Translations under genes and position numbers: made by a program | Shown: piece after piece, positions 1 to 64,000 of the stretch | Layout: each line of letters begins with the position of its first letter | Position numbering within the stretch: position 1 is the stretch's first letter | NCBI GenBank assembly: GCA_017303975.1 | Contig: JAFLBG010000016.1 | Location: 1-64,000 of the forward strand | Source: Bacteroidota bacterium | GTDB lineage: Bacteria; Bacteroidota; Bacteroidia; JAFLBG01 | Direction: 5' to 3' | DNA length: 64,000 nt | The notes under the pieces: generated by a model | What the model was told of the DNA's origin: nothing | The model's input: the letters and a program-made list of their open reading frames with translations, nothing else | The model's database searches: none

Positions 1-2610
1 AATCCTGTATTGCTAGCGACAGTTCTGCCATTACTCCATAAATATGTATAAGGCGAAGTTCCATTTGTTACAGAAGCAGTGGCTACACCGTTTGAATTTC
101 CAGTACAAGAGGAAACGCTGTTTGTAATAGTTGCGATAGGTGCTCCGGATCCTGTAATGGTAGTGCTTACAACAGCTGTACAGCCAATATTGTCAGTAAC
201 TGTTAACGTATAAACACCTGTAGAAAGTCCTGTATTACTAGCGACAGTTCTGCCATTGCTCCACAAGTAGGTATAGGGCGAAGTTCCATTTGTTACAGAA
301 GCAGTGGCTACACCGTTTGAATTTCCAGTACAAGAGGACACGCTATTTGTAATAGTTGCGATAGGTGCTCCAGAACCTGTAATGGTAGTGCTTAAAACAG
401 CTGTACAGCCAATGTTGTCAGTAACTGTTAATGTGTAAACTCCCGTGGAAAGGCCAGTATTACTAGAGACAGTTCTGCCATTGCTCCATAAATAGATATA
501 AGGCGAAGTTCCGTTTGTTACAGAAGCAGTGGCTACACCATTTGAATTACCAGTGCACGAAGAAACACTATTTGTAATAGTGGCGATAGGCGCTCCGGAA
601 CCAGTAATGGTAGTAGTAGTGACAGTAGTACACCCTCTAGTATCAGTAACTGTTAATGTGTAAACTCCCGTGGAAAGACCAGTATTACTAGCGACAGTTC
701 TGCCATTGCTCCACAAGTAGGTATAGGGCGAAGTTCCATTTGTTACAGAAGCAGTAGCTACACCGTTCGAATTACCCGTACATGATGATACACTATTTGT
801 AATAGTAGCGACAGGTGCTCCAGAACCTGTAATGGTAGTACTTACAACAGCTGTGCAACCAATGTTGTCAGTCACTGTTACTGTGTAAACTCCAGTGCTC
901 AATCCTGTATTGCTAGCAACAGTTCTGCCATTGCTCCACAAGTAGGTATAGGGCGAAGTTCCATTTGTTACAGAAGCAGTAGCTACACCGTTCGAATTAC
1001 CCGTACATGATGATACACTATTTGTAATAGTTGCAATAGGCGCTCCGGATCCTGTAATGGTAGTGCTTACAACAGCTGTACAACCAATATTGTCAGTAAC
1101 TGTTAATGTGTAAACTCCCGTGGAAAGTCCTGTATTGCTAGCGACCGTTCTGCCATTGCTCCACAAGTACGTATAAGGCGAAGTTCCATTTGTTACAGAA
1201 GCAGTCGCCACACCATTTGTTGTGCCGGTACAAGAAGAAACGCTATTTGTAATAGTTGCGATAGGCGCTCCGGAACCGGTAATGGTAGTACTTACAACAG
1301 CTGTACAGCCAATATTATCAGTAACTGTTAATGTATAAACCCCGGTAGAAAGGCCTGTGTTGCTAGCGACCGTTCTGCCATTGCTCCACAAGTAGGTATA
1401 AGGCGATGTTCCATTTGTTATAGAAGCTGTTGCGACCCCGTTCGAATTACCTGTACATGATGATACACTATTTGTAATAGTAGCCACAGGTGCTCCGGAA
1501 CCTGTAATAGTAGTAGTGGCTACAGTAGTACACCCTCTATTATCAGTAACAGTTAATGTGAAAACGCCAGTGCTCAATCCTGTATTGCTAGCAACAGTTC
1601 TACCATTACTCCACAAATAGGTGAAAGGTGATGTTCCGTTTGTGATAGAAGCAGTAGCTACACCATTTGTTGTTCCGATACACGAAGACACACTGTTTGT
1701 AATTGTTGCGATAGGTGCTCCGGATCCTGTAATGGTAGAGCTTACAACAGCTGTACAACCAATATTGTCAGTAACTGTTAATGTATAAACCCCGGTAGAA
1801 AGCCCTGTGTTGCTAGCGACAGTCCTGCCATTGCTCCACAAATAGGTATAAGGCGAGGTTCCATTCGTTACAGAAGCTGTTGCCACACCATTTGTTGTTC
1901 CTGTACAGGAAGACACACTGTTGGTGATAGTAGCGATAGGTGCTCCAGAACCAATTATGGTAGTGCTTGCAACAGATGAACACCCTCTGTCGTCAGTAAC
2001 TGTTAATGTATAAACCCCGGTGGAAAGCCCTGTATTGCTAGCAACAGTTCTACCATTACTCCACAAATAGGTGTAAGGTGATGTTCCGTTTGTTACAGAT
2101 GCAGTAGCTACACCGTTGGTTGTGCCGGTACATGAGGACACACTGTTTGTAATTGTTGCGACAGGGCCGCCAGATATAGTAATAGTGGTACTTTCTGTGG
2201 TTGTACAACCTCTATTGTCAGTAACTGTTATTGTGTAAACCCCAGTAGAAAGCCCTGTATTGCTAGCAACCGTTCTACCGTTACTCCATAAATAAGTATA
2301 GGGAGATGTTCCATTTGTAATGGAGACTGTGGCAACGCCATTGCTAGTGCCGGTGCAGGAAGTTACTGTGTTGGTAATACTCGCAATTGGCCCTCCGGAT
2401 GCTGTAATTGTTGTAGACTTTGTTGCTGAGCAGCCCCTGCTGTCATTAACGGTAATAGAATACACCCCTAATGATAATCCTGAATTCCCTGAAGTTGTAA
2501 CGCCATTGCTCCATAGATACGTGTAAGGCGGTGTGCCACCTGTAACCGAAGCAGTCGCAACGCCATTGGTAGTTCCTGTGCAGGCTGAAACACTATTGGT
2601 AATTGTAACT
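1..2610 (-). repeat. Tandem array of 225-bp coding repeats (at least 12 units)
   Basis: The anchor CCA(C/T)AA or CCATA of the WSNG-coding motif recurs at 36, 261, 486, 711, 936, 1161, 1386, 1611, 1836, 2061, 2286 and 2511, exactly 225 bp (75 codons) apart with no length change. Units nearest the window start are almost identical at DNA level, and units toward 2500 are more diverged. Variant blocks (NSNG versus TTNG loops; DNIG versus D-x-RG turns) are mixed between units. The array may extend past position 1. Such arrays are prone to unequal exchange and to assembly collapse. Confidence 0.95.
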
Positions 2611-3224
2611 GCAACTATGTCGGGTTGACTTACTACACCCGACCCACTAATACCTGCCACACAGTTGCTAGAATCGCGTACCACAACAGTGTAGGTGCCA
2701 GCGGTTAAATTAGTAATACAGTGGGTGGTAAAGGACCCAGAGGCAGTAACTCCATTGCTCCAACTATAGCTATAAGGAGGGGTGCCACCACTAACATTCA
2801 CACAAGCGGTTCCATTAGTACCCCCAAAGCAGGGAGTTACAGAAGTGGTAACAATAGTTGCTGTTAGTGCTGCTAATAGCTGAAGTTGAATATTCTTTTT
2901 TACTGATTTGCCATATTTATTTGTTACAACAACAAAATGATTTAATTCTGAAGTAGAAAGTAATGCTTTTGCGGTTGTTGCCCCATTACTCCACTTGTAA
3001 GTAAATGGACCATCCGATCCAACTACTCCTGTTACCGCCATTTCTGCAACAACTGTACAGGCTGGTACCGGCACTGCATTCGCAACATTAACCGTGAAAT
3101 TTCCGTTGTCGTTTTTTGAATCGGGAATCCATTTGTAAGATGATTTGTCTTGAGCAATTGCGCTGCCTATAAATGCTAAAAAGCAAGATAATGTTACAAG
3201 AAATATGCGTGTAATGTTATTCAT
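1..3224 (-). CDS. Giant SprB-repeat secreted protein, N-terminal part (partial, continues beyond window start)
   Basis: The reading frame starts at the ATG complementary to 3222-3224 and stays open to the window edge, about 1,074 codons; I followed the frame through every repeat unit without a stop. The N-terminus has a signal peptide ending in an AIAQ-like site. Next come two divergent repeats whose WSNG motifs lie near 2991 and 2760, then twelve units of exactly 75 residues. Each unit has the SprB-type pattern: SPYTYLWSNG, a YTLTVTD strand and two cysteines, one before a TG(N/T)(S/T)NG loop and one in a GC(T/S) step. SprB repeats are known from secreted T9SS surface adhesins and gliding proteins. 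An adhesin or filament-like surface role is inferred. The C-terminal sorting domain is outside the window, so export by T9SS is not shown directly. Confidence 0.9.
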   Translation of the reverse strand, partial: MNNITRIFLVTLSCFLAFIGSAIAQDKSSYKWIPDSKNDNGNFTVNVANAVPVPACTVVAEMAVTGVVGSDGPFTYKWSNGATTAKALLSTSELNHFVVVTNKYGKSVKKNIQLQLLAALTATIVTTSVTPCFGGTNGTACVNVSGGTPPYSYSWSNGVTASGSFTTHCITNLTAGTYTVVVRDSSNCVAGISGSGVVSQPDIVAVTITNSVSACTGTTNGVATASVTGGTPPYTYLWSNGVTTSGNSGLSLGVYSITVNDSRGCSATKSTTITASGGPIASITNTVTSCTGTSNGVATVSITNGTSPYTYLWSNGRTVASNTGLSTGVYTITVTDNRGCTTTESTTITISGGPVATITNSVSSCTGTTNGVATASVTNGTSPYTYLWSNGRTVASNTGLSTGVYTLTVTDDRGCSSVASTTIIGSGAPIATITNSVSSCTGTTNGVATASVTNGTSPYTYLWSNGRTVASNTGLSTGVYTLTVTDNIGCTAVVSSTITGSGAPIATITNSVSSCIGTTNGVATASITNGTSPFTYLWSNGRTVASNTGLSTGVFTLTVTDNRGCTTVATTTITGSGAPVATITNSVSSCTGNSNGVATASITNGTSPYTYLWSNGRTVASNTGLSTGVYTLTVTDNIGCTAVVSTTITGSGAPIATITNSVSSCTGTTNGVATASVTNGTSPYTYLWSNGRTVASNTGLSTGVYTLTVTDNIGCTAVVSTTITGSGAPIATITNSVSSCTGNSNGVATASVTNGTSPYTYLWSNGRTVASNTGLSTGVYTVTVTDNIGCTAVVSTTITGSGAPVATITNSVSSCTGNSNGVATASVTNGTSPYTYLWSNGRTVASNTGLSTGVYTLTVTDTRGCTTVTTTTITGSGAPIATITNSVSSCTGNSNGVATASVTNGTSPYIYLWSNGRTVSSNTGLSTGVYTLTVTDNIGCTAVLSTTITGSGAPIATITNSVSSCTGNSNGVATASVTNGTSPYTYLWSNGRTVASNTGLSTGVYTLTVTDNIGCTAVVSTTITGSGAPIATITNSVSSCTGNSNGVATASVTNGTSPYTYLWSNGRTVASNTG

Positions 3225-3552
3225 AAAAAGAGGTAATTAGCTTATTCCTTTTTCGGGGTCTAAGTGTTTCGACTATAAAGTAACAGTTATTTCTAAAATA
3301 ATCAAGTGTTATTTGTGTTAAATGAATAAGTCTAACATATACATAATGTATATTTAACTTTGTTTGCAGTAGTTTAGATTCTTTCTTTGCTAACTATACA
3401 ATCTTTTGTAAAAGTGCTTAGCGTAAAAATAGATAGAAGGATTCAATACTCTACTTTTTTCTAACTTTATCTTATTTATTTACCGATAAATTGAAATATA
3501 ATTTGTGATCCAAGTATAAGTTGTTTGTAGTAAAACATATAAAATAATAGAA
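3225..3552. other. Divergent intergenic region between the SprB-repeat gene and the FAA-hydrolase gene
   Basis: These 328 bp hold no convincing coding frame. They are very AT-rich and must contain the promoters for both flanking divergent genes. TAACTTTG at 3355-3362 (plus) fits the Bacteroidota -7 consensus TAnnTTTG, and TAACTTTA at 3462-3469 is a one-mismatch match closer to the plus-strand gene. No clear -33 TTTG sits at the usual spacing for either. No hairpin or riboswitch-like structure was recognised. Confidence 0.6.
3355..3362 (+). promoter_or_regulatory. Candidate -7 promoter box (TAACTTTG)
   Basis: Full match to the Bacteroidota -7 consensus TAnnTTTG, about 190 nt upstream of the FAA-hydrolase start. 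The long distance and lack of a spaced -33 element make it uncertain. Confidence 0.3.
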
Positions 3553-4164
3553 ATGAAGATAATTTGCATCGGTCGTAATTATGTTAATCACGCAAAAGAA
3601 ATGAAAAGCGAAGTTCCTGTAGAACCTGTTTTTTTTATGAAGCCAGATACGGCTCTCCTAAAAGATAATCAGCCGTTTTACTACCCCGATTTTTCTAAAG
3701 AAATACATCACGAGTTAGAGGTGGTTGTGAAAATATCTAAACCAGGCAAGCATATTGAAGAAAAGTTTTCGCATAAATACTACGATGAAATTACGGTTGG
3801 TATAGATTTTACTGCACGAGATTTGCAAGAAATTTGCAAGCAAAAAGGCTTGCCATGGGAAAAAGCAAAAGCCTTTGATGGCTCTGCTCCAATTGGCAAA
3901 TTCATTAGAAAAGCAGAGTTAGGGAAATTAGATAGCATTGATTTTAGTCTAACAAAAAATGATTCGGTAGTTCAAAAGGGAAATACCCAGGACATGTTGT
4001 TTGGTATCGATAAAATAATTGCCTTTGTGTCTAAGTTTGTTACACTAAAAACGGGCGATTTGATTTTTACGGGAACTCCAGAAGGCGTTGCGCCTGTTGT
4101 AATAGGAGATGAGCTTACTGCTTATTTGAATGGAATTAAAGTGTTGAATTTTCAAATTAAATAA
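3553..4164 (+). CDS. Fumarylacetoacetate hydrolase family protein
   Basis: This 203-residue protein matches the single-domain FAA-hydrolase family (YcgM type): an opening CIGRNYVNHAKE, metal-ligand region HHELEVVV around residue 53, GIDFTARDLQ around residue 95, AKAFDGSAPIGKF, and FTGTPEGVAPV near the C-terminus. Family members are Mg/Mn-dependent enzymes acting on 2-oxo acids and related compounds, such as acylpyruvate hydrolysis or oxaloacetate decarboxylation. The exact substrate cannot be read from sequence. The length is normal for the short form. It is cytoplasmic, with no signal peptide. Its end overlaps the convergent lipid-kinase gene by 8 bp, with no terminator hairpin between them. 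Confidence 0.88.
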   Translation: MKIICIGRNYVNHAKEMKSEVPVEPVFFMKPDTALLKDNQPFYYPDFSKEIHHELEVVVKISKPGKHIEEKFSHKYYDEITVGIDFTARDLQEICKQKGLPWEKAKAFDGSAPIGKFIRKAELGKLDSIDFSLTKNDSVVQKGNTQDMLFGIDKIIAFVSKFVTLKTGDLIFTGTPEGVAPVVIGDELTAYLNGIKVLNFQIK

Positions 4165-5029
4165 ACCCTGTAATTACATTTATGGATTTATGATTTACTT
4201 CACATGTAATTTCTTTTTCTGCAAAACCAGGCTCGCCATCAAAATGAATAGCACCTGCTGTGTGCCTAGTAATAGAAATTTTAGTGGTAGTAAATGTTTC
4301 AACGAATTTAGATGTGTTAAATGTTTTGTTGAATACACGTATAATTAAACTAGGAATATTCCACCATTTGAATGGCTTAAGAACACAAATGTCTAGTTTG
4401 CCATCATCTATAACTGCTTGTGGCGCAACAAAAGCATTGTTCCCATATTGCGAAGCATTTGCTATAGTAATTAAAAATGCACTTACTTTTCTTGTATCTC
4501 CATCGCTGTGCAGGATATATTCCTGAGGTTTGTAGCTGAATAATTCTTGTGCAATCAGTTTGACATACGTTTTTAGTCCGCGAGTTTTGGCTTCTGCAAA
4601 CAGTTTTCCTATATGCGCATCAAACCCAATACCTGCAGTACACATAAAAAAAATGCCGTTTATGGTACAAGTGTCAATTTTTTTTGATGTAAGGTCATTA
4701 ATTAATTCAATCGCCTTCGTAACATTTAATGGTATTTGTAAATGTCTAGCTAATCCATTGCCTGAGCCAAGCGGAATAATGCCTAGTGTTTTTCCAGAAT
4801 TAACAACAGCTTGCGCCACTTGATTAATAGTGCCATCGCCTCCAGCCGCAATTACTAATTGTTCGTCCCCCGTTTTTATTCTAGTAATAATAGCTAATCG
4901 GTCTTCCTGTTTATTCCAAAATAAGAATTCTGCAACAATGTCTTTACGCAATTTGTTTTTTAATAAGTCAATTGCAAAAGATTTATCTTTTCCTCCTGAA
5001 ATGGGATTTACAACTATAAGAGCCTTCAT
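4157..5029 (-). CDS. YegS/DagK-like lipid (diacylglycerol) kinase family protein
   Basis: The 290-residue protein has the DAGK catalytic signature: VVNPISGGK at the N-terminus, the nucleotide-binding GGDGTINQV at about residues 63-71, and PLGSGNGLARHL at about 86-97. The C-terminal half, with GIGFDAHIG and a DGEPG motif, forms the beta-sandwich domain of the YegS family. Members phosphorylate diacylglycerol or related lipids at the cytoplasmic membrane face. The substrate here is inferred only at family level. Its start has a good -7 promoter box upstream (5058-5065). Confidence 0.88.
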   Translation of the reverse strand: MKALIVVNPISGGKDKSFAIDLLKNKLRKDIVAEFLFWNKQEDRLAIITRIKTGDEQLVIAAGGDGTINQVAQAVVNSGKTLGIIPLGSGNGLARHLQIPLNVTKAIELINDLTSKKIDTCTINGIFFMCTAGIGFDAHIGKLFAEAKTRGLKTYVKLIAQELFSYKPQEYILHSDGDTRKVSAFLITIANASQYGNNAFVAPQAVIDDGKLDICVLKPFKWWNIPSLIIRVFNKTFNTSKFVETFTTTKISITRHTAGAIHFDGEPGFAEKEITCEVNHKSINVITGFI

Positions 5030-5057
5030 TTAAAAAGATTAAACTGTATCTGGGCTT

Positions 5058-5065
5058 CAAATATA
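5058..5065 (-). promoter_or_regulatory. -7 promoter box for the lipid-kinase gene
   Basis: Reads TATATTTG on the minus strand, a full match to TAnnTTTG, about 29 nt before the ATG at 5029. No clear -33 element was seen. Confidence 0.5.
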
Positions 5066-5184
5066 AACATCCCTATTTACATAATATTAATTTAACATTA
5101 AGCTTTTTGGCTTAACATTGAAATAACGCGTTAGTAAAGTTCTGTTTGCCTTAAATTAGAACTTTTGTGGTAAATAAATATAAC

Positions 5185-8070
5185 ATGAATAAGCTATTTA
5201 CCATTGTAACATTTTTTATTTTATCATCGGTTGCGTCTTTTGGGCAAGGATCTATTAAAGGGAAAGTTGTTGATGTAGAAACCGGAGAAACCGTACCCGG
5301 TGCAAACGTACTTATTGAGGGCACTACAACAGGAGCCAGTACCGATTTTGACGGGAAATTCTCTATTAATAATTTACAAGAAGGCACCTACACAATTGTT
5401 GTGAAATTTATTTCGTACAACGTAAAAGTAATTAAAGGAATATCAGTTAAGAATGGTCAGCCAACAATTGTTGATGTAACTATAGAAGAATCTTCAACCG
5501 ATTTGGGTGAAGTTGTGGTAACAGCAACAATGAATAAAGAATCTGTAAATTCATTGCTTGTCCTGCAAAAAAACAGTGCAACAGTATCGGATGGTATTTC
5601 ATCAGAAAGTATCAAAAGAACTCCAGACAGAAGCACAAGCGATGTAATAAAGCGTGTTAGCGGAGCAAGCATTCAAGACAATAAGTTTGCTATTATACGT
5701 GGTATGAATGATAGATATAACGCAGCATATATTAACGGAGCTCCATTGCCAAGCTCAGAAGCTGATAGACGTGCATTTGCATTCGATATATTCCCTTCTA
5801 ATTTCTTGGATAATTTAGTAATTGTAAAAACTGCTACACCTGATTTGCCAGGGGATTTTGCCGGAGGTGTTATTCAAATAAATACAAAATCAATTCCAGA
5901 GAAATCTGGTCAATCTATTTCTGTTGGAGCTTCTTATAATAAATTTTCAACGTTCAATAATTTTAAGACGTATGATGGAGGAAAATACGATTGGTTAGGA
6001 ATAGACGATGGTACAAGAGCATTAAAATCAGATGTGCCTACAACAAAAGAAATGGCGGCTGCTACAAACGATGATAGGGCAGAGTATGCTAAATTGATGA
6101 ATTATTCTTGGGGAATTGAAAACAGAAAAGCATTGCCTTCGTTTAATTTTCAGTATTCGTTATTTAATGTAGGTACTGTATTTGGAAAGGAAGCGGGAAG
6201 TGTATTTGCCGTTACTTACAACAATTCTTTTAACACCTCTTTTGCAACTAGAAGAGAATTTGAAGAGCAAACGGTAGATATTATTAAAACGAGAGAGTAC
6301 AATGATTCTATATATTCAAATGCGCTTATGACAAGTGCTTTGTGGAATTTGTCTTATAAGCTAAATGAAAATAACCAAGTGTCTATTAAAAATATTTACA
6401 GTATTAATTCCGAAGACAAAGTTACATTGCGTAAAGGGTTGAATGATGCAATGGCAGAGAATTGGGAAAAATCATCGGTAAGGTGGTTTACGCAAAATAA
6501 TATCTACTCGGGTCAAATTATTGGCGACCATCTTTTGGGCGCATCTAAATTGCGATTGAAATGGGTGGGCGCTTACAGCGATATAAAAAGAAATATTCCG
6601 AACCTTAGAAAAGTGGTATATAATAAATATGGAAGTGTGCAAGATGATGGACAGCCTTATTTTGCTCAAATACAGCCCAACACAATTACAACAAGCAGTG
6701 CAGGAAGTATGTTTTTTAGCACGAGTAAAGAACAAATATTCAGTGCTAAATATGATTTTTCTTACAACGTTGATGTGAAAAAATTAAAGAACGAATTTAA
6801 AATAGGTGGCTTTAACCAAGCTAGAAACAGAGAGTTCGTGGCTCGCTTACTTGGATTTACACAATATAGAAAGGGTAATTTAATAAAATTTGATACAGAT
6901 TTGCTTTCATTGTCAGAAGATCAATTGTTTAGCTCATCGAGTATGGGTGTTACTAATAACGCTAGTCCCTATAATGGAGGACTAAAATTATCGGAGGCTA
7001 CAACGCCTTTGGATAGCTATAATGCAAAGTCAATTTTACATGCAGGTTATATCATGGGAGATTCCAGATATAAAGACAAGTACAGATTAATTTATGGAGC
7101 TCGCGTGGAGTCGTACCGACAAGCAATCACTAATTTTGATGCAATTTCTGGAAGCCCAATTGTTGCAGATACTACAACAATTGATATTCTTCCTTCTGTA
7201 AATGCAGTGTGGTCTGTTACTGAAAAAACAAATATCCGTTTAGCGTATTACAAAACAGTTTCTCGTCCAGAATTTAGAGAGCTTGCCAATTTTAATTTCT
7301 ATGATTTTATTACAGATTTTGCGGTAAGCGGAAATCCAAATCTTACACGATCTACTATTCATAATTACGATGTTCGTTATGAACTATTCCCGGGTGCAGG
7401 ACAGTTAATTTCTGTTACCGGATTTTATAAGAAAATAATTAATCCAATTGAACAAGTTGCTAATACTGGAAGTCAGATACGAAGCATTACCTATGCTAAC
7501 GTTGCATCCGCTACTAATATTGGAGCGGAACTAGAGTTACGCTTTAAATTAAGTTCACTTTGCAATACAGACTCATTTACTTTTTTAAGTAACACAACAC
7601 TTTTTTCAAATGTGTCGTACATTAAATCGAAAGTTGATGTGAGTAGTTTAAATGGAGCAACCGCTGATAGATCTTTGCAAGGACAATCTCCGGTAATTGT
7701 AAATTCAGGGATTATGTACAACGACCTAGAAAAACTATTTTCTGTGAGTGTTTCTTATAATTTTGTAGGGAAGAGAATTTTTGTTGTGGGTAGTACTGAT
7801 GAGCCAGATATTTGGGAGAATCCAAGACACATGCTAGATTTTCAAATTACTAAATCCTTTTTGAAAGGAAATTTGGAGTTGAAGTTAAATGTGAGAGATG
7901 CATTGGCGCAAAAACAAATCTTCTATCAAGATATAAATGGCAATAGAAAATTTGATGCTACATCAGAAGCTGCAAATGAATCAGCGATAAGAACAAAAGA
8001 CACAGACAACGTGATGGTAAGTACATTGTTTGCACCAACTGTTTCGCTTGGAGCTGCATTTAAATTTTAA
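5185..8070 (+). CDS. TonB-dependent outer-membrane receptor with CarboxypepD_reg-like domain
   Basis: The 961-residue protein begins MNKLFTIVTFF with a signal peptide ending in ASFGQ. A GTG six codons upstream is in frame, but the ATG gives the better signal sequence. Residues about 22-110 form the CarboxypepD_reg-like beta-sandwich (GKVVDVETGETVPGANVLI). The plug domain follows (KRVSGASIQDNKFAIIRGMNDRY), then a long outer-membrane barrel ending in a phenylalanine (AAFKF). The family imports bulky ligands with TonB energy. Its ligand is unknown, and no SusD-like partner lies next door, so it is not a typical polysaccharide-locus SusC pair. A strong bidirectional terminator follows. Confidence 0.92.
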   Translation: MNKLFTIVTFFILSSVASFGQGSIKGKVVDVETGETVPGANVLIEGTTTGASTDFDGKFSINNLQEGTYTIVVKFISYNVKVIKGISVKNGQPTIVDVTIEESSTDLGEVVVTATMNKESVNSLLVLQKNSATVSDGISSESIKRTPDRSTSDVIKRVSGASIQDNKFAIIRGMNDRYNAAYINGAPLPSSEADRRAFAFDIFPSNFLDNLVIVKTATPDLPGDFAGGVIQINTKSIPEKSGQSISVGASYNKFSTFNNFKTYDGGKYDWLGIDDGTRALKSDVPTTKEMAAATNDDRAEYAKLMNYSWGIENRKALPSFNFQYSLFNVGTVFGKEAGSVFAVTYNNSFNTSFATRREFEEQTVDIIKTREYNDSIYSNALMTSALWNLSYKLNENNQVSIKNIYSINSEDKVTLRKGLNDAMAENWEKSSVRWFTQNNIYSGQIIGDHLLGASKLRLKWVGAYSDIKRNIPNLRKVVYNKYGSVQDDGQPYFAQIQPNTITTSSAGSMFFSTSKEQIFSAKYDFSYNVDVKKLKNEFKIGGFNQARNREFVARLLGFTQYRKGNLIKFDTDLLSLSEDQLFSSSSMGVTNNASPYNGGLKLSEATTPLDSYNAKSILHAGYIMGDSRYKDKYRLIYGARVESYRQAITNFDAISGSPIVADTTTIDILPSVNAVWSVTEKTNIRLAYYKTVSRPEFRELANFNFYDFITDFAVSGNPNLTRSTIHNYDVRYELFPGAGQLISVTGFYKKIINPIEQVANTGSQIRSITYANVASATNIGAELELRFKLSSLCNTDSFTFLSNTTLFSNVSYIKSKVDVSSLNGATADRSLQGQSPVIVNSGIMYNDLEKLFSVSVSYNFVGKRIFVVGSTDEPDIWENPRHMLDFQITKSFLKGNLELKLNVRDALAQKQIFYQDINGNRKFDATSEAANESAIRTKDTDNVMVSTLFAPTVSLGAAFKF

Positions 8071-8126
8071 TAGACAGACCATATTGCGAGCTGCTCATTA
8101 AGCACGGTTGTTCGCAACGAAATAAT

Positions 8127-8174
8127 TATAACAAGAAAAGGTTCCGGTATATTCCGGAACCTTTTCTTGTTATA
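8127..8174. terminator. Bidirectional intrinsic terminator
   Basis: Perfect 21-bp inverted repeat (arms 8127-8147 and 8154-8174) with a 6-nt loop, lying between the convergent TonB receptor and lipoprotein genes. It is GC-rich near the loop with A/T-rich ends, so it can serve both strands. Confidence 0.9.
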
Positions 8175-8192
8175 GAAAACAGGTTACTTAGT

Positions 8193-9128
8193 TTATAAAT
8201 TACTTAGGTCGGACGTAAACTGTGCTAACGTGGTTGGGCTAAATACCAAGGATTGATAATGGTTCTGCGTAATTGTAGTATGTAAGAATGCAGAAGAGAA
8301 ATTGCCATTGATTTCAGAAATAGCCACAAGGGTCCCTTTAAGTCCAACCGGTACTTGATAACCCCAGCCAACAGAAAATTTTCCGTTATTGAATTCATAT
8401 AGTCGAATTACAATATTGTCGTTGTCTGGAACTAGGAATACTGCGGTGTTTGTATCGTTCATGTTTTCTGGCACCTCAATTTCAATGTCAGTTAACGGAC
8501 GTGGGTCGTTAAAGTAGTAATCGCAATTTGCCCAGTTAACGTCTTCTAGTTCTAAACAATAGTAAGCAGGCATGCAATAATTCGAACTGTCTTGTACGGT
8601 AATAGTTGTATCTCCAAGCGTCCATAAAACTTGCCCATCTTCTTCTTGTCCATCAAAGTACTTCATTGGTAATTCGGTTCCGTTTTTAGGAAAGCTAGCC
8701 GATATGGTCATTCCCGGTGCTAGTTTTAATTCGTTACCATTTTGGAATGCTTCAACAGATATCTCGCCACCCGAAACAAGAATTCCGTCAGTTGCCATTG
8801 TAGGTTTGTTTGATAGAATCATATCCGCTTTATCATAAATTTCTCTCAAGAAAATTTCCACTTCACCGGTAACTGCCGATCCATTAGCATTTACAAATGT
8901 GTTGGGTCTAAAAGTTAAAATAGTTCCTTTACTTCCTGTTATAGATTGATATTGCGAGTTTTGAATTCTGAAACTTTGTCGTTGAGCTGCATTCGCTTTG
9001 AAAAAGGATTCAAGATTACTCGTTTGAATTGATGGTCTTATAAGCCTTTCCTTGTTGCAAGACACAAGATATACTCCAGCTACTACTATAACTGCTAGTA
9101 TCATTTTTTTAATTAGATTGGTTTTCAT
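8193..9128 (-). CDS. Lipoprotein with ZU5-like beta domain (hypothetical)
   Basis: The 311-residue protein has an N-terminal hydrophobic segment and lipobox YLVSC with Cys24, so it should be a lipoprotein. The region around residues 65-150 (GTILTFRPNTF, then VTGEVEIFLREIYDKADM and a GGEISVEAF strand) has the layout of ZU5-like or carboxypeptidase-regulatory-like beta-sandwiches seen in Bacteroidota surface proteins. That assignment is tentative. Function is unknown. It lies 31 bp downstream of the barrel-like gene at 9160-9762 on the same strand, so the two probably share a transcript and may both act at the outer membrane. A hairpin terminator lies just past its stop. Confidence 0.75.
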   Translation of the reverse strand: MKTNLIKKMILAVIVVAGVYLVSCNKERLIRPSIQTSNLESFFKANAAQRQSFRIQNSQYQSITGSKGTILTFRPNTFVNANGSAVTGEVEIFLREIYDKADMILSNKPTMATDGILVSGGEISVEAFQNGNELKLAPGMTISASFPKNGTELPMKYFDGQEEDGQVLWTLGDTTITVQDSSNYCMPAYYCLELEDVNWANCDYYFNDPRPLTDIEIEVPENMNDTNTAVFLVPDNDNIVIRLYEFNNGKFSVGWGYQVPVGLKGTLVAISEINGNFSSAFLHTTITQNHYQSLVFSPTTLAQFTSDLSNL

Positions 9129-9159
9129 AATTGATTAGTTTTAGATTGGTTAATAAAAA

Positions 9160-9762
9160 TTAAAAATTAAACTTTGGACACGCCACTGCGTCAGCAAGCG
9201 ACTTTTTTGATGATTTGTTTTTTTGATAAAGAAAGATTCCAATTCCTGCCTGAATATGGTATTCGCCCCAGAATAAATTGTAACGGAATTCGCTAAACAG
9301 ATTAATTTTTTTTATTTGCTGTTGTACACCCAAAAGAGCATCTCCACTTAGATTTGTTGTTCTGCTGGCGGCCCTCGAAAATTCGTTATTGTTTATCCAT
9401 TTACTTGCCGAACCTCCTGCCCCAATAAACGTTTTAAATCCTTTGTATTCTATAATATTAAATGCAAGAAATCCCTGTATATAGTATTCGCTTATTCCTA
9501 CTGATTCATATTCTGGTATAGTGCTAACATATTTTGGAAAATAGGTGTACTCTGCAATTAATTTAGTTCGAGGAAATACCTCCGTATCAATTCGACCTAG
9601 AACTCCTTTTGCTTTCGTGTTTAGGTTGTACGTTGCTCCTAATCCAATAGTGACGTTCGAAAAAAGGCTATTTCTTTGATTGGCCGCTGCTTTATGAATG
9701 AATAAAGCGATAAATAATCCTGCGAATACAGCAAATTGTTTTATTCTTCTTCTTGTTACCAT
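9160..9762 (-). CDS. Hypothetical exported protein, possibly a small outer-membrane barrel
   Basis: The 200-residue protein opens with basic residues and a hydrophobic signal segment (FAVFAGLFIALFIHKAAA). The body consists of alternating hydrophobic/polar strands (YNLNTKAKG, LIAEYTYFPKY, INLFSEFRYNLFWGEYHIQAGIGIFLY), as expected for an outer-membrane barrel. No named family was recognised. The C-terminus continues past the last strand into a short lysine- and serine-rich tail, so a barrel ending in an aromatic residue is not clear-cut. It is the first gene of a likely two-gene unit with the lipoprotein at 8193-9128. Confidence 0.65.
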   Translation of the reverse strand: MVTRRRIKQFAVFAGLFIALFIHKAAANQRNSLFSNVTIGLGATYNLNTKAKGVLGRIDTEVFPRTKLIAEYTYFPKYVSTIPEYESVGISEYYIQGFLAFNIIEYKGFKTFIGAGGSASKWINNNEFSRAASRTTNLSGDALLGVQQQIKKINLFSEFRYNLFWGEYHIQAGIGIFLYQKNKSSKKSLADAVACPKFNF

Positions 9763-10274
9763 AATAGTATGTCTTACTAGTTTAGTTTTGTATGCTCGTT
9801 TATTACTACTACACTAAGCGAAATGAAAAGTAACCTATAACTGAAAATTAATTTTATTGATTTTTTGATGTCCTCTAATTCAGATCTTATATAATCGGAA
9901 TTCGAGGCTTTTTTTAATTGACTGTTAAAAAACCTACCTGTATACCATTGATGTTGAGTGAAGCGTTGGGTATAGTTGAACAGAAAGAAAGGAGTCAAAC
10001 AAATTCTATGTCTGTTTTAATTCATTTTAAATAAAATAGGGATTGAGAGGTTTGGTGCTGTGTTCTTATTCGAACATATAAGCCATACTATGAAAAGCTT
10101 AAAGTTTGGTGCTAGAGTAATTCTTGTATTTAGGATGCTAGAGTTAGAAAGTTCATGATGTCAAACAAATTAAAAAGGGATTATTTAAACCTGTTGTTTT
10201 AGGTTTAAATAATCCCTTGAATGACATTACTAAGCAATTAAAGAAGAAAAAACGGGGTGCTTTAGCGGCAGAGT
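9763..10274. other. 512-bp region without a convincing gene
   Basis: It contains the likely promoter of the minus-strand gene at 9762 and the terminator of the sdh operon at 10175-10218. A 73-codon minus-strand frame at 9777-9998 lacks family resemblance and is not called. A short direct repeat with core TTTGGTGCT occurs near 10050 and again near 10105. Nothing else could be supported. Confidence 0.5.
10175..10218 (-). terminator. Terminator of the sdhCAB operon
   Basis: Perfect 18-bp inverted repeat (10175-10192 and 10201-10218) with an 8-nt loop. On the minus strand it is followed by a T-run, 57 nt past the sdhB stop. Confidence 0.88.
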
Positions 10275-11042
10275 TTACTTAGTCACATTAGCTAAAATAT
10301 ACTCTCTATTCATACGTGCAATGTTTTCCAAAGAAATTTCTTTAGGGCATTCTGCTTCACAAGCACCTGTGTTTGTACAGCTTCCAAAGCCTTCTTCGTC
10401 CATTTGTTTTACCATGTTTAAAACACGGTCTTGAGCTTCTACCTTACCTTGTGGCAATAATGCCAACTGAGAAACTTTAGCAGAAACAAATAGCATTGCA
10501 GAAGAGTTTTTGCAAGCAGCCACACAAGCACCACAGCCAATGCAAGCGGCAGCAGCAAATGATTTATCAGCATCAGGTTTTGGAACCGGAATATTATTGG
10601 CGTCTTTTGCGTTGCCGGTATTTACGGAGATAAATCCACCAGCTGCAATAACTCTATCAAACGCACTTCTATCGACAACCAAATCTTTTAATACAGGAAA
10701 TGCAGAGGCTCTCCATGGCTCCACGGTTATTGTTTCTCCATCTTTAAAATGGCGCATGTGCAATTGGCAAGTGGTGGTAGCATCCATTGGACCATGAGCA
10801 CGACCATTTATATACATACTACACATTCCACAAATACCTTCACGGCAATCGTGGTCAAATGCAATAGGCTCTTTCCCTTCGTTTATAAGCTTTTCGTTTA
10901 GTACATCAAACATCTCCAAAAAGGACATGTCGGTTGAAATGCCCTTTAGATCGTATGTTTCAAAGCTTCCTGGTGCTTTTGCGTTTTTTTGTTTCCAAAC
11001 TTTTAAAGTTAGGTTCAATAATTGTCCGTTTCCTGATCCCAT
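10275..11042 (-). CDS. sdhB: Succinate dehydrogenase/fumarate reductase iron-sulfur subunit
   Basis: The 255-residue electron-transfer subunit carries all three cluster regions. The [2Fe-2S] ligands are in [16 protein letters not shown] and the later TTTCQLH, around residues 65-100. [12 protein letters not shown] and the [14 protein letters not shown] segment supply the [4Fe-4S] and [3Fe-4S] cysteines. It transfers electrons between the flavoprotein and the membrane cytochrome. It is the last gene of a three-gene operon, 25 bp after sdhA. The direction of the reaction in the cell (succinate oxidation or fumarate reduction) cannot be told from sequence. Confidence 0.96.
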
Positions 11043-11067
11043 AATATTCTATTTTTAATCCTTCAAA

Positions 11068-13050
<1,983 letters not shown>

Positions 13051-13089
13051 ACTATCTTGAATGATGAATGGTGAATCTTGATTGATGTG

Positions 13090-13773
13090 TTATTTTATAA
13101 ACGCAAAATAAATAGGCATAGCTGCAAATAATGCAGGAATTATAATTGCAAACACCCAAATGCCAATGTTTTTAATCAACGGCATATACTTTTTATGGTT
13201 TAAGCCTAATGTTTGAAACGCGCTTTGAAAGCCATGTGCAAGGTGGAATGAAATTGCAACCATACATACTACATACAGCAAGGCATACCATTTTTGAGAA
13301 AACGCTTCGGCTACTTCGGCATATAAATCTTTATACTCAACTCCCTCTATCATCACAGTTGGTATTTTGCCAAATTTGTACTCGTACCAAAAATCACCCA
13401 TATGAACAACAATAAAAACAAAAAGTACTGTTCCTAAAATTCCCATATTACGAGATGCCCACGCACTATTGTCTTGCGGACGATTTACAGCATACTTTAC
13501 AGGTCGTGCCTTACGATTAGCCATTGTAATAACAAGTCCGAAAATAGCGTGTAATAAGATACTTGTATAAAGTAAATAAGAAATAATTTTGATGGGAGGA
13601 AAAGTGGTCATGAAAACTGAGTACTTGTTAAAGGCTACTCCTCCATCATTGTTAAAAAGCTGCAAGTTGCCAATAAGATGCACCACTAAAAAGGTACATA
13701 AAAAAATACCGGTTAAAGACATCAACACCTTTTTTCCAATGGACGAACTAAAAAATTGTTTTGCGCTACTCAT
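13090..13773 (-). CDS. sdhC: Succinate dehydrogenase/fumarate reductase cytochrome b subunit
   Basis: The 227-residue membrane protein has five hydrophobic segments and histidines placed as heme ligands (VVHLIGNLQLF, LLHAIFG, IVVHMGDFWYEYKFG, SFHLAHGFQSAFQTLG). This is the single-subunit, di-heme class B anchor, which normally works with menaquinone. It is the first gene of the sdhCAB operon. A -7 promoter box lies 31 nt upstream (13804-13811). Confidence 0.93.
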   Translation of the reverse strand: MSSAKQFFSSSIGKKVLMSLTGIFLCTFLVVHLIGNLQLFNNDGGVAFNKYSVFMTTFPPIKIISYLLYTSILLHAIFGLVITMANRKARPVKYAVNRPQDNSAWASRNMGILGTVLFVFIVVHMGDFWYEYKFGKIPTVMIEGVEYKDLYAEVAEAFSQKWYALLYVVCMVAISFHLAHGFQSAFQTLGLNHKKYMPLIKNIGIWVFAIIIPALFAAMPIYFAFIK

Positions 13774-13803
13774 AATATAAACTATCTATTTTTTTTTGAC
13801 GTA

Positions 13804-13811
13804 CAAATATA
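13804..13811 (-). promoter_or_regulatory. -7 promoter box for the sdhCAB operon
   Basis: TATATTTG on the minus strand, a full match to TAnnTTTG, at a suitable distance (31 nt) from the sdhC ATG. No strong -33 TTTG was seen at the usual spacing. Confidence 0.55.
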
Positions 13812-13989
13812 ACTGTGAAATGGTATTAAAAATCATTTTGCCTTTTAAATATTAACAAAGTTTCAACGAAAAGGTTGGTTGTTTATTTAAAATGCCGCTA
13901 TTAAAAATCATTCTAAATTACTATCCAAAGAGTGATTGAAAAACAATGAAAAATTTGTAGTTTAAAAGAAGGATTCACTTTGGAAAAGT

Positions 13990-14559
13990 ATGAGTAGTAA
14001 ATTTTTAATCGTTGGTTTAGGAAATATTGGTGCTGAATATGAGCAAACACGCCATAATATAGGGTTTTTAGTTGTTGAAAAGTTAGTTAAGGAATTAGGC
14101 GGTTCTTTTCTGAGCGATAGATTGGCTTTTAGAGCTGAAGTTAGACATAAAGGGCGAACATTAGTTGCTATTAAGCCTACCACATTTATGAACCTGAGTG
14201 GAAAAGCGGTAAACTATTGGATGCAGACTGAAAAAATACCATTAGAAAACATTTTAATAGTTACCGATGATTTAGCGCTGCCTTTTGGTACGTTGCGAAT
14301 GAAGGGAAAGGGAAGTGATGGAGGGCATAATGGTCTTAAAAGTATTCAAGAAACGCTTGCGACCGTAAATTATGCTCGATTGCGATTTGGTATTGGTAAT
14401 GAGTTTGCAAAAGGAAGCCAAGTAAATTACGTGTTGGGAAAGTGGTCGGAAGAAGAACTTGTTGAGCTGCCTAACAGAATAACTAGTGCAAAAGAGTTTG
14501 TCGTATCATTTGCAACGATTGGACTACAGCGAAGTATGAGTTTGTTTAATAACAAATAG
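13990..14559 (+). CDS. pth: Peptidyl-tRNA hydrolase
   Basis: The 189-residue enzyme has the Pth signatures: VGLGNIGAEYEQTRHNIGF with the catalytic histidine near residue 22, KPTTFMNLSGKAV, TDDLALPFGTLRMKGKGSDGGHNGLKS, and RLRFGIGNEF. It releases tRNA from prematurely dropped peptidyl-tRNA in the cytoplasm. Length is normal. The upstream sequence has TTTG at 13954-13957 and a one-mismatch -7 box (TCACTTTG, 13975-13982) only 8 nt from the ATG. This suggests a very short leader, although that promoter is unproven. Confidence 0.96.
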   Translation: MSSKFLIVGLGNIGAEYEQTRHNIGFLVVEKLVKELGGSFLSDRLAFRAEVRHKGRTLVAIKPTTFMNLSGKAVNYWMQTEKIPLENILIVTDDLALPFGTLRMKGKGSDGGHNGLKSIQETLATVNYARLRFGIGNEFAKGSQVNYVLGKWSEEELVELPNRITSAKEFVVSFATIGLQRSMSLFNNK

Positions 14560-14616
14560 CCCTTTTTATTTATTGTTACCCCTAAATAATTATATTTGAG
14601 ATATTATTATTGATTG

Positions 14617-16356
14617 ATGTTTAAATCGAGTTCACTTTTTATTATTGTTTTAATTGTTTTTTGTGCAGGTTGTGTATTAAAAAACGATTCGCAAGAAAAT
14701 AGTACCGCAAAAACTATTTGGGGTGATTCTTTATTGTTAAACGAGACCGACTATTACCAAACACTATTCCCACACGCTGTTGTTGATGCAGTTTCTTCGC
14801 ATATTGCATCGCAAGTGTATGAAGGACTTTTAATGTTTAATACAAAAGATTTATACGTACAACCAAGCATTGCAGAGCGTTGGATGATAGATTCTGCCGG
14901 TACAACCTATACTTTTTTTCTAAAGAAGGGTGTTAAGTTTCATGATGATGTTTGTTTTGAAAATGGCATAGGACGAGAGGTTACTGCCAATGATTTTAAT
15001 TATTGTTTTAAACAGTTATGTACGTATTCCGAAAATAACAAGCTTTTCGAAACTACGTTTAAGGATATTCTTGTTGGTGCTAACGAGTACTATGCAAAAA
15101 GCAAGACTGAAAAACCTTCCACAGAAATAGAGGGTATAAAAGTGTTGGATGATTATACGCTTCAACTTAAAGTTACTCAGTCAAGCGGTACATTTTTATT
15201 AAAACTAGCTACATTGGCTACCGCTGTATTTCCTAAAGAAGGGTACGATACTTATGGTAATGAATTAAAAATTGGTACGGGTCCGTTTGTGTTTCCTAAG
15301 AGCGGGAAGGATTTCAAAAGATTAGTCTTATCCAGAAACGTAAATTATCATGTTCTAGATTCTAGTGGGAAAAAGTTGCCTTATTTAGATAAAATTTGTT
15401 TCACTTTTTTGCCAAATAAAAAGGATGAGTTGGAGGCTTTTAAAAAAGGGGAGATAGATGCAATTATTGGACTTCCTTCGGAAGATGTAAATACAATAGT
15501 ACAAAAGCAAATAAAAAAATTTCAAGGCGATTCTGCTATTTATACATTAGAAAGAATTCCGGAAATGATAACCCATTTTTTTGAGTTTAATGTTACACGT
15601 CCTCCTTTTGATAATGTGAAAGTTCGACAAGCCTTTAACTACGCAATAAACAGAGATAGAATAGTTGAGGTTGTTTTAAATAATGAAGCATATGGTCCTG
15701 CTGAAAGTGGTGTTGTTCCTCCTTCTTTTCGAGATTACGACATTTCAAAAATAAAAGGGTATACCTATGATCCGGAAAAAGCTAGGAAGTTATTGGCAGA
15801 AGCCGGCTATCCGGGAGGAAAGGGCTTTCCTTCCTTTAAATTTTTGGTAAATAGTGGAGGGCAAAGAAATACAAGCGTGGCTTTTGAAGTTGAGAAACAA
15901 CTTATAAATGTATTGGGCATAACCATTAATATTGATGTGGTTTCGTTTCCGGATAAAATAAACGCAGTGCAAAACGGAACAGCTGATATGTATAAGAATG
16001 CTTTAGGTGCAGACTATCCTAGTCCTGAAAGTTTTTTGTGGTCATTTTATGGAAAAACATTGCCTGCAGACAAATCAAAACCTTCGTATCCTAATACCAG
16101 CAGGTATTTTAATCAGGAGTATGATTTGCTTTTTGAAGCCGGTAAAAAGGAAATTAATGAACAAAAATGTTTTGAATATTTTGCAAAAGCAGAACAATTA
16201 ATGATGACAGAAGCACCGGTAATTGTTTTGTGGTATGATGAAAGCTATCAATTAAAACAGTCTAAAGTGAAAAATTTATTTCCCAATCCGCTTCGATACA
16301 GAAATTACACCCAAGTTTATAAAGAAACCCCAATTAATTATCCTATAATTGATTGA
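14617..16356 (+). CDS. Peptide ABC transporter substrate-binding lipoprotein (SBP family 5)
   Basis: The 579-residue protein starts at the ATG; an in-frame TTG precedes it by one codon. It has a lipobox ending FCAGC (Cys19). The body matches the DppA/OppA family: YEGLLMFNTKDLYVQPSIAERW near the N-terminus, GTGPFVF, FNYAINRDRIVEVV near residue 345, YDPEKARKLLAEAGYPGG, and a C-terminal PVIVLWYDES. Such proteins capture oligopeptides for uptake. No permease or ATPase gene adjoins it, so it either works with a transporter encoded elsewhere or has another ligand. Confidence 0.9.
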   Translation: MFKSSSLFIIVLIVFCAGCVLKNDSQENSTAKTIWGDSLLLNETDYYQTLFPHAVVDAVSSHIASQVYEGLLMFNTKDLYVQPSIAERWMIDSAGTTYTFFLKKGVKFHDDVCFENGIGREVTANDFNYCFKQLCTYSENNKLFETTFKDILVGANEYYAKSKTEKPSTEIEGIKVLDDYTLQLKVTQSSGTFLLKLATLATAVFPKEGYDTYGNELKIGTGPFVFPKSGKDFKRLVLSRNVNYHVLDSSGKKLPYLDKICFTFLPNKKDELEAFKKGEIDAIIGLPSEDVNTIVQKQIKKFQGDSAIYTLERIPEMITHFFEFNVTRPPFDNVKVRQAFNYAINRDRIVEVVLNNEAYGPAESGVVPPSFRDYDISKIKGYTYDPEKARKLLAEAGYPGGKGFPSFKFLVNSGGQRNTSVAFEVEKQLINVLGITINIDVVSFPDKINAVQNGTADMYKNALGADYPSPESFLWSFYGKTLPADKSKPSYPNTSRYFNQEYDLLFEAGKKEINEQKCFEYFAKAEQLMMTEAPVIVLWYDESYQLKQSKVKNLFPNPLRYRNYTQVYKETPINYPIID

Positions 16357-16378
16357 AGCCATCTGTTATTTCAATCGT

Positions 16379-16945
16379 TTATTCGTTATTCTTCTTAAAA
16401 TTTAGTTCTTTAAAAACATCCCATGTTTTTCCGTTGTGCTTTAATAAACAAATGGAGTTCACTTTAAACTTAGCATGGTATTTCATCTCTATAAATTCTT
16501 TCCAGGCTAATTGAAATTGTTGTTTTTTTAAATCTCTAAACGCAATAGTAATGTGCGGTTTAAATCCGTTGCTTTTATGAGTGGAATTAAATAGTTGGAG
16601 TGCTTGCATGGCATAAGCTAGTTCCTTTTGTAGTATATGCAAATAGTTATTCGCAACTATGTCAATATAAAGTACACGCGATTCGAAGTGCGAAAAATTT
16701 AACAACTCCATCTCAAACTCAATTTGTTGTTGCGAGAATTGTTGGAGCGTATTTGTGAGTATTTCCTCTTTGTGAGTGTCCCATTTGAAAGGCATTTGCA
16801 GGGTAATGTGTGGTGGCGATTTTAATGCCGCTTTTGAATCATAGTTTGCTGCCATGTGTTCCTTGAAAGCGAAAATCTTATTAAATATTGGCTGTGGCGG
16901 AATAATAGCAATAAAATAAAGAGATTCAGGATTGTTAGTTGTCAT
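16379..16945 (-). CDS. 2'-5' RNA ligase-like 2H phosphoesterase family protein
   Basis: The 188-residue protein shows the two H-x-T motifs of the 2H superfamily: PHITLQ near residue 45 and PHITIA near residue 130, about 85 residues apart as in LigT/ThpR proteins. These enzymes hydrolyse or form 2',3'-cyclic or 2'-5' phosphodiester linkages in RNA or nucleotides. The substrate here is unknown. Its start overlaps the end of the helicase gene by 11 bp, so the two are translationally coupled. That suggests a nucleic-acid-related role, by inference only. Confidence 0.82.
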   Translation of the reverse strand: MTTNNPESLYFIAIIPPQPIFNKIFAFKEHMAANYDSKAALKSPPHITLQMPFKWDTHKEEILTNTLQQFSQQQIEFEMELLNFSHFESRVLYIDIVANNYLHILQKELAYAMQALQLFNSTHKSNGFKPHITIAFRDLKKQQFQLAWKEFIEMKYHAKFKVNSICLLKHNGKTWDVFKELNFKKNNE

Positions 16946-18368
16946 TTAATTCGAAATAATTTTGATTAAAATTAATCAAGTACACTTTTTCAGTAGCTCT
17001 TGTAATAGCGGTATATAGCCAACGTATAAATTCAAAATTGTAGTTTTCCGGATTCAAAAATCCATGGTCTATAAACACTTGTTTCCATTGCCCACCTTGG
17101 GATTTGTGGCATGTAATTGCATATGCAAATTTTACTTGCAATGCATTGAAATACGGATCCTCTTTTACAGCTCTTAGTCGTTCTTTTTTTGATGTAATGT
17201 GCATGTAATCTTCCAATACTGCATAGTATAATTTTTTTTGTTGCTCTGCTTCTAAAGATGCATTGTTTGAAGTTAGTACATCTAAAATTATTTTAAATTC
17301 CATTTCTGGCTCGTTTTCATAATCTATAAATCGAGCAACAACATTTGCAAACTTGAGCCCATATTTTTCTTCTTGTTTAGATACTCTTTCAATTTGAATA
17401 ATATCTCCGTTGGCTATAAACCCAATTTTAGATTCCTTGGGCAACCAAGAGTAATTATTTTTTACAATCATCAAATAGTCTCCTGCTGCAATATCGCTTT
17501 CTAACCATTTTATTCTTGCTCGTATTTGTTGATTATACTGGTTGGCAGTTTTGTTAGATCTGCATAGAACCAAAACATTTTCTGCACCGTATTTAGAATA
17601 GGCGCTATTCAACGTGTCTTCCAGTTCATAGCCTGTAATAGCAATAAAATCAGAATCTAGCGACAATGGAATTTTTGCAGGCATTTCTTTTTGTAACAAT
17701 AGCAATCGTAGTTGTGTGGCGTTTAATAATATACTAGAGTCTGTTGCTTGCCTTACCACTTCGCGCAACTGCACATGTTGGGTTGCAAAAGACCAATTGC
17801 TTTCTACATACGTTTTTTCTAGTGCAGGGCTTTTATTTGAACCAATTGGGGGTAATTGAGCATTGTCACCCATTAAGATTAATTTGCAATTAAATCCACT
17901 AAAAACATAGGCAAACAAATCGTCTAGCAAACTTCTTCCGGATTGAGAATTTTGATTTTCTCCGCTTTGCCAATCAGGTATCATGGAAGCTTCATCCACA
18001 ATGAATATGCAGTTTTTGTGTGTGTTGTATTGCAATTCTACTTTAGTGAATGTATCGTCATCGGAAGTTCTTTTGTATATTTTTTTATGAATAGTATATG
18101 CAATTTGCTTGGTGTGTTGAGTTTGTACTTTGGCGGCACGACCTGTAGGGGCAAGCAGTACAAAGGTTCTGCCAATTTGTTGAGAGCTTTTTATGAGCGA
18201 ACCAATTAACGAAGTTTTTCCGGTGCCGGCATATCCTCTAATGATTAAGATACGTTCATTCTTGTCGAAAAGTAGTCGGTGTAATTTTTCAATTACAACT
18301 TGTTGGTCGGTAGTATATTGAAAAGAAGCTTTTTGTTGAAGTAAATCTTTGAAAAGCTCTAGGTTCAT
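16935..18368 (-). CDS. RecD-like ATP-dependent helicase/exodeoxyribonuclease family protein
   Basis: The 477-residue SF1B-type helicase has Walker A (GYAGTGKTSL) near residue 45, LLAPTGRAAKV (motif Ia), a Walker B-like FIVDEASMIPD near residue 123, LMGDNAQLPPIGS (motif III), and a C-terminal UvrD_C_2 block with YAITCHKSQGGQW and YTAITRATEKVYLI. Stand-alone short RecD-like proteins of this kind are widespread in Bacteroidota. It is shorter than RecD2 and lacks that family's N-terminal extension. The overlap with the downstream 2H phosphoesterase gene indicates co-expression. Its substrate (DNA or RNA ends) is not determined by sequence. Confidence 0.88.
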   Translation of the reverse strand: MNLELFKDLLQQKASFQYTTDQQVVIEKLHRLLFDKNERILIIRGYAGTGKTSLIGSLIKSSQQIGRTFVLLAPTGRAAKVQTQHTKQIAYTIHKKIYKRTSDDDTFTKVELQYNTHKNCIFIVDEASMIPDWQSGENQNSQSGRSLLDDLFAYVFSGFNCKLILMGDNAQLPPIGSNKSPALEKTYVESNWSFATQHVQLREVVRQATDSSILLNATQLRLLLLQKEMPAKIPLSLDSDFIAITGYELEDTLNSAYSKYGAENVLVLCRSNKTANQYNQQIRARIKWLESDIAAGDYLMIVKNNYSWLPKESKIGFIANGDIIQIERVSKQEEKYGLKFANVVARFIDYENEPEMEFKIILDVLTSNNASLEAEQQKKLYYAVLEDYMHITSKKERLRAVKEDPYFNALQVKFAYAITCHKSQGGQWKQVFIDHGFLNPENYNFEFIRWLYTAITRATEKVYLINFNQNYFELNDN

Positions 18369-18385
18369 GTTTTTTAAGACTAAAA

Positions 18386-18415
18386 AGGCTTGTTAAGAGC
18401 TAACTTAACAAGCCT
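18386..18415 (-). terminator. Intrinsic terminator of the T9SS protein gene
   Basis: 12-bp perfect stem (18386-18397 and 18404-18415) with a 6-nt loop, followed on the minus strand by a T-run. It lies 20 nt after the stop of the gene at 18435-19259. Confidence 0.85.
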
Positions 18416-18434
18416 AGATAAAAACGATAAAAAA

Positions 18435-19259
18435 TTATTTTTTTATAAAACGAGATGTAACTTGTTGTCCCGATTGATTATTTTCAATTATGAAATAATA
18501 CAATCCTTTGGGAAGCGTTGCTATATCAAATGAAGCTGAATTTTGAGTAGATAAAGTTATAGATTGCATTTTAATTTGCTTGCCCAATACATCATAGATT
18601 TTAACAGTGTTCTTATCAAAAAATAAATTGGAAGTACTTTTAATAAACAACTCGTTTTCAGCAGGGTTGGGGTAAACAGACACAAGCGCAGAATTGGTTT
18701 CATTTACGCTCGAAAAGCCTCCCGGTAGAACGATCGTAGGGTTAGTATCTAAAAATGTACATCCATTAGCATCTGTAACTTGCACAAAATAACTTCCTGC
18801 AGGCACGTTGCTTTGTGTTTGACCTACTAGCCCGGCAGGTTGCCAAGTATAGGAATAGGGACCTGTACCGCCAGATGCTGTTGCGCTAAGTTTTCCGTCA
18901 GTACAAGAAAGGCATGTTGTTGCAGTGGCGGTTGAAACTGCTGTTATGGCAGTTGGTTGTGTTATTGTAACGGTGCCGGTGCAAGTTGTGCTTCCGGAAA
19001 TACTAAGTCCTGTTGCTTGAACTGTATATGTGCCGGCACATAAAAGTGATGCGCCCTGTAAAAATTGACCGTTAGACCAACTATAGGTATATACATTGGC
19101 CGGACTTACCATGGCAGAAGCGCTTCCGTTGCAATATAGTTGATTGCTAGAGTTGCATGAATTGTTAACCACGTTCGAAAACGTAATTGTACATTGTGCA
19201 GAAATAGTACCGATAGATAATGCTAAAACGGATAAAAAAGAAAGTAATTGTTTTTTCAT
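18435..19259 (-). CDS. SprB-repeat protein with T9SS type A sorting domain
   Basis: The 274-residue protein has a signal peptide (ALSIGTISAQ) and Cys-rich beta repeats. One clear SprB-type unit lies around residues 105-180 (GGTGPYSYTWQPAGLVGQT, then GSYFVQVTDANGC). The C-terminal type A sorting domain starts near residue 193 (VSVYPNPAENELFIKS) and ends GLYYFIIENN...RFIKK. It should be exported by Sec and T9SS and attached to, or released from, the surface. The function is otherwise unknown. It is compact compared with the giant repeat proteins at either end of the window. Confidence 0.9.
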   Translation of the reverse strand: MKKQLLSFLSVLALSIGTISAQCTITFSNVVNNSCNSSNQLYCNGSASAMVSPANVYTYSWSNGQFLQGASLLCAGTYTVQATGLSISGSTTCTGTVTITQPTAITAVSTATATTCLSCTDGKLSATASGGTGPYSYTWQPAGLVGQTQSNVPAGSYFVQVTDANGCTFLDTNPTIVLPGGFSSVNETNSALVSVYPNPAENELFIKSTSNLFFDKNTVKIYDVLGKQIKMQSITLSTQNSASFDIATLPKGLYYFIIENNQSGQQVTSRFIKK

Positions 19260-19422
19260 TTTAAATAATTTTTAGGTGTGTTTCAAATGTAAACTAATTA
19301 ATTATTTTTACCTACACTCTAAATTAGAATTTGTAGGAAGCAAACAAGAATGGAGTTTGGGCACAACTAAATTAAAATTGTGGTAATAAAATACGATTCT
19401 CATAAAGTGTTTGTACTTTTAG

Positions 19423-20319
19423 GTGTATGAAAATCAAGAAACAGTGGTAGCAATTTCTAGACATACTAAATTATACTCTTTGCTTGATACTGTTGGTGCA
19501 GTTTTAAGTAGTCCGCACTGTCATGTTTCTATGACACTGTCTTTGAACGACTTTGTTGTTGCGGTGTTGGATGTAAAGCAGAATACATACTTAGGTTTAG
19601 AACAATATTCGTTTCAAGATGCAACAGCTTTTTCTCAGTTGAAAGATGTTTTAAGTTCTATTTTAAATCAATCTACTCATTTAGCAAAATCGTATAAGTC
19701 TTATAGTTTGGCATGCGTGCATCCAAAATCTACATTGGTTCCAGCGGCATTGTTTGATGCTACTAACAAACTAAACTATTTTTCTATAAATCATCAACCC
19801 GAGCCGAATGATGAAATTAGTAACGAAAAATTGCGCTATTTAGATTGTCAAAATATATATACGATTGATTCCGAGATAAAAAAAATATTTTTAAAAAAAT
19901 TTGTTGGCATTCGTTTTATTCACCATTCAAGTAGTTTGATTGATGGTGTATTATTTAAATACAAGAATGCCACCACATCTAAGTTTATAGTGCAAGTTCA
20001 GTCGGGTCAATTGGATATATTGGTTATTCAAAACAAAAATTTAGTTTTTTACAATTGCTTTATTTATAAATCACAGGAAGATTTTATTTATTACATTTTA
20101 TTTGTGTTTGATCAGTTGAAACTTAACCCGGAAGAGCAGGAGGTAGAGTTGTTGGGAGAGATAAATAGAAAATCTAATTTGTACGATTTGCTGTTTAAAT
20201 ATATTCGATTTATAAAATTTGGCACCCGAATAGATTCCTTTAAATACCACACTAACTTAGATAGTTTACCGGCTCATTTTTTTTACACCATTTTTAATCA
20301 GTATTCATGCGTATCATAA
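19423..20319 (+). CDS. DUF3822 family protein
   Basis: The 298-residue protein resembles DUF3822, a Bacteroidota-specific family with an actin-like ATPase fold layout, commonly found just before rsmD and coaD as here. The start is a GTG; no in-frame ATG occurs before the MTLSLNDF segment at about residue 37, so a shorter product is possible. A one-mismatch -7 box (TACTTTTA, 19414-19421) abuts the GTG. It overlaps rsmD by 13 bp, indicating translational coupling. The biochemical function of the family is not known to me. Confidence 0.78.
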   Translation: MYENQETVVAISRHTKLYSLLDTVGAVLSSPHCHVSMTLSLNDFVVAVLDVKQNTYLGLEQYSFQDATAFSQLKDVLSSILNQSTHLAKSYKSYSLACVHPKSTLVPAALFDATNKLNYFSINHQPEPNDEISNEKLRYLDCQNIYTIDSEIKKIFLKKFVGIRFIHHSSSLIDGVLFKYKNATTSKFIVQVQSGQLDILVIQNKNLVFYNCFIYKSQEDFIYYILFVFDQLKLNPEEQEVELLGEINRKSNLYDLLFKYIRFIKFGTRIDSFKYHTNLDSLPAHFFYTIFNQYSCVS

Positions 20320-20837
20320 GCGGCATTCACAAAGGACGCAATATTGTTGCTCCCAGTAATTTGCCTGCTAGGCCAACTACAGATTATGCCAAAGAAGGGT
20401 TGTTCAATATTCTGAATAATCGCATCGATTTTACATCAGTTAAGTTGCTAGATTTATTTGGTGGTATTGGAAGTATAAGTTTTGAATTTGCATCACGTGA
20501 GTGCAAAAGTATTACATACGTTGATTCTCATTTTGGCTGTTTTAATTTTGTGAAGAATAAAGCAAAGGAGCTAAAGTTGGATACGATTAAAACATTGAAA
20601 GTAAATGTGTTTGCCTATTTGAAGAATTGTGTCGAAAAATTTGATGTAATATTTGCCGACCCTCCATTTGAAATGCGCGAAACTGCTAAAATACCTGAGA
20701 TTGTCTTTTCAAATAACTATTTAACTGAAGATGGAATACTTATTATAGAGCACGATCAATCGCACGATTTTGAAAATACGGAACGATTTTTGGAGGTAAG
20801 AAAATACGGTAAAGTTCATTTTAGTATATTTAAATAA
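20307..20837 (+). CDS. rsmD: 16S rRNA (guanine(966)-N(2))-methyltransferase RsmD
   Basis: The 176-residue methyltransferase opens MRIISGIHKGRNIVAP. It has the SAM-binding LLDLFGGIGSISFEFASR at about residues 48-65 and the catalytic DPPFE motif near residue 116, typical of N2-guanine RNA methyltransferases. It modifies G966 of 16S rRNA during 30S assembly. Its start lies inside the end of the DUF3822 gene, and coaD follows 11 bp later. This matches the conserved Bacteroidota gene order. Confidence 0.94.
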   Translation: MRIISGIHKGRNIVAPSNLPARPTTDYAKEGLFNILNNRIDFTSVKLLDLFGGIGSISFEFASRECKSITYVDSHFGCFNFVKNKAKELKLDTIKTLKVNVFAYLKNCVEKFDVIFADPPFEMRETAKIPEIVFSNNYLTEDGILIIEHDQSHDFENTERFLEVRKYGKVHFSIFK

Positions 20838-20848
20838 AGCCGCACACA

Positions 20849-21310
20849 ATGAAAATAGCTGTATTCCCAGGGTCTTTCGACCCAATTACTATTGGACACG
20901 AATCTATTATCAGACGGGCAATTCCTCTTTTTGATAAAATAATTATAGCTGTTGGAGCTAATTCTACCAAGTCGTCTTTTTTTTCTGTAGAGAAAAGAGT
21001 AGCATGGATAAAGCAATTATTTGCCAGTGAAACAAAGGTTGAAGCTGCTGATTACAAAGGTTTAACAGTAGAATTTTGTAAAACTGTTGGCGCAAATTAT
21101 ATTTTAAGAGGCCTTAGAACATCTGCCGACTTTGAGTTTGAAAGAGGAATTGGGCAAATGAATAGAGCTATGCATACTAATGTGGAAACAATTTTTCTTT
21201 TAACATTACCCGAACATTCAGCAATTAGTTCTACTATTATACGTGATATTATTAAGAACGGGGGAGATGTATCTTCCTTTGTTCCAAAAGGTATCGACTT
21301 GCAAAAATAG
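20849..21310 (+). CDS. coaD: Phosphopantetheine adenylyltransferase
   Basis: The 153-residue enzyme has the nucleotidyltransferase motifs FPGSFDPITIGHESII at the N-terminus (the T/HxGH element) and HSAISSTIIRDI near residue 128. It also has YILRGLRTSADFEFERG. It catalyses the fourth step of coenzyme A synthesis, joining ATP and 4'-phosphopantetheine into dephospho-CoA. The length is typical. It sits in the DUF3822-rsmD-coaD run. Confidence 0.96.
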   Translation: MKIAVFPGSFDPITIGHESIIRRAIPLFDKIIIAVGANSTKSSFFSVEKRVAWIKQLFASETKVEAADYKGLTVEFCKTVGANYILRGLRTSADFEFERGIGQMNRAMHTNVETIFLLTLPEHSAISSTIIRDIIKNGGDVSSFVPKGIDLQK

Positions 21311-21336
21311 ATTGCTGTTTCCAAATACTTAATTCT

Positions 21337-22758
21337 ATGCAAAAAAGTATTCAATATAAATCTGTTTTGTTTTTTGTATGTATTGCCACTTCACTTTTTT
21401 CCGAGAATGTAGTTGTGGTAGGTATGGCTCGCGGATTTGAAAACAAAGCGGTTCATGCATGCTTTTATGATGATTTGATTACGGAAAAAGAGCTAGTCGC
21501 TGCATCAGCCACAGTAAATGATACCGGCTATTTTAGGCTGACTATACAATCTCCAACAATACAAAAGATATATTTACGAATTGATAATTTAAAAGGACAT
21601 TTGTTTGTTGAGCCGGAAAAAAACTACTCGGTGGTATTTCAAAAGCCAGACACAAGTGTATATGTAAATCCGTATATGGATAAAAATATTGATTTGGTTT
21701 TGTTGGGATTAGACTCTACAGATCTTAATTATAGAATTATGGAGTTTAACGAATTGACTGATGCTTTTTGGATGCGCAATTATCAATACTTTGTAATTGG
21801 GCGTGCAAAGAATAAACTAGATAGTTTTTCGGTTGCAATGCAAAAAAGATTTGCGCATGTCTCAAATCCATTTTTTAAGACACACCTGAAAAGTAATTTA
21901 AAGTCGTTGGAATATGGCATTACACAAACGTTAAAGAATCCCGCTGTTACTTACTTTGGGAAACCTTCTGAGATTAGCGAAACTAATTTCGAGTACATGT
22001 TTCTTTTCAATTCTGTATTCAAGCAATATGTTCAGAAATTGTTAATGCGAAATGATGCATCTAAGTTATTGTTGGAGTTGAATGATAAAGCCAATTACGA
22101 AGGCACAATCCAAGAAATTAAAAAAATGTCGGGACTTACAAATGATACTATTGTAGAGTTGGTTTTGCTAAAAGGGTTGTATGAATTGTATTATGTTGAA
22201 CAAGTTGATAGAGGTAGCATTACAGCTTTGTTAAATCATATACAGAAAAATTCAAGCATAGATAATCACAAGAAAATAGCTCAAAATGTTTTTTACAAGT
22301 TGGGCCGTTTAAATAAAAATGCAGAGGCTCCTAATTTTTCTTTACCCGACAAAACAGGAAAAATGCATCAGCTTTCTGATTTTAAAGGCAAGTATGTATA
22401 CCTTGATTTTTGGGCATCTTGGTGTATTCCTTGTCTGGAAGAAATGAAAATGATTCCTACTTTAAAAAAGAAATATGGAGATAAAATAGAGTTTGTTAGT
22501 ATATCAACGGATAATACAAAGGAGGCGATGGAGCGCTTTTTGCAAAAGAATTCAAAATACGATTGGGTGTTTTTATTTGACGAGTTAAAGTATGTAAAAG
22601 ATTTGTATGAGATAAAGGCAATTCCAACCTACTATTTAATTAATCCCGAGGGTAAAATGGTGCAATCTCCGGCCGAAAAACCAACCGGTGATATTGAGAG
22701 AACATTTATGGAGATTACAAAAGTAAAACAGAAAAAGACAACTGTTGGAGGTAAATAG
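21337..22758 (+). CDS. TlpA-like thioredoxin-family protein, exported
   Basis: The 473-residue protein has a signal peptide and an N-terminal beta-rich region with DUF4369-like features. A helical middle follows, then a C-terminal thioredoxin domain from about residue 335: LPDKTGKMHQLSDFKGKYVYLDF, then the WASWCIPC active site (CxxC near residues 365-368) and a cis-proline region IKAIPTYYLINPEG. Such proteins act in the periplasm as thiol-disulfide oxidoreductases, often in cytochrome maturation or oxidative stress. No partner gene here narrows the role. It follows coaD by 26 bp. Confidence 0.9.
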   Translation: MQKSIQYKSVLFFVCIATSLFSENVVVVGMARGFENKAVHACFYDDLITEKELVAASATVNDTGYFRLTIQSPTIQKIYLRIDNLKGHLFVEPEKNYSVVFQKPDTSVYVNPYMDKNIDLVLLGLDSTDLNYRIMEFNELTDAFWMRNYQYFVIGRAKNKLDSFSVAMQKRFAHVSNPFFKTHLKSNLKSLEYGITQTLKNPAVTYFGKPSEISETNFEYMFLFNSVFKQYVQKLLMRNDASKLLLELNDKANYEGTIQEIKKMSGLTNDTIVELVLLKGLYELYYVEQVDRGSITALLNHIQKNSSIDNHKKIAQNVFYKLGRLNKNAEAPNFSLPDKTGKMHQLSDFKGKYVYLDFWASWCIPCLEEMKMIPTLKKKYGDKIEFVSISTDNTKEAMERFLQKNSKYDWVFLFDELKYVKDLYEIKAIPTYYLINPEGKMVQSPAEKPTGDIERTFMEITKVKQKKTTVGGK

Positions 22759-22774
22759 CTACCACTAAATTTTT

Positions 22775-23278
22775 TTAAGGAACGTTAATTTCCGGAGTGC
22801 TAATCACATTGCTTTTATTTTGTTCTTGGTCGATTATAAATACATCAAACCTAACAACAGTATGTCCGGGATAATAGTAAGGCGAAAATAGCGTAATTTC
22901 CATTTCTCCATCTAGCGTTTTGTCTTGTCCTTCGGGTGTTATATCCGGAATTCTATATTTATACTCTAAGGTGTCTCCGGAAGGCAAAACAAATTGCTCA
23001 AAAGTTCCATCCGCTTTTTTGTAAAAATAGCGCATGTAAATATTGTAGTGGTAAAAATTGTTTTTACTATAAATTCCTGTTGTGTCAGACTGTTTCAAGC
23101 CAATATTTCCATCTCCGTCTTTAAATCCAATAATGAGTTGAGCCGAATCTAAATTGGATGATTTGATAAAATCTTTAAATTCAATTGCAGGTATTGGAGA
23201 AATATCTCGTGTTTTAATACAAGATGCAAAGAGTAGTAAAAACACTCCTAAAAATAATATATTTACATGCTTTAGCAT
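22775..23278 (-). CDS. Hypothetical lipoprotein
   Basis: The start chosen is the ATG at 23278, giving 167 residues beginning MLKHVNILFLGVFLLLFASC with a lipobox Cys20. An ATG 12 codons upstream would bury the signal sequence and run into the divergent gene's 5' region. The body is beta-rich with KDGDGNIGLKQSDTTG near residue 52, a pattern common to small Bacteroidota lipoproteins of unknown function. It is divergent from the LuxE-like gene, with 40 bp between the starts. Confidence 0.78.
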   Translation of the reverse strand: MLKHVNILFLGVFLLLFASCIKTRDISPIPAIEFKDFIKSSNLDSAQLIIGFKDGDGNIGLKQSDTTGIYSKNNFYHYNIYMRYFYKKADGTFEQFVLPSGDTLEYKYRIPDITPEGQDKTLDGEMEITLFSPYYYPGHTVVRFDVFIIDQEQNKSNVISTPEINVP

Positions 23279-23318
23279 ATTGTTAAATATACCAAATTGC
23301 AATTGCATACGCAAGAGT

Positions 23319-24308
23319 ATGTTACGAGAACAACTAATAAGAGATATTTATGCCGTTGATGAATCTACTTTTAATGAGGTTTGTTTGTCGGTTTTTGCCT
23401 ATCAATATAAGAATTGTCAACCATACCGGCTATTTGTAGATGCATTAAAAAAGGTCCCAGAACAAATTCGTACGTATAAAGAAATTCCTTTTTTGCCAAT
23501 AGATTTTTTTAAGCAGATGCCTGTTCTATCAACCGAAGGACTAATTACAAGAACATTTGAAAGCAGTGCTACTACCGGCTCTATAACAAGCAAAAGATAT
23601 GTAACACATGTAGATTTGTATATTGAGAGCTTTACTAGATGCTTTGAGCATTTTTATGGTTCTATAAAGGAATATGCAATTTTAGCATTGCTTCCCTCTT
23701 ATTTAGAACGCACTAATTCGTCCTTGGTTTTTATGGTAAATGAGTTAATGCAATTATCGGGAAATAAATACAATAAGTTTTACCTAGCTAACTTTGAAGA
23801 ACTTCGTTTGGCGCTGGATAGCTTAAATAAAAGCAAACAAAAAACTATTTTAATTGGAGTAACATTTGCCTTAATTGATTTTGCGCAGCAATACCAACTC
23901 AGTTTGGACCATACCATTGTTATGGAGACAGGTGGTATGAAGGGTAGAGGAGTAGAGCCTATTCGCTCTGATTTACATCAGTATTTAGCAGGTCAATTAG
24001 GTGTTACGTCCATACATTCGGAATACGGGATGACGGAATTGTTTTCACAAGCTTATGCAAAAAAGAAAGGAGCGTTTAAATGTCCTGCTTGGATGAAAGT
24101 CTTAATAAGGGATGTAAACGACCCATTTCATGTATTGGAAAATGGAAAGACTGGCGGTGTTAATATTATTGATTTGTACAATATTGATGCTGTAAGTTTT
24201 ATTGCTACACAAGATTTAGGCTTGGTTAATGCGGATAATTCTTTCGAAATTCTTGGAAGATTTGATAATAGTGATATTCGAGGATGCAATTTACTTTATA
24301 CCAATTAA
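23319..24308 (+). CDS. LuxE/PaaK-like acyl-protein synthetase family protein
   Basis: The ATG at 23319 gives a 329-residue protein; a longer frame from 23154 would run through the divergent lipoprotein gene. The sequence matches the LuxE-type branch of the adenylate-forming superfamily: FLPIDFFKQMPVLSTEG, the phosphate-binding FESSATTGSITS near residue 79, METGGMKGRGVEP near residue 205, and SEYGMTELFSQAY near residue 230. LuxE activates fatty acids with ATP in bioluminescent bacteria. No luxCD or lux genes are present, so the acid and acceptor are unknown. A role in lipid or surface-polymer modification is only a guess. Confidence 0.82.
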   Translation: MLREQLIRDIYAVDESTFNEVCLSVFAYQYKNCQPYRLFVDALKKVPEQIRTYKEIPFLPIDFFKQMPVLSTEGLITRTFESSATTGSITSKRYVTHVDLYIESFTRCFEHFYGSIKEYAILALLPSYLERTNSSLVFMVNELMQLSGNKYNKFYLANFEELRLALDSLNKSKQKTILIGVTFALIDFAQQYQLSLDHTIVMETGGMKGRGVEPIRSDLHQYLAGQLGVTSIHSEYGMTELFSQAYAKKKGAFKCPAWMKVLIRDVNDPFHVLENGKTGGVNIIDLYNIDAVSFIATQDLGLVNADNSFEILGRFDNSDIRGCNLLYTN

Positions 24309-24323
24309 GATTGTTTTATAGAG

Positions 24324-26234
24324 GTGAAAAACACTAGAAAAAATACAACTAAGCAGATAAAGAAGGACGCTCCTTTTTTTAGTGGTACGGGCATACGTGT
24401 TTTGATTTTATTAGCGTTTACGGCATTAACATACTGGGGTAGTTTGAGTAATGATTTTACAAATTGGGACGATGATTTATATGTTACTGAGAATGCCGAT
24501 ATTCAATCCCTATCTGCATCTACAATTCAAAATTTCTTTACCAGTTTCAAAAATGGTAACTACCATCCACTTACATGGCTTTCCTTAGCGTTCGATTACA
24601 ACCTCTCTAAGCTTAGTCCATTTCAGTATCATCTTACTAATTTATTATTGCATTTGTTTAACACACTGTTGTGTTTTGTACTTATTAAAAAATTATTTAA
24701 TTCGAATATGGCTTGGCTAGCTTCATTGTTATTTGGAGTACATTCAATTCATGTTGAGTCGGTAGCTTGGGTTTCAGAACGGAAAGATGTTCTTTTTACA
24801 TTTTTTTATTTGCTTTCTGTTTTGTCTTATATCGAATACTGTGTTAATGAACACAAAAAGTATTTTGTTATATCTCTTCTTTGTTTTGTTTTTTCTGCAC
24901 TGTCAAAAGGGCAAGCTGTATCACTTGCTATTACTATTGTACTAATTGATATACTTCTAAATAGAAAGCTAAATTCTATAAAAGTAATTGCAGAAAAATC
25001 CATCTTTGTTTTATTGGCATTGGTTTTTGGGTTGATTGCCATTAAAGCACAAAGCTCTGCTAGTGCTATTTTTGATAATGCTGCACGAAATTTTTTCGAT
25101 AGAATTTTATTTGCTTGCTATGGATTTATTAATTATTTGTTAAAGTTTATTTATCCATTTAAGCTGTCCGCTATTTATCCATATCCCACAAAAGGAGCTA
25201 TTGGCATTGAGTTTTGGGCTTGCTTTGTGTTGTCTTTGGGTTATTGTTGGCTTCTTTTTAAATCATTTAAAAGTAATCGGCAATTATTTTTTTGTTTAGC
25301 TTTTTATGTGGTTAATATTTTCTTGGTTTTACAATTAATTCCGGTAGGCAATGCAATAATGGCAGATAGGTACAGTTATATTCCATCACTTGGAATATTT
25401 ACGGTATTTGCATTTTATATTAATAAGTATATTGAGCAAGAAAAAACGAAGAAGCTAGTAGCACTTGGGGTAGTTGTGTATTTGCTTCTACTTGCATATC
25501 AAACTACAGTTCAGATTAAGGTGTGGAAAAATAGCTTTACACTGTGGGAGCATACAACTAGGTGTTATCCTACTGCTGAGGTCGCCTGGAATAACTTAGG
25601 AAGCGCACACAACAATAGTAATAACTACAACGATGCCATTACTTGTTATACCAATGCTATTAACGTAAATAAATTGTACGCTGATGCATATTCGAATAGA
25701 GGCATGAGTAAAAAGAATGCAGGCAATTACAAAGAAGCTATTTTAGATTTAGACCAAGCAATAAAACTAAAACCGATTAATCCATTTGCATACTCTACAA
25801 AAGGTACAGCCTATATTTATTTGAATGAACTGGAGTTGGCAAATACATGCTTTGTTAAGGCGTTAGCCTGGGATCCTTATTCTGCCGAGGCATTAAGTGG
25901 CTTGGGAGCTGTAAAAACCAAAAAGGGCGATATTAAGGGAGCATTGGCGGATTTAAATAAATCGATTTCCTTGCGACCCAATCATGCGGAAACAATATCA
26001 AACAGAGGTATTGCCAAAGCAGAAGGAAATGATTTGCCGGGAGCAATTCAAGATTTTAATTTATCAATTCAGTTAAAGCCAAAGAGCCCGGGTGCATATG
26101 TTAATAGAGGAATGGTGTATTTGAAAATGAATCAACCGCAATATGCTTGTGCTGATTTTTATACCGCATTAAACTTAGGAGCATCTTCGGTAGAGCCTTT
26201 TATAAATAAGTACTGCAACTTAAATAAGAAGTAA
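24324..26234 (+). CDS. TMTC-like multi-pass membrane protein with TPR repeats
   Basis: The 636-residue protein starts at a GTG preceded by GAGG. The first half has about ten membrane segments and the conserved loops of the TMTC/PMT-like glycosyltransferase superfamily: NWDDDLYVTEN near residue 45, NYHPLTWLSLAFDY near 78, HVESVAWVSERKDVLF near 140, and ADRYSYIPSLG near 346. Residues from about 420 form six or so TPR units (AWNNLGSAHNN, AYSNRGMSKKNAGNYKEAI and similar). Eukaryotic TMTC proteins O-mannosylate cadherins. The bacterial members' substrates are unknown to me. It follows the LuxE-like gene by 15 bp. Confidence 0.82.
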   Translation: MKNTRKNTTKQIKKDAPFFSGTGIRVLILLAFTALTYWGSLSNDFTNWDDDLYVTENADIQSLSASTIQNFFTSFKNGNYHPLTWLSLAFDYNLSKLSPFQYHLTNLLLHLFNTLLCFVLIKKLFNSNMAWLASLLFGVHSIHVESVAWVSERKDVLFTFFYLLSVLSYIEYCVNEHKKYFVISLLCFVFSALSKGQAVSLAITIVLIDILLNRKLNSIKVIAEKSIFVLLALVFGLIAIKAQSSASAIFDNAARNFFDRILFACYGFINYLLKFIYPFKLSAIYPYPTKGAIGIEFWACFVLSLGYCWLLFKSFKSNRQLFFCLAFYVVNIFLVLQLIPVGNAIMADRYSYIPSLGIFTVFAFYINKYIEQEKTKKLVALGVVVYLLLLAYQTTVQIKVWKNSFTLWEHTTRCYPTAEVAWNNLGSAHNNSNNYNDAITCYTNAINVNKLYADAYSNRGMSKKNAGNYKEAILDLDQAIKLKPINPFAYSTKGTAYIYLNELELANTCFVKALAWDPYSAEALSGLGAVKTKKGDIKGALADLNKSISLRPNHAETISNRGIAKAEGNDLPGAIQDFNLSIQLKPKSPGAYVNRGMVYLKMNQPQYACADFYTALNLGASSVEPFINKYCNLNKK

Positions 26235-26888
26235 TAAAAAGAATACCGCAATTAATAGCACAAATAAAAGAGTTAAAAGAGGTACAAAAATTGCTATTTT
26301 GGCAAATAGGTCAGCTGTATCTAAGCTAGCGTTTTCTTTTCCGTAGTTTTCATTTCCATTATGATTCATGAGTGCCGCACGAGCCATTCGTATTTTTTTT
26401 CGAGCAATTAACCCTAAAATTATTGCTAATGGCGAAAAGAAAAATATAAATACAAAAGCTACAATAGCCATGTTTTCCGCACTGCTTACTTGTTTGGAAA
26501 CATAATTATTTTGATAATTTGGGTTGTAGTATTTGTCTTGTGGCTCTGTAGTACCCGATAGTGTGTACGAGTGTTTTAGTTTGTTTGAAGTGGATGCCGT
26601 GATTGTTTTAATATTATTTGTGTTAGCTGTTTTTTGAAAAATAGGTTTTGTGTTGTACGGTTTTACCGGTTCTGTTTTAGTAGGGATATTTGTGTTGGTG
26701 GTAAACTCTTTTGAAATAATTTCTTCAATTTTCGAATCCCCTTTTTTACTATTATTTATAGCTACTTGAGTGCTTTTTTCTTTGAATGTGCCGGGAACAT
26801 ATTTGCGCACCAAGAATGAATCGTTTTTGCACGATGAAATTATTAGTATTGCCAATGCAAATAAAAGTCTGCTAGTTGTTTTCATCAT
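26220..26888 (-). CDS. Lipoprotein with two C-terminal membrane segments (hypothetical)
   Basis: The 222-residue protein begins MMKTTSRLLF with a lipobox ending ISSC (Cys20); either Met can be the start. A polar Thr/Asn/Lys-rich linker fills residues about 25-130. Two hydrophobic segments follow (MAIVAFVFIFFFSPLAIILGLIA and IAIFVPLLTLLFVLLIAVFFLLLLI), resembling the DUF4190-type membrane module. A lipid anchor plus C-terminal membrane helices would tether both ends to the inner membrane. Its end overlaps the convergent TMTC-like gene by 15 bp. No function is known. Confidence 0.75.
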   Translation of the reverse strand: MMKTTSRLLFALAILIISSCKNDSFLVRKYVPGTFKEKSTQVAINNSKKGDSKIEEIISKEFTTNTNIPTKTEPVKPYNTKPIFQKTANTNNIKTITASTSNKLKHSYTLSGTTEPQDKYYNPNYQNNYVSKQVSSAENMAIVAFVFIFFFSPLAIILGLIARKKIRMARAALMNHNGNENYGKENASLDTADLFAKIAIFVPLLTLLFVLLIAVFFLLLLI

Positions 26889-26974
26889 ACTACTTTTAAT
26901 AGTGAGTTTTTAAATGTGTTTTTAGTATAGGACGAATTGCTGTTTTCAAAAGTTACAGCTGTTATGTTTTTATT

Positions 26975-29791
26975 TTAGTGCGCTTTCAGCCAGTTTTCGC
27001 CAACTCCAATTTCTACTTCTATTGGAATTTTCATTTTTATTGCAGCACTCATTTTTTCTTTTATGATTGGCTTTATAGTCTCCAACTCTTCTTTGTGTAC
27101 ATCAAAAACTAACTCATCGTGTACCTGTAAAATCATTTTTGATTTAAAATCATTTTTTATGAATTCATTATGAATATTAATCATCGCAATTTTTATCATG
27201 TCGGCTGCAGAGCCTTGTATTGGCGCGTTAATTGCGTTACGTTCTGCAAAACCACGCACAACCGCATTTTTTGAATTAATATCACGTAAATATCTTTTTC
27301 TGCCCATTATGGTTTGTACATAGCCTTTTTCCCTTGCAACAGCAATGCTTGTATCCATATACTCTTTTACTCCCGGGTATTTAATAAAATATTGTTCTAT
27401 AATGGACGCTGCTTCTTTTCTTGGTATGTTTAATCTTTCCGATAAGCCAAATGCTGATATGCCGTAGATAATGCCGAAATTAACCATCTTCGCATTTCTT
27501 CTCATGTCGGAAGTTACTTCTTCCAGCGGCACGTTATACACTTTAGCAGCGGTGGCTGCATGTATATCTTTCCCGCTATTAAAGGCTTCTATCATTCCCT
27601 CATCGCCACTTAGTTCAGCAATAATACGCAACTCTATTTGTGAGTAATCTGCCGAAAGCAATAAGTAATCGCTATTTCTAGGGATAAATGTTTTTCTAAT
27701 TTCTCGCCCTTTTTCTGTTTTAATTGGAATGTTTTGAAGATTTGGATTGTCAGAACTTAATCTACCGGTAACTGCTACAACCTGATTAAAGGAAGTGTGT
27801 ATGCGTCCTGTATTAGGATGTATAAGTTCAGGTAATGTATCTACATATGTGTTTTTTAATTTCTGAAGTTCTCTATAGTCTAAAATTTTTTCTACAATAG
27901 CATGTTTGCCAACTAATTTTATCAAAACATCTTCCGAAGTAGCATACTGCCCGGTTTTGGTTTTTTGGGGCTTCTCTACAATTTTAAGGACTTCAAATAA
28001 AATATCGCCAACTTGTTTGGGGGATGATACATTGAATGAAGTGCCTGCTAATTGCTGAATTTCGGCATCTATTTTGGCAATTTCAATTCCTAATTCTTTT
28101 GAATATTCGTGTAGCGCATTTATGTCAATCTTTATCCCCTCTCTCTCCATGGCAGATAGAACCGGAATTAATGGGATTTCTATTTTCTCAAACAAATCGG
28201 TAATATTGGCTTGAGCTAACATGGGCTCAAATTTATTTTTTAATTGAAACGTAATGTCCGCATCTTCTGCAGCGTATTCTGCTATTTGTTTTATGGGTAC
28301 ACTGCGCATACTTAATTGGTCTTTTCCTTTTTTGCCAATTAACGTGTCGATTTTTACTGTCGAATAATTTAAGTATGTTTCTGCCAACACGTCCATTCCG
28401 TGGCGCATATCAGGCTGTATTAAAAAATGTGCTACCATGGTGTCAAATATTTTCCCTTTAATTTCTACACCGTAGTTTCTTAAAACACTTAAATCGTATT
28501 TAATATTTTGAGCAACTTTTATGCTGTTTTCATTTGAAAAAGCCGGTTTGAAAAAATCTACAATTTGTTGCGCTTGTTCTTTGTTTGCAGGTATTGGAAT
28601 ATAATAGGCTTCGAACTCTTTAAAACAAAAAGACATTCCAACTAATTCCGCATCCTTTACATCTAGCGATGTTGTTTCGGTGTCGAAACAAAAAGAAGGT
28701 TGTTGTTGAAGTTGATTTGCTAATTCTGCATACTTCTCAGTTGTGTCAATAATTGTGTAGCTATGCGTAGTGTCTAAAATAGTTTTGTAATTTGTTTGCG
28801 CATCTTCCTCTAATTCGGCAGTCGTTACATTTTGGGTTACAACTGCATTGCCGAATAAGTCAACTTGGCCCTCGTTTTTAGTATCTGCACTAGTTGTATT
28901 AGTTGAGTCGGAAGTTATCTCTTCACCTAAAATAAGTTGAGCCAATCTTCTTAACTCCAATTCTGTAAATAATTCTTTTAATGCTTCTCTGTTGGGTTCG
29001 GTAAGTATTAATTTGTCTTCTTCTAAGTCAACCGGAACATCACAAATGATGGTTGCAAGTTTTTTTGATAGTAGTGCAAGATCTTTATTTAGCTCAACTT
29101 TTTCTTTTAGTTTTCCTTTTAATTTGTCTGTATTTACAAGCAAATTGTCTATAGTTCCAAAGTCTTTGATAAGCTGTATCGCTGTTTTTTCGCCAACTCC
29201 GGGTATGCCGGGAATATTATCAACACTATCGCCCATTAATCCTAAAATTTCAATTACTTGATCTACATGTTGAATATCCCATCGTTTACAAATTTCTGCC
29301 GGACCCAAAATTTCGGCTCCATTCCCCATTCTTGCAGGTTTATACATTAAAATATTTTCCGAAACAAGTTGTCCATAGTCTTTATCTGGCGTCATCATAT
29401 AGGTTACAAACCCTTGCTGCTCGGCTTTTTTTGCAAGTGTGCCAATTACATCATCTGCTTCAAAACCATCTTTTGCAATTACCGGAATATTAAACCCTTC
29501 AATAAGTTTAATTATGTAGGGTATGGATTTAGATAAATCTTCCGGCATCTCTTCTCGGTGTGCTTTATAAGCTGCAAAGCTTGTGTGTCGTTCGGTTGGA
29601 GCCGATGTGTCAAAAACAACGGCTATATGTGTGGGCTTTTCTTTTTTTAATACATCTAGTAAAGTGTTTGTAAAACCTAAGATAGCAGATGTGTTTAGTC
29701 CTTTTGAATTAACTCTATGGTTGTTGCTAAAAGCGAAGTAGGCTCTGTAAATTAGGGCAAAAGCATCAAGTAAAAATAGTTTTTTATTCAT
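26975..29791 (-). CDS. polA: DNA polymerase I
   Basis: The 938-residue protein has all three domains. The 5'-3' exonuclease (FEN) domain fills about residues 1-290 (LLDAFALIYRAYFAF, GFEADDVIGTLA, PGIPGVGEKTA). The 3'-5' exonuclease retains its acidic residues (FDTETTSLD near 370, NIKYDLSVL, YAAEDADITF). The polymerase domain has motif A (SADYSQIELRI near 715), motif B (RRNAKMVNFGIIYG) and motif C (VHDELVF near 892). It fills gaps, removes RNA primers and repairs DNA. The proofreading motifs look intact, unlike in some polA lineages. Confidence 0.97.
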   Translation of the reverse strand: MNKKLFLLDAFALIYRAYFAFSNNHRVNSKGLNTSAILGFTNTLLDVLKKEKPTHIAVVFDTSAPTERHTSFAAYKAHREEMPEDLSKSIPYIIKLIEGFNIPVIAKDGFEADDVIGTLAKKAEQQGFVTYMMTPDKDYGQLVSENILMYKPARMGNGAEILGPAEICKRWDIQHVDQVIEILGLMGDSVDNIPGIPGVGEKTAIQLIKDFGTIDNLLVNTDKLKGKLKEKVELNKDLALLSKKLATIICDVPVDLEEDKLILTEPNREALKELFTELELRRLAQLILGEEITSDSTNTTSADTKNEGQVDLFGNAVVTQNVTTAELEEDAQTNYKTILDTTHSYTIIDTTEKYAELANQLQQQPSFCFDTETTSLDVKDAELVGMSFCFKEFEAYYIPIPANKEQAQQIVDFFKPAFSNENSIKVAQNIKYDLSVLRNYGVEIKGKIFDTMVAHFLIQPDMRHGMDVLAETYLNYSTVKIDTLIGKKGKDQLSMRSVPIKQIAEYAAEDADITFQLKNKFEPMLAQANITDLFEKIEIPLIPVLSAMEREGIKIDINALHEYSKELGIEIAKIDAEIQQLAGTSFNVSSPKQVGDILFEVLKIVEKPQKTKTGQYATSEDVLIKLVGKHAIVEKILDYRELQKLKNTYVDTLPELIHPNTGRIHTSFNQVVAVTGRLSSDNPNLQNIPIKTEKGREIRKTFIPRNSDYLLLSADYSQIELRIIAELSGDEGMIEAFNSGKDIHAATAAKVYNVPLEEVTSDMRRNAKMVNFGIIYGISAFGLSERLNIPRKEAASIIEQYFIKYPGVKEYMDTSIAVAREKGYVQTIMGRKRYLRDINSKNAVVRGFAERNAINAPIQGSAADMIKIAMINIHNEFIKNDFKSKMILQVHDELVFDVHKEELETIKPIIKEKMSAAIKMKIPIEVEIGVGENWLKAH

Positions 29792-29935
29792 GCTGCAATT
29801 TACATAAATACTAGTAGGTGACCTATATACTCACCTGGATAGATTAGTTAAATTAGCTAGATTTTATTCACAAATTTTAATATCTACATTTGGTAGAATA
29901 CCCAATTTTATTTACGAAATTTGATTTCTAATAAA

Positions 29936-30631
29936 ATGCAGCCAATAATTAAAATACATAATATTGCACGTACCTATAAGATAGGCACCGAGGTTATTCA
30001 TGCACTGAAGTCTGTTAATTTGCAAATAAACAAAGGCGAGTATGTTGCATTAATGGGACCATCGGGTTCGGGTAAATCTACATTAATGAATATGCTTGGG
30101 TGTCTTGATACTCCTACTTTCGGGGAGTATATACTCAATAATATTTCGGTTGCACAAATGATAGATGATGAATTGGCCGAAGTGAGAAATAAACAAATTG
30201 GATTTGTTTTTCAAACATTTAATTTATTGCCAAGAGCTACAGCGCTTGAGAATGTTATGCTTCCGCTTGTGTATGCCGGACTTCCAAAGTCTGCGCGAGA
30301 AGTGAGGGCGAAAGAAGTATTATCGCAAGTAGGTTTAGCCAATAGAATGCATCATAAGCCCAATGAGTTGTCTGGAGGGCAACGCCAACGTGTTGCAATT
30401 GCCAGAGCATTGGTAAATAATCCGGCAATTATTTTGGCCGATGAACCAACCGGTAATTTAGATTCTAAAACTTCTGTAGAAATTATGGCATTGTTTGAAG
30501 CCATCCATGCACAAGGTAATACAGTAATATTGGTTACGCATGAAGAAGACATTGCAAAATATGCACATAGAATTGTTCGGTTGAAAGATGGAACAATTGA
30601 AAGTGATTCGGATAATAAAGAGAAAAAGTGA
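29936..30631 (+). CDS. ABC transporter ATP-binding protein, LolD/MacB type
   Basis: The 231-residue ATPase starts at ATG 29936; an in-frame TTG 15 nt upstream ends a promoter-like GAAATTTG. It has Walker [10 protein letters not shown] near residue 40, the Q-loop FQTFNLLP, the signature [15 protein letters not shown] near residue 140, Walker [13 protein letters not shown], and an H-loop VTHEE. The short form with these motifs is the LolD/MacB/FtsE branch, which powers lipoprotein release, macrolide export or similar. No permease is adjacent. The nearest candidate in the window is the LolE-like gene at 57048-58313. Confidence 0.9.
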
Positions 30632-30636
30632 TACGT

Positions 30637-31185
30637 ATGAAAATTTATACCAAAACCGGAGATAAGGGTCAAACGTCATTGTTAGGAGGAACTCGTGTCC
30701 CCAAGCATCATATTCGTATTGAGGCGTACGGTACAGTTGATGAATTAAACTCATACATAGGTTTGTTGAGAGATCAGACGATCGGTAAAAGCTATGTAAA
30801 CGTATTGGTAGAAATTCAAGACAGACTTTTTACTATCGGCTCCTTGTTGGCGTGTGATCCGGAGAAGAAAAACATAAAAATTCCTTCACTTATAGAAACA
30901 GATATTACCTATTTAGAAAAACATATTGATGAAATGGAGGTTTTGCTTCCACCAATGCGATCGTTTGTTTTGCCTGGAGGACATGCAACGGTATCTTTGT
31001 GTCATGTATCAAGATGTATTTGTAGGCGTGCCGAAAGAAATATTATTCATTTATCAGAGGTGAGTTCGGTGCCTGAAATTGTTATTCAATACATGAATAG
31101 GCTGTCTGATTATCTTTTTATGCTTTCTCGCAAATTAGCACAAGATTTGAATGCTATTGAAACTCCTTGGATACCAAGACTATAG
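30637..31185 (+). CDS. Cob(I)alamin adenosyltransferase, PduO type
   Basis: The 182-residue protein opens MKIYTKTGDKGQTSLLGG, the ATP-binding signature of PduO-type corrinoid adenosyltransferases. It then has YGTVDELNSYIGLL and a C-terminal RRAERNII with the key Arg residues. It converts cob(I)alamin to adenosylcobalamin. A GTG at 30628 would add three residues and overlap the ABC gene stop; the ATG gives the family's normal start, 5 nt after that stop. Cobalamin use fits with the BtuF-like protein 4 kb away. No B12-dependent mutase is visible here. Confidence 0.93.
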   Translation: MKIYTKTGDKGQTSLLGGTRVPKHHIRIEAYGTVDELNSYIGLLRDQTIGKSYVNVLVEIQDRLFTIGSLLACDPEKKNIKIPSLIETDITYLEKHIDEMEVLLPPMRSFVLPGGHATVSLCHVSRCICRRAERNIIHLSEVSSVPEIVIQYMNRLSDYLFMLSRKLAQDLNAIETPWIPRL

Positions 31186-31358
31186 CTTAATCTGAAAATG
31201 TTAATTACCTGTAAATAAGTTTATAGGCGAATTATTTTGTTAGTTTCAACAATTTTTCTTGATTTGCAGAATGTTTGGGTATGCCACTTTAGCTTTTTTA
31301 CACTAAATCATGGTGTTGGTTAAATTGGTTTAATAAGTTTAATTAAAAAAAATATAAC

Positions 31359-31580
31359 ATGTATTGGACACTAGAATTAGCCTCTTATTTAGAAGATGCT
31401 CCTTGGCCTGCTACAAGAGATGAGTTGATTGATTTTGCAATTCGTTCGGGTGCTCCTATGGAGGTAATAGAAAATTTGCAAGAGATGGAAGACGAAGGCG
31501 AATCCTATGAATCTATTGAAGAAATTTGGCCTGACTATCCTACAAAAGAAGATTTCTTTTTCAATGAGGATGAGTATTAA
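31359..31580 (+). CDS. DUF2795 family small acidic protein
   Basis: This 73-residue, strongly acidic protein (MYWTLELASYLEDAPWPAT... ending FNEDEY) matches the DUF2795 family, strongly conserved in Bacteroidota. The conserved core is ATRDELIDFAIRSGAP and IEEIWPDYPTKEDFFF. It has no signal peptide or membrane segment. A one-mismatch -7 box (TAAGTTTA, 31334-31341) lies 17 nt upstream. A strong hairpin terminator follows 14 nt after the stop, so it is a monocistronic unit. Function is unknown. Confidence 0.85.
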   Translation: MYWTLELASYLEDAPWPATRDELIDFAIRSGAPMEVIENLQEMEDEGESYESIEEIWPDYPTKEDFFFNEDEY

Positions 31581-31594
31581 ATTATTTTTTAATC

Positions 31595-31640
31595 AAAAGA
31601 AAAAGCCCTTGCTAGTTTACTAGCAAGGGCTTTTTCTTTT
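31595..31640. terminator. Bidirectional intrinsic terminator
   Basis: Perfect 22-bp inverted repeat (31595-31616 and 31619-31640) centred on CTAGTTTACTAG, flanked by A- and T-runs. It lies between the convergent DUF2795 gene and the lipoprotein at 31658-32113. Confidence 0.92.
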
Positions 31641-31657
31641 AAATAAAATTTGAAGTT

Positions 31658-32113
31658 TTATTTGCCATTCATTTTTGCCAAACGAGCAGTAACTTTTACT
31701 GTTGTTTTTCTATATAGTCTTAATCCAATTGGACGTTCTTCTATTGTTTCAAATTGAGGATAAAATACCACATCGTATCCGGGATGTGCTTTCATCAATT
31801 CATACATTGCAAAGTTGGATGTTCTATCCATAGCAAAAGTGCCAATTACTGGTATACTGGCTAAAAACACCAATGGGTTTGCGATTGCGGTTGCCCCATC
31901 TTTAGAAACACTAGCTTCGCTTCTTTTAAATAAACGTTGAAAATCGATTCCGAAAATTTTAGTTGAGGTAGCCTCTGCTGTAAATTGCTCAGAAAGCGAC
32001 AGGTCTTTCATTTCTAAATTTAAACGAGTGTTAGGCTCTCTCATTGTTTTAGAGGTAAACGTGCAGCTCGATAATAACGCAACTGCTGCGATGTAAATGA
32101 AAAACTTTTTCAT
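31658..32113 (-). CDS. Hypothetical lipoprotein
   Basis: The 151-residue protein has a signal peptide and lipobox ALLSSC (Cys17). The mature part contains RLNLEMKDLSLSEQFTAEAT, then a Phe/Arg-rich KIFGIDFQRLF and a short hydrophobic NPLVFLASIPVIGTFAMD. The C-terminal half is beta-rich with a YRKTTVKVTARLAK tail. Similar small lipoproteins occur widely in Bacteroidota without a known role. It sits between two terminated units and has no clear partner. Confidence 0.75.
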   Translation of the reverse strand: MKKFFIYIAAVALLSSCTFTSKTMREPNTRLNLEMKDLSLSEQFTAEATSTKIFGIDFQRLFKRSEASVSKDGATAIANPLVFLASIPVIGTFAMDRTSNFAMYELMKAHPGYDVVFYPQFETIEERPIGLRLYRKTTVKVTARLAKMNGK

Positions 32114-32180
32114 AAATATTTTTAATTTTTGGTTAAGCCTAAAGATAGATAATAATTTTTTATTTTTTTAGAAAAAAAAC

Positions 32181-34463
32181 TTAATCAATTGTTCGCTTAT
32201 TGAAAATTAGATAGCCAAAATGAAGCAGGACATTAAAAGATTCTCTTCTTCTGTCGTAATAATTAACGCTGAGGCTAAGTGGTCCAAGCGCTGTATTGTA
32301 TACCATTGCAGCCATTGCAATATAATGAACATCGCTAAAAGGTAAACCATATGTAGCTTTTAAATTAATATCTTTTTTTAATGCTTGGTGCGGCAGAAAA
32401 ACATATCCCTCTAAGCGTAGTTCTACATTTTTTCTAAAACTGAGAATGTTTTTTACTCCACCTGCTAAATATTTGTGAGCTCTGTATCCTTCTAGGAAAA
32501 ATGTTTTACTTTCGGGTGTAGGTTGAAATGCGGGTGCTGTGAGTATGCTAGCAGTGTAATTGTTAAATAGTGTTTGTGTAGAAAATACACCTTCAAAAAG
32601 AATTCCCATTTTTATTCTTTTTTTAGTCATATAATATTGATCTACGGAAAGCTTTGCTTGCACCCATTCGTGAATTTTTCTGAATTTTCGGTTGGTGCTA
32701 GAGGTGGAACCGGGTTCCGTGTACTCTTCACCCTGCATATATTTTATACTAAAATGTATTTTGCTACCACTATTTGCATATTGCTTTCTGTTCAATGTGT
32801 TAAAGTCATACGTTAAGTGAGAGTTAAAAAAGGTGAATGTAGTTTTGTCTGCGGTATCTGTAGAGCTAAATTTTTCTGTTTGATAGTAATTGTTTCTAAT
32901 GTCTCCTAGTCCACTTCCCCCAGTAATAATTCCCGCATTGGCCAGTGGAATTCCTGCATTCATTTCTACAAACTCATCGTACTGAATTAGGTAGGCTGGC
33001 TTTACATCTTCAAAAATGGCATTGCTACTTTTAAAAAAATCCCATCGATTGTAGGTAATGTTTGGCTCTAGGTAAAAAGAAAACGGAAATTTAAATGAAA
33101 CTTGAGTTTTTGCGTGAACAGAGGTGTATAGTTTTCCGAAGTATGCATTTGCAAAAAAAGTATATCCTAAATTTCTGAGATAATTATATTTAAGTGCCAT
33201 ATAGCCCGTACTAATTGGTCTGTTGGAAAAATTTCCTCCTAAGAATGCTGTTAGACTTTTGTCGGGTTTTATTTTTAAAGTTAGAATATAGGAAGAGTCT
33301 GAATCTTTTACAGCGTTAGGATAAATAGATTTTATGCGGTCATCAGCAGCCAATAAATAATATTTTTGTTTTAGCTTGTTTAATGGCAATGTGCCGTTTT
33401 TCATTTTTAGTGAATTTTGAATGTATTTGTTTTGTCTTCTAGTAATGTTTGTGGTTTCAAGTTTTGTAAATAAAAGAGGCTGTCTTTTTTGTTTGAATTC
33501 AGTTCTTTTTTTAGTTCTTTCTTCGCTTGATTCAAATTCTTTAATACACGATTTGATAGCCTTCATTTGTCTCATGGTCGCAACATACCCGCTATCAATA
33601 AGCCGTTGTGGGTTTTCGTAATCAAACAGCGATACATCTGCCCAAGGTTTAATAATAATTCCATTCTCACAATACGGTTCGTAATTGGTTTTAGTAACCA
33701 TCATGCTTCGTACTTGCGAGTACACATCTTCTTCGTTGGGTGGAGGAGAGTTACCGGTAACATTGCTGCCTACAATAAAATCCGGGTAAAAATCATCGTA
33801 CATAATGTTTGATGGGAAATTGTTGTATAACCCTCCATCAAATAATAGTTTGCCGTTTATTGTAATTGGCTTAATAAAAAATGGGTAGGACATAGAAGCT
33901 CTTATCGCTTCATTTAGATTCCCATTTCTAAAAACTAAAGACTGTTTTAGTTCTATATCAGATGCTACGCAGCGAAAAGGAATATACAAACTATCGAAGT
34001 TGTAATTAGAAGCTGCAGAGGCGGATGAAAAGAGCTCCATCATGGCTAAGTCAAGTGGTATGGGGGAAATTATATTGGTTGGGATTAATGGTGAAAAAAT
34101 CGAATCAATTTTCAGTTTGAGTGAAATCCATGATGCATCTGCTTCTCGAGTATTAAAGTAACCCAAATATTTTTTGTCGATTTCTCCGCTAGCAATATTT
34201 GTAAACCTTTTGTTTTTGAAGAGAGTTTCAATTTCAGTAGGGGAGTACCCGATTGAATATAATCCACCAACAAAGGCTCCAATGGAAGTGCCTGTAATAT
34301 AATCGATAGGAATGTCATTTTCTTCCAGTGCTTTTAAAACACCTATATGGGCAATTCCGCTAGCCCCACCACCACTCAATACTAAGCCAACCTTTTGCGC
34401 ATGCAATGGAATGAGTACTGCACAAAAAAATAAACAGAAAAAATATTTTTTTAACGTGTTCAA
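32181..34463 (-). CDS. Patatin-like phospholipase with BamA-type outer-membrane barrel
   Basis: The 760-residue protein has a signal peptide (ending LHAQ). Its patatin domain at about residues 24-300 has the oxyanion-hole [13 protein letters not shown], nucleophile elbow GTSIG near residue 59 and catalytic Asp in [14 protein letters not shown] near residue 209. A short POTRA-like region around 330-400 leads into a C-terminal BamA/Omp85-like barrel. This is the architecture of surface-linked lipolytic autotransporter-like proteins (type Vd-like). The start is a TTG whose upstream bases read AAACTTTG, so the precise start is not certain. It probably acts on phospholipids in the envelope or outside. 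Confidence 0.88.
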
Positions 34464-34507
34464 AGTTTGTTTCTAGAAAGATGTAAATCTACTATATTTT
34501 ATTCGAT

Positions 34508-35308
34508 TTAAAATAGCAGATTTTCTAGGTAGTTTGGTGTGCGTTGTAGGCGAGAGCCATACCAAGAAAACAATTCGCCATCAACTAGTTTTATGGTTGC
34601 AGTAGGGCATATTTGCTGCAACTCGTGAAGGTGTTTTTCTTTAAACGGAAATGGCTCTGAGGAAAGGAATATGAAATCAGGATTGCTTGCTTTTAAATCT
34701 GCAGCTGTAATTTCTGGATACCTACTCACTGAATGAGCAACGATGTTTTTTAGTAATAAGCAACTTTCTAAAATGTAATTTATAAATGTGTTTGATCCTG
34801 CACACATATATGGATTTGACCATATTAAATAGGCAACAGTTTTGTTTTTTAGTTGATGTTGTACATCGCTTTTGGGTTGAAGTAGAGAGGCGAAACTATT
34901 TTTTATATTGTCGACTAATTCGCGGGCTTTTTGCTCCTTTCCTACTATAATTCCAAGCTGTATGATTAATTGATATGCATCGTCAAGTGTAACAACATCG
35001 CTAATCCAAACAGGAAATTTAGTTGCTAATAATTCAATTTGAGCTTTGTCGTTTTCTTCTTTGTTGGCTATAATTAAATCGGGATTAAGACTAATTATTT
35101 TTTCTATATCTAGCTTTTTTGTACCTCCAATTTTCTGTTTCGATTTTGTTTTTTCTTTTGGGTGTATACAAAATTTAGTGATGCCAATTATTTCTTCGTC
35201 CAAGCCCAGGTCAAATAATAACTCAGTTTGAGAAGGAACTACCGAGATAATGCGTTTGGGTGAATAAGCTAACTGAACAGTATTTCCCAGTTGGTCAATC
35301 ACTTTCAT
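34508..35308 (-). CDS. BtuF-like helical-backbone substrate-binding protein without signal peptide
   Basis: The 266-residue protein matches class III (BtuF/FecB-like) binding proteins: SPKRIISVVPSQTELLFDLGL near the N-terminus, then PDLIIANKEEN, YLIWSNPYMCAGSNTFI and GSRLQRTP. Such proteins bind cobalamin, heme or siderophores in the periplasm. Here the sequence begins MKVIDQLGNTVQL with no signal peptide or lipobox, and no upstream in-frame extension was found. It could be cytoplasmic, or a non-transport sensor or chaperone. It lies 45 bp downstream of the CBS-like gene on the same strand. Confidence 0.8.
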   Translation of the reverse strand: MKVIDQLGNTVQLAYSPKRIISVVPSQTELLFDLGLDEEIIGITKFCIHPKEKTKSKQKIGGTKKLDIEKIISLNPDLIIANKEENDKAQIELLATKFPVWISDVVTLDDAYQLIIQLGIIVGKEQKARELVDNIKNSFASLLQPKSDVQHQLKNKTVAYLIWSNPYMCAGSNTFINYILESCLLLKNIVAHSVSRYPEITAADLKASNPDFIFLSSEPFPFKEKHLHELQQICPTATIKLVDGELFSWYGSRLQRTPNYLENLLF

Positions 35309-35353
35309 TTGAGATAAGTTTAGTTTGGTACCTCGAATGCAGTGATTAGTAAA

Positions 35354-36715
35354 CTATGCAATAGCATCAATCAAATCATGTTTTGTAATAATATGATTTT
35401 TGCCATCCAAGTCTTTTACTAGAATAGCGCTGTTTTCTTTTGTGAATTTTTTAGCAATATCTTCGAGCGAGGTGTTTGCATCTACAAAAGGAAATGCCTT
35501 GCTCATAATACTTTCAACCGGTTTGTTTTTTAAATCAGGGTTCTCTAAAACTTTCGGAAATATTTCGCTATCCACAATGGAGCCAATTATTTCGTTTCCC
35601 TTAACAACTGGTATTTGAGAGATATTGAATTTTGTAATTTTGGTAATTGCTTCCATTACCGTTTGTGTGTTGTCAATCGTAACCAAATCTAAGTGTTTAT
35701 GTTTCTCAATTAAATTGATTGCCTTTGGTTTTTCATGCACAATAAAACCTCTATCTCTCATCCAATCATCATTAAACATTTTGCCTAAATAACGAGTTCC
35801 GTGGTCGTGAAAAATTACAACTACCAAATCGTCTTTTTTTAATTTGTCTTTCATCTGGATAAGCCCTGCAACTGCTGACCCAGCGGAGTTTCCTGCAAAT
35901 ATTCCTTCTTGCTTTACTACTTCTCGGGTGTAAATAGCAGCATCTTTATCTGTTACTTTTTCAAAATGATCAATAATGCTAAAGTCAACATTTTTAGGTA
36001 AAAAATCTTCTCCTATACCTTCTGTGATGTAGGGGTATATTTCATTTTTATCGAAGACCCCAGTTTCTTTGTATTTCTTAAATACAGAGCCATAGGTATC
36101 TATTCCCCAAATTTTAATATTCGGATTTTTTTCTTTCAAAAAACGACCTGTTCCGCAAATGGTTCCACCTGTACCTACACCTACAACTAGATGAGTTATT
36201 TTTCCTTTTGTTTGTTCCCAAATTTCTGGTCCAGTGCTTTCGTAATGTGCGAGTGAGTTGGATAAATTATCGTATTGATTTGGTTTCCATGAGTTAGGAA
36301 CTTCCTTTTCTAAACGAGACGAAACTGAGTAGTAAGAGCGAGGATCTTCCGGCTCTACATTAGTAGGGCACACAATTACTTCTGCCCCAAAGGCACGCAA
36401 AGCATCAACTTTTTCTTTAGATTGTTTATCGGTAGTTGTAAAAATACATTTGTATCCCTTTATAATGGCTGCAATTGCAAGTCCCATGCCTGTATTGCCG
36501 GATGTGCCTTCAATAATGGTATAGCCGGGTTTTATCAAACCCTTTTTTTCGGCATCTTCTATCATTTTAAGTGCCATGCGATCTTTAATAGAATTGCCAG
36601 GATTAAAGGTTTCTACTTTAGCGTAAACTGTTGCCGGAATATCTTTTACTATTTTATTTAATCGTACTAGTGGAGTATTGCCAATAGTTTCTAGGATGTT
36701 GTTGCAAACTTTCAT
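35354..36715 (-). CDS. Cystathionine beta-synthase-like PLP enzyme with CBS domain pair
   Basis: The 453-residue protein has the fold-type II PLP signatures: PLP lysine in NPGNSIKDRMA (Lys44), substrate loop EGTSGNTGMGLA near residue 69, and phosphate-binding GVGTGGTICGTG near residue 175. A C-terminal pair of CBS domains covers about residues 335-453 (TIDNTQTVMEAI, then IVDSEIFPKVL). This layout fits cystathionine beta-synthase rather than plain cysteine synthase, which lacks CBS domains. It condenses serine (or O-acetylserine) with homocysteine or sulfide; the exact substrate preference needs assay. The CBS pair probably gives allosteric control by adenosyl ligands. Confidence 0.9.
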   Translation of the reverse strand: MKVCNNILETIGNTPLVRLNKIVKDIPATVYAKVETFNPGNSIKDRMALKMIEDAEKKGLIKPGYTIIEGTSGNTGMGLAIAAIIKGYKCIFTTTDKQSKEKVDALRAFGAEVIVCPTNVEPEDPRSYYSVSSRLEKEVPNSWKPNQYDNLSNSLAHYESTGPEIWEQTKGKITHLVVGVGTGGTICGTGRFLKEKNPNIKIWGIDTYGSVFKKYKETGVFDKNEIYPYITEGIGEDFLPKNVDFSIIDHFEKVTDKDAAIYTREVVKQEGIFAGNSAGSAVAGLIQMKDKLKKDDLVVVIFHDHGTRYLGKMFNDDWMRDRGFIVHEKPKAINLIEKHKHLDLVTIDNTQTVMEAITKITKFNISQIPVVKGNEIIGSIVDSEIFPKVLENPDLKNKPVESIMSKAFPFVDANTSLEDIAKKFTKENSAILVKDLDGKNHIITKHDLIDAIA

Positions 36716-36916
36716 GGTTGTAATTTTTAGTAAATGTAATACTTATGAGGGTAAAGAAAAAGTGAAATTTTATAAATAATTGTTTTAAAAGATGCAATTA
36801 ACTAGAATGTATTTCTAAGCATTTGTTCCCACATATATATTTATTGTAGGAGACGCACAGAAGCCCATTTTATTATACTTACGAAAGAAATTATTAGTAA
36901 GAAATCAAGTTAAATT

Positions 36917-37363
36917 TTATTTCACTTTCGTATATAAATACTCTTCTTTTTTAGTTTCTCCTTTTACTTTTCCTTCTATCCATGCTATCATGTTTTTGTG
37001 GCCTTTGTTTTCGTAAACTACTTTGTTAGGAAAGTCGTGTTCTTTGTTTTCAAAAATCAGTGTATTCGTGTCATTCTCTATTAACGTGAATAGCGTAGGA
37101 GCTGAATGGTTGATGCTTGCAATAAAAACCCAATGGTTGTCAATTTTTTCGATACGCAATGTTTCTGAGAAAACAGTATCCGTATTGTTTAGAATAAATG
37201 CCTTTCCGTAATAAGTGTTTTCTTTTTTTAGCCATATTTCTGTAAATGGGCTTCCGTCCATTGTGCTGTGCCAGGTTCCTATAAGCCAGTCGAAACGATT
37301 CCCGTATTGTGAAAACAATAATGTAGAAAATAAAAATAGAGATAATGTACTAGTTGTTTTCAT
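36917..37363 (-). CDS. DUF6265-like exported protein
   Basis: The 148-residue protein has a signal peptide (LFLFSTLLFSQ). The mature part opens with FDWLIGTWHSTMDGSPFTEIW, followed by a DTVFSETLRIEKID strand and FENKEHDFPNKVVYENKG. This is the pattern of DUF6265 or lipocalin-like small beta-barrels of Bacteroidota. Its role is not known. It follows nadE by 24 bp on the same strand and likely shares that transcript. No hairpin follows it in the 200 bp before the CBS-like gene. Confidence 0.75.
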   Translation of the reverse strand: MKTTSTLSLFLFSTLLFSQYGNRFDWLIGTWHSTMDGSPFTEIWLKKENTYYGKAFILNNTDTVFSETLRIEKIDNHWVFIASINHSAPTLFTLIENDTNTLIFENKEHDFPNKVVYENKGHKNMIAWIEGKVKGETKKEEYLYTKVK

Positions 37364-37387
37364 GTTTTTATTGTTACTGTGTGTCTC

Positions 37388-38164
37388 TTAAAAAAAACTT
37401 TTTGGAATCATACAAACCGGAATTGGATTCATTTTGTGTTGATTAATTTTGTTTAGTCTCGTGTATATTTCCAGTACTTTTTTTTGTCTATCGTTTAACT
37501 CCGTGTTTGTATTAGATTCAATATGTTTCATTGCCCATTCCAACTCATCGTATTTAGCGCCAATTTGATCTTCGTCTGTTCTACCGTCTGCCCATAATCC
37601 GTCTGTTGGAGCAGCTGTTATAATTGATTCTACAACACCTAATTCTTTGGCCAACGCACGCACTTCCGATTTCATTAAGTCGGCAATAGGACTTAAATCA
37701 ACCCCTCCATCTCCATATTTTGTAAAAAAGCCTACGCCAAAATCTTCTACTTTATTTCCTGTGCCGGCAACCAATAATTTTTTATTGCATGCAAAGGCAT
37801 ATAGTGTGGTCATGCGCAATCGTGCACGTGTATTTGCCATGGTAAGCCAGTCTTGAATGTCTGCAGGGTAGGTATTTTCTAATTGCTCAAATGCAGCTGT
37901 TAAATCTACTTCTAAAGAAGTTACGTTCGGGTATTTTTTTAAAAGCCAATTAATATGTTCGGAACCTCTATCGTATTCTGCTTTGTGCTGCCTAATGGGC
38001 ATGTTCAAGCAGAGTAGTTGCTTGCCGGTTTCTGCGCATAGTGTAGATGTTAGTGCAGAATCTATTCCTCCGGAAATGCCTATTACAAATCCATTTAAGC
38101 GAGTTTGTTCGCAATAAGAATTTAACCAATCTACAATGTGGCCAATAATTTTAGTTGTTTGCAT
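37388..38164 (-). CDS. nadE: NAD(+) synthase
   Basis: The 258-residue enzyme has the PP-loop SGGIDSALTS at about residues 31-40 and the later GTGNKVEDFGVGFFTKYGDGG and TDEDQIGAKYDELE blocks. It lacks an N-terminal glutaminase domain, so it is the ammonia-dependent type. It converts deamido-NAD to NAD. In gliding Bacteroidota, nadE is a frequent neighbour of gldB and gldC, as it is here (gldB starts 0.9 kb away on the other strand). It is preceded by the terminator of the PorT-like gene. Confidence 0.95.
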   Translation of the reverse strand: MQTTKIIGHIVDWLNSYCEQTRLNGFVIGISGGIDSALTSTLCAETGKQLLCLNMPIRQHKAEYDRGSEHINWLLKKYPNVTSLEVDLTAAFEQLENTYPADIQDWLTMANTRARLRMTTLYAFACNKKLLVAGTGNKVEDFGVGFFTKYGDGGVDLSPIADLMKSEVRALAKELGVVESIITAAPTDGLWADGRTDEDQIGAKYDELEWAMKHIESNTNTELNDRQKKVLEIYTRLNKINQHKMNPIPVCMIPKSFF

Positions 38165-38177
38165 AGGAGTTCAAAAA

Positions 38178-38210
38178 AAATCCCGACCACTTTTTATATG
38201 ATCGGGATTT
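38178..38210 (-). terminator. Terminator of the PorT-family gene
   Basis: 9-bp stem (38178-38186 and 38202-38210) with a 15-nt loop, followed on the minus strand by an eight-T run. It sits 18 nt after the stop of the PorT-like gene, directly before the nadE start. Confidence 0.8.
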
Positions 38211-38227
38211 GAATTTATAATTTGTGA

Positions 38228-39016
38228 TTAGAACAATACCCCAACTGTCAACAAAAATGCATCTCCCGGGGCCGGCTGAGAAAAACTAGTTTTTGTTTTC
38301 CCTTTCCTTAACTGATCGGAAGTGCTTTTAGGTGCAGATAAAAAACCTCTTCTGTAGTTTACGCCAACTACTAACGATGTTGTGCCTGCCAAATTATATT
38401 CTAGTCCGGCACCAACATTTAAGCAAATGCGCAATATATTCATGTCTTTTGTAATGTTAATGTTTTCGGTGTCATAATTAAATCCGGAAGGCACTTGTAA
38501 GTCGGTTTTTTTATCTGTTGCTTTTGCTTTTAGGCGAATTCCCAAATCTCCTCCAAACAAACCATAATAGGTAATTCCACCAATGTCACCTGTTTTCATT
38601 TTTAAGGTAATTGGAATATTTAAATACGAAACATTAAATTCTCTATTGTTTAAAAGGTAGATAGCATATTTTTTGCCTGCAGTATCTTCTTTTATGTCTA
38701 GGATATTATTATCAAGCGCGTAATAAACTGCAGAATCTTTGTAGTTTAATTTCCCTCCTTCATAATCAGCTCCTATGCCGGTTGCAAAAGAAATGTTTTT
38801 ATTCAATCTGAACTCTGTCATCAAACCATATCCGAATTTTGCTTTTACTCCATCGCTCTCAATTACTTTGGTGCCGTCTGGTCTAAACCACGCAAGCATT
38901 GGTGTAACCTTTAGACCAAAGCGAAAATTTTTCATATTATTTTCCTTTTCTTGAGCAAAACAAGTTTGTACAAGTAGGATTGCTGTAAAAAGTGTTAAAA
39001 GTTTAGTTAATTTCAT
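38228..39016 (-). CDS. PorT-family outer-membrane beta-barrel protein
   Basis: The 262-residue protein has a signal peptide ending CFAQ. It then alternates strands in the PorT-family pattern: FRFGLKVTPMLAWFRPDG, then FGYGLMTEFRLNKNISFATGIG, a LNIPITLKMKTGDIGGITYYG block, LRICLNVGAGLEYNLAG, and a C-terminal FLLTVGVLF. PorT-type barrels include a T9SS component, but this family has many paralogues, so a direct T9SS role is an inference supported mainly by the adjoining gldB. It has its own terminator and starts only 18 bp from divergent gldB. Confidence 0.82.
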   Translation of the reverse strand: MKLTKLLTLFTAILLVQTCFAQEKENNMKNFRFGLKVTPMLAWFRPDGTKVIESDGVKAKFGYGLMTEFRLNKNISFATGIGADYEGGKLNYKDSAVYYALDNNILDIKEDTAGKKYAIYLLNNREFNVSYLNIPITLKMKTGDIGGITYYGLFGGDLGIRLKAKATDKKTDLQVPSGFNYDTENINITKDMNILRICLNVGAGLEYNLAGTTSLVVGVNYRRGFLSAPKSTSDQLRKGKTKTSFSQPAPGDAFLLTVGVLF

Positions 39017-39034
39017 GTGTAGATATTTTTAAGT

Positions 39035-40123
39035 ATGAACAATATTACTATAATTTCTCAAATTAAGTTAAAAAGCAATTTAAAAACTTACATACTTGTT
39101 TTGTGTGTTGGTTTATTTTTTGGAGCGTGTAATTCTGTTGAGCAAAATAGTAAAACTCCCGAATTGCAGAAAGTAGATATCCCTGCTGCAGATTCAATAA
39201 AGGTATCTGTAATGCGGTTGGACAGAGATTTGTTTTCTCTTAATCCGGACAGTGTAAAAAGTGCTACGCCTGGAATGGTTTTAAAATATGGTAATTTTTA
39301 CAAGCATTATGTAAAAGGTTTTTTGAATAATGGTGGATTGTATGATTCCTCTTATGCCTACAGCATAAAGCAGTTTATTACTAATAACGACATGAAGGAT
39401 GTTTACAACGAGTGTCAAAAACAGTATTCTGATGTAAGCTTCCTCGAAAATCAATTAGCGGAAACATTTACACGATACCGGTATTTTTTTCCAAACAAAC
39501 ACTTGCCTAAAGTTGCGACATTACTTACAGGATTTAATTACTCCATACTGTATTCCGATTCTGTATTAGGTATAAGTCTCGAAATGTATTTAGGAATGAA
39601 AAACAAATTTTACGAATATATTCCTCCCGATGTGTTGCCGGGCTATAAGCGACTAAACATGAATAAAGAAAATATATTGCCTGATTGTATTAAAGGTTGG
39701 CTTACATTAGAGTTTCCTGCAAATACCGATAAATCGGACTTCTTAAGTACAATTATAAATAACGGAAAAACATTGTATTTAGTGGATGCACTTTTGCCGA
39801 ATGTACCCGACACGTTAAAAATTAGTTATACCGGCAAGCAGCTAGATTGGTGCGAAAAAAACGAGTTTAACATGTGGGCATTTTTTATAGAAAAGAAAGT
39901 GCTTTTTACAACCGATTATAATGAGATATTGCGATATACCGGAGATGGCCCGTTTACAGCGGCATTCAATAAAGAATCCCCCTCACGAGTTGGCACATGG
40001 ATAGGGTGGCAAATAGTACGAAAGTATATGCAGAATAATCCTACAATTACATTGCAGCAGTTGATAGATGAAAAGGATGCGCAAAAAATTCTGAGCAAAT
40101 CAAAGTATAAGCCTATTAAATAA
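39035..40123 (+). CDS. gldB: Gliding motility lipoprotein GldB
   Basis: The 362-residue protein has a longish N-terminus before the hydrophobic segment and lipobox LFFGAC (Cys32). Family signatures include VSVMRLDRDLFSLNP near residue 58, MVLKYGNFYKHYVKGFL near 83, the YLGMKNKFYEYIPPDVLPGY block near 180 and a C-terminal PSRVGTWIGWQIVRKYM. GldB is required for gliding in Flavobacterium and lies with gldC there too. GldC follows 33 bp later. The 18-bp gap to the divergent PorT-like start leaves little promoter space. Confidence 0.92.
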   Translation: MNNITIISQIKLKSNLKTYILVLCVGLFFGACNSVEQNSKTPELQKVDIPAADSIKVSVMRLDRDLFSLNPDSVKSATPGMVLKYGNFYKHYVKGFLNNGGLYDSSYAYSIKQFITNNDMKDVYNECQKQYSDVSFLENQLAETFTRYRYFFPNKHLPKVATLLTGFNYSILYSDSVLGISLEMYLGMKNKFYEYIPPDVLPGYKRLNMNKENILPDCIKGWLTLEFPANTDKSDFLSTIINNGKTLYLVDALLPNVPDTLKISYTGKQLDWCEKNEFNMWAFFIEKKVLFTTDYNEILRYTGDGPFTAAFNKESPSRVGTWIGWQIVRKYMQNNPTITLQQLIDEKDAQKILSKSKYKPIK

Positions 40124-40156
40124 AAATCTTAATTTAATAGATGAAAAATTAAATTA

Positions 40157-40495
40157 ATGTATATGAAAACATCCGAAATAAAATTTACCGTTACCATGGA
40201 CGAAAATAAACTTCCCATTGGTATTAAATGGGAGTCCTCCGATAGCACTGAAAAGGGAGATTGTAAGTCTGTAATGATTAGTTTGTGGGATAAAAACGAA
40301 GAAAACACACTAAGAATAGATCTGTGGACCAAAGATTTTTTGGTTGATGAAATGAAACAATTTTTCCATCAGAATTTGCTATCCATGGCAGCTACATTTG
40401 AGCGGGCAACCGGAGAAGATAAAATAATGAACGATTTACGTGATTATGCCGCTCACTTTGCCGAGAAAATGAAATTGTCGGTAGATAAGAAATAG
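40157..40495 (+). CDS. gldC: Gliding motility protein GldC
   Basis: The 112-residue protein matches GldC: KTSEIKFTVTMDENKLPIGIKWES at the N-terminus, then MISLWDKNEENTLRIDLWTKDF and a helical ATGEDKIMNDLRDYAAHFAEKM end. It has no signal peptide, so it is cytoplasmic. GldC is known as an accessory factor for gliding and stabilises other Gld proteins, although its biochemical role is unclear. A Met two codons in is an alternative start. It forms a two-gene unit with gldB. Confidence 0.92.
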   Translation: MYMKTSEIKFTVTMDENKLPIGIKWESSDSTEKGDCKSVMISLWDKNEENTLRIDLWTKDFLVDEMKQFFHQNLLSMAATFERATGEDKIMNDLRDYAAHFAEKMKLSVDKK

Positions 40496-40623
40496 CCGTA
40501 TTTATCTTTTGGGTACAAACAAATAGATTATAAAAAGGTTAAATAGGCCTCAACCTAAGATTTTATAGCTCAACTTGATTGTAGCGAAAAAAAATTGTAT
40601 ATTCAGTAAAGAATAACCCCATT

Positions 40624-42483
40624 ATGAATACAACTCTACGTGTTTTATTGTTAGTAAGTTTGCCTTTTTTCAAACTGTTTGCACAACCAACTTTTTATAT
40701 TAATGATACCGAGGTATCTGTAACCACAGGAGGTTTGATACATGTAAATGGAGATTTGCACCATGTAGGGCAAACCTTTGCCAGTTTAACAAATAATGGA
40801 ACAATTACACTTAAGAACAGTACAAATCCGGGGTCAATTTATTTGTTGTCTAATGGAGGTTCTTTTACTCAAGGTAATGGACTTTATCAGGTAGAGCAAG
40901 ATTGGGTTAATGACGCGGGTATAACACAATTTATAGCGGGTACAAGCACAGTTGAGTTTTATTCTAGCACGGCAGAACAATTTATCAGAGGTTCTCAGCG
41001 TACTGAGTTTAATAATGTAGTATTAACGGGTACAGGAACCGGAGCTGCAAGAAGAAAAACAATTTTATTAGATACAATTTGGACTTCTACCACAGGGGTT
41101 CTTACGCTTAACGATAGAGAATTAGCAACAGACTCATTTGTTTTTAAGGTTAAGAATCCATCTCCTGCTGCTGTAACAAATAGTACAACTTATTTAAGCG
41201 AAGGGTTTGTTAGTAGTATAAAAGCCTCCTCCGGTATGGAAGGCAGTTTAATGCGATTAACAAATTCTACTTCATCTTATTTATTTCCGGTAGGCTCTGC
41301 TGTTGGTACAACTCGATACAGACCTATAGAAATTACTCCTCAAAATGCGGTTAATGCAAATTATGCGGTTCGTTTTGTAAACAAAGATGCCACTGTGGAT
41401 GGATATAATCGAACGGCTATAGATACTACTATTTGCAGCGTATTGCCGGATTATTACCATGTGATAAATAATTTAGATTTGACAACGAATCTTACAACTA
41501 ACACTCCTCCTGCATCCGTAAAGGTATATTACGATGCGGCTACAGATGGTGGTGTTTGGGACGGAATTGGAAATTGGAATGCTCCGTTGGCGGCTAATTG
41601 GAATAATATGGGAGCAGTAACTGCATCCGCTGCAACACCTTACAACTCATTGGAAAAAAATTCTTGGAGCACTTTCAATAATCCACAATACGCACTTATT
41701 CGTTATGTGCCTGAACGCCCTGTTATTACTTGTATAGATAGTATTTGCCCTTGGAATACAAACAATCAATTTACAGCTTCCGCTACCGGACCAACTTTTA
41801 CATGGACATCTGCCTTAGGAACTACCATTACTAATGGACAAGGCACTAGCAATATGGCTGTGGATTGGAATGATACTGCAGGTTTTGTTACCGTGTTTCA
41901 AACAGTTGCAAACGGATGTACTTCTAAAGTTTCTATGTGTAAGGTAAATATTGCTACACTTCCTATTGCAGCTTATGACACGCTTGTAAAAGGTTTGTTT
42001 GGCAATAACTATTCTTTTGTAGATAGCAGCAAAAGAGGTGCCACTTTCTTTTGGGATTTAGGGGATGGTGTTACAACGCAAGAACAAAATCCAAAACATT
42101 TGTATGAGGCAGCTGGAACATATACCGTAATGCAAGTTGTTACCAATTTGAAAGGCTGTAAAGATACCGCATACAAAGTTATTGAAGTGGGAGAAGGGTT
42201 GATTATACCTAACGTGTTTACGCCTAATAAAGATGGTACAAACGATGAATTTTATATTCCGAACAGCGGTGTAAAAACTTTTTACATAGAAATATACGAC
42301 AGATGGGGTTTAAAAGTGTTTGAGTCCAGCTCTGATGAGATTAGATGGGATGGACGGTCCATTGCAGGTGTTATGTGTTCTGATGGAACTTATTACTATA
42401 ACTTAAAAGCAGAATTGCATTCGGGTAAAGAGTTTGATGTGCAAGGCTTTTTAAGCTTATTGGCAGGTAGAAGTAAAAATTAA
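40624..42483 (+). CDS. PKD-domain protein with gliding-type (T9SS type B) C-terminal domain
   Basis: The 619-residue protein has a signal peptide ending KLFAQ. Residues about 25-200 are a beta-rich region of repeated VNGDLHHVG- and NNGTITLKN-like strands. The middle includes an Ig-like part, and a PKD domain lies near residues 450-525 (TFFWDLGDGVTTQEQNPKHLY). The C-terminal about 85 residues match the gliding-associated domain (IPNVFTPNKDGTNDEFYIP, then IYDRWGLKVFES and WDGRS). It is a likely T9SS cargo protein. Its terminator hairpin follows directly. Confidence 0.9.
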   Translation: MNTTLRVLLLVSLPFFKLFAQPTFYINDTEVSVTTGGLIHVNGDLHHVGQTFASLTNNGTITLKNSTNPGSIYLLSNGGSFTQGNGLYQVEQDWVNDAGITQFIAGTSTVEFYSSTAEQFIRGSQRTEFNNVVLTGTGTGAARRKTILLDTIWTSTTGVLTLNDRELATDSFVFKVKNPSPAAVTNSTTYLSEGFVSSIKASSGMEGSLMRLTNSTSSYLFPVGSAVGTTRYRPIEITPQNAVNANYAVRFVNKDATVDGYNRTAIDTTICSVLPDYYHVINNLDLTTNLTTNTPPASVKVYYDAATDGGVWDGIGNWNAPLAANWNNMGAVTASAATPYNSLEKNSWSTFNNPQYALIRYVPERPVITCIDSICPWNTNNQFTASATGPTFTWTSALGTTITNGQGTSNMAVDWNDTAGFVTVFQTVANGCTSKVSMCKVNIATLPIAAYDTLVKGLFGNNYSFVDSSKRGATFFWDLGDGVTTQEQNPKHLYEAAGTYTVMQVVTNLKGCKDTAYKVIEVGEGLIIPNVFTPNKDGTNDEFYIPNSGVKTFYIEIYDRWGLKVFESSSDEIRWDGRSIAGVMCSDGTYYYNLKAELHSGKEFDVQGFLSLLAGRSKN

Positions 42484-42500
42484 GTGCGTATTTAGATTGT

Positions 42501-42540
42501 AAAAAGCATCCTTAAATTAATCAATTTAAGGATGCTTTTT
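42501..42540 (+). terminator. Intrinsic terminator
   Basis: Perfect 18-bp inverted repeat (42501-42518 and 42523-42540) with a 4-nt loop and a terminal T-run, 17 nt after the stop of the gene at 40624-42483. Confidence 0.9.
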
Positions 42541-42563
42541 TAATTTATAGTTATGAAAAGCAA

Positions 42564-42869
42564 ATGGACATAAATAAAGCAAATAACAACAAGCCGTTTT
42601 GGTTTGTGTTTTTACTAGTTGCCAATATTTTGCCAATTTTTTTGTGGCCATTAATTTTTTTTAGTTCTATATTTTTGTTTGATGCTCCCGGCTCACATAC
42701 ATCAACTTGGATTGTATTTATTTTAATGAATAGTTATCCATTGGTGTTAATTGGTAATTGTATTTTTAGCTATAAAACATATACTAAGAATCCTAGGCGC
42801 TCAATGCTTTTATTATCAGGCTCTTTAGGGGTAATCCTTTTTTTGACTTTGTATATAATATTCATGTAA
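42564..42869 (+). CDS. Small membrane protein (hypothetical)
   Basis: The 101-residue protein has three hydrophobic segments (WFVFLLVANILPIFLWPLIF, TWIVFILMNSYPLVLIGNCIF, LLLSGSLGVILFLTLYIIF) and almost no polar core. It is too short to be a transporter on its own, and no family was recognised. It starts 24 nt after a terminator, so it needs its own promoter, for which no clear box was seen. A chance frame in AT-rich DNA is possible, but the regular membrane pattern favours a gene. Confidence 0.55.
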   Translation: MDINKANNNKPFWFVFLLVANILPIFLWPLIFFSSIFLFDAPGSHTSTWIVFILMNSYPLVLIGNCIFSYKTYTKNPRRSMLLLSGSLGVILFLTLYIIFM

Positions 42870-42930
42870 AAGTCATAATCTTTTCTTTTTAATGGAGGCA
42901 TGTCTATTTTCTTAGTTAAAAAAAGAAAAA

Positions 42931-42938
42931 TATATTTG
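42931..42938 (+). promoter_or_regulatory. -7 promoter box for the SBBP-repeat gene
   Basis: TATATTTG, a full match to TAnnTTTG, ends 22 nt before the ATG at 42960. TTAG at 42912-42915 is a weak candidate for the upstream element. Confidence 0.6.
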
Positions 42939-42959
42939 TAGAAAACCAATTTAAGTTAT

Positions 42960-44624
42960 ATGAAAAAAATTTACTTATCTCTTTTCGGATTATTTGCGTT
43001 GAGTATTAATGCTCAGGTATGGAATTGGGCTGCTCGGTTAAATGATAATACCGCAACGCCTGTATGGGCTTTCGATGTTGCTATTGATAATAGTGGCAAT
43101 ATATTTACTACCAATAATTTTTATGGTAATAATTCCATTTGCGCTTCCACTTTTACTTGTAGTGGAAATAAAGATATTTTTCTTTCAAAATACAGCAGCT
43201 CTGGTTCCTGCCTTTGGACTGTGCAAGCAGGTACTGCTAACACAGCCTCTAGCTTAGATGATCAAACAACAGGTATAGGTGTTGATAATAGCGGTAATGT
43301 TTATATAGCAGGAATAATAAAAGGAGTTGCTACTTTTGGTGATAGTACAGTTTCGTCTGTGCCAACTACATCAGAGGATATTTTTTTAGCAAAGTATAAT
43401 TCGAGCGGGGTATTGCAATGGGTGCGTTCTTTTGGTTCTTCCAATCCTGATTTGGTTAACGACTTGGTGGTAGATAGTAATGGAGATTGTTATTTAACGG
43501 GCAACATGGCAGGGATATTGGGTGCGACCAATTATTCTTTCGGTAGCTCAACATTTACGGGAACAGGCTTTTTAGCAAAATTTGACTCCAATGGAAATAA
43601 ACAATGGATTAAGAATGCCGCATATCAAGGTAATACACTGGCAATTGACAATTCGAGCAATGTATATATTGCAGGTAACAGTACAACCTTTTCGATGGGA
43701 AGTTTGGATAAAATTGATACAATTATAGTTCCTACATTGGGTACCGCATTAATGAATGATATTTATATAGCGAAATTTAATTCTTCTGGTAGTGCTTTGT
43801 GGGCTGAGGTGATGGGAGGTACTGCTACGGATAATCCCATTTCAATTGATGTGGATGCCACAGGTAATATAGCTTTAACCGGCACATTTACCGGTAGTGC
43901 TATGTTTGGTGTTAATACATTTTCTTCTTCTGTTGCAGCAACTAATGCATTTGTTGCCAAACTTAGCACTAATGGATCTGTTTTGTGGGCTACACAAGTA
44001 ATTACCGCTATTGGAGCAACAATTGACGAAGTATTATTTGATGGCTCTGGTAATATTTTATTTACAGGCGGAATGAATTCCGGGTCAAATATAGGAGGTT
44101 CATATCCGTCTCCTAATGGTTCAATAAGCCCTTTGTATCTTGCAAAGTTTGATGGCTCAGGAAGCTTAACTGCCTATGAACATAATGTAGGTTTTTGTTA
44201 TGGAAGAGCATTGGCAAAAAATGGAAGCAATTTCGTTTTAAGTGGTAGTTTAAATGGTTCGAATTGCACTTTTGGTTCTTCAACTATTAGCACATCAGGT
44301 TTTAATACCACATGTTTTCTTGCGAGCTTTAATCCATCAAATATGACTTTATCGCCTTCTGCAATCAGTGCAAATGATAAGCCAATTGAATTGATTTTAG
44401 CGCCAAATCCAACAAATGGAATGATGAGTTTGCAATTTGCAACGTCTTATTCAGAAGGAAGAAGTATTTCAGTTTATAATCTAGTTGGAGAGAAATTGAT
44501 AGATAATATTTCTTTTGATGCACATGTATCGCTTGATTTGTCAAGTCTTTCAAGTAGTATTTATTTATTAAATATTCAGGAGGGTGATAAATCTGTTTCT
44601 AAACGGGTGGTAGTTCAACACTAG
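42960..44624 (+). CDS. SBBP-repeat (beta-propeller) protein with T9SS type A sorting domain
   Basis: The 554-residue protein has a signal peptide (LFALSINAQ). Repeated units follow of the form DNSGNVYIAG, then FLAKYNSSGVLQWVR or FIAKFNSNGS-LW, spaced about 55-60 residues, typical of SBBP beta-propeller repeats. The C-terminal sorting domain begins near residue 478 (LAPNPTNGMMSLQF) and ends KRVVVQH. It is a predicted secreted surface protein of unknown function. A symmetrical terminator follows. Confidence 0.9.
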   Translation: MKKIYLSLFGLFALSINAQVWNWAARLNDNTATPVWAFDVAIDNSGNIFTTNNFYGNNSICASTFTCSGNKDIFLSKYSSSGSCLWTVQAGTANTASSLDDQTTGIGVDNSGNVYIAGIIKGVATFGDSTVSSVPTTSEDIFLAKYNSSGVLQWVRSFGSSNPDLVNDLVVDSNGDCYLTGNMAGILGATNYSFGSSTFTGTGFLAKFDSNGNKQWIKNAAYQGNTLAIDNSSNVYIAGNSTTFSMGSLDKIDTIIVPTLGTALMNDIYIAKFNSSGSALWAEVMGGTATDNPISIDVDATGNIALTGTFTGSAMFGVNTFSSSVAATNAFVAKLSTNGSVLWATQVITAIGATIDEVLFDGSGNILFTGGMNSGSNIGGSYPSPNGSISPLYLAKFDGSGSLTAYEHNVGFCYGRALAKNGSNFVLSGSLNGSNCTFGSSTISTSGFNTTCFLASFNPSNMTLSPSAISANDKPIELILAPNPTNGMMSLQFATSYSEGRSISVYNLVGEKLIDNISFDAHVSLDLSSLSSSIYLLNIQEGDKSVSKRVVVQH

Positions 44625-44646
44625 AAAATAGCAAATAGCAAATAGA

Positions 44647-44677
44647 AAACGGGGTGTTATTATTTAACACCCCGTTT
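44647..44677. terminator. Bidirectional intrinsic terminator
   Basis: 13-bp perfect stem (44647-44659 and 44665-44677) with a 5-nt loop and a following T-run, lying between two convergent T9SS-cargo genes (ends at 44624 and 44684). Confidence 0.88.
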
Positions 44678-44683
44678 TTTTAT

Positions 44684-46693
44684 TTAATACTTTATAATTT
44701 TTTTTATTGCATGGTTTGTTGCAGTTAGCACCCTTAAATAATACGAGCCCTTGTCTATATTGTCAATAGGTATAATTACCGTGTTGTTTACACCTGGGAA
44801 AGCGCTTCTAAATACCTTTTGTCCTAAAATATTGATTAATTCAATTTGATCAATGGGTTTATAAAAATTTACTAGTTCAATTGTAATTTCATTTTTTGCA
44901 GGATTAGGATAAACTAGTATTCTGTTGTCGTCATTGTTTAATTCACTAATTCGCTGCACTTTATTGTTTGCGGATAGTATCCATAAATCAGGATCAAAAA
45001 TTATTTCTTTAGGAATGAAAGATAGTGGTACTTCAAATTTTTGTCCGGAGTACGTATTGTTAAGTATAAGCAGTGTGTCTTTGCCTGCAACTCCTTTAAT
45101 GTAGATAGGTACAGGCATTTCAAAAAAAGAAATGGATGTATGTGAAGTTGTTTGGTTAATAAGCAGCGTAAGTGTTTCATCTGCAAAACCCCAGCTAACA
45201 GTATAGCTTGGGTGCCCTTCTTGGTAATACCATTGATTAAAAAATGTTTGCAAGTTTTTTCCGCTTGTTTCTTCGAAATGCGCTATCAATTGTGAGGTTT
45301 TGGCGTATTTATATTTTAATAAAGTATCAGTAAGATAATTTTTTAGCGATTTAAAAAAAATAGAATCTCCTAACACCCACCTTGTCATGTGTAACAAATA
45401 CGCCCCCTTAGAATAGCTCATTCTGCCACTAAATATTCTGTTTATATCAGTAGTGTCGTTGCACATTACACTTCCATCCGGCAAAGAAATTATGGAATTG
45501 ATTTTGTTTTTTTTCCAAAGCATCCAATTTTGTTTGTAAATGTATTGTTGTGTAAGCCCTTCCAAGTAGGTTGCAAATCCTTCGTTTAGCCAGATGTCTT
45601 CCCAGCTAGCGCAAGTAATCATATCTCCAAACCATTGATGAGCCAGTTCGTGCGCTAATAAAGATTTGTTAAAGCTTGAAACAAAGCTCATTGTTTGGTG
45701 TTCAATTCCTCCTCCCCAGTTAAATTGAGCATGTCCATATTTTTCTTTGCCAAATGGATAGGGAATTAGTAAGCTGTCAAAAAGATGCAGGTGTTTTACA
45801 ATTTCAGCTGTTTCTTGTTGCGCAGTAGTAATGTTTTCGGGATATACGTAATTCCAAATTTTTAGCGTGTCGGAATTTTTGATATAGTAGTTGTAGTAAA
45901 TAGTGTAGTTGGTTATTGATATTCCCACTAAATAAGGCTCTATAGGGTAGTTGGTTTTCCAGTGTGATGTTGTTTGGTTTCCGATTGTAGTTTCTGCTAC
46001 CAGTAATCCGTTAGAAGCAGCACGATAATAAGATGGTGTTGTAATTACAATATCCATCGAATCAATTTTGTCTGATAAGCTAATTTTACATGGCCACCAA
46101 TCTTTTGCGCCAAAAGGTTCAGAGAGCGTCCATAAAATATTTGTACCATTATGTTGCGATCTATTAAATGAACCAAACCCTGTTTTTGCAGGTGCTCCGG
46201 AATAGTAAATTTTTATCGAATCAAGTGTGCCCGTTGTAATTTTATTTCCAATAGGGATACTAATTGTATTGTTTGCCCGAATATAGTTGGTTGATACATG
46301 ATGGTAGATAATACTATCAATTGACAGCGAGTCCGAAAAGTCAAAAACCAATGTATCTAAATTCTGTAAGGCTATAATATAATGCGATGCATAGCCGTTT
46401 ATGTAATTAGTGTCGGGGTTTAGCCAAAGATTAAGTTTTGTATATACTACATCGTATTTGCTTGTTTGTGTAGTAGAATTACTCTGTTGAATAGCGTTTA
46501 ATGCACGTTTTGTGTAACCACACTGATTTGTGTCATTGGATAGTTGTGTTGCATTTAGCACTTTTACAGCTAATAGCAAGAAAGTAATAGCTGATACTAA
46601 TAGGCTTTTAGGGCTAATTTGCGTAAATTGAGGTGCGTATGAAGAAGATTGGATTTTATTTTTTATTTGTAGTATATGTGTTTGTAAATTCAC
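44684..46693 (-). CDS. M1-family metallopeptidase with T9SS type A sorting domain
   Basis: The frame gives up to 669 residues. The zinc motif HELAHQWFGD with a downstream NEGFATYLEGL lies near residues 345-380. The usual GAMEN exopeptidase motif is replaced by GGGIEHQTMSF. The C-terminus has VYPNPAKNEITIEL and a Lys-rich IIKY end, a type A sorting signal, so the enzyme should be secreted or surface-bound. The start is unresolved: the GTG at 46693 overlaps the divergent HMA gene. A rare ATT at 46618 would give a cleaner signal peptide (SPKSLLVSAITFLLLAVKV). No ATG exists in frame. Confidence 0.88.
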   Translation of the reverse strand: MNLQTHILQIKNKIQSSSYAPQFTQISPKSLLVSAITFLLLAVKVLNATQLSNDTNQCGYTKRALNAIQQSNSTTQTSKYDVVYTKLNLWLNPDTNYINGYASHYIIALQNLDTLVFDFSDSLSIDSIIYHHVSTNYIRANNTISIPIGNKITTGTLDSIKIYYSGAPAKTGFGSFNRSQHNGTNILWTLSEPFGAKDWWPCKISLSDKIDSMDIVITTPSYYRAASNGLLVAETTIGNQTTSHWKTNYPIEPYLVGISITNYTIYYNYYIKNSDTLKIWNYVYPENITTAQQETAEIVKHLHLFDSLLIPYPFGKEKYGHAQFNWGGGIEHQTMSFVSSFNKSLLAHELAHQWFGDMITCASWEDIWLNEGFATYLEGLTQQYIYKQNWMLWKKNKINSIISLPDGSVMCNDTTDINRIFSGRMSYSKGAYLLHMTRWVLGDSIFFKSLKNYLTDTLLKYKYAKTSQLIAHFEETSGKNLQTFFNQWYYQEGHPSYTVSWGFADETLTLLINQTTSHTSISFFEMPVPIYIKGVAGKDTLLILNNTYSGQKFEVPLSFIPKEIIFDPDLWILSANNKVQRISELNNDDNRILVYPNPAKNEITIELVNFYKPIDQIELINILGQKVFRSAFPGVNNTVIIPIDNIDKGSYYLRVLTATNHAIKKIIKY

Positions 46694-47154
46694 TGTATGC
46701 TCAAATTGTATCTGTAAATATAGGTATAAATGGACTTACTTGTTCAGCCTGTTCCTATGGAACAGAGCGGTCTATACGCAAATTAGATTTTGTAAAAGAT
46801 TTGCAAATGGATTTGAATTCCAAAACAGCTCAAATACAATTGGTGCCCGATGTTGTTGTAGATTTTCACGCATTGGCTCAAAAGGTTGTAGATGCAGGGT
46901 TTTCGGTGCGACATGTAAAAGCAAAAATTAATTTTAACGAAGGAAAGTTTATAGATGATTTTATCTATAATTCCAACAATCTTACCATCTTGTTTGTTGA
47001 TGTTTCAAAGGATAAATTATCGGGAGAGAGAGAAATTGTTTTTTTGGACAAAGATTTTACGAGTGCCAAGGAGTATAAAAAATGGAAAGTTAAAGTAACT
47101 GAATTAAGAAACAAGGGTAAAGCCTTGGAGAATATTTATATAGCTACATTTTGA
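46639..47154 (+). CDS. Exported HMA (heavy-metal-associated) domain protein
   Basis: The ATG at 46639 gives 171 residues with a signal peptide ending LYAQ; an in-frame GTG lies two codons upstream. Residues about 25-95 are an HMA fold with the metal motif GLTCSACSYG (Cys35 and Cys38, where many family members have Met before the first Cys) and a VVDAGFSVRHVKA end. The C-terminal 70 residues form a second, unrecognised domain. HMA proteins bind Cu(I) or similar metals. This one is predicted to be periplasmic rather than part of a P-type ATPase. It is coupled to the outer-membrane protein at 47157. Confidence 0.85.
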   Translation: MKKIGFYFLFVVYVFVNSLYAQIVSVNIGINGLTCSACSYGTERSIRKLDFVKDLQMDLNSKTAQIQLVPDVVVDFHALAQKVVDAGFSVRHVKAKINFNEGKFIDDFIYNSNNLTILFVDVSKDKLSGEREIVFLDKDFTSAKEYKKWKVKVTELRNKGKALENIYIATF

Positions 47155-47156
47155 GA

Positions 47157-48146
47157 ATGAAACGTATAAATAAATTTATGGGATACTTCTGCAGAATTAT
47201 ATTTCTGTTTTTTGCCCTTTTAACTAACCATGCATTTTCTCAAGAGTTGTATCCGTTGTCAGAGCCTGCTAGCAATGTTCCTAAAGGAGTTTTGGGAGTA
47301 CGTCTGTTTGCCGAAAATTATAAGCAGGCTGGTCAGCCAAGAAATATGGGTGGTTTGCGACTTATGTATGGCATAACACCTAAACTTACTCTTTTGGTAA
47401 ATGCAACAGCCTCCAATCATCATGATAAACAACTTCCGAGAGATTTAATTACACATACACACATAGGCAACCAAACTATTTTTTATACCAATAAAATAAA
47501 TTTGGGCAAGTCTTATCCATATAGATTTGGAGGCTTTCATTTTTATAGTAAATACAGATATTTAACAATAGATGGCGATGGCACGCATTTTAGAGCTGCT
47601 GTGTATGGAGAGTACTCATTAGTGAAAACTGCGCACGATGAGGCTGAAACTGATTTGATGGAGGATAATGGTGGTTATGGTGGAGGTTTTTTATTTACGT
47701 TGCTGCATAAAAAACTAGCTGTATCATTAACTACCGGAGCTGCTTTCCCAAAGAAATATCAAGAAGATGCGTATCCTACTTCGTATAGCCCAGCTGTTAA
47801 AACAGAACTTATTTATGGCAGAACACTTATTTATAACCTATCATTTGGGTACTTAATTTTTCCTAAAAAGTACAGCGATTATAATGAAACCAACTACAAT
47901 GTCTATGTAGAGTTTCAAGGTAGATCTTACGAACAACTTATAATTATTCAAGACAGAGAAATGGCTAAAATTTCAAATCCCGGAATGCTTGCCAATAACT
48001 ATGTAGATGTGCATCTAGGCATTCAAAAAATTATTAAATCAAATATGCGTATTGATTTTACCGTTGGCCTTCCCCTATACAAACAATCGTTTGTGCAGTC
48101 TTACCCGGTGTTTCACTTGGCAATTCAACGCTACTTTTATTTGTAA
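47157..48146 (+). CDS. Putative outer-membrane barrel linked to an HMA protein
   Basis: The ATG at 47157 lies 2 nt after the HMA gene stop, giving 329 residues; a TTG two codons earlier is not preferred. It has a signal peptide (FALLTNHAFSQ), then long amphipathic strands (GGLRLMYGITPKLTLLVNATAS, then GGGFLFTLLHKKLAVSLTTGAAF) and a terminal FHLAIQRYFYL, as in outer-membrane barrels. The mature N-terminus is histidine-rich around the strand loops (ASNHHDKQLPRDLITHTHIG). Coupling with the HMA protein suggests a metal-related role, by inference only. No family name was recognised. Confidence 0.75.
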   Translation: MKRINKFMGYFCRIIFLFFALLTNHAFSQELYPLSEPASNVPKGVLGVRLFAENYKQAGQPRNMGGLRLMYGITPKLTLLVNATASNHHDKQLPRDLITHTHIGNQTIFYTNKINLGKSYPYRFGGFHFYSKYRYLTIDGDGTHFRAAVYGEYSLVKTAHDEAETDLMEDNGGYGGGFLFTLLHKKLAVSLTTGAAFPKKYQEDAYPTSYSPAVKTELIYGRTLIYNLSFGYLIFPKKYSDYNETNYNVYVEFQGRSYEQLIIIQDREMAKISNPGMLANNYVDVHLGIQKIIKSNMRIDFTVGLPLYKQSFVQSYPVFHLAIQRYFYL

Positions 48147-48162
48147 AAAATAGTAGCAAGGT

Positions 48163-50658
48163 TTATCGGATTATATTTTCTCGTTTTATACCATACGGAG
48201 TTTTTACTTCTGCAACATAAGCCCCCTTTGCTAATCCCGTAAAATCCATGTTGAAATAATTGATTCCTGGCTTCGTGTCGGTTTTTATTGATTTTATAGT
48301 TTGCCCCATGCTGTTATATAAAGTAATTGTTGCTGTTGTTTCTTTAGATGTATAGTAGTTGCCATTTAGCATATTTCCGGAAACAGGATTCGGATATACT
48401 TGCAGATTGTTGATTGCGCTTGTTTGCTCCATTATTCCATTGGGTGGTTGGTAATTATGTAAGCTTGTTTCCCACAATCCTCTGCCAAATGTAGCAGCCC
48501 TTAGCTTCCCTAGGCCATATTGAATTTCCATTTCGTTTACAATTACATTCGGAAGTCCTGTGTTATAGGGCATCCAGCTAGACATCGTGTTGTCTTTGTA
48601 ATATACGCCTAGGTCAGTTCCTGCATAAAGCACATCGTTTGCACCATTTTGGTGTAGAATACAATTTACAGGAATGTTCGGAATGCCTGTGGAGATACTT
48701 GTCCATGTAGCTCCTCCGGCACTTGAATAATATGCCTTTTTTGATGCATTAAATCCACCAAACGAAATCCAAACATGATTTGGGTTTACATCACTTATTG
48801 TAATACCGGTAATGTTTACTCCCGAAGTTGGTAAGTTTCCTGTTACATCTGTCCACGAGCTGCCGTAATTAATGGTTTTGTAAATGCGCTTATCTGTAAA
48901 TGTGTAAATAATATTGGTGTCTTGCGGAGAAATAACTAGGTGTGTAAGTTCGTTCCCTGTTGGCACGCTAATCCAATTCCAACTTTGACCATAGTCTGTT
49001 GAGTAACCCAAATCATCTGTAAGGGTATATATTGTTGAGGTTTTTTGTGGATTAGTTACAATAGTTGTAACCCAAGGGCAAGTAGTGCATCCTTGATTGT
49101 ACGATATGTCATTTCCCCAAGAGTCGTACATGCCGCTATTTTGGTAAGAAACATAATATATTGAAGTGTCGTTGGGGTCAAAAGCGCAATCCATGCCATC
49201 TCCTAATGGGATATGGCTCCAAGAGCCATTACGGTAAAGATACGTGCCATTATCTTGTGCCCCACAAAGCATATAATCTACATTTCCTTGTGTGCCACCT
49301 AACCGATACATTTGTGTAATAGCAAGCCCGTTACTTAAGTCAAGCCAAGTAGCACCTCCATCGGCACTTTTGTAAACACCTCCATCTGTACAAGCAAATA
49401 AAACATTGCTATTCCATGGAGCAAATTTTATATCATGATAATCTACGTGTATATAATCATTGTTAGAGCCGTCATTCGCAAGCGTAATCCATGAATTGGC
49501 CCCATTGGTAGATTTTTGCATTTCATAATCTCCTACAAATACTACATTTTTATTTGTAGGAGATGCCTCTAAAACGGTTGTATATACATCAAAGTAAATA
49601 GTAGCATTGGATAAAGAACTGTAACTGCTTCCTGCATTGGTCGATTTAAAAACCTCTCCATTTACATCTCCGCAAAGTGCATACACAATAGTTGAATCTG
49701 CAGCGGTAGTAGCCAAAGAAAGTCTTGAGCCTCCACAAGCGTTGGCTGCAACCTTTGTCCATGTATTTCCGGTGTCTGTTGATAAATAAATGTCGTGTTG
49801 TCCGGAGGCATACATTCTAGCCGGATTGGTAACATTAAATTCGATATCATAAAATAGTCCGCCCGATTTAGATACCCAAGTAGCCCCGGCATTTACGGTT
49901 TTCATTAATCCATTGGTAGTTGCAGCAAATAAAGTTGAAGTGTCTGTGGGATGCATTAACAACCTATGTATCTGTCGTAGGTTGTTAAAAGAATAAGATA
50001 AGCCTGACGTATTCCAGGTATTACCACCATCGGTAGATTTTAATATACCCGAACTATATGTTCCGCCCCAAAAGCCACTGGATGATCCTACATATCCATA
50101 TTTGTCGCCTGTTGCAACGTACATCGTGTTTGGATTTTGGGGGTTTATTGCCATGTCCGAAATACCCAAATTGGGCAGTAAATCGGTATTACAGCTCCAA
50201 GTTTGCCCGCCATTTGTGGTTTGCCACAAGCCTCCATCAGGTGTGCCTACCCAAAATGTATTTGAATCGGATGGGTGAAAGAAAATGCCATTCACGCGTC
50301 CAATTCCAGGGTAATTCGAAAAATTAAACAACTCAACATTTGAAGGACCTAGTGATGACCAGTTGCCTGTAGCACTGTTCTTATTTACGGAAAGTTTGTT
50401 TTTTTTGTATTCTGAAAATAGAATAGAAGGGTCATAAAATCCGGCATCTTCAGCAATTCTACCTTTTTGGAACGACTCCCAACGCTTAAATCTTTTTACA
50501 GAGTGGTTTACTCTGCGCTTATGCACGCCATCTTTTTTTTGCTGTTCTATGTTTTTGTAAAAATCTTCTTTGGAAGCAGAAAGGGAGGAGGTGGTGTTTT
50601 GTGAAAAGGCAACTACAAAAGCCAGCATAAAGCCGAGGCTAACAAAATGTTTAATCAT
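48163..50658 (-). CDS. Sortilin/BNR-repeat beta-propeller protein with T9SS type A sorting domain
   Basis: The 831-residue protein has a signal peptide (VVAFSQ) and a charged N-terminal stretch. Many BNR/sortilin-like units follow, with S-x-D-G-G-x-T-W signatures (TTNGGQTWSC, STDGGNTWNT, SADGGATWLDLS, SSAGGATWTSI). The layout matches VPS10/sortilin-like glycosidase-fold propellers. The sorting domain begins near residue 757 (VYPNPVSGNMLNG) and ends KRENIIR. Functions of such proteins vary (glycosidase, adhesin) and cannot be decided here. No terminator lies between it and the convergent outer-membrane gene, 16 bp away. Confidence 0.9.
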   Translation of the reverse strand: MIKHFVSLGFMLAFVVAFSQNTTSSLSASKEDFYKNIEQQKKDGVHKRRVNHSVKRFKRWESFQKGRIAEDAGFYDPSILFSEYKKNKLSVNKNSATGNWSSLGPSNVELFNFSNYPGIGRVNGIFFHPSDSNTFWVGTPDGGLWQTTNGGQTWSCNTDLLPNLGISDMAINPQNPNTMYVATGDKYGYVGSSSGFWGGTYSSGILKSTDGGNTWNTSGLSYSFNNLRQIHRLLMHPTDTSTLFAATTNGLMKTVNAGATWVSKSGGLFYDIEFNVTNPARMYASGQHDIYLSTDTGNTWTKVAANACGGSRLSLATTAADSTIVYALCGDVNGEVFKSTNAGSSYSSLSNATIYFDVYTTVLEASPTNKNVVFVGDYEMQKSTNGANSWITLANDGSNNDYIHVDYHDIKFAPWNSNVLFACTDGGVYKSADGGATWLDLSNGLAITQMYRLGGTQGNVDYMLCGAQDNGTYLYRNGSWSHIPLGDGMDCAFDPNDTSIYYVSYQNSGMYDSWGNDISYNQGCTTCPWVTTIVTNPQKTSTIYTLTDDLGYSTDYGQSWNWISVPTGNELTHLVISPQDTNIIYTFTDKRIYKTINYGSSWTDVTGNLPTSGVNITGITISDVNPNHVWISFGGFNASKKAYYSSAGGATWTSISTGIPNIPVNCILHQNGANDVLYAGTDLGVYYKDNTMSSWMPYNTGLPNVIVNEMEIQYGLGKLRAATFGRGLWETSLHNYQPPNGIMEQTSAINNLQVYPNPVSGNMLNGNYYTSKETTATITLYNSMGQTIKSIKTDTKPGINYFNMDFTGLAKGAYVAEVKTPYGIKRENIIR

Positions 50659-50804
50659 AAAAAGGCTGTTTTAGTATAAAAAATAGCTTCCGTTAAAATA
50701 AAGGGGGATCACTTAATTTACGAAAAAAATGGCAAAAAAGCGAATAAATGTCTTTAATTGTTTGATTTTACGATCCGAAAAATCGTTTTTTAGCACAAAA
50801 GTTG

Positions 50805-50812
50805 TATTTTTG
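50805..50812 (+). promoter_or_regulatory. -7 promoter box for metK
   Basis: TATTTTTG, a full match to TAnnTTTG, 22 nt before the metK ATG. It is immediately preceded by an in-frame TTG (50802-50804) that could be misread as the start. Confidence 0.6.
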
Positions 50813-50834
50813 TCCCTTAATCAAACAAACTACT

Positions 50835-52112
50835 ATGTCATACTTATTTACTTCAGAGTCGGTATCAGAAGGGCACCCGGATAAAGTTGCCGATCAAATT
50901 TCAGATGCAATTATTGATGCGTTTTTAACGCACGATTCGAATGCGAAAGTAGCATGCGAAACTTTTGTTACAACCGGATTGGTAGTTATTGGCGGAGAAA
51001 TAAAATGTAATGAAACAGCTAAAGCTAAAGTAGATGTTCAAAAAATTGCGCGCGATGTAATTGCTAAAATTGGCTATACAAAATCTGAATACCAATTTGA
51101 TGCAGTTTCTTGTGGTGTTATAAATGTGTTGCATGAGCAATCTTCTGATATTAATCAAGGTGTTGAGCGTTCAAAGGATGAAGAGCAAGGGGCTGGAGAT
51201 CAAGGCATGATGTTTGGTTATGCATGTCGTGAAACAGACAACTACATGCCATTGCCATTGGAGTTGTCTCACTTATTATTAAAAGAATTAGCTGCAATAA
51301 GAAGAGAAGGAAAAAAAATGAAGTATTTGCGCCCAGATGCAAAATCGCAAGTAACAATTCAATATTCTGATAAAGGTAAACCTGAAAAGATTGAAACTAT
51401 TGTCCTTTCTACTCAGCATGACGACTTTGATTCGGAAGCTAACATGCAAGCAAAAATTAAGGACGATGTTATAAATATTTTAATTCCTCGTATTAAAAAA
51501 TTAGTACCGGGCAGAGTTAGAAAATTATTTGGCGAAGAAATAAAATACCATGTAAATCCAACAGGTAAGTTTGTGATTGGTGGGCCTCATGGCGATACCG
51601 GATTGACAGGTCGTAAGATTATTGTAGATACGTATGGTGGTCGTGGTGCACATGGAGGAGGAGCTTTCTCTGGAAAAGATTCATCTAAAGTAGATAGATC
51701 TGCTGCGTATGCAACTAGACACATCGCAAAGAATTTAGTGGCTGCAGGCGTTGCTGACGAAGTATTGGTGCAAGTAGCATACGCAATTGGCGTTGCACAA
51801 CCGGTAGGTTTGTATGTAAATACCTACGATACATGTAAAGTAAGAAATGCAGAAGGTAAAAAATTAACTGATGGAGAAATTGCTGCACGTGTAGCAAAAT
51901 TAGTAGATATGCGTCCGAGTGCTATTGTAAAAAGATTTGGTTTGAAAAATCCAATTTACGCAAACACCGCAGCATATGGTCATATGGGCCGTACTCCTGA
52001 AACTATACAAGTAAACGGTAAAAACTACGATACATTTGGTTGGGAAAAATTAGACTTAGTAGATTCTTTCAAAAAAGAATTTGCTGTGGTAGAGAAGGAA
52101 GTAATGGCGTAA
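50835..52112 (+). CDS. metK: S-adenosylmethionine synthetase
   Basis: The ATG at 50835 gives 425 residues beginning [21 protein letters not shown], the conserved start of the family. An in-frame TTG at 50802 lies beside the promoter and is rejected. Further signatures are [16 protein letters not shown] near residue 120, [21 protein letters not shown] near residue 249, and [20 protein letters not shown] near residue 275. It forms SAM from methionine and ATP. It is a single-gene unit with its own promoter and terminator. No SAM riboswitch was seen in the short leader. Confidence 0.97.
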
Positions 52113-52128
52113 AATAATAAATTTAATA

Positions 52129-52169
52129 AAAAACAAAGAGGGCTGCATATTGCAGCCCTCTTTGTTTTT
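52129..52169. terminator. Bidirectional intrinsic terminator of metK
   Basis: Perfect 19-bp inverted repeat (52129-52147 and 52151-52169) with a 3-nt centre, flanked by A- and T-runs, between metK and the convergent zinc-ribbon gene. Confidence 0.92.
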
Positions 52170-52184
52170 GGGTGTATCTGAAAT

Positions 52185-53291
52185 TTATTCGGTGCCAAAT
52201 GTTGTGTACAGTAGCCAAATTAGAGTTATGAAAAAAATTACAGCAAGTGTAACTTTTATTATGCTTAAAGGATAATCCCCTTGCACTTCTCCAGTTCTGC
52301 CATTCACCAAAAAGGTGTATAGCTTGTTGTTGTATCTGTAACCGCTAATCCAAATGGGTAATAGTAAGTGTTTGAATTTTATATCTGTATAATTTATATC
52401 CATAGTTGAAATGCGCTGACTATCGCCACCAATATCACTTCTTACAGTGCTTTCAATTGCAACTTTCATTTTTGCTTTTCCATTTTCGAATCCTGATTTT
52501 AAATCAATTTGATATTGTTCGGATTTAAAACCACTAATATACTTTTCATCGTATACTACCAAATTTTGCAAATCCCATGGCTCTAGGTTATTGGCGTACC
52601 CAACTGGAAGCGAAGTGCTGGCAACAACCAATGTGTCATCAAATAAATTTTCAACGTAGCCGCTACATGGGTACCAATCGGTTACAGTTCTGCTTCGTTG
52701 AACAGTCTTTCCATTTTCAGTAGTAGTATAGAATACTGTTCTATTGATTCCTTTTTGTCCGGTATAATTAGTTTTGGTATGACTATCAAAAGTCCAATAG
52801 GGAATGTATATGCCTTGCAATTGCTTCTTTTGAGCCAGCTCAACAATTCCGGATGGAGCAAAGATTTTACCTTTAAGCCATTTTTTAAAACGAACACTAG
52901 CTTCTGAGGACTCTATTTTAAATGGAAGCAGATAGGAAGGTTTTATGATCTCACAATCGGTAGCATTGTTTATCACAATTGGTGAGCCACAAAATGCGCA
53001 ATTGTCGGCCGTTACATTTGGCTTTAAATCTGTACTTGCGCCACATGAATTACATTTTACAACATGTACTTTTTGTTTGAGATTAGAAGGGATTTCATTT
53101 TCCGAAATAAATTTTTCGTAATCATTTTCATGAATAATAACCGCTTCGTTTTCGGAACGTATGCTATTGGTTGTTCCGCAATGTATACACTTTAATTCAC
53201 CGGATTTGATGTTGTATGTCAATGCCGAGCCGCAGCCTTTACATTTAATAGTATTGCCAATCAAATCGGTATTTTTTTCTGTTGATTCCAT
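52185..53291 (-). CDS. Zinc-ribbon membrane protein, YdjG-like (partner of the SPFH protein)
   Basis: The 368-residue protein has two CxxC pairs near the N-terminus (CKGCG and CIHCG), then CNSCG and CAFCG near residues 80-100, forming two TFIIB-like zinc ribbons. A beta-rich middle with YIPYWTFDSHTKTNYTG follows. A single membrane segment lies near the C-terminus (VTLAVIFFITLIWLLY), so the ribbons should face the cytoplasm. It lies 12 bp downstream of the SPFH-domain gene. The pair resembles Bacillus subtilis YdjG and YdjI, which help recruit a PspA-like protein to stressed membranes. That role is inferred here from architecture and gene order only. Confidence 0.75.
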   Translation of the reverse strand: MESTEKNTDLIGNTIKCKGCGSALTYNIKSGELKCIHCGTTNSIRSENEAVIIHENDYEKFISENEIPSNLKQKVHVVKCNSCGASTDLKPNVTADNCAFCGSPIVINNATDCEIIKPSYLLPFKIESSEASVRFKKWLKGKIFAPSGIVELAQKKQLQGIYIPYWTFDSHTKTNYTGQKGINRTVFYTTTENGKTVQRSRTVTDWYPCSGYVENLFDDTLVVASTSLPVGYANNLEPWDLQNLVVYDEKYISGFKSEQYQIDLKSGFENGKAKMKVAIESTVRSDIGGDSQRISTMDINYTDIKFKHLLLPIWISGYRYNNKLYTFLVNGRTGEVQGDYPLSIIKVTLAVIFFITLIWLLYTTFGTE

Positions 53292-53303
53292 TTGGGAAAT
53301 CTT

Positions 53304-54431
53304 TTATCCTATTGGAGGCGGAACAGGCGGAATGCTGGTAAAGATTGATTTTAACTCGTCAAACTTTTCAGCAGCAATCCAGTTTTCCATTCCGGTTTTC
53401 CAAATAAAAGTTTCCTTTTTTATGTTTCCTTGTTGAACAAGTTGTGTGAGTTGAGATAAACTCATTGGTCCATTTTGTTGGCCATTTAAGGAAACAAAGT
53501 ATTGAATTCCATCAGGTGGTGGTGGTGGTGTTTTATTTACTCCTGAGTTATTTTGTTGATTGTTGTTGGATTGTAAATTTTGGTTCATGGCATTTGCCAT
53601 CATGTTTCCTACGCCTAGTCCAATACCCATTCCTACGCCCGCTCCGGCAGTTCCACCTTCGTTTTGGGCTGCTAGTTCAATGCTGTTAGCTGCATTAAAT
53701 TGGGTGAGTTTTTGCATATCTATCTTATCTAAACGACTGTACTTGAAAATTTCTTTTTTTAGGTCGTCCGGTAAGGATATATTTTCAATATTAAAATCAG
53801 TAAGTTTTAAGCCATAAACATCAAGCATAGGAGAAATTTTTTCCTTAAGCAGATCGGAAAGCTCGTCAATATTGCCTGCTACTTTTTCTATAGGAATATT
53901 GCTTTCTCCAAGTGCATCAGTAGCCTTTCTTACAACCCATGTTCGTATCTGATCCTGAATAAGAGATGTTTCGTAGGTAGTATTAGTTCCGGAAATTTCT
54001 TTCAAAAATTTTATAGCATCACTAATTTGAATGCTGTAATTACCAAAGGCTCTAAATTCAACAAATCCAAAGCGAGCATCATTTAGTGTAATTGGGTTTT
54101 TTGTTCCCCATTTTAAATTAGCGAATTGCTTGGTGCTTACATAAAATACATCAGCCTTAAACGGACTGTCAAACCCGTATTTCCAACCTTTTAAGGTTGT
54201 CATAATAGGCATATTTTGCGTTGTTAACGTATGCAAGCCGGGACCAAAAGTGTCGGCAAATTTCCCTTCATTCATAAATACGGCTAACTGGCTTTCGCGA
54301 ACAGTAAGTTTCGCATTCATTTTTATTTCATTTTGATAGCGTGGGAATTTCCAAACTAATACATCGTTTTGGTCATCAACCCATTCAATAATATCAATGA
54401 ATTCGCCTTTTATTTTGTCAAATAGTCCCAT
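53304..54431 (-). CDS. SPFH-domain (virion-core-like) protein with C-terminal GYF_2 domain, YdjI-like
   Basis: The ATG at 54431 gives 375 residues beginning MGLFDKIKGEFIDIIEW, the family's usual start; a longer frame from 54539 has an AT-rich, unlikely extension. Residues about 20-255 are the SPFH/virion-core-like region (DVLVWKFPRYQNEIK, MNEGKFADTFGPG, KWGTKNPITLNDA). A glycine/alanine-rich segment follows (GGTAGAGVGMGIGLG), then Asn/Gln- and Pro-rich linkers. A GYF_2 domain lies near 305-365 (SLNGQQNGPMSLSQL, then TFIWKTGMENW). SPFH proteins scaffold membrane microdomains. The GYF_2 domain may bind proline-rich partners, by inference. Confidence 0.8.
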   Translation of the reverse strand: MGLFDKIKGEFIDIIEWVDDQNDVLVWKFPRYQNEIKMNAKLTVRESQLAVFMNEGKFADTFGPGLHTLTTQNMPIMTTLKGWKYGFDSPFKADVFYVSTKQFANLKWGTKNPITLNDARFGFVEFRAFGNYSIQISDAIKFLKEISGTNTTYETSLIQDQIRTWVVRKATDALGESNIPIEKVAGNIDELSDLLKEKISPMLDVYGLKLTDFNIENISLPDDLKKEIFKYSRLDKIDMQKLTQFNAANSIELAAQNEGGTAGAGVGMGIGLGVGNMMANAMNQNLQSNNNQQNNSGVNKTPPPPPDGIQYFVSLNGQQNGPMSLSQLTQLVQQGNIKKETFIWKTGMENWIAAEKFDELKSIFTSIPPVPPPIG

Positions 54432-54693
54432 CTCTATTTTTTTTGGTTTATTATAAGTTACAAAATAATATTTGTAAAAGGTAAAGTTTTTGTGAGATAG
54501 AATTGTTCGTACAAATAGAGCTTGATAGAATTTGTACATTAGAATTAACTACTCATTTATGTGCTCTTTTCCGTTGCTTTTTGCCGTTGCGCCAAACGGA
54601 AAAGCCGAAGACATATTGTGTTTTTTTTTTGTAAATACACCTTGATTTTACTTTTTTTTGAGCGTAGATTAAAGTAAACCAAAACGTCAAACC

Positions 54694-55065
54694 ATGAAAA
54701 ATAAATTTATTTCTTTTTGTGTATTAGCAACATGTTTGTTAATCACAAGCACAACTCAAGCACAAGTATATGCAACAGTAGCAGGATATAAAGATGGAGC
54801 CACAGTTAAGGTTTCAGAACTCCTTAATGACTGCTCTTTGCTTGCATCCGATTCTACCTATAAGATAATTTCATTTGATTTTTCTTGTATTTATAAAGAG
54901 CAGTTAAACCTTCTTCAGTCTAAGGATAATAAATTGACACAAGACATGAAGAATCTATTAAATGCAAAAGAACATCCTGCAAAAATTTATATTGAAAGCA
55001 TAACAGCTATAAAGGATGGAGAAAAAAAGAAGTTGAAAGGGGTTAATTTAGTTTTAGTTGATTGA
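54694..55065 (+). CDS. Small exported protein resembling the GldM C-terminal domain (hypothetical)
   Basis: The 123-residue protein has a signal peptide (CLLITSTTQAQ). The mature part, YKIISFDFSCIYKEQLNLL then LTQDMKNLLNAKEHPAKIYIESI and DGEKKKLKGVNLVLVD, has the order of motifs seen in the last domain of GldM-type proteins (T9SS motor component). It is far too short to be GldM, and that resemblance is tentative. A terminator lies 80 nt downstream. It may simply be a small periplasmic protein of unknown role. Confidence 0.6.
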   Translation: MKNKFISFCVLATCLLITSTTQAQVYATVAGYKDGATVKVSELLNDCSLLASDSTYKIISFDFSCIYKEQLNLLQSKDNKLTQDMKNLLNAKEHPAKIYIESITAIKDGEKKKLKGVNLVLVD

Positions 55066-55142
55066 GAATCCCCTTTGTTTAGCAGCGCACAGCGAGCAGA
55101 TTATGGTATTGCATAAGTTTTTTTGCCAAAAATTTGATGGAT

Positions 55143-55181
55143 ACAAAAAAGCCGACAACACTGGTTTGTCGGCTTTTTTGT
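55143..55181. terminator. Bidirectional intrinsic terminator
   Basis: Perfect 16-bp inverted repeat (55143-55158 and 55166-55181) with a 7-nt loop, between the small exported protein gene and convergent pckA. Confidence 0.9.
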
Positions 55182-55208
55182 GTAAGAATGCACTCTGTAG
55201 GCTAAAAA

Positions 55209-56822
55209 CTATGCGTTAACCGCTACTTTTGGAGCAGCAGCCATAATTTCTTCGTTAGCAGCACTTGCAAAATTCTCGAAATTTTTGATGAATGAAGCAG
55301 CCAAGCTATTTGCCTTGGTATCAAACGCTTCTTTATCTTTCCAGGTATTTCTAGGGTTTAAAATTTCTGCAGGGATGTTTGTACAAGCTGTTGGAACACT
55401 TAGTCCAAATATTGGAAGTGTTTCAAATTTTACTTTATCGAGCTCTCCATTTAATGCAGCAGTAATTAATGCTCTTGTATAAGAAAGTTTTATTCTGCTT
55501 CCTACACCATAAGCACCACCTGTCCATCCTGTGTTTATAAGCCAAACATTTACTTTGTTTTCTTTTAATTTTTTACCAAGTAGTTCGGCATATTTTGTTG
55601 GATGTAATGGTAAAAATGCTTTCCCAAAACAAGCCGAGAACGTTAAGGTTGGTTCTGTAATCCCAACTTCCGTTCCTGCCACTTTTGCTGTATAACCTGA
55701 AATAAAGTGATACATTGCCTGACCGGTTGTAAGCTTAGAGATAGGAGGCAATACACCGTATGCATCACATGTTAAGAAAAAAATATTTTTAGGAATTCCT
55801 CCAACAGAAGGTTCTACCGCATTGCCAATATGGTTTATTGGATATGCAGCTCTTGTGTTTTCTGTTTTTGAAATGTTGTCGTAATCTACAGTTGATGTGC
55901 CTTCAAACACTTCTATGTTTTCTACTAACGCACCGAATTTTATGGCATCAAATATTTGGGGTTCTTTTTCTTTCGAAAGATTTACGCATTTTGCATAACA
56001 TCCTCCTTCAAAATTAAAAATAGTATTGTCTCCCCAACCATGTTCATCATCGCCTATCAACCCTCTGTTAGGGTCGGCAGAAAGTGTTGTTTTTCCTGTG
56101 CCCGATAATCCAAAGAAAATGGCTGTATCGCCATCTTTTCCAATATTCGCAGAGCAGTGCATTGATAATACACCTTTGTCTTGCGGTAAAATATAATTTA
56201 GTAATGTAAATATTCCTTTTTTAATCTCTCCGGTGTAACCTGTTCCGCCAATTAAAATAACCTTGCGTGTCATGTTTAGGATAGCGAAATTATGCTGTCT
56301 AGTGCCATCTAATTCAGGCTTTGCCATAAAACTAGGTACGCAAAGTATTGTCCATTCCGGTACAAAATTTTCAATTTCGGCTTTAGTAGGGCGAAGAAAT
56401 AAATTGTTTGCAAATAAGTTAGCCCAAGGAGTCTCCGTTACTACACGAATATTCAATCTGTATTTAGGATCAGCACAAGCGTATGTATCTCTAACATATA
56501 CTTCTTTATCCTTTAAATAAGCGGCTACTTTGTCATATAATTTATCAAATTTATCCGCATCAAATTTATAGTTTACATCCCCCCACCAAACAGTATCTTT
56601 TGTAATAGTATCGTAAACAAGAAACTTATCTTTAGGCGAGCGACCTGTAAATTCGCCAGTTTCAATAGCCAACGCGCCTGTATCAGTTAAAAAACCTTCG
56701 CCTTTAAGTATTGTCTCCTCTACTAACTGTGCTGGAGTATAATTCCAATATGCCGCTGCAACATGCTTTAAACCTAAATCTGCCACAGTTGCATTTTTGC
56801 CTCTTAAGCCTATTTCGTTCAT
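55209..56822 (-). CDS. pckA: Phosphoenolpyruvate carboxykinase (ATP)
   Basis: The ATG at 56822 gives 537 residues; a GTG eight codons upstream is in frame but less likely. Signatures of the ATP-dependent enzyme are the Walker A GLSGTGKTTLSADPNR near residue 240, GDDEHGWGDNTIFNFEGGCYAK following it, and an earlier FTGRSPKDKF near residue 60. It converts oxaloacetate and ATP to phosphoenolpyruvate and CO2 in gluconeogenesis. A -7 promoter box lies 24 nt upstream. It is a monocistronic unit. Confidence 0.96.
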   Translation of the reverse strand: MNEIGLRGKNATVADLGLKHVAAAYWNYTPAQLVEETILKGEGFLTDTGALAIETGEFTGRSPKDKFLVYDTITKDTVWWGDVNYKFDADKFDKLYDKVAAYLKDKEVYVRDTYACADPKYRLNIRVVTETPWANLFANNLFLRPTKAEIENFVPEWTILCVPSFMAKPELDGTRQHNFAILNMTRKVILIGGTGYTGEIKKGIFTLLNYILPQDKGVLSMHCSANIGKDGDTAIFFGLSGTGKTTLSADPNRGLIGDDEHGWGDNTIFNFEGGCYAKCVNLSKEKEPQIFDAIKFGALVENIEVFEGTSTVDYDNISKTENTRAAYPINHIGNAVEPSVGGIPKNIFFLTCDAYGVLPPISKLTTGQAMYHFISGYTAKVAGTEVGITEPTLTFSACFGKAFLPLHPTKYAELLGKKLKENKVNVWLINTGWTGGAYGVGSRIKLSYTRALITAALNGELDKVKFETLPIFGLSVPTACTNIPAEILNPRNTWKDKEAFDTKANSLAASFIKNFENFASAANEEIMAAAPKVAVNA

Positions 56823-56845
56823 TTTTTTGGTTTTAGAATAAGGCA

Positions 56846-56853
56846 CAAATTTA
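56846..56853 (-). promoter_or_regulatory. -7 promoter box for pckA
   Basis: TAAATTTG on the minus strand, a full match to TAnnTTTG, 24 nt upstream of the pckA ATG. Confidence 0.55.
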
Positions 56854-57047
56854 ACAAATCTAGACTAAAGAAACCCTATTCTAGGGCTTATAAACAAGTT
56901 TTCAACAAGTTGGCGGGTGGGTGAAAAGCGTAATGAATTGATTATCTATATAGTAGGCTTTTTGCAAAATTCAACCACAACACTTTTTTGTTAATAAATT
57001 GAAAAATTAGCGCTTTTTTTGGGCTATTCTAAACATTTTCTAACCGT

Positions 57048-58313
57048 TTATTCAAACTTTATAGATTTGATAGGCGATATTTTAGATATGATGTAGGATG
57101 GGATAATTAGAAAAAGTATGCAACAAATTACAATCAATAAATTTAGCAGTCCAATAGATACAAAGTCAATATTTATAGGCACAACTGATAAATAATAGGT
57201 TTCTTTAGCAAGGGTTAAAAATTCAAATTTTTGTTGCAGAAAACACAATCCAATACCCAAAATGTTTCCCGCCAAAATCCCAACAAATAAAATGTATAAA
57301 GCGTGATACAGAAAAATTTTTCGAATAGTAAAATTTTTTGCTCCAATAGCTTTTAAAATACCAATTAAATTGGTTTGCTCGAGTATAAGTATAAGCAACG
57401 TGGCAATCATATTAATGCTGGCTACAATTATCATGAGAGCTATTACAATAATGGCATTCATGTCTTGAAGGTCTAGCCATGAAAATATTGTTGGGTTTGC
57501 TTGCTGAATTGTTTTTGAAGAATACAAAGGTCCTATTTCTGTACTTATATAATCTGCGGTAGGGTTTAAATTTTCAATTGTATGCAGCAGTATTTCAAAG
57601 CCTGCAATCTGATTGGGCGGCCAGTAATTTATTTTTTGCAGTTGTTGTATATCAACCCAAACCGATTTTTTATCAAAGTCTTCTAAACCGGTATCAAAAA
57701 TGCCACAAATTTTAAAATCTCGAATTCGTTGCTCGTATTGCACAATAGCGGAATCGGAATTTTCGTAATCTTTTTTTTGAGTAACAAAATAGATAAACAA
57801 CTTATCTCCAATTTTAAGATGTAGTCGAGACGCAACAATTTTAGAAATTAGAATATCTTTTGAAATACTATCGCTGCTAATATTGGGTAATCTGCCTTCT
57901 GTTAAATTGGTTTGCAGAAAATTCCAGTTGTAAGACGAGTCTACTCCTTTTAAAACAACACCTTCTATTTCATCTTGTGTTTTAATAATTCCATTTTTTA
58001 CAATAAAAGGCTGAATGCTTTTGATGTTAGGGTGTTTTTTCAAATCCTCTAAAAATGCTTGATTGCTAGCAATTGGGAGCGGCTCTCCGGAATTATTGTC
58101 GTCAAAATTTGTTATTTGCACATGTGCTCCAAATCCGGCAACCTTATCACGTATGGCTTGCTGAAAACCGGTAACAATAGAAACGGTAATAATCATTACT
58201 GCCAGTCCTAGTGCTACAGCTATATTGGCAATACGAATAATAGGTTTAGAAAATTGCCCTTGTTTGGATGAAGAGAAAATTAATTTCTTAGCTATGAAGA
58301 ATGCTGTATTCAA
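57048..58313 (-). CDS. LolE/FtsX-like ABC transporter permease
   Basis: The 421-residue protein starts at a TTG (no ATG alternative in frame), giving MNTAFFIAKKLIF, which fits the family's N-terminus. There is one membrane segment near residue 35, a long extracytoplasmic domain to about 270, and three C-terminal segments (MNAIIVIALMIIVASINMIATLLILI, then ALYILFVGILAGNILGIGLCF and LLNLLIVICCILFLIIPSYI). This matches LolC/LolE-type permeases for lipoprotein release. No ATPase adjoins it. The orphan LolD-like ATPase at 29936 is a candidate partner. Confidence 0.87.
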   Translation of the reverse strand: MNTAFFIAKKLIFSSSKQGQFSKPIIRIANIAVALGLAVMIITVSIVTGFQQAIRDKVAGFGAHVQITNFDDNNSGEPLPIASNQAFLEDLKKHPNIKSIQPFIVKNGIIKTQDEIEGVVLKGVDSSYNWNFLQTNLTEGRLPNISSDSISKDILISKIVASRLHLKIGDKLFIYFVTQKKDYENSDSAIVQYEQRIRDFKICGIFDTGLEDFDKKSVWVDIQQLQKINYWPPNQIAGFEILLHTIENLNPTADYISTEIGPLYSSKTIQQANPTIFSWLDLQDMNAIIVIALMIIVASINMIATLLILILEQTNLIGILKAIGAKNFTIRKIFLYHALYILFVGILAGNILGIGLCFLQQKFEFLTLAKETYYLSVVPINIDFVSIGLLNLLIVICCILFLIIPSYIISKISPIKSIKFE

Positions 58314-58405
58314 GTAAAGTAGTAATTAAACAAACACTTAAACATAGCTATTTCTTTTTGAGAATTTTAAAAAAAAATGTAAATTGAAAGGACAATCCTC
58401 CTAAA

Positions 58406-61400
58406 ATGTTTATAAAGCAACATTTACGCTTAGTTGTCTTTTTTCTGCTATTAATAAATTCACTAGTTTATAGAAGCTCTATTGCTGCAACTCAAACAAA
58501 TTCATTAACAATTACTGCAAGTAAAACTAATTTGTGCAATGGGGGTTCTACTTCTTACAAAGCCATTACAAAGGGGGCTTATAATGGAAATATTTCTTAT
58601 AAGTGGTATTTTCCGGGAGGTTCTCCTTCTTTTTCTACATTAAAGAATCCCTCAGTTTCTTATAGCACAAGTGGCAGTTATCCTGTAAAGCTTGTTGTCA
58701 CTGCAAAAAATATTACTGATTCAATTTCTTACAATTCGTTTATAACCGTAAAGTCACCCATTGCTGCCATGTCAGCAACTGTTGCTTTGCCAGTTTGCGT
58801 TGTAAGTTCACAAATGCTTGAGCCTTCTGTAACTGGTGGTTTCGGTTCTTATAAATATAGTTGGAATACAGGTGCTACTACAAAAGCAGTAAGTAATCTA
58901 AAACAAGGGACTTATTCTTTGGTAGTAACAGATGCAAATAATTGCTCCACACAAACCTCTGTAATGCTAAAAGCAGCAGGCGATTTAACGGTAACGGTTA
59001 CAACCACCAGTTTGTCGTGCAGCGGTGGAAATAATGCAATAGCCTGTGTTAATGCAAGTGGTGGAGTTGGTCCTTATTCTTATACCTGGAGTACAGGAGA
59101 AACAACACAATGTATTAGTGGGCTTGGGCCTGGCACTTATTCTGTTAGTGTAATTGATGGGGGCGCAAATTGTCATATCCCTGCTGTTGCGGTAATTTTA
59201 CCCGTAAGTACGTTGGGGCTATCGCTTACAACTAATTCGGTAGTTTGTTTTAGTCAAAGTAATGGTTCGGTTTCTGCAAATCCTTCCGGAGGAAGTGGTG
59301 GATATACCTATGTTTGGAGCAATCTAGCTACGAGTTCAACTATTAGTGGAGTTCCAATAGGTGTTTATTCTGTAACCGTTAACGATGGAGGTGGTTGTAG
59401 TGCCATAGCTACAAGTACTGTCAATGGACCTACTCAACTTAATTCTACAATTTGGGCAAATACAGTAGCTTGTGGAGCTGCCGTCACAACCGCATCTGTT
59501 GCTGTTTCTGGAGGTGTTGGCTCTTATACATACAACTGGAGTAATGGTGCTACTGGTAATCCGATAAATAATGCCCCTGTTGGTGTTGTATCCGTTACAG
59601 TGCTAGATGCGAATAGTTGTAGTATTACAAAATCTGTAACGGTTACATCAAATTCACAAATAACAGTTAACATAACCACTACAAGTGTTTCTTGTAATGG
59701 TGGTAGTACCGGAAATGCCTCTGTTCAAGCATCCGGAGGAAGTGGCAACTATACGTATGTTTGGAGTAATTTATCTACAGGTGCATCCATTACTAATATT
59801 TTAGCCGGAGTTTATTCTGTAACAGTTGATGATGGTAGTGGATGTGTAATTTTTGCTAGTGCATCTGTTGCAGAGCCTATCGCTTTAAGTGCACTAATTT
59901 CGGCTACCAATATTGGTTGTACAGGCTCAGGCACTGGTGCAGCGTTGGCTACTGTTAGCGGTGGCTCAGGTAGCTACACCTATTTGTGGAGCACCAACGC
60001 TACTTTACAACAAGTAAATAATTTAACTGTGGGTACTTACTCTGTAGTTGTAACAGATGGTAATCTTTGTTCGATTTCTAATACAGTTTCCATAACCCAA
60101 AATAGTGCGCTAACTGCAAGTGTAACTTCTGTAAATGCAAATTGCAATCAAGCGGATGGCTCTGCGCTGGTTATAGTATCTGGAGGTTCAGGAGCATATA
60201 CATATTTGTGGAGTAATGCACAATTCAATGCACAAGCTACCTCATTAGTAGCGGGTCTTTACACTGTAACAGTTACCGAAGGTGTTAATTGTTTGGTTCA
60301 AGCCACCGTTAATGTGTCAAATAATTCAGGCGTTTCAGCACAACTTGTTTCTACTAATTCTGTTTCATGTTACAGTGGTACAAATGGTAGCATAGAGGTT
60401 GTGGGCACCGGTGGAAGTATTCCGTATCAATATTCGTGGAACACCTCCTCGAATAATCCGCAGCTGTCGGCACTATCCGCAGGGGTTTATACTTGTACGG
60501 TAAAAGATAATCAGGGTTGTGTCGATTTTATTTCTGTTACAATTTCTGAACCACCCTTGTTAACAACTACTATCAATTCAACATCTGTTACCTGTAATGG
60601 AGGTTCTGACGGAACAGCGGATGTCTTTGTGTTGGGCGGAACTCCTTCATACTCTTATCAATGGAGCAACGGTTTTTCGCTCTTGCAAATAGCTGGTTTA
60701 ACAACAGGAACATACTCCGTAATTATTGCTGATGCCAATGGATGTACAAGTACATCTACAGTGTTGATTTCTGAGCCACCGCTTTTGACGGTAACTATCT
60801 CGGGAAATAGTATGGTATGCAGCGGGCAACAGACAAGCATTTCTGCAACGGCATCAGGAGGAAGCCCTACTTATATGTATAGTTGGAATAATTCATTCAC
60901 AGGGCAAAATTTACAGCTAACTGTAACAGGCCTAACAACACTTACTGTTGTAGCAATTGATAATAACGGGTGTACTGCTTTTTCAACAAGTGTGATAGAT
61001 AATTTTTCTGTAACACCGGTTTCTTTTACAGCTAACGATACCAGCGGATGTCCGGAACATTGTGTTGTTTTTTCTATTGTAAACGCTTTTGCTCAAAATG
61101 TGAATTGGGATTTTGGAGATGGCAATACTTCTGCTTTGAACAATCCAACACACTGTTACTCTGCCTCAGGCGCATACGCTGTTTCGCTTACTTTAATTGA
61201 TGCAAACGGATGCGCTGCTACACAAACGAAAAATAATTATATACAAGTTGTTGGAAAGCCTACCGCCAATTTTACTGCAACTCCTTTAACGACAAGTATT
61301 TTAGATCCACTTGTTCAATTTACAGATAATAGTGTTGGTGCTGCTACCTGGTTGTGGAGCTTTGGGGATGGGAATCATTCTACTTCTACAAATCAGAATA

Positions 61401-61792
61401 CTACTTTTTCGTACGATCAAATTGGAGATTATAATGTAACACTGCTTGTTGCAAACTCCGATGGTTGTATGGATAGTACAACCTTAACGATTTCTATAAC
61501 GCCAGATTTTTTGTTGTACATTCCCAATACCTTTACTCCGAATGATGACGGTAGAAACGATGTTTTTTTACCTTACGGTGTAGGAGTAAGTTTTGAAAAA
61601 TATGTTTTGGAAATATTTGATAGGTGGGGCAATTTGATTTGGGAAACTACTCAGTGGGGCGAAGGCTGGGATGGAAGAGCTAACGGAGGAGCAGATGTTT
61701 CGCAACAAGAAGTGTACGTGTATAAAATATCAGCGAAAGATGTTTTGGGCTACAAGCATTCATTTGTAGGAAATGTAAATCTTATAAAATAG
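58406..61792 (+). CDS. Large SprB/PKD-repeat protein with gliding-type (T9SS type B) C-terminal domain
   Basis: The 1,128-residue protein has a signal peptide (LINSLVYRSSIAA) and an N-terminal PKD-like domain (KWYFPGGSPSFSTLKNPS). About ten SprB-type repeats follow (YSVTVNDGGGCS- and SGGSGSYTYLWS-like), with diverged DNA sequence. Two PKD domains lie near residues 890-1035 (VNWDFGDGNTSALNNPTH and TWLWSFGDGNHS). The last 85 residues are a gliding-associated C-terminal domain (IPNTFTPNDDGRNDVFLP, then IFDRWGNLIWE). It is a predicted T9SS-exported surface or adhesion protein, with an older repeat array than the one at 1-2610. Confidence 0.92.
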   Translation: MFIKQHLRLVVFFLLLINSLVYRSSIAATQTNSLTITASKTNLCNGGSTSYKAITKGAYNGNISYKWYFPGGSPSFSTLKNPSVSYSTSGSYPVKLVVTAKNITDSISYNSFITVKSPIAAMSATVALPVCVVSSQMLEPSVTGGFGSYKYSWNTGATTKAVSNLKQGTYSLVVTDANNCSTQTSVMLKAAGDLTVTVTTTSLSCSGGNNAIACVNASGGVGPYSYTWSTGETTQCISGLGPGTYSVSVIDGGANCHIPAVAVILPVSTLGLSLTTNSVVCFSQSNGSVSANPSGGSGGYTYVWSNLATSSTISGVPIGVYSVTVNDGGGCSAIATSTVNGPTQLNSTIWANTVACGAAVTTASVAVSGGVGSYTYNWSNGATGNPINNAPVGVVSVTVLDANSCSITKSVTVTSNSQITVNITTTSVSCNGGSTGNASVQASGGSGNYTYVWSNLSTGASITNILAGVYSVTVDDGSGCVIFASASVAEPIALSALISATNIGCTGSGTGAALATVSGGSGSYTYLWSTNATLQQVNNLTVGTYSVVVTDGNLCSISNTVSITQNSALTASVTSVNANCNQADGSALVIVSGGSGAYTYLWSNAQFNAQATSLVAGLYTVTVTEGVNCLVQATVNVSNNSGVSAQLVSTNSVSCYSGTNGSIEVVGTGGSIPYQYSWNTSSNNPQLSALSAGVYTCTVKDNQGCVDFISVTISEPPLLTTTINSTSVTCNGGSDGTADVFVLGGTPSYSYQWSNGFSLLQIAGLTTGTYSVIIADANGCTSTSTVLISEPPLLTVTISGNSMVCSGQQTSISATASGGSPTYMYSWNNSFTGQNLQLTVTGLTTLTVVAIDNNGCTAFSTSVIDNFSVTPVSFTANDTSGCPEHCVVFSIVNAFAQNVNWDFGDGNTSALNNPTHCYSASGAYAVSLTLIDANGCAATQTKNNYIQVVGKPTANFTATPLTTSILDPLVQFTDNSVGAATWLWSFGDGNHSTSTNQNTTFSYDQIGDYNVTLLVANSDGCMDSTTLTISITPDFLLYIPNTFTPNDDGRNDVFLPYGVGVSFEKYVLEIFDRWGNLIWETTQWGEGWDGRANGGADVSQQEVYVYKISAKDVLGYKHSFVGNVNLIK

Positions 61793-61915
61793 TAGTTGAA
61801 AGGAATCCCAAATTTTCTTATTTAGAGAGTTAGTGCGCTTTATTGAAAAAGCATCTACTATCTAATTTCATTTAATTATTCTACTATCGGGGCATAGTAT
61901 TTGTTAGCGTAATAC

Positions 61916-61923
61916 TATATTTG
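61916..61923 (+). promoter_or_regulatory. -7 promoter box for the NamZ gene
   Basis: TATATTTG, a full match to TAnnTTTG, 15 nt before the ATG at 61939. Its last three bases form the in-frame TTG at 61921, which should not be taken as a start. TTTG at 61900-61903 is too close to be a standard -33 element. Confidence 0.55.
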
Positions 61924-61938
61924 TGTTTACAGAAAATT

Positions 61939-63138
61939 ATGCGCATTCTAATTTCAAAGAAGAGATTTCTTTTTTTATTACTAGCTCAATTAAATATTCT
62001 TGTTTTTGCACAACAGCGTAAAACAGTTACAGAAATTTTATCCGGAGCAGATAATACCGAATCGTATTTACAACTAATTCGCAATTCGGCTGTAGCCATT
62101 GTTACTAATCAAACCGGAGTAATTGGAAATAAAACCCATATAGTAGATAGTTTACTTACAAGAGGGATTAATGTAAAAAAAATATTTGCTCCGGAACACG
62201 GATTCCGGGGTGTAGCAGATGCCGGAGAGCATTTAAAAAGTGGAAAGGATAAGCGCACCGGACTTCCAATTGTTTCTTTATACGGGAAAAACTACAAACC
62301 TAATGCAGCAGATTTACAGGATGTAGATGTGGTTTTGTTTGACATACAAGATGTCGGAGCTCGATTTTATACCTATATCTCCACATTACACTATGTTATG
62401 GAGGCATGTGCCGAAAACAATAAGCAACTTATTGTATTAGACAGACCAAACCCGAATGGTTTTTATATTGATGGTCCTGTGTTGGAAGAAAAGAATAAAT
62501 CGTTTGTTGGCATGCATCCGGTACCTATTGTTTATGGTATGACAATTGGAGAATATGCCAAAATGATTAATGGCGAAGAATGGCTGGCAAATAAAATGAA
62601 ATGTAATTTGATAGTCATACCACTCACTAATTATTCTCATTCCGATTTATATGAACTGCCCATAAAGCCCTCTCCTAATTTGCCAAATAATACTGCAATT
62701 TATTTATATCCCTCATTGGCTCTGTTTGAAGGTACTAATGTAAGTGTTGGTCGTGGTACAAACTTTCCATTTCAAGTAGTTGGTAAACCGGGTTTAAAGA
62801 AAATGAAATTTAGCTTTACTCCGATTTCTACCCAAGGAGCAAAAGAACCCATGCATAAAAACATAAAATGCTACGGGTATGATTTACGTAGCGATACAAC
62901 TGCTGTAAGCTCAAGAAAAATAAATTTATTTTGGTTGATGGAAAGCTACAAGTTAAGCGTAGAAAAGGAAAAATATTTTAATAATTATTTTAATTCTTTA
63001 GCAGGAAACGCAACTTTAAAGCAACAAGTAATAGATGGAGTATCCGAAGAGAATATAAGAAAATCGTGGGAGGGAGATCTGCAAAAATTCAAACAAATAC
63101 GAAAAAAGTATTTGTTGTATGATGATTTTAAGGAGTAA
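61939..63138 (+). CDS. NamZ-type (DUF1343) exo-beta-N-acetylmuramidase
   Basis: The ATG at 61939 gives 399 residues with a signal peptide (LLLAQLNILVFAQ). The family signatures are clear: SAVAIVTNQTGVIGNKTHIVD near residue 48, FAPEHGFRGVADAGEH near residue 86, YGKNYKPNAADLQDVDVVLFDIQDVGARFYTY, RPNPNGFYIDGPVLE, and EGTNVSVGRGTNFPFQVVG. DUF1343 proteins were identified as exo-lytic N-acetylmuramidases (NamZ) that release terminal MurNAc from peptidoglycan fragments for recycling. The start chosen avoids a TTG lying within the -7 box. A strong terminator follows. Confidence 0.9.
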   Translation: MRILISKKRFLFLLLAQLNILVFAQQRKTVTEILSGADNTESYLQLIRNSAVAIVTNQTGVIGNKTHIVDSLLTRGINVKKIFAPEHGFRGVADAGEHLKSGKDKRTGLPIVSLYGKNYKPNAADLQDVDVVLFDIQDVGARFYTYISTLHYVMEACAENNKQLIVLDRPNPNGFYIDGPVLEEKNKSFVGMHPVPIVYGMTIGEYAKMINGEEWLANKMKCNLIVIPLTNYSHSDLYELPIKPSPNLPNNTAIYLYPSLALFEGTNVSVGRGTNFPFQVVGKPGLKKMKFSFTPISTQGAKEPMHKNIKCYGYDLRSDTTAVSSRKINLFWLMESYKLSVEKEKYFNNYFNSLAGNATLKQQVIDGVSEENIRKSWEGDLQKFKQIRKKYLLYDDFKE

Positions 63139-63182
63139 TTTTTTTCCAAAATCTCGAGTATATAATACGATAACCTGCATAA

Positions 63183-63221
63183 AAAAAAGAGGTGGTTCTT
63201 ATTAAGAACCACCTCTTTTTT
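63183..63221. terminator. Bidirectional intrinsic terminator
   Basis: Perfect 18-bp inverted repeat (63183-63200 and 63204-63221) around a 3-nt centre, flanked by A- and T-runs. It serves both the NamZ gene (plus) and the convergent T9SS protein (minus, stop at 63237). Confidence 0.92.
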
Positions 63222-63236
63222 ATGCTTTTATAATTA

Positions 63237-64000
63237 TTACTGCTTTACAATTTTCTTTGTAATAACATTGTCGTTATTGTTTATCTGTATGTAATACACA
63301 CCATTTGTATGGTTGTTTAAATCAATTTCTAATTTATTAGAAACAGAATTTACCACAGAATACACAACTTGTCCTTTTATATCAAACACAGTAACAGTAG
63401 CGTTGTTTAAATTCTCTATAGAATTTAAAGTAAACATTCCTGAAGTTGGGTTTGGATATAACGAGAAGCCGTTCGCATCAGTATCTTCAATCGACATAGG
63501 ATCAGAAGCGGAGGCGCAAATAGTGAAAGTAGTAGTAGCTGGGGCTGCAGAATAATAGTCGTACACACGAACGAAATATGTTTGGCCTATTGTAAGTCCT
63601 GTGCCTACTAGGTACTCAATTCCACCAAGATTAAAATCATTGTCTTCGCACTTAATCTCTGTATTGGATGCGCATGATGAATAAAGAGAAATTACCGCAT
63701 CAAAACTAGACGAGCCAGTTACTTTTATGCCATTTGTAGCAGCTGTTGCAACAAATGAGTACCATACATCATCAGTGGCTGTTCCTGTACATGCTGTTGG
63801 GTTAGATAGTGTTGCACCTGCTACATCCCCAACTGTAGGAGATGTGCAAGCACTACCAACAGAAAGTGCAATAGCTCCAGAGCACTCATCATTAGATGGA
63901 GCAGGCGGTGGTGGTGGTGCTTGATAAACACAAACATCAAATGTTCCTCTTACAGAAGTTCCTAAATAAAACACCGCCATATAATATGTCTGACCAATTG
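63237..64000 (-). CDS. T9SS type A sorting-domain protein, C-terminal part (partial)
   Basis: The frame stays open past the window end: codons upstream of the Met at 63980 read IGQTYY, matching the IGQTYF of the next domain copy, so that Met is internal. Visible are the end of one domain, a Pro-rich linker (APPPPPAPSND), and a second beta domain (ECSGAIALSVGSACTSPTVGDV ... GLTIGQTYFVRVYDYYSA). A type A sorting domain starts near LYPNPTSGMFTLNS and ends KKIVKQ. It is a secreted multidomain protein, probably with tandem copies of the same domain. Function is unknown. Confidence 0.9.
   Translation of the reverse strand, partial: IGQTYYMAVFYLGTSVRGTFDVCVYQAPPPPPAPSNDECSGAIALSVGSACTSPTVGDVAGATLSNPTACTGTATDDVWYSFVATAATNGIKVTGSSSFDAVISLYSSCASNTEIKCEDNDFNLGGIEYLVGTGLTIGQTYFVRVYDYYSAAPATTTFTICASASDPMSIEDTDANGFSLYPNPTSGMFTLNSIENLNNATVTVFDIKGQVVYSVVNSVSNKLEIDLNNHTNGVYYIQINNNDNVITKKIVKQ

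Follow-up and report, generated by a model that had tools for sequence, protein, structure and literature searches.

Among the described systems nearest to the gene considered here is SprB of Flavobacterium johnsoniae, a mobile gliding adhesin that is anchored by SprF, and a route to the surface through a type B sorting domain has been described both for SprB and for PG1035 (PMC9143113). A second point of reference is the Periscope concept, under which surface proteins vary in length through long similar repeats (PMC8201768, PMC9704523), and a third is the gliding motility-associated repeat protein of F. psychrophilum, which has between 35 and 88 units across isolates (PMC8400371). On the evolution of SprB repeats themselves, our literature search (within the terms used) found no papers.

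Our window is the whole stretch of 64,000 nucleotides that was analysed, positions 1 to 64,000 of contig JAFLBG010000016.1 (here C16) from a Bacteroidota bacterium, and it opens inside a tandem array of SprB repeats. Like F. johnsoniae SprB, the protein under study is large, repetitive and ends in a type B C-terminal domain, and its genome also encodes SprA (2668 bits), GldJ and 13 PorP/SprF proteins. Unlike F. johnsoniae sprB, the gene has no sprF next to it: of the 13 PorP/SprF genes, none is on C16 and none on C32, the contig that probably carries the rest of the gene, and the adjacent sprF expected of an SprB orthologue is missing here. In the same genome (G000), a 3353-residue SprB-repeat frame at C1:158922-168926 does have a PorP/SprF gene downstream; these two are the likeliest SprB-SprF pair, and that frame is a better candidate than our array gene for the gliding adhesin.

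The likeness to Periscope proteins is of another kind, since here too a predicted surface protein has long folded domains that are highly alike and stand in tandem, an arrangement prone to intragenic recombination; the differences are that anchoring is predicted to go through the type IX secretion system (T9SS) and that this array is known from one genome. With the F. psychrophilum protein, in a comparison that does not presume its units to be SprB repeats, our gene shares a repetitive make-up, a putative link to gliding, a place in the Bacteroidota and the need for long reads to resolve it, but there the unit number is seen to vary among isolates, whereas here we have a single fragmented genome. 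We are fairly confident that the locus encodes a T9SS type B SprB-domain protein, and that its array was shaped by tandem duplication, short-tract exchange and purifying selection.

Gene layout and the break between two contigs

The assembly consists of 70 contigs (3.4 Mb), and the feature begins at base 1 of the window because C16 itself begins there. The gene is read on the minus strand from 3224 to 1, where the contig edge cuts it, with all units in one frame, and the SprB repeat profile (PF13573) is matched by P0001 at 296 bits and by P0003 at 269 bits, against a cut-off of 28. The tandem array at 3-2318 has a strict period of 225, with 83% matches and 0% indels. A sequence-only reading of this DNA had counted twelve units of exactly 75 codons; the strict, indel-free period is confirmed, but from 2612 down to 3 there are 11 complete 75-codon units, and of the twelfth only a 45-codon piece lies in the window.

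When the whole genome was searched with one unit, the other close copies all fell on C16 or at the extreme end of C32, which runs out at base 43888 within an array of the same sort. The C32 half supplies 1049 residues in frame, including three further full units and the C-terminus, and after some diverged SprB domains it has a bacterial Ig domain and, last, a type B sorting domain (TIGR04131, 46.1 bits against a cut-off of 35; CHU_C, 82 bits against 27). We infer that C16 and C32 carry two halves of one gene, because the type of unit and the reading frame agree and 127 bp are shared; units are labelled A on the former and B on the latter. So joined, the gene would encode at least 2140 residues, with n in the gap of 47+225n bp not fixed by the assembly, and would hold at least 15 units in 75-codon register (A1-A11, A12/B1, B2-B4). 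The product would run from a signal peptide through diverged SprB domains, the 15 or more units, further diverged SprB domains and the Ig domain to the T9SS type B sorting domain.

The length of the shared 127 bp suggests that a de Bruijn assembly with k=127 was halted by the repeat. Because C16 and C32 both end within the array, short repeat contigs were probably dropped at the break, and n may exceed zero. The copy number of the array is not readable from this assembly, since the assembly is broken there.

Table 1. Features of the SprB-repeat gene (positions in the window unless another contig is named)
Feature	Position	Strand	Basis or remark
5' part of SprB-repeat gene, 1074 codons in window	1..3224	-	open frame; Pfam SprB E 2.3e-90; whole-genome placement
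Probable 3' part of SprB-repeat gene	contig C32 (L019 10889-7738)	-	frame and C-terminal domain
N-terminal signal peptide, putative (MNNITRIFLVTLSCFLAFIGSAIAQ)	3150..3224	-	translation read by eye, no predictor
Diverged SprB domain, 83 codons, ahead of array	2613..2861	-	best Pfam SprB stretch here
Edge units A1, A2, in 75-codon register; only 62-75% DNA identity to other C16 units	2163..2612	-	unit comparison
Core array: A3-A11, nine complete 75-codon units, plus the opening 45 codons of A12; 76-94% DNA identity, mosaic	3..2162	-	unit comparison
127-bp stretch at A7/A8 junction, exactly the last 127 bases of C32	952..1078	.	marks assembly break
Contig edge within unit A12; 47+225n bp absent before C32 resumes in unit B1	1..2	.	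unit register on both contigs; contig ends

Given the join of C16 to C32, the product carries a type B sorting domain and belongs with the predicted T9SS type B cargo; it is most likely exported through the T9SS, of which the genome encodes the translocon SprA, and held at the surface by that domain, and it would be exposed on the outer surface. The model of a single unit (pLDDT 80) shows a beta fold with six strands; a model of three units, with a mean pLDDT of 43, was discarded. Among the solved structures closest to the one-unit model are PKD/Ig-like domains and portions of GhpA, the Grappling hook protein A of Aureispira (PDB 9flw, 9fly), all of them weak matches at E 0.024 or worse. Parts of GhpA do resemble the one-unit fold, with a TM-score of 0.61 by query length, but that fold match is itself weak (E 0.024) and GhpA is absent from the sequence hits; the unit sequence profile matches phage neck and decoration proteins. 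Ahead of the repeats, Pfam profiles recognised no separate ligand-binding domain family, a result that applies to families with such profiles, as an unrecognised one is possible. The array itself is most likely a stalk.

Divergence and exchange among the units

Among A3-A11 the units are 76-91% identical in DNA, with higher values for A11/A12 (94%) and A8/B2 (99%), whereas for the units at the edges (A1, A2 and B4) identity to other units is mostly 61-76%. Stretches of three of these 75-residue units are 79-94% identical, or 89-94% in the core. Identity to the core consensus drops toward each end, both edges of the array being diverged, as is expected if edge units exchange least. In pairwise comparisons of A3-A11 and B2, the share of synonymous sites that differ (pS) has a median of 0.44 and a range of 0.05-0.66, and 37.5% of fourfold sites differ; pN is 0.046 and pN/pS about 0.1, so most of the protein sameness between units is due to purifying selection.

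These values contradict the earlier claim that the units are nearly identical in DNA, synonymous sites included, since identity among the core units is 76-94% and, at the median, 44% of their synonymous sites differ. The same reading had correctly described the SprB units at 58406-61792 as diverged in DNA (median identity 46%), and had set their synonymous divergence as its own yardstick: at 0.69, near saturation, it exceeds the 0.44 of the array, which is yet far from zero. This matters for the idea of a strong, recent and array-wide homogenisation that left near-identical DNA units and a protein actively length-variable between cells. Such a history would sit well with the 99% and 94% pairs, with an assembly broken at the array and with the 35 to 88 units, by isolate, of the gliding-associated protein in F. 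psychrophilum (PMC8400371), but it would have removed the synonymous differences that persist between core units, and we think it unlikely.

Recombination between units, on the other hand, is well supported. In a compatibility test on sixty informative columns from A3-A11 and B2, mean site incompatibility was 0.28 within 15 bp versus 0.74 at 150-220 bp, and the observed value was matched in none of 2000 column shuffles, whether with 30 or 50 bp windows and likewise with third positions alone. Site compatibility decays with distance at z = -9.9, whereas in clonal simulations, which used a tree from A3-A11 and had 32 informative sites versus 55 in the data, z averaged 0.16 and never fell below -2.6. 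Shared runs exceed chance in the pairs A8/A9, A9/A11, A9/B2, A5/B2 and A5/A8, and exact tracts of 40-125 bp join otherwise diverged units, the longest being 113 bp within C16 (where they are mostly 30-75 bp) and 125 bp between the contigs. For example, A8 and A9 have 113 exact bases in common and then diverge, and the 3' part of A9 is nearer to A5. Unit similarity showed no significant fall with inter-unit distance, and neighbours were not significantly more alike, so there is no visible sign of simple stepwise exchange from one unit to the next.

Homogenisation is best described as patchy and for the most part old, a few events being recent. The earlier proposal of recent or ongoing homogenisation survives in part: exchange passes formal tests and A8/B2 stands at 99%, but recent homogenisation is limited to a few unit pairs or part-units, because the premise of synonymous near-identity was false.

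Could the mosaic instead have been made by the assembler, through mis-joining of similar short reads or through a mixture of strains in a metagenome-derived genome? The local assembly was stressed, since the contig break that stops the array is marked by an exact 127-bp copy, and the order or number of units may be wrong. However, if k was 127, a mis-join needs about 127 shared bases, and the inter-unit tracts of C16 are at most 113 bp, so an assembler with that k would not be expected to make them in this way; unrelated genomes, among them G046 with its large contigs, also have arrays with similar mosaics. We consider an artefact of this sort very improbable. Least probable of all is an old duplication held by purifying selection, its units never having exchanged sequence since the array formed, for although low pN against high pS is the pattern of selection on separately evolving copies, an exchange-free history is opposed by the distance-dependent incompatibility and the long shared runs, as well as by one distant pair (A8/B2) that is 99% identical while others differ.

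On the reading that we prefer, that of duplication, short-tract exchange and purifying selection in a type B protein, the product would be a large T9SS type B cargo of at least 2140 residues, most likely a stalk-like protein of the outer surface made of tandem SprB (Ig/PKD-like) domains. The middle of the gene would have expanded as one 75-codon domain was duplicated in tandem until there were at least 15 units, and these would later have traded short tracts repeatedly, by gene conversion or unequal crossing-over within the array and least at its edges, while purifying selection would have preserved the sequence of each domain. Homologous recombination would be the agent of the exchange and, by analogy with the variable repeat proteins introduced above, the number of units may vary between cells or strains.

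SprB arrays elsewhere in the genome and in the class

Of the SprB genes sampled in this genome, the array under study is the most alike among the long ones. Part of it is far more alike than the others, in which median DNA identity is 44-55% and pS is 0.55-0.74, close to saturation. A constant period, considered as a sign of homogenisation, is rejected in that role on account of the SprB gene on contig C45: its 15 units keep 75-77 residues each at about 50% DNA identity, so the regular spacing comes with the domain and is not special to this array.

There is a second, short homogeneous SprB array at C3:55648-56343 (L164 2649-3344), with about three 234-bp copies that give 93% matches in TRF and 88% identity between the two full copies. 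The genome holds at least 150 SprB-repeat matches across many long frames, in addition to its 13 PorP/SprF genes. Contigs C24 and C30 also open inside SprB-repeat frames (L177 C24:1-4000 and L178 C30:1-4000), so that further surface-protein genes are cut by contig ends, and these two SprB ends have no exact overlap with the other SprB loci that were fetched. Within the window, the second SprB gene is followed by a gene for a NamZ exo-beta-N-acetylmuramidase (61921-63138) and then by a frame (63237-63998) that carries a type A sorting domain of the T9SS.

SprB tandem arrays were found in other families of the class, with periods of 222 bp (G046), 228 bp (G004), 231 bp (G022) and 225 bp (G024); their median pS is 0.19-0.54, and several give a recombination signal. 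G046 has several 222-bp arrays with 84-93% identity (L181 1-2175, C11; L183 8642-14426, C22), and one of these begins where its contig begins, so that here too the assembly breaks within an array. Breaks at repeats have been documented in Bacteroidia drafts (PMC5771137). Among 80 related contigs with the neighbouring hydrolase gene, only L156, from a Flavobacteriales MAG (UBA1993), had a long and clearly similar SprB-repeat gene nearby. That gene (L156 12785-17926) was rejected as an orthologue, as it encodes a different, metalloprotease-like protein (HExxH by eye) that carries SprB-like repeats.

Our array is thus one more case of a known type, the SprB array, with comparable arrays in other Bacteroidia. 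One general lesson is that sameness of repeats in protein does not amount to homogenisation of their DNA unless synonymous sites have been counted. As a tentative and quite possibly mistaken generalisation, SprB arrays across the Bacteroidia might be a T9SS-anchored counterpart of Periscope proteins, amplified repeatedly and independently, constrained in protein, reshuffled in short tracts and varying in length within species. If they are length-variable, many draft genomes would conceal the variation, since arrays of this sort are where assemblies of short reads break; and if they change length in populations, the Bacteroidota could tune the reach of their surface adhesins.
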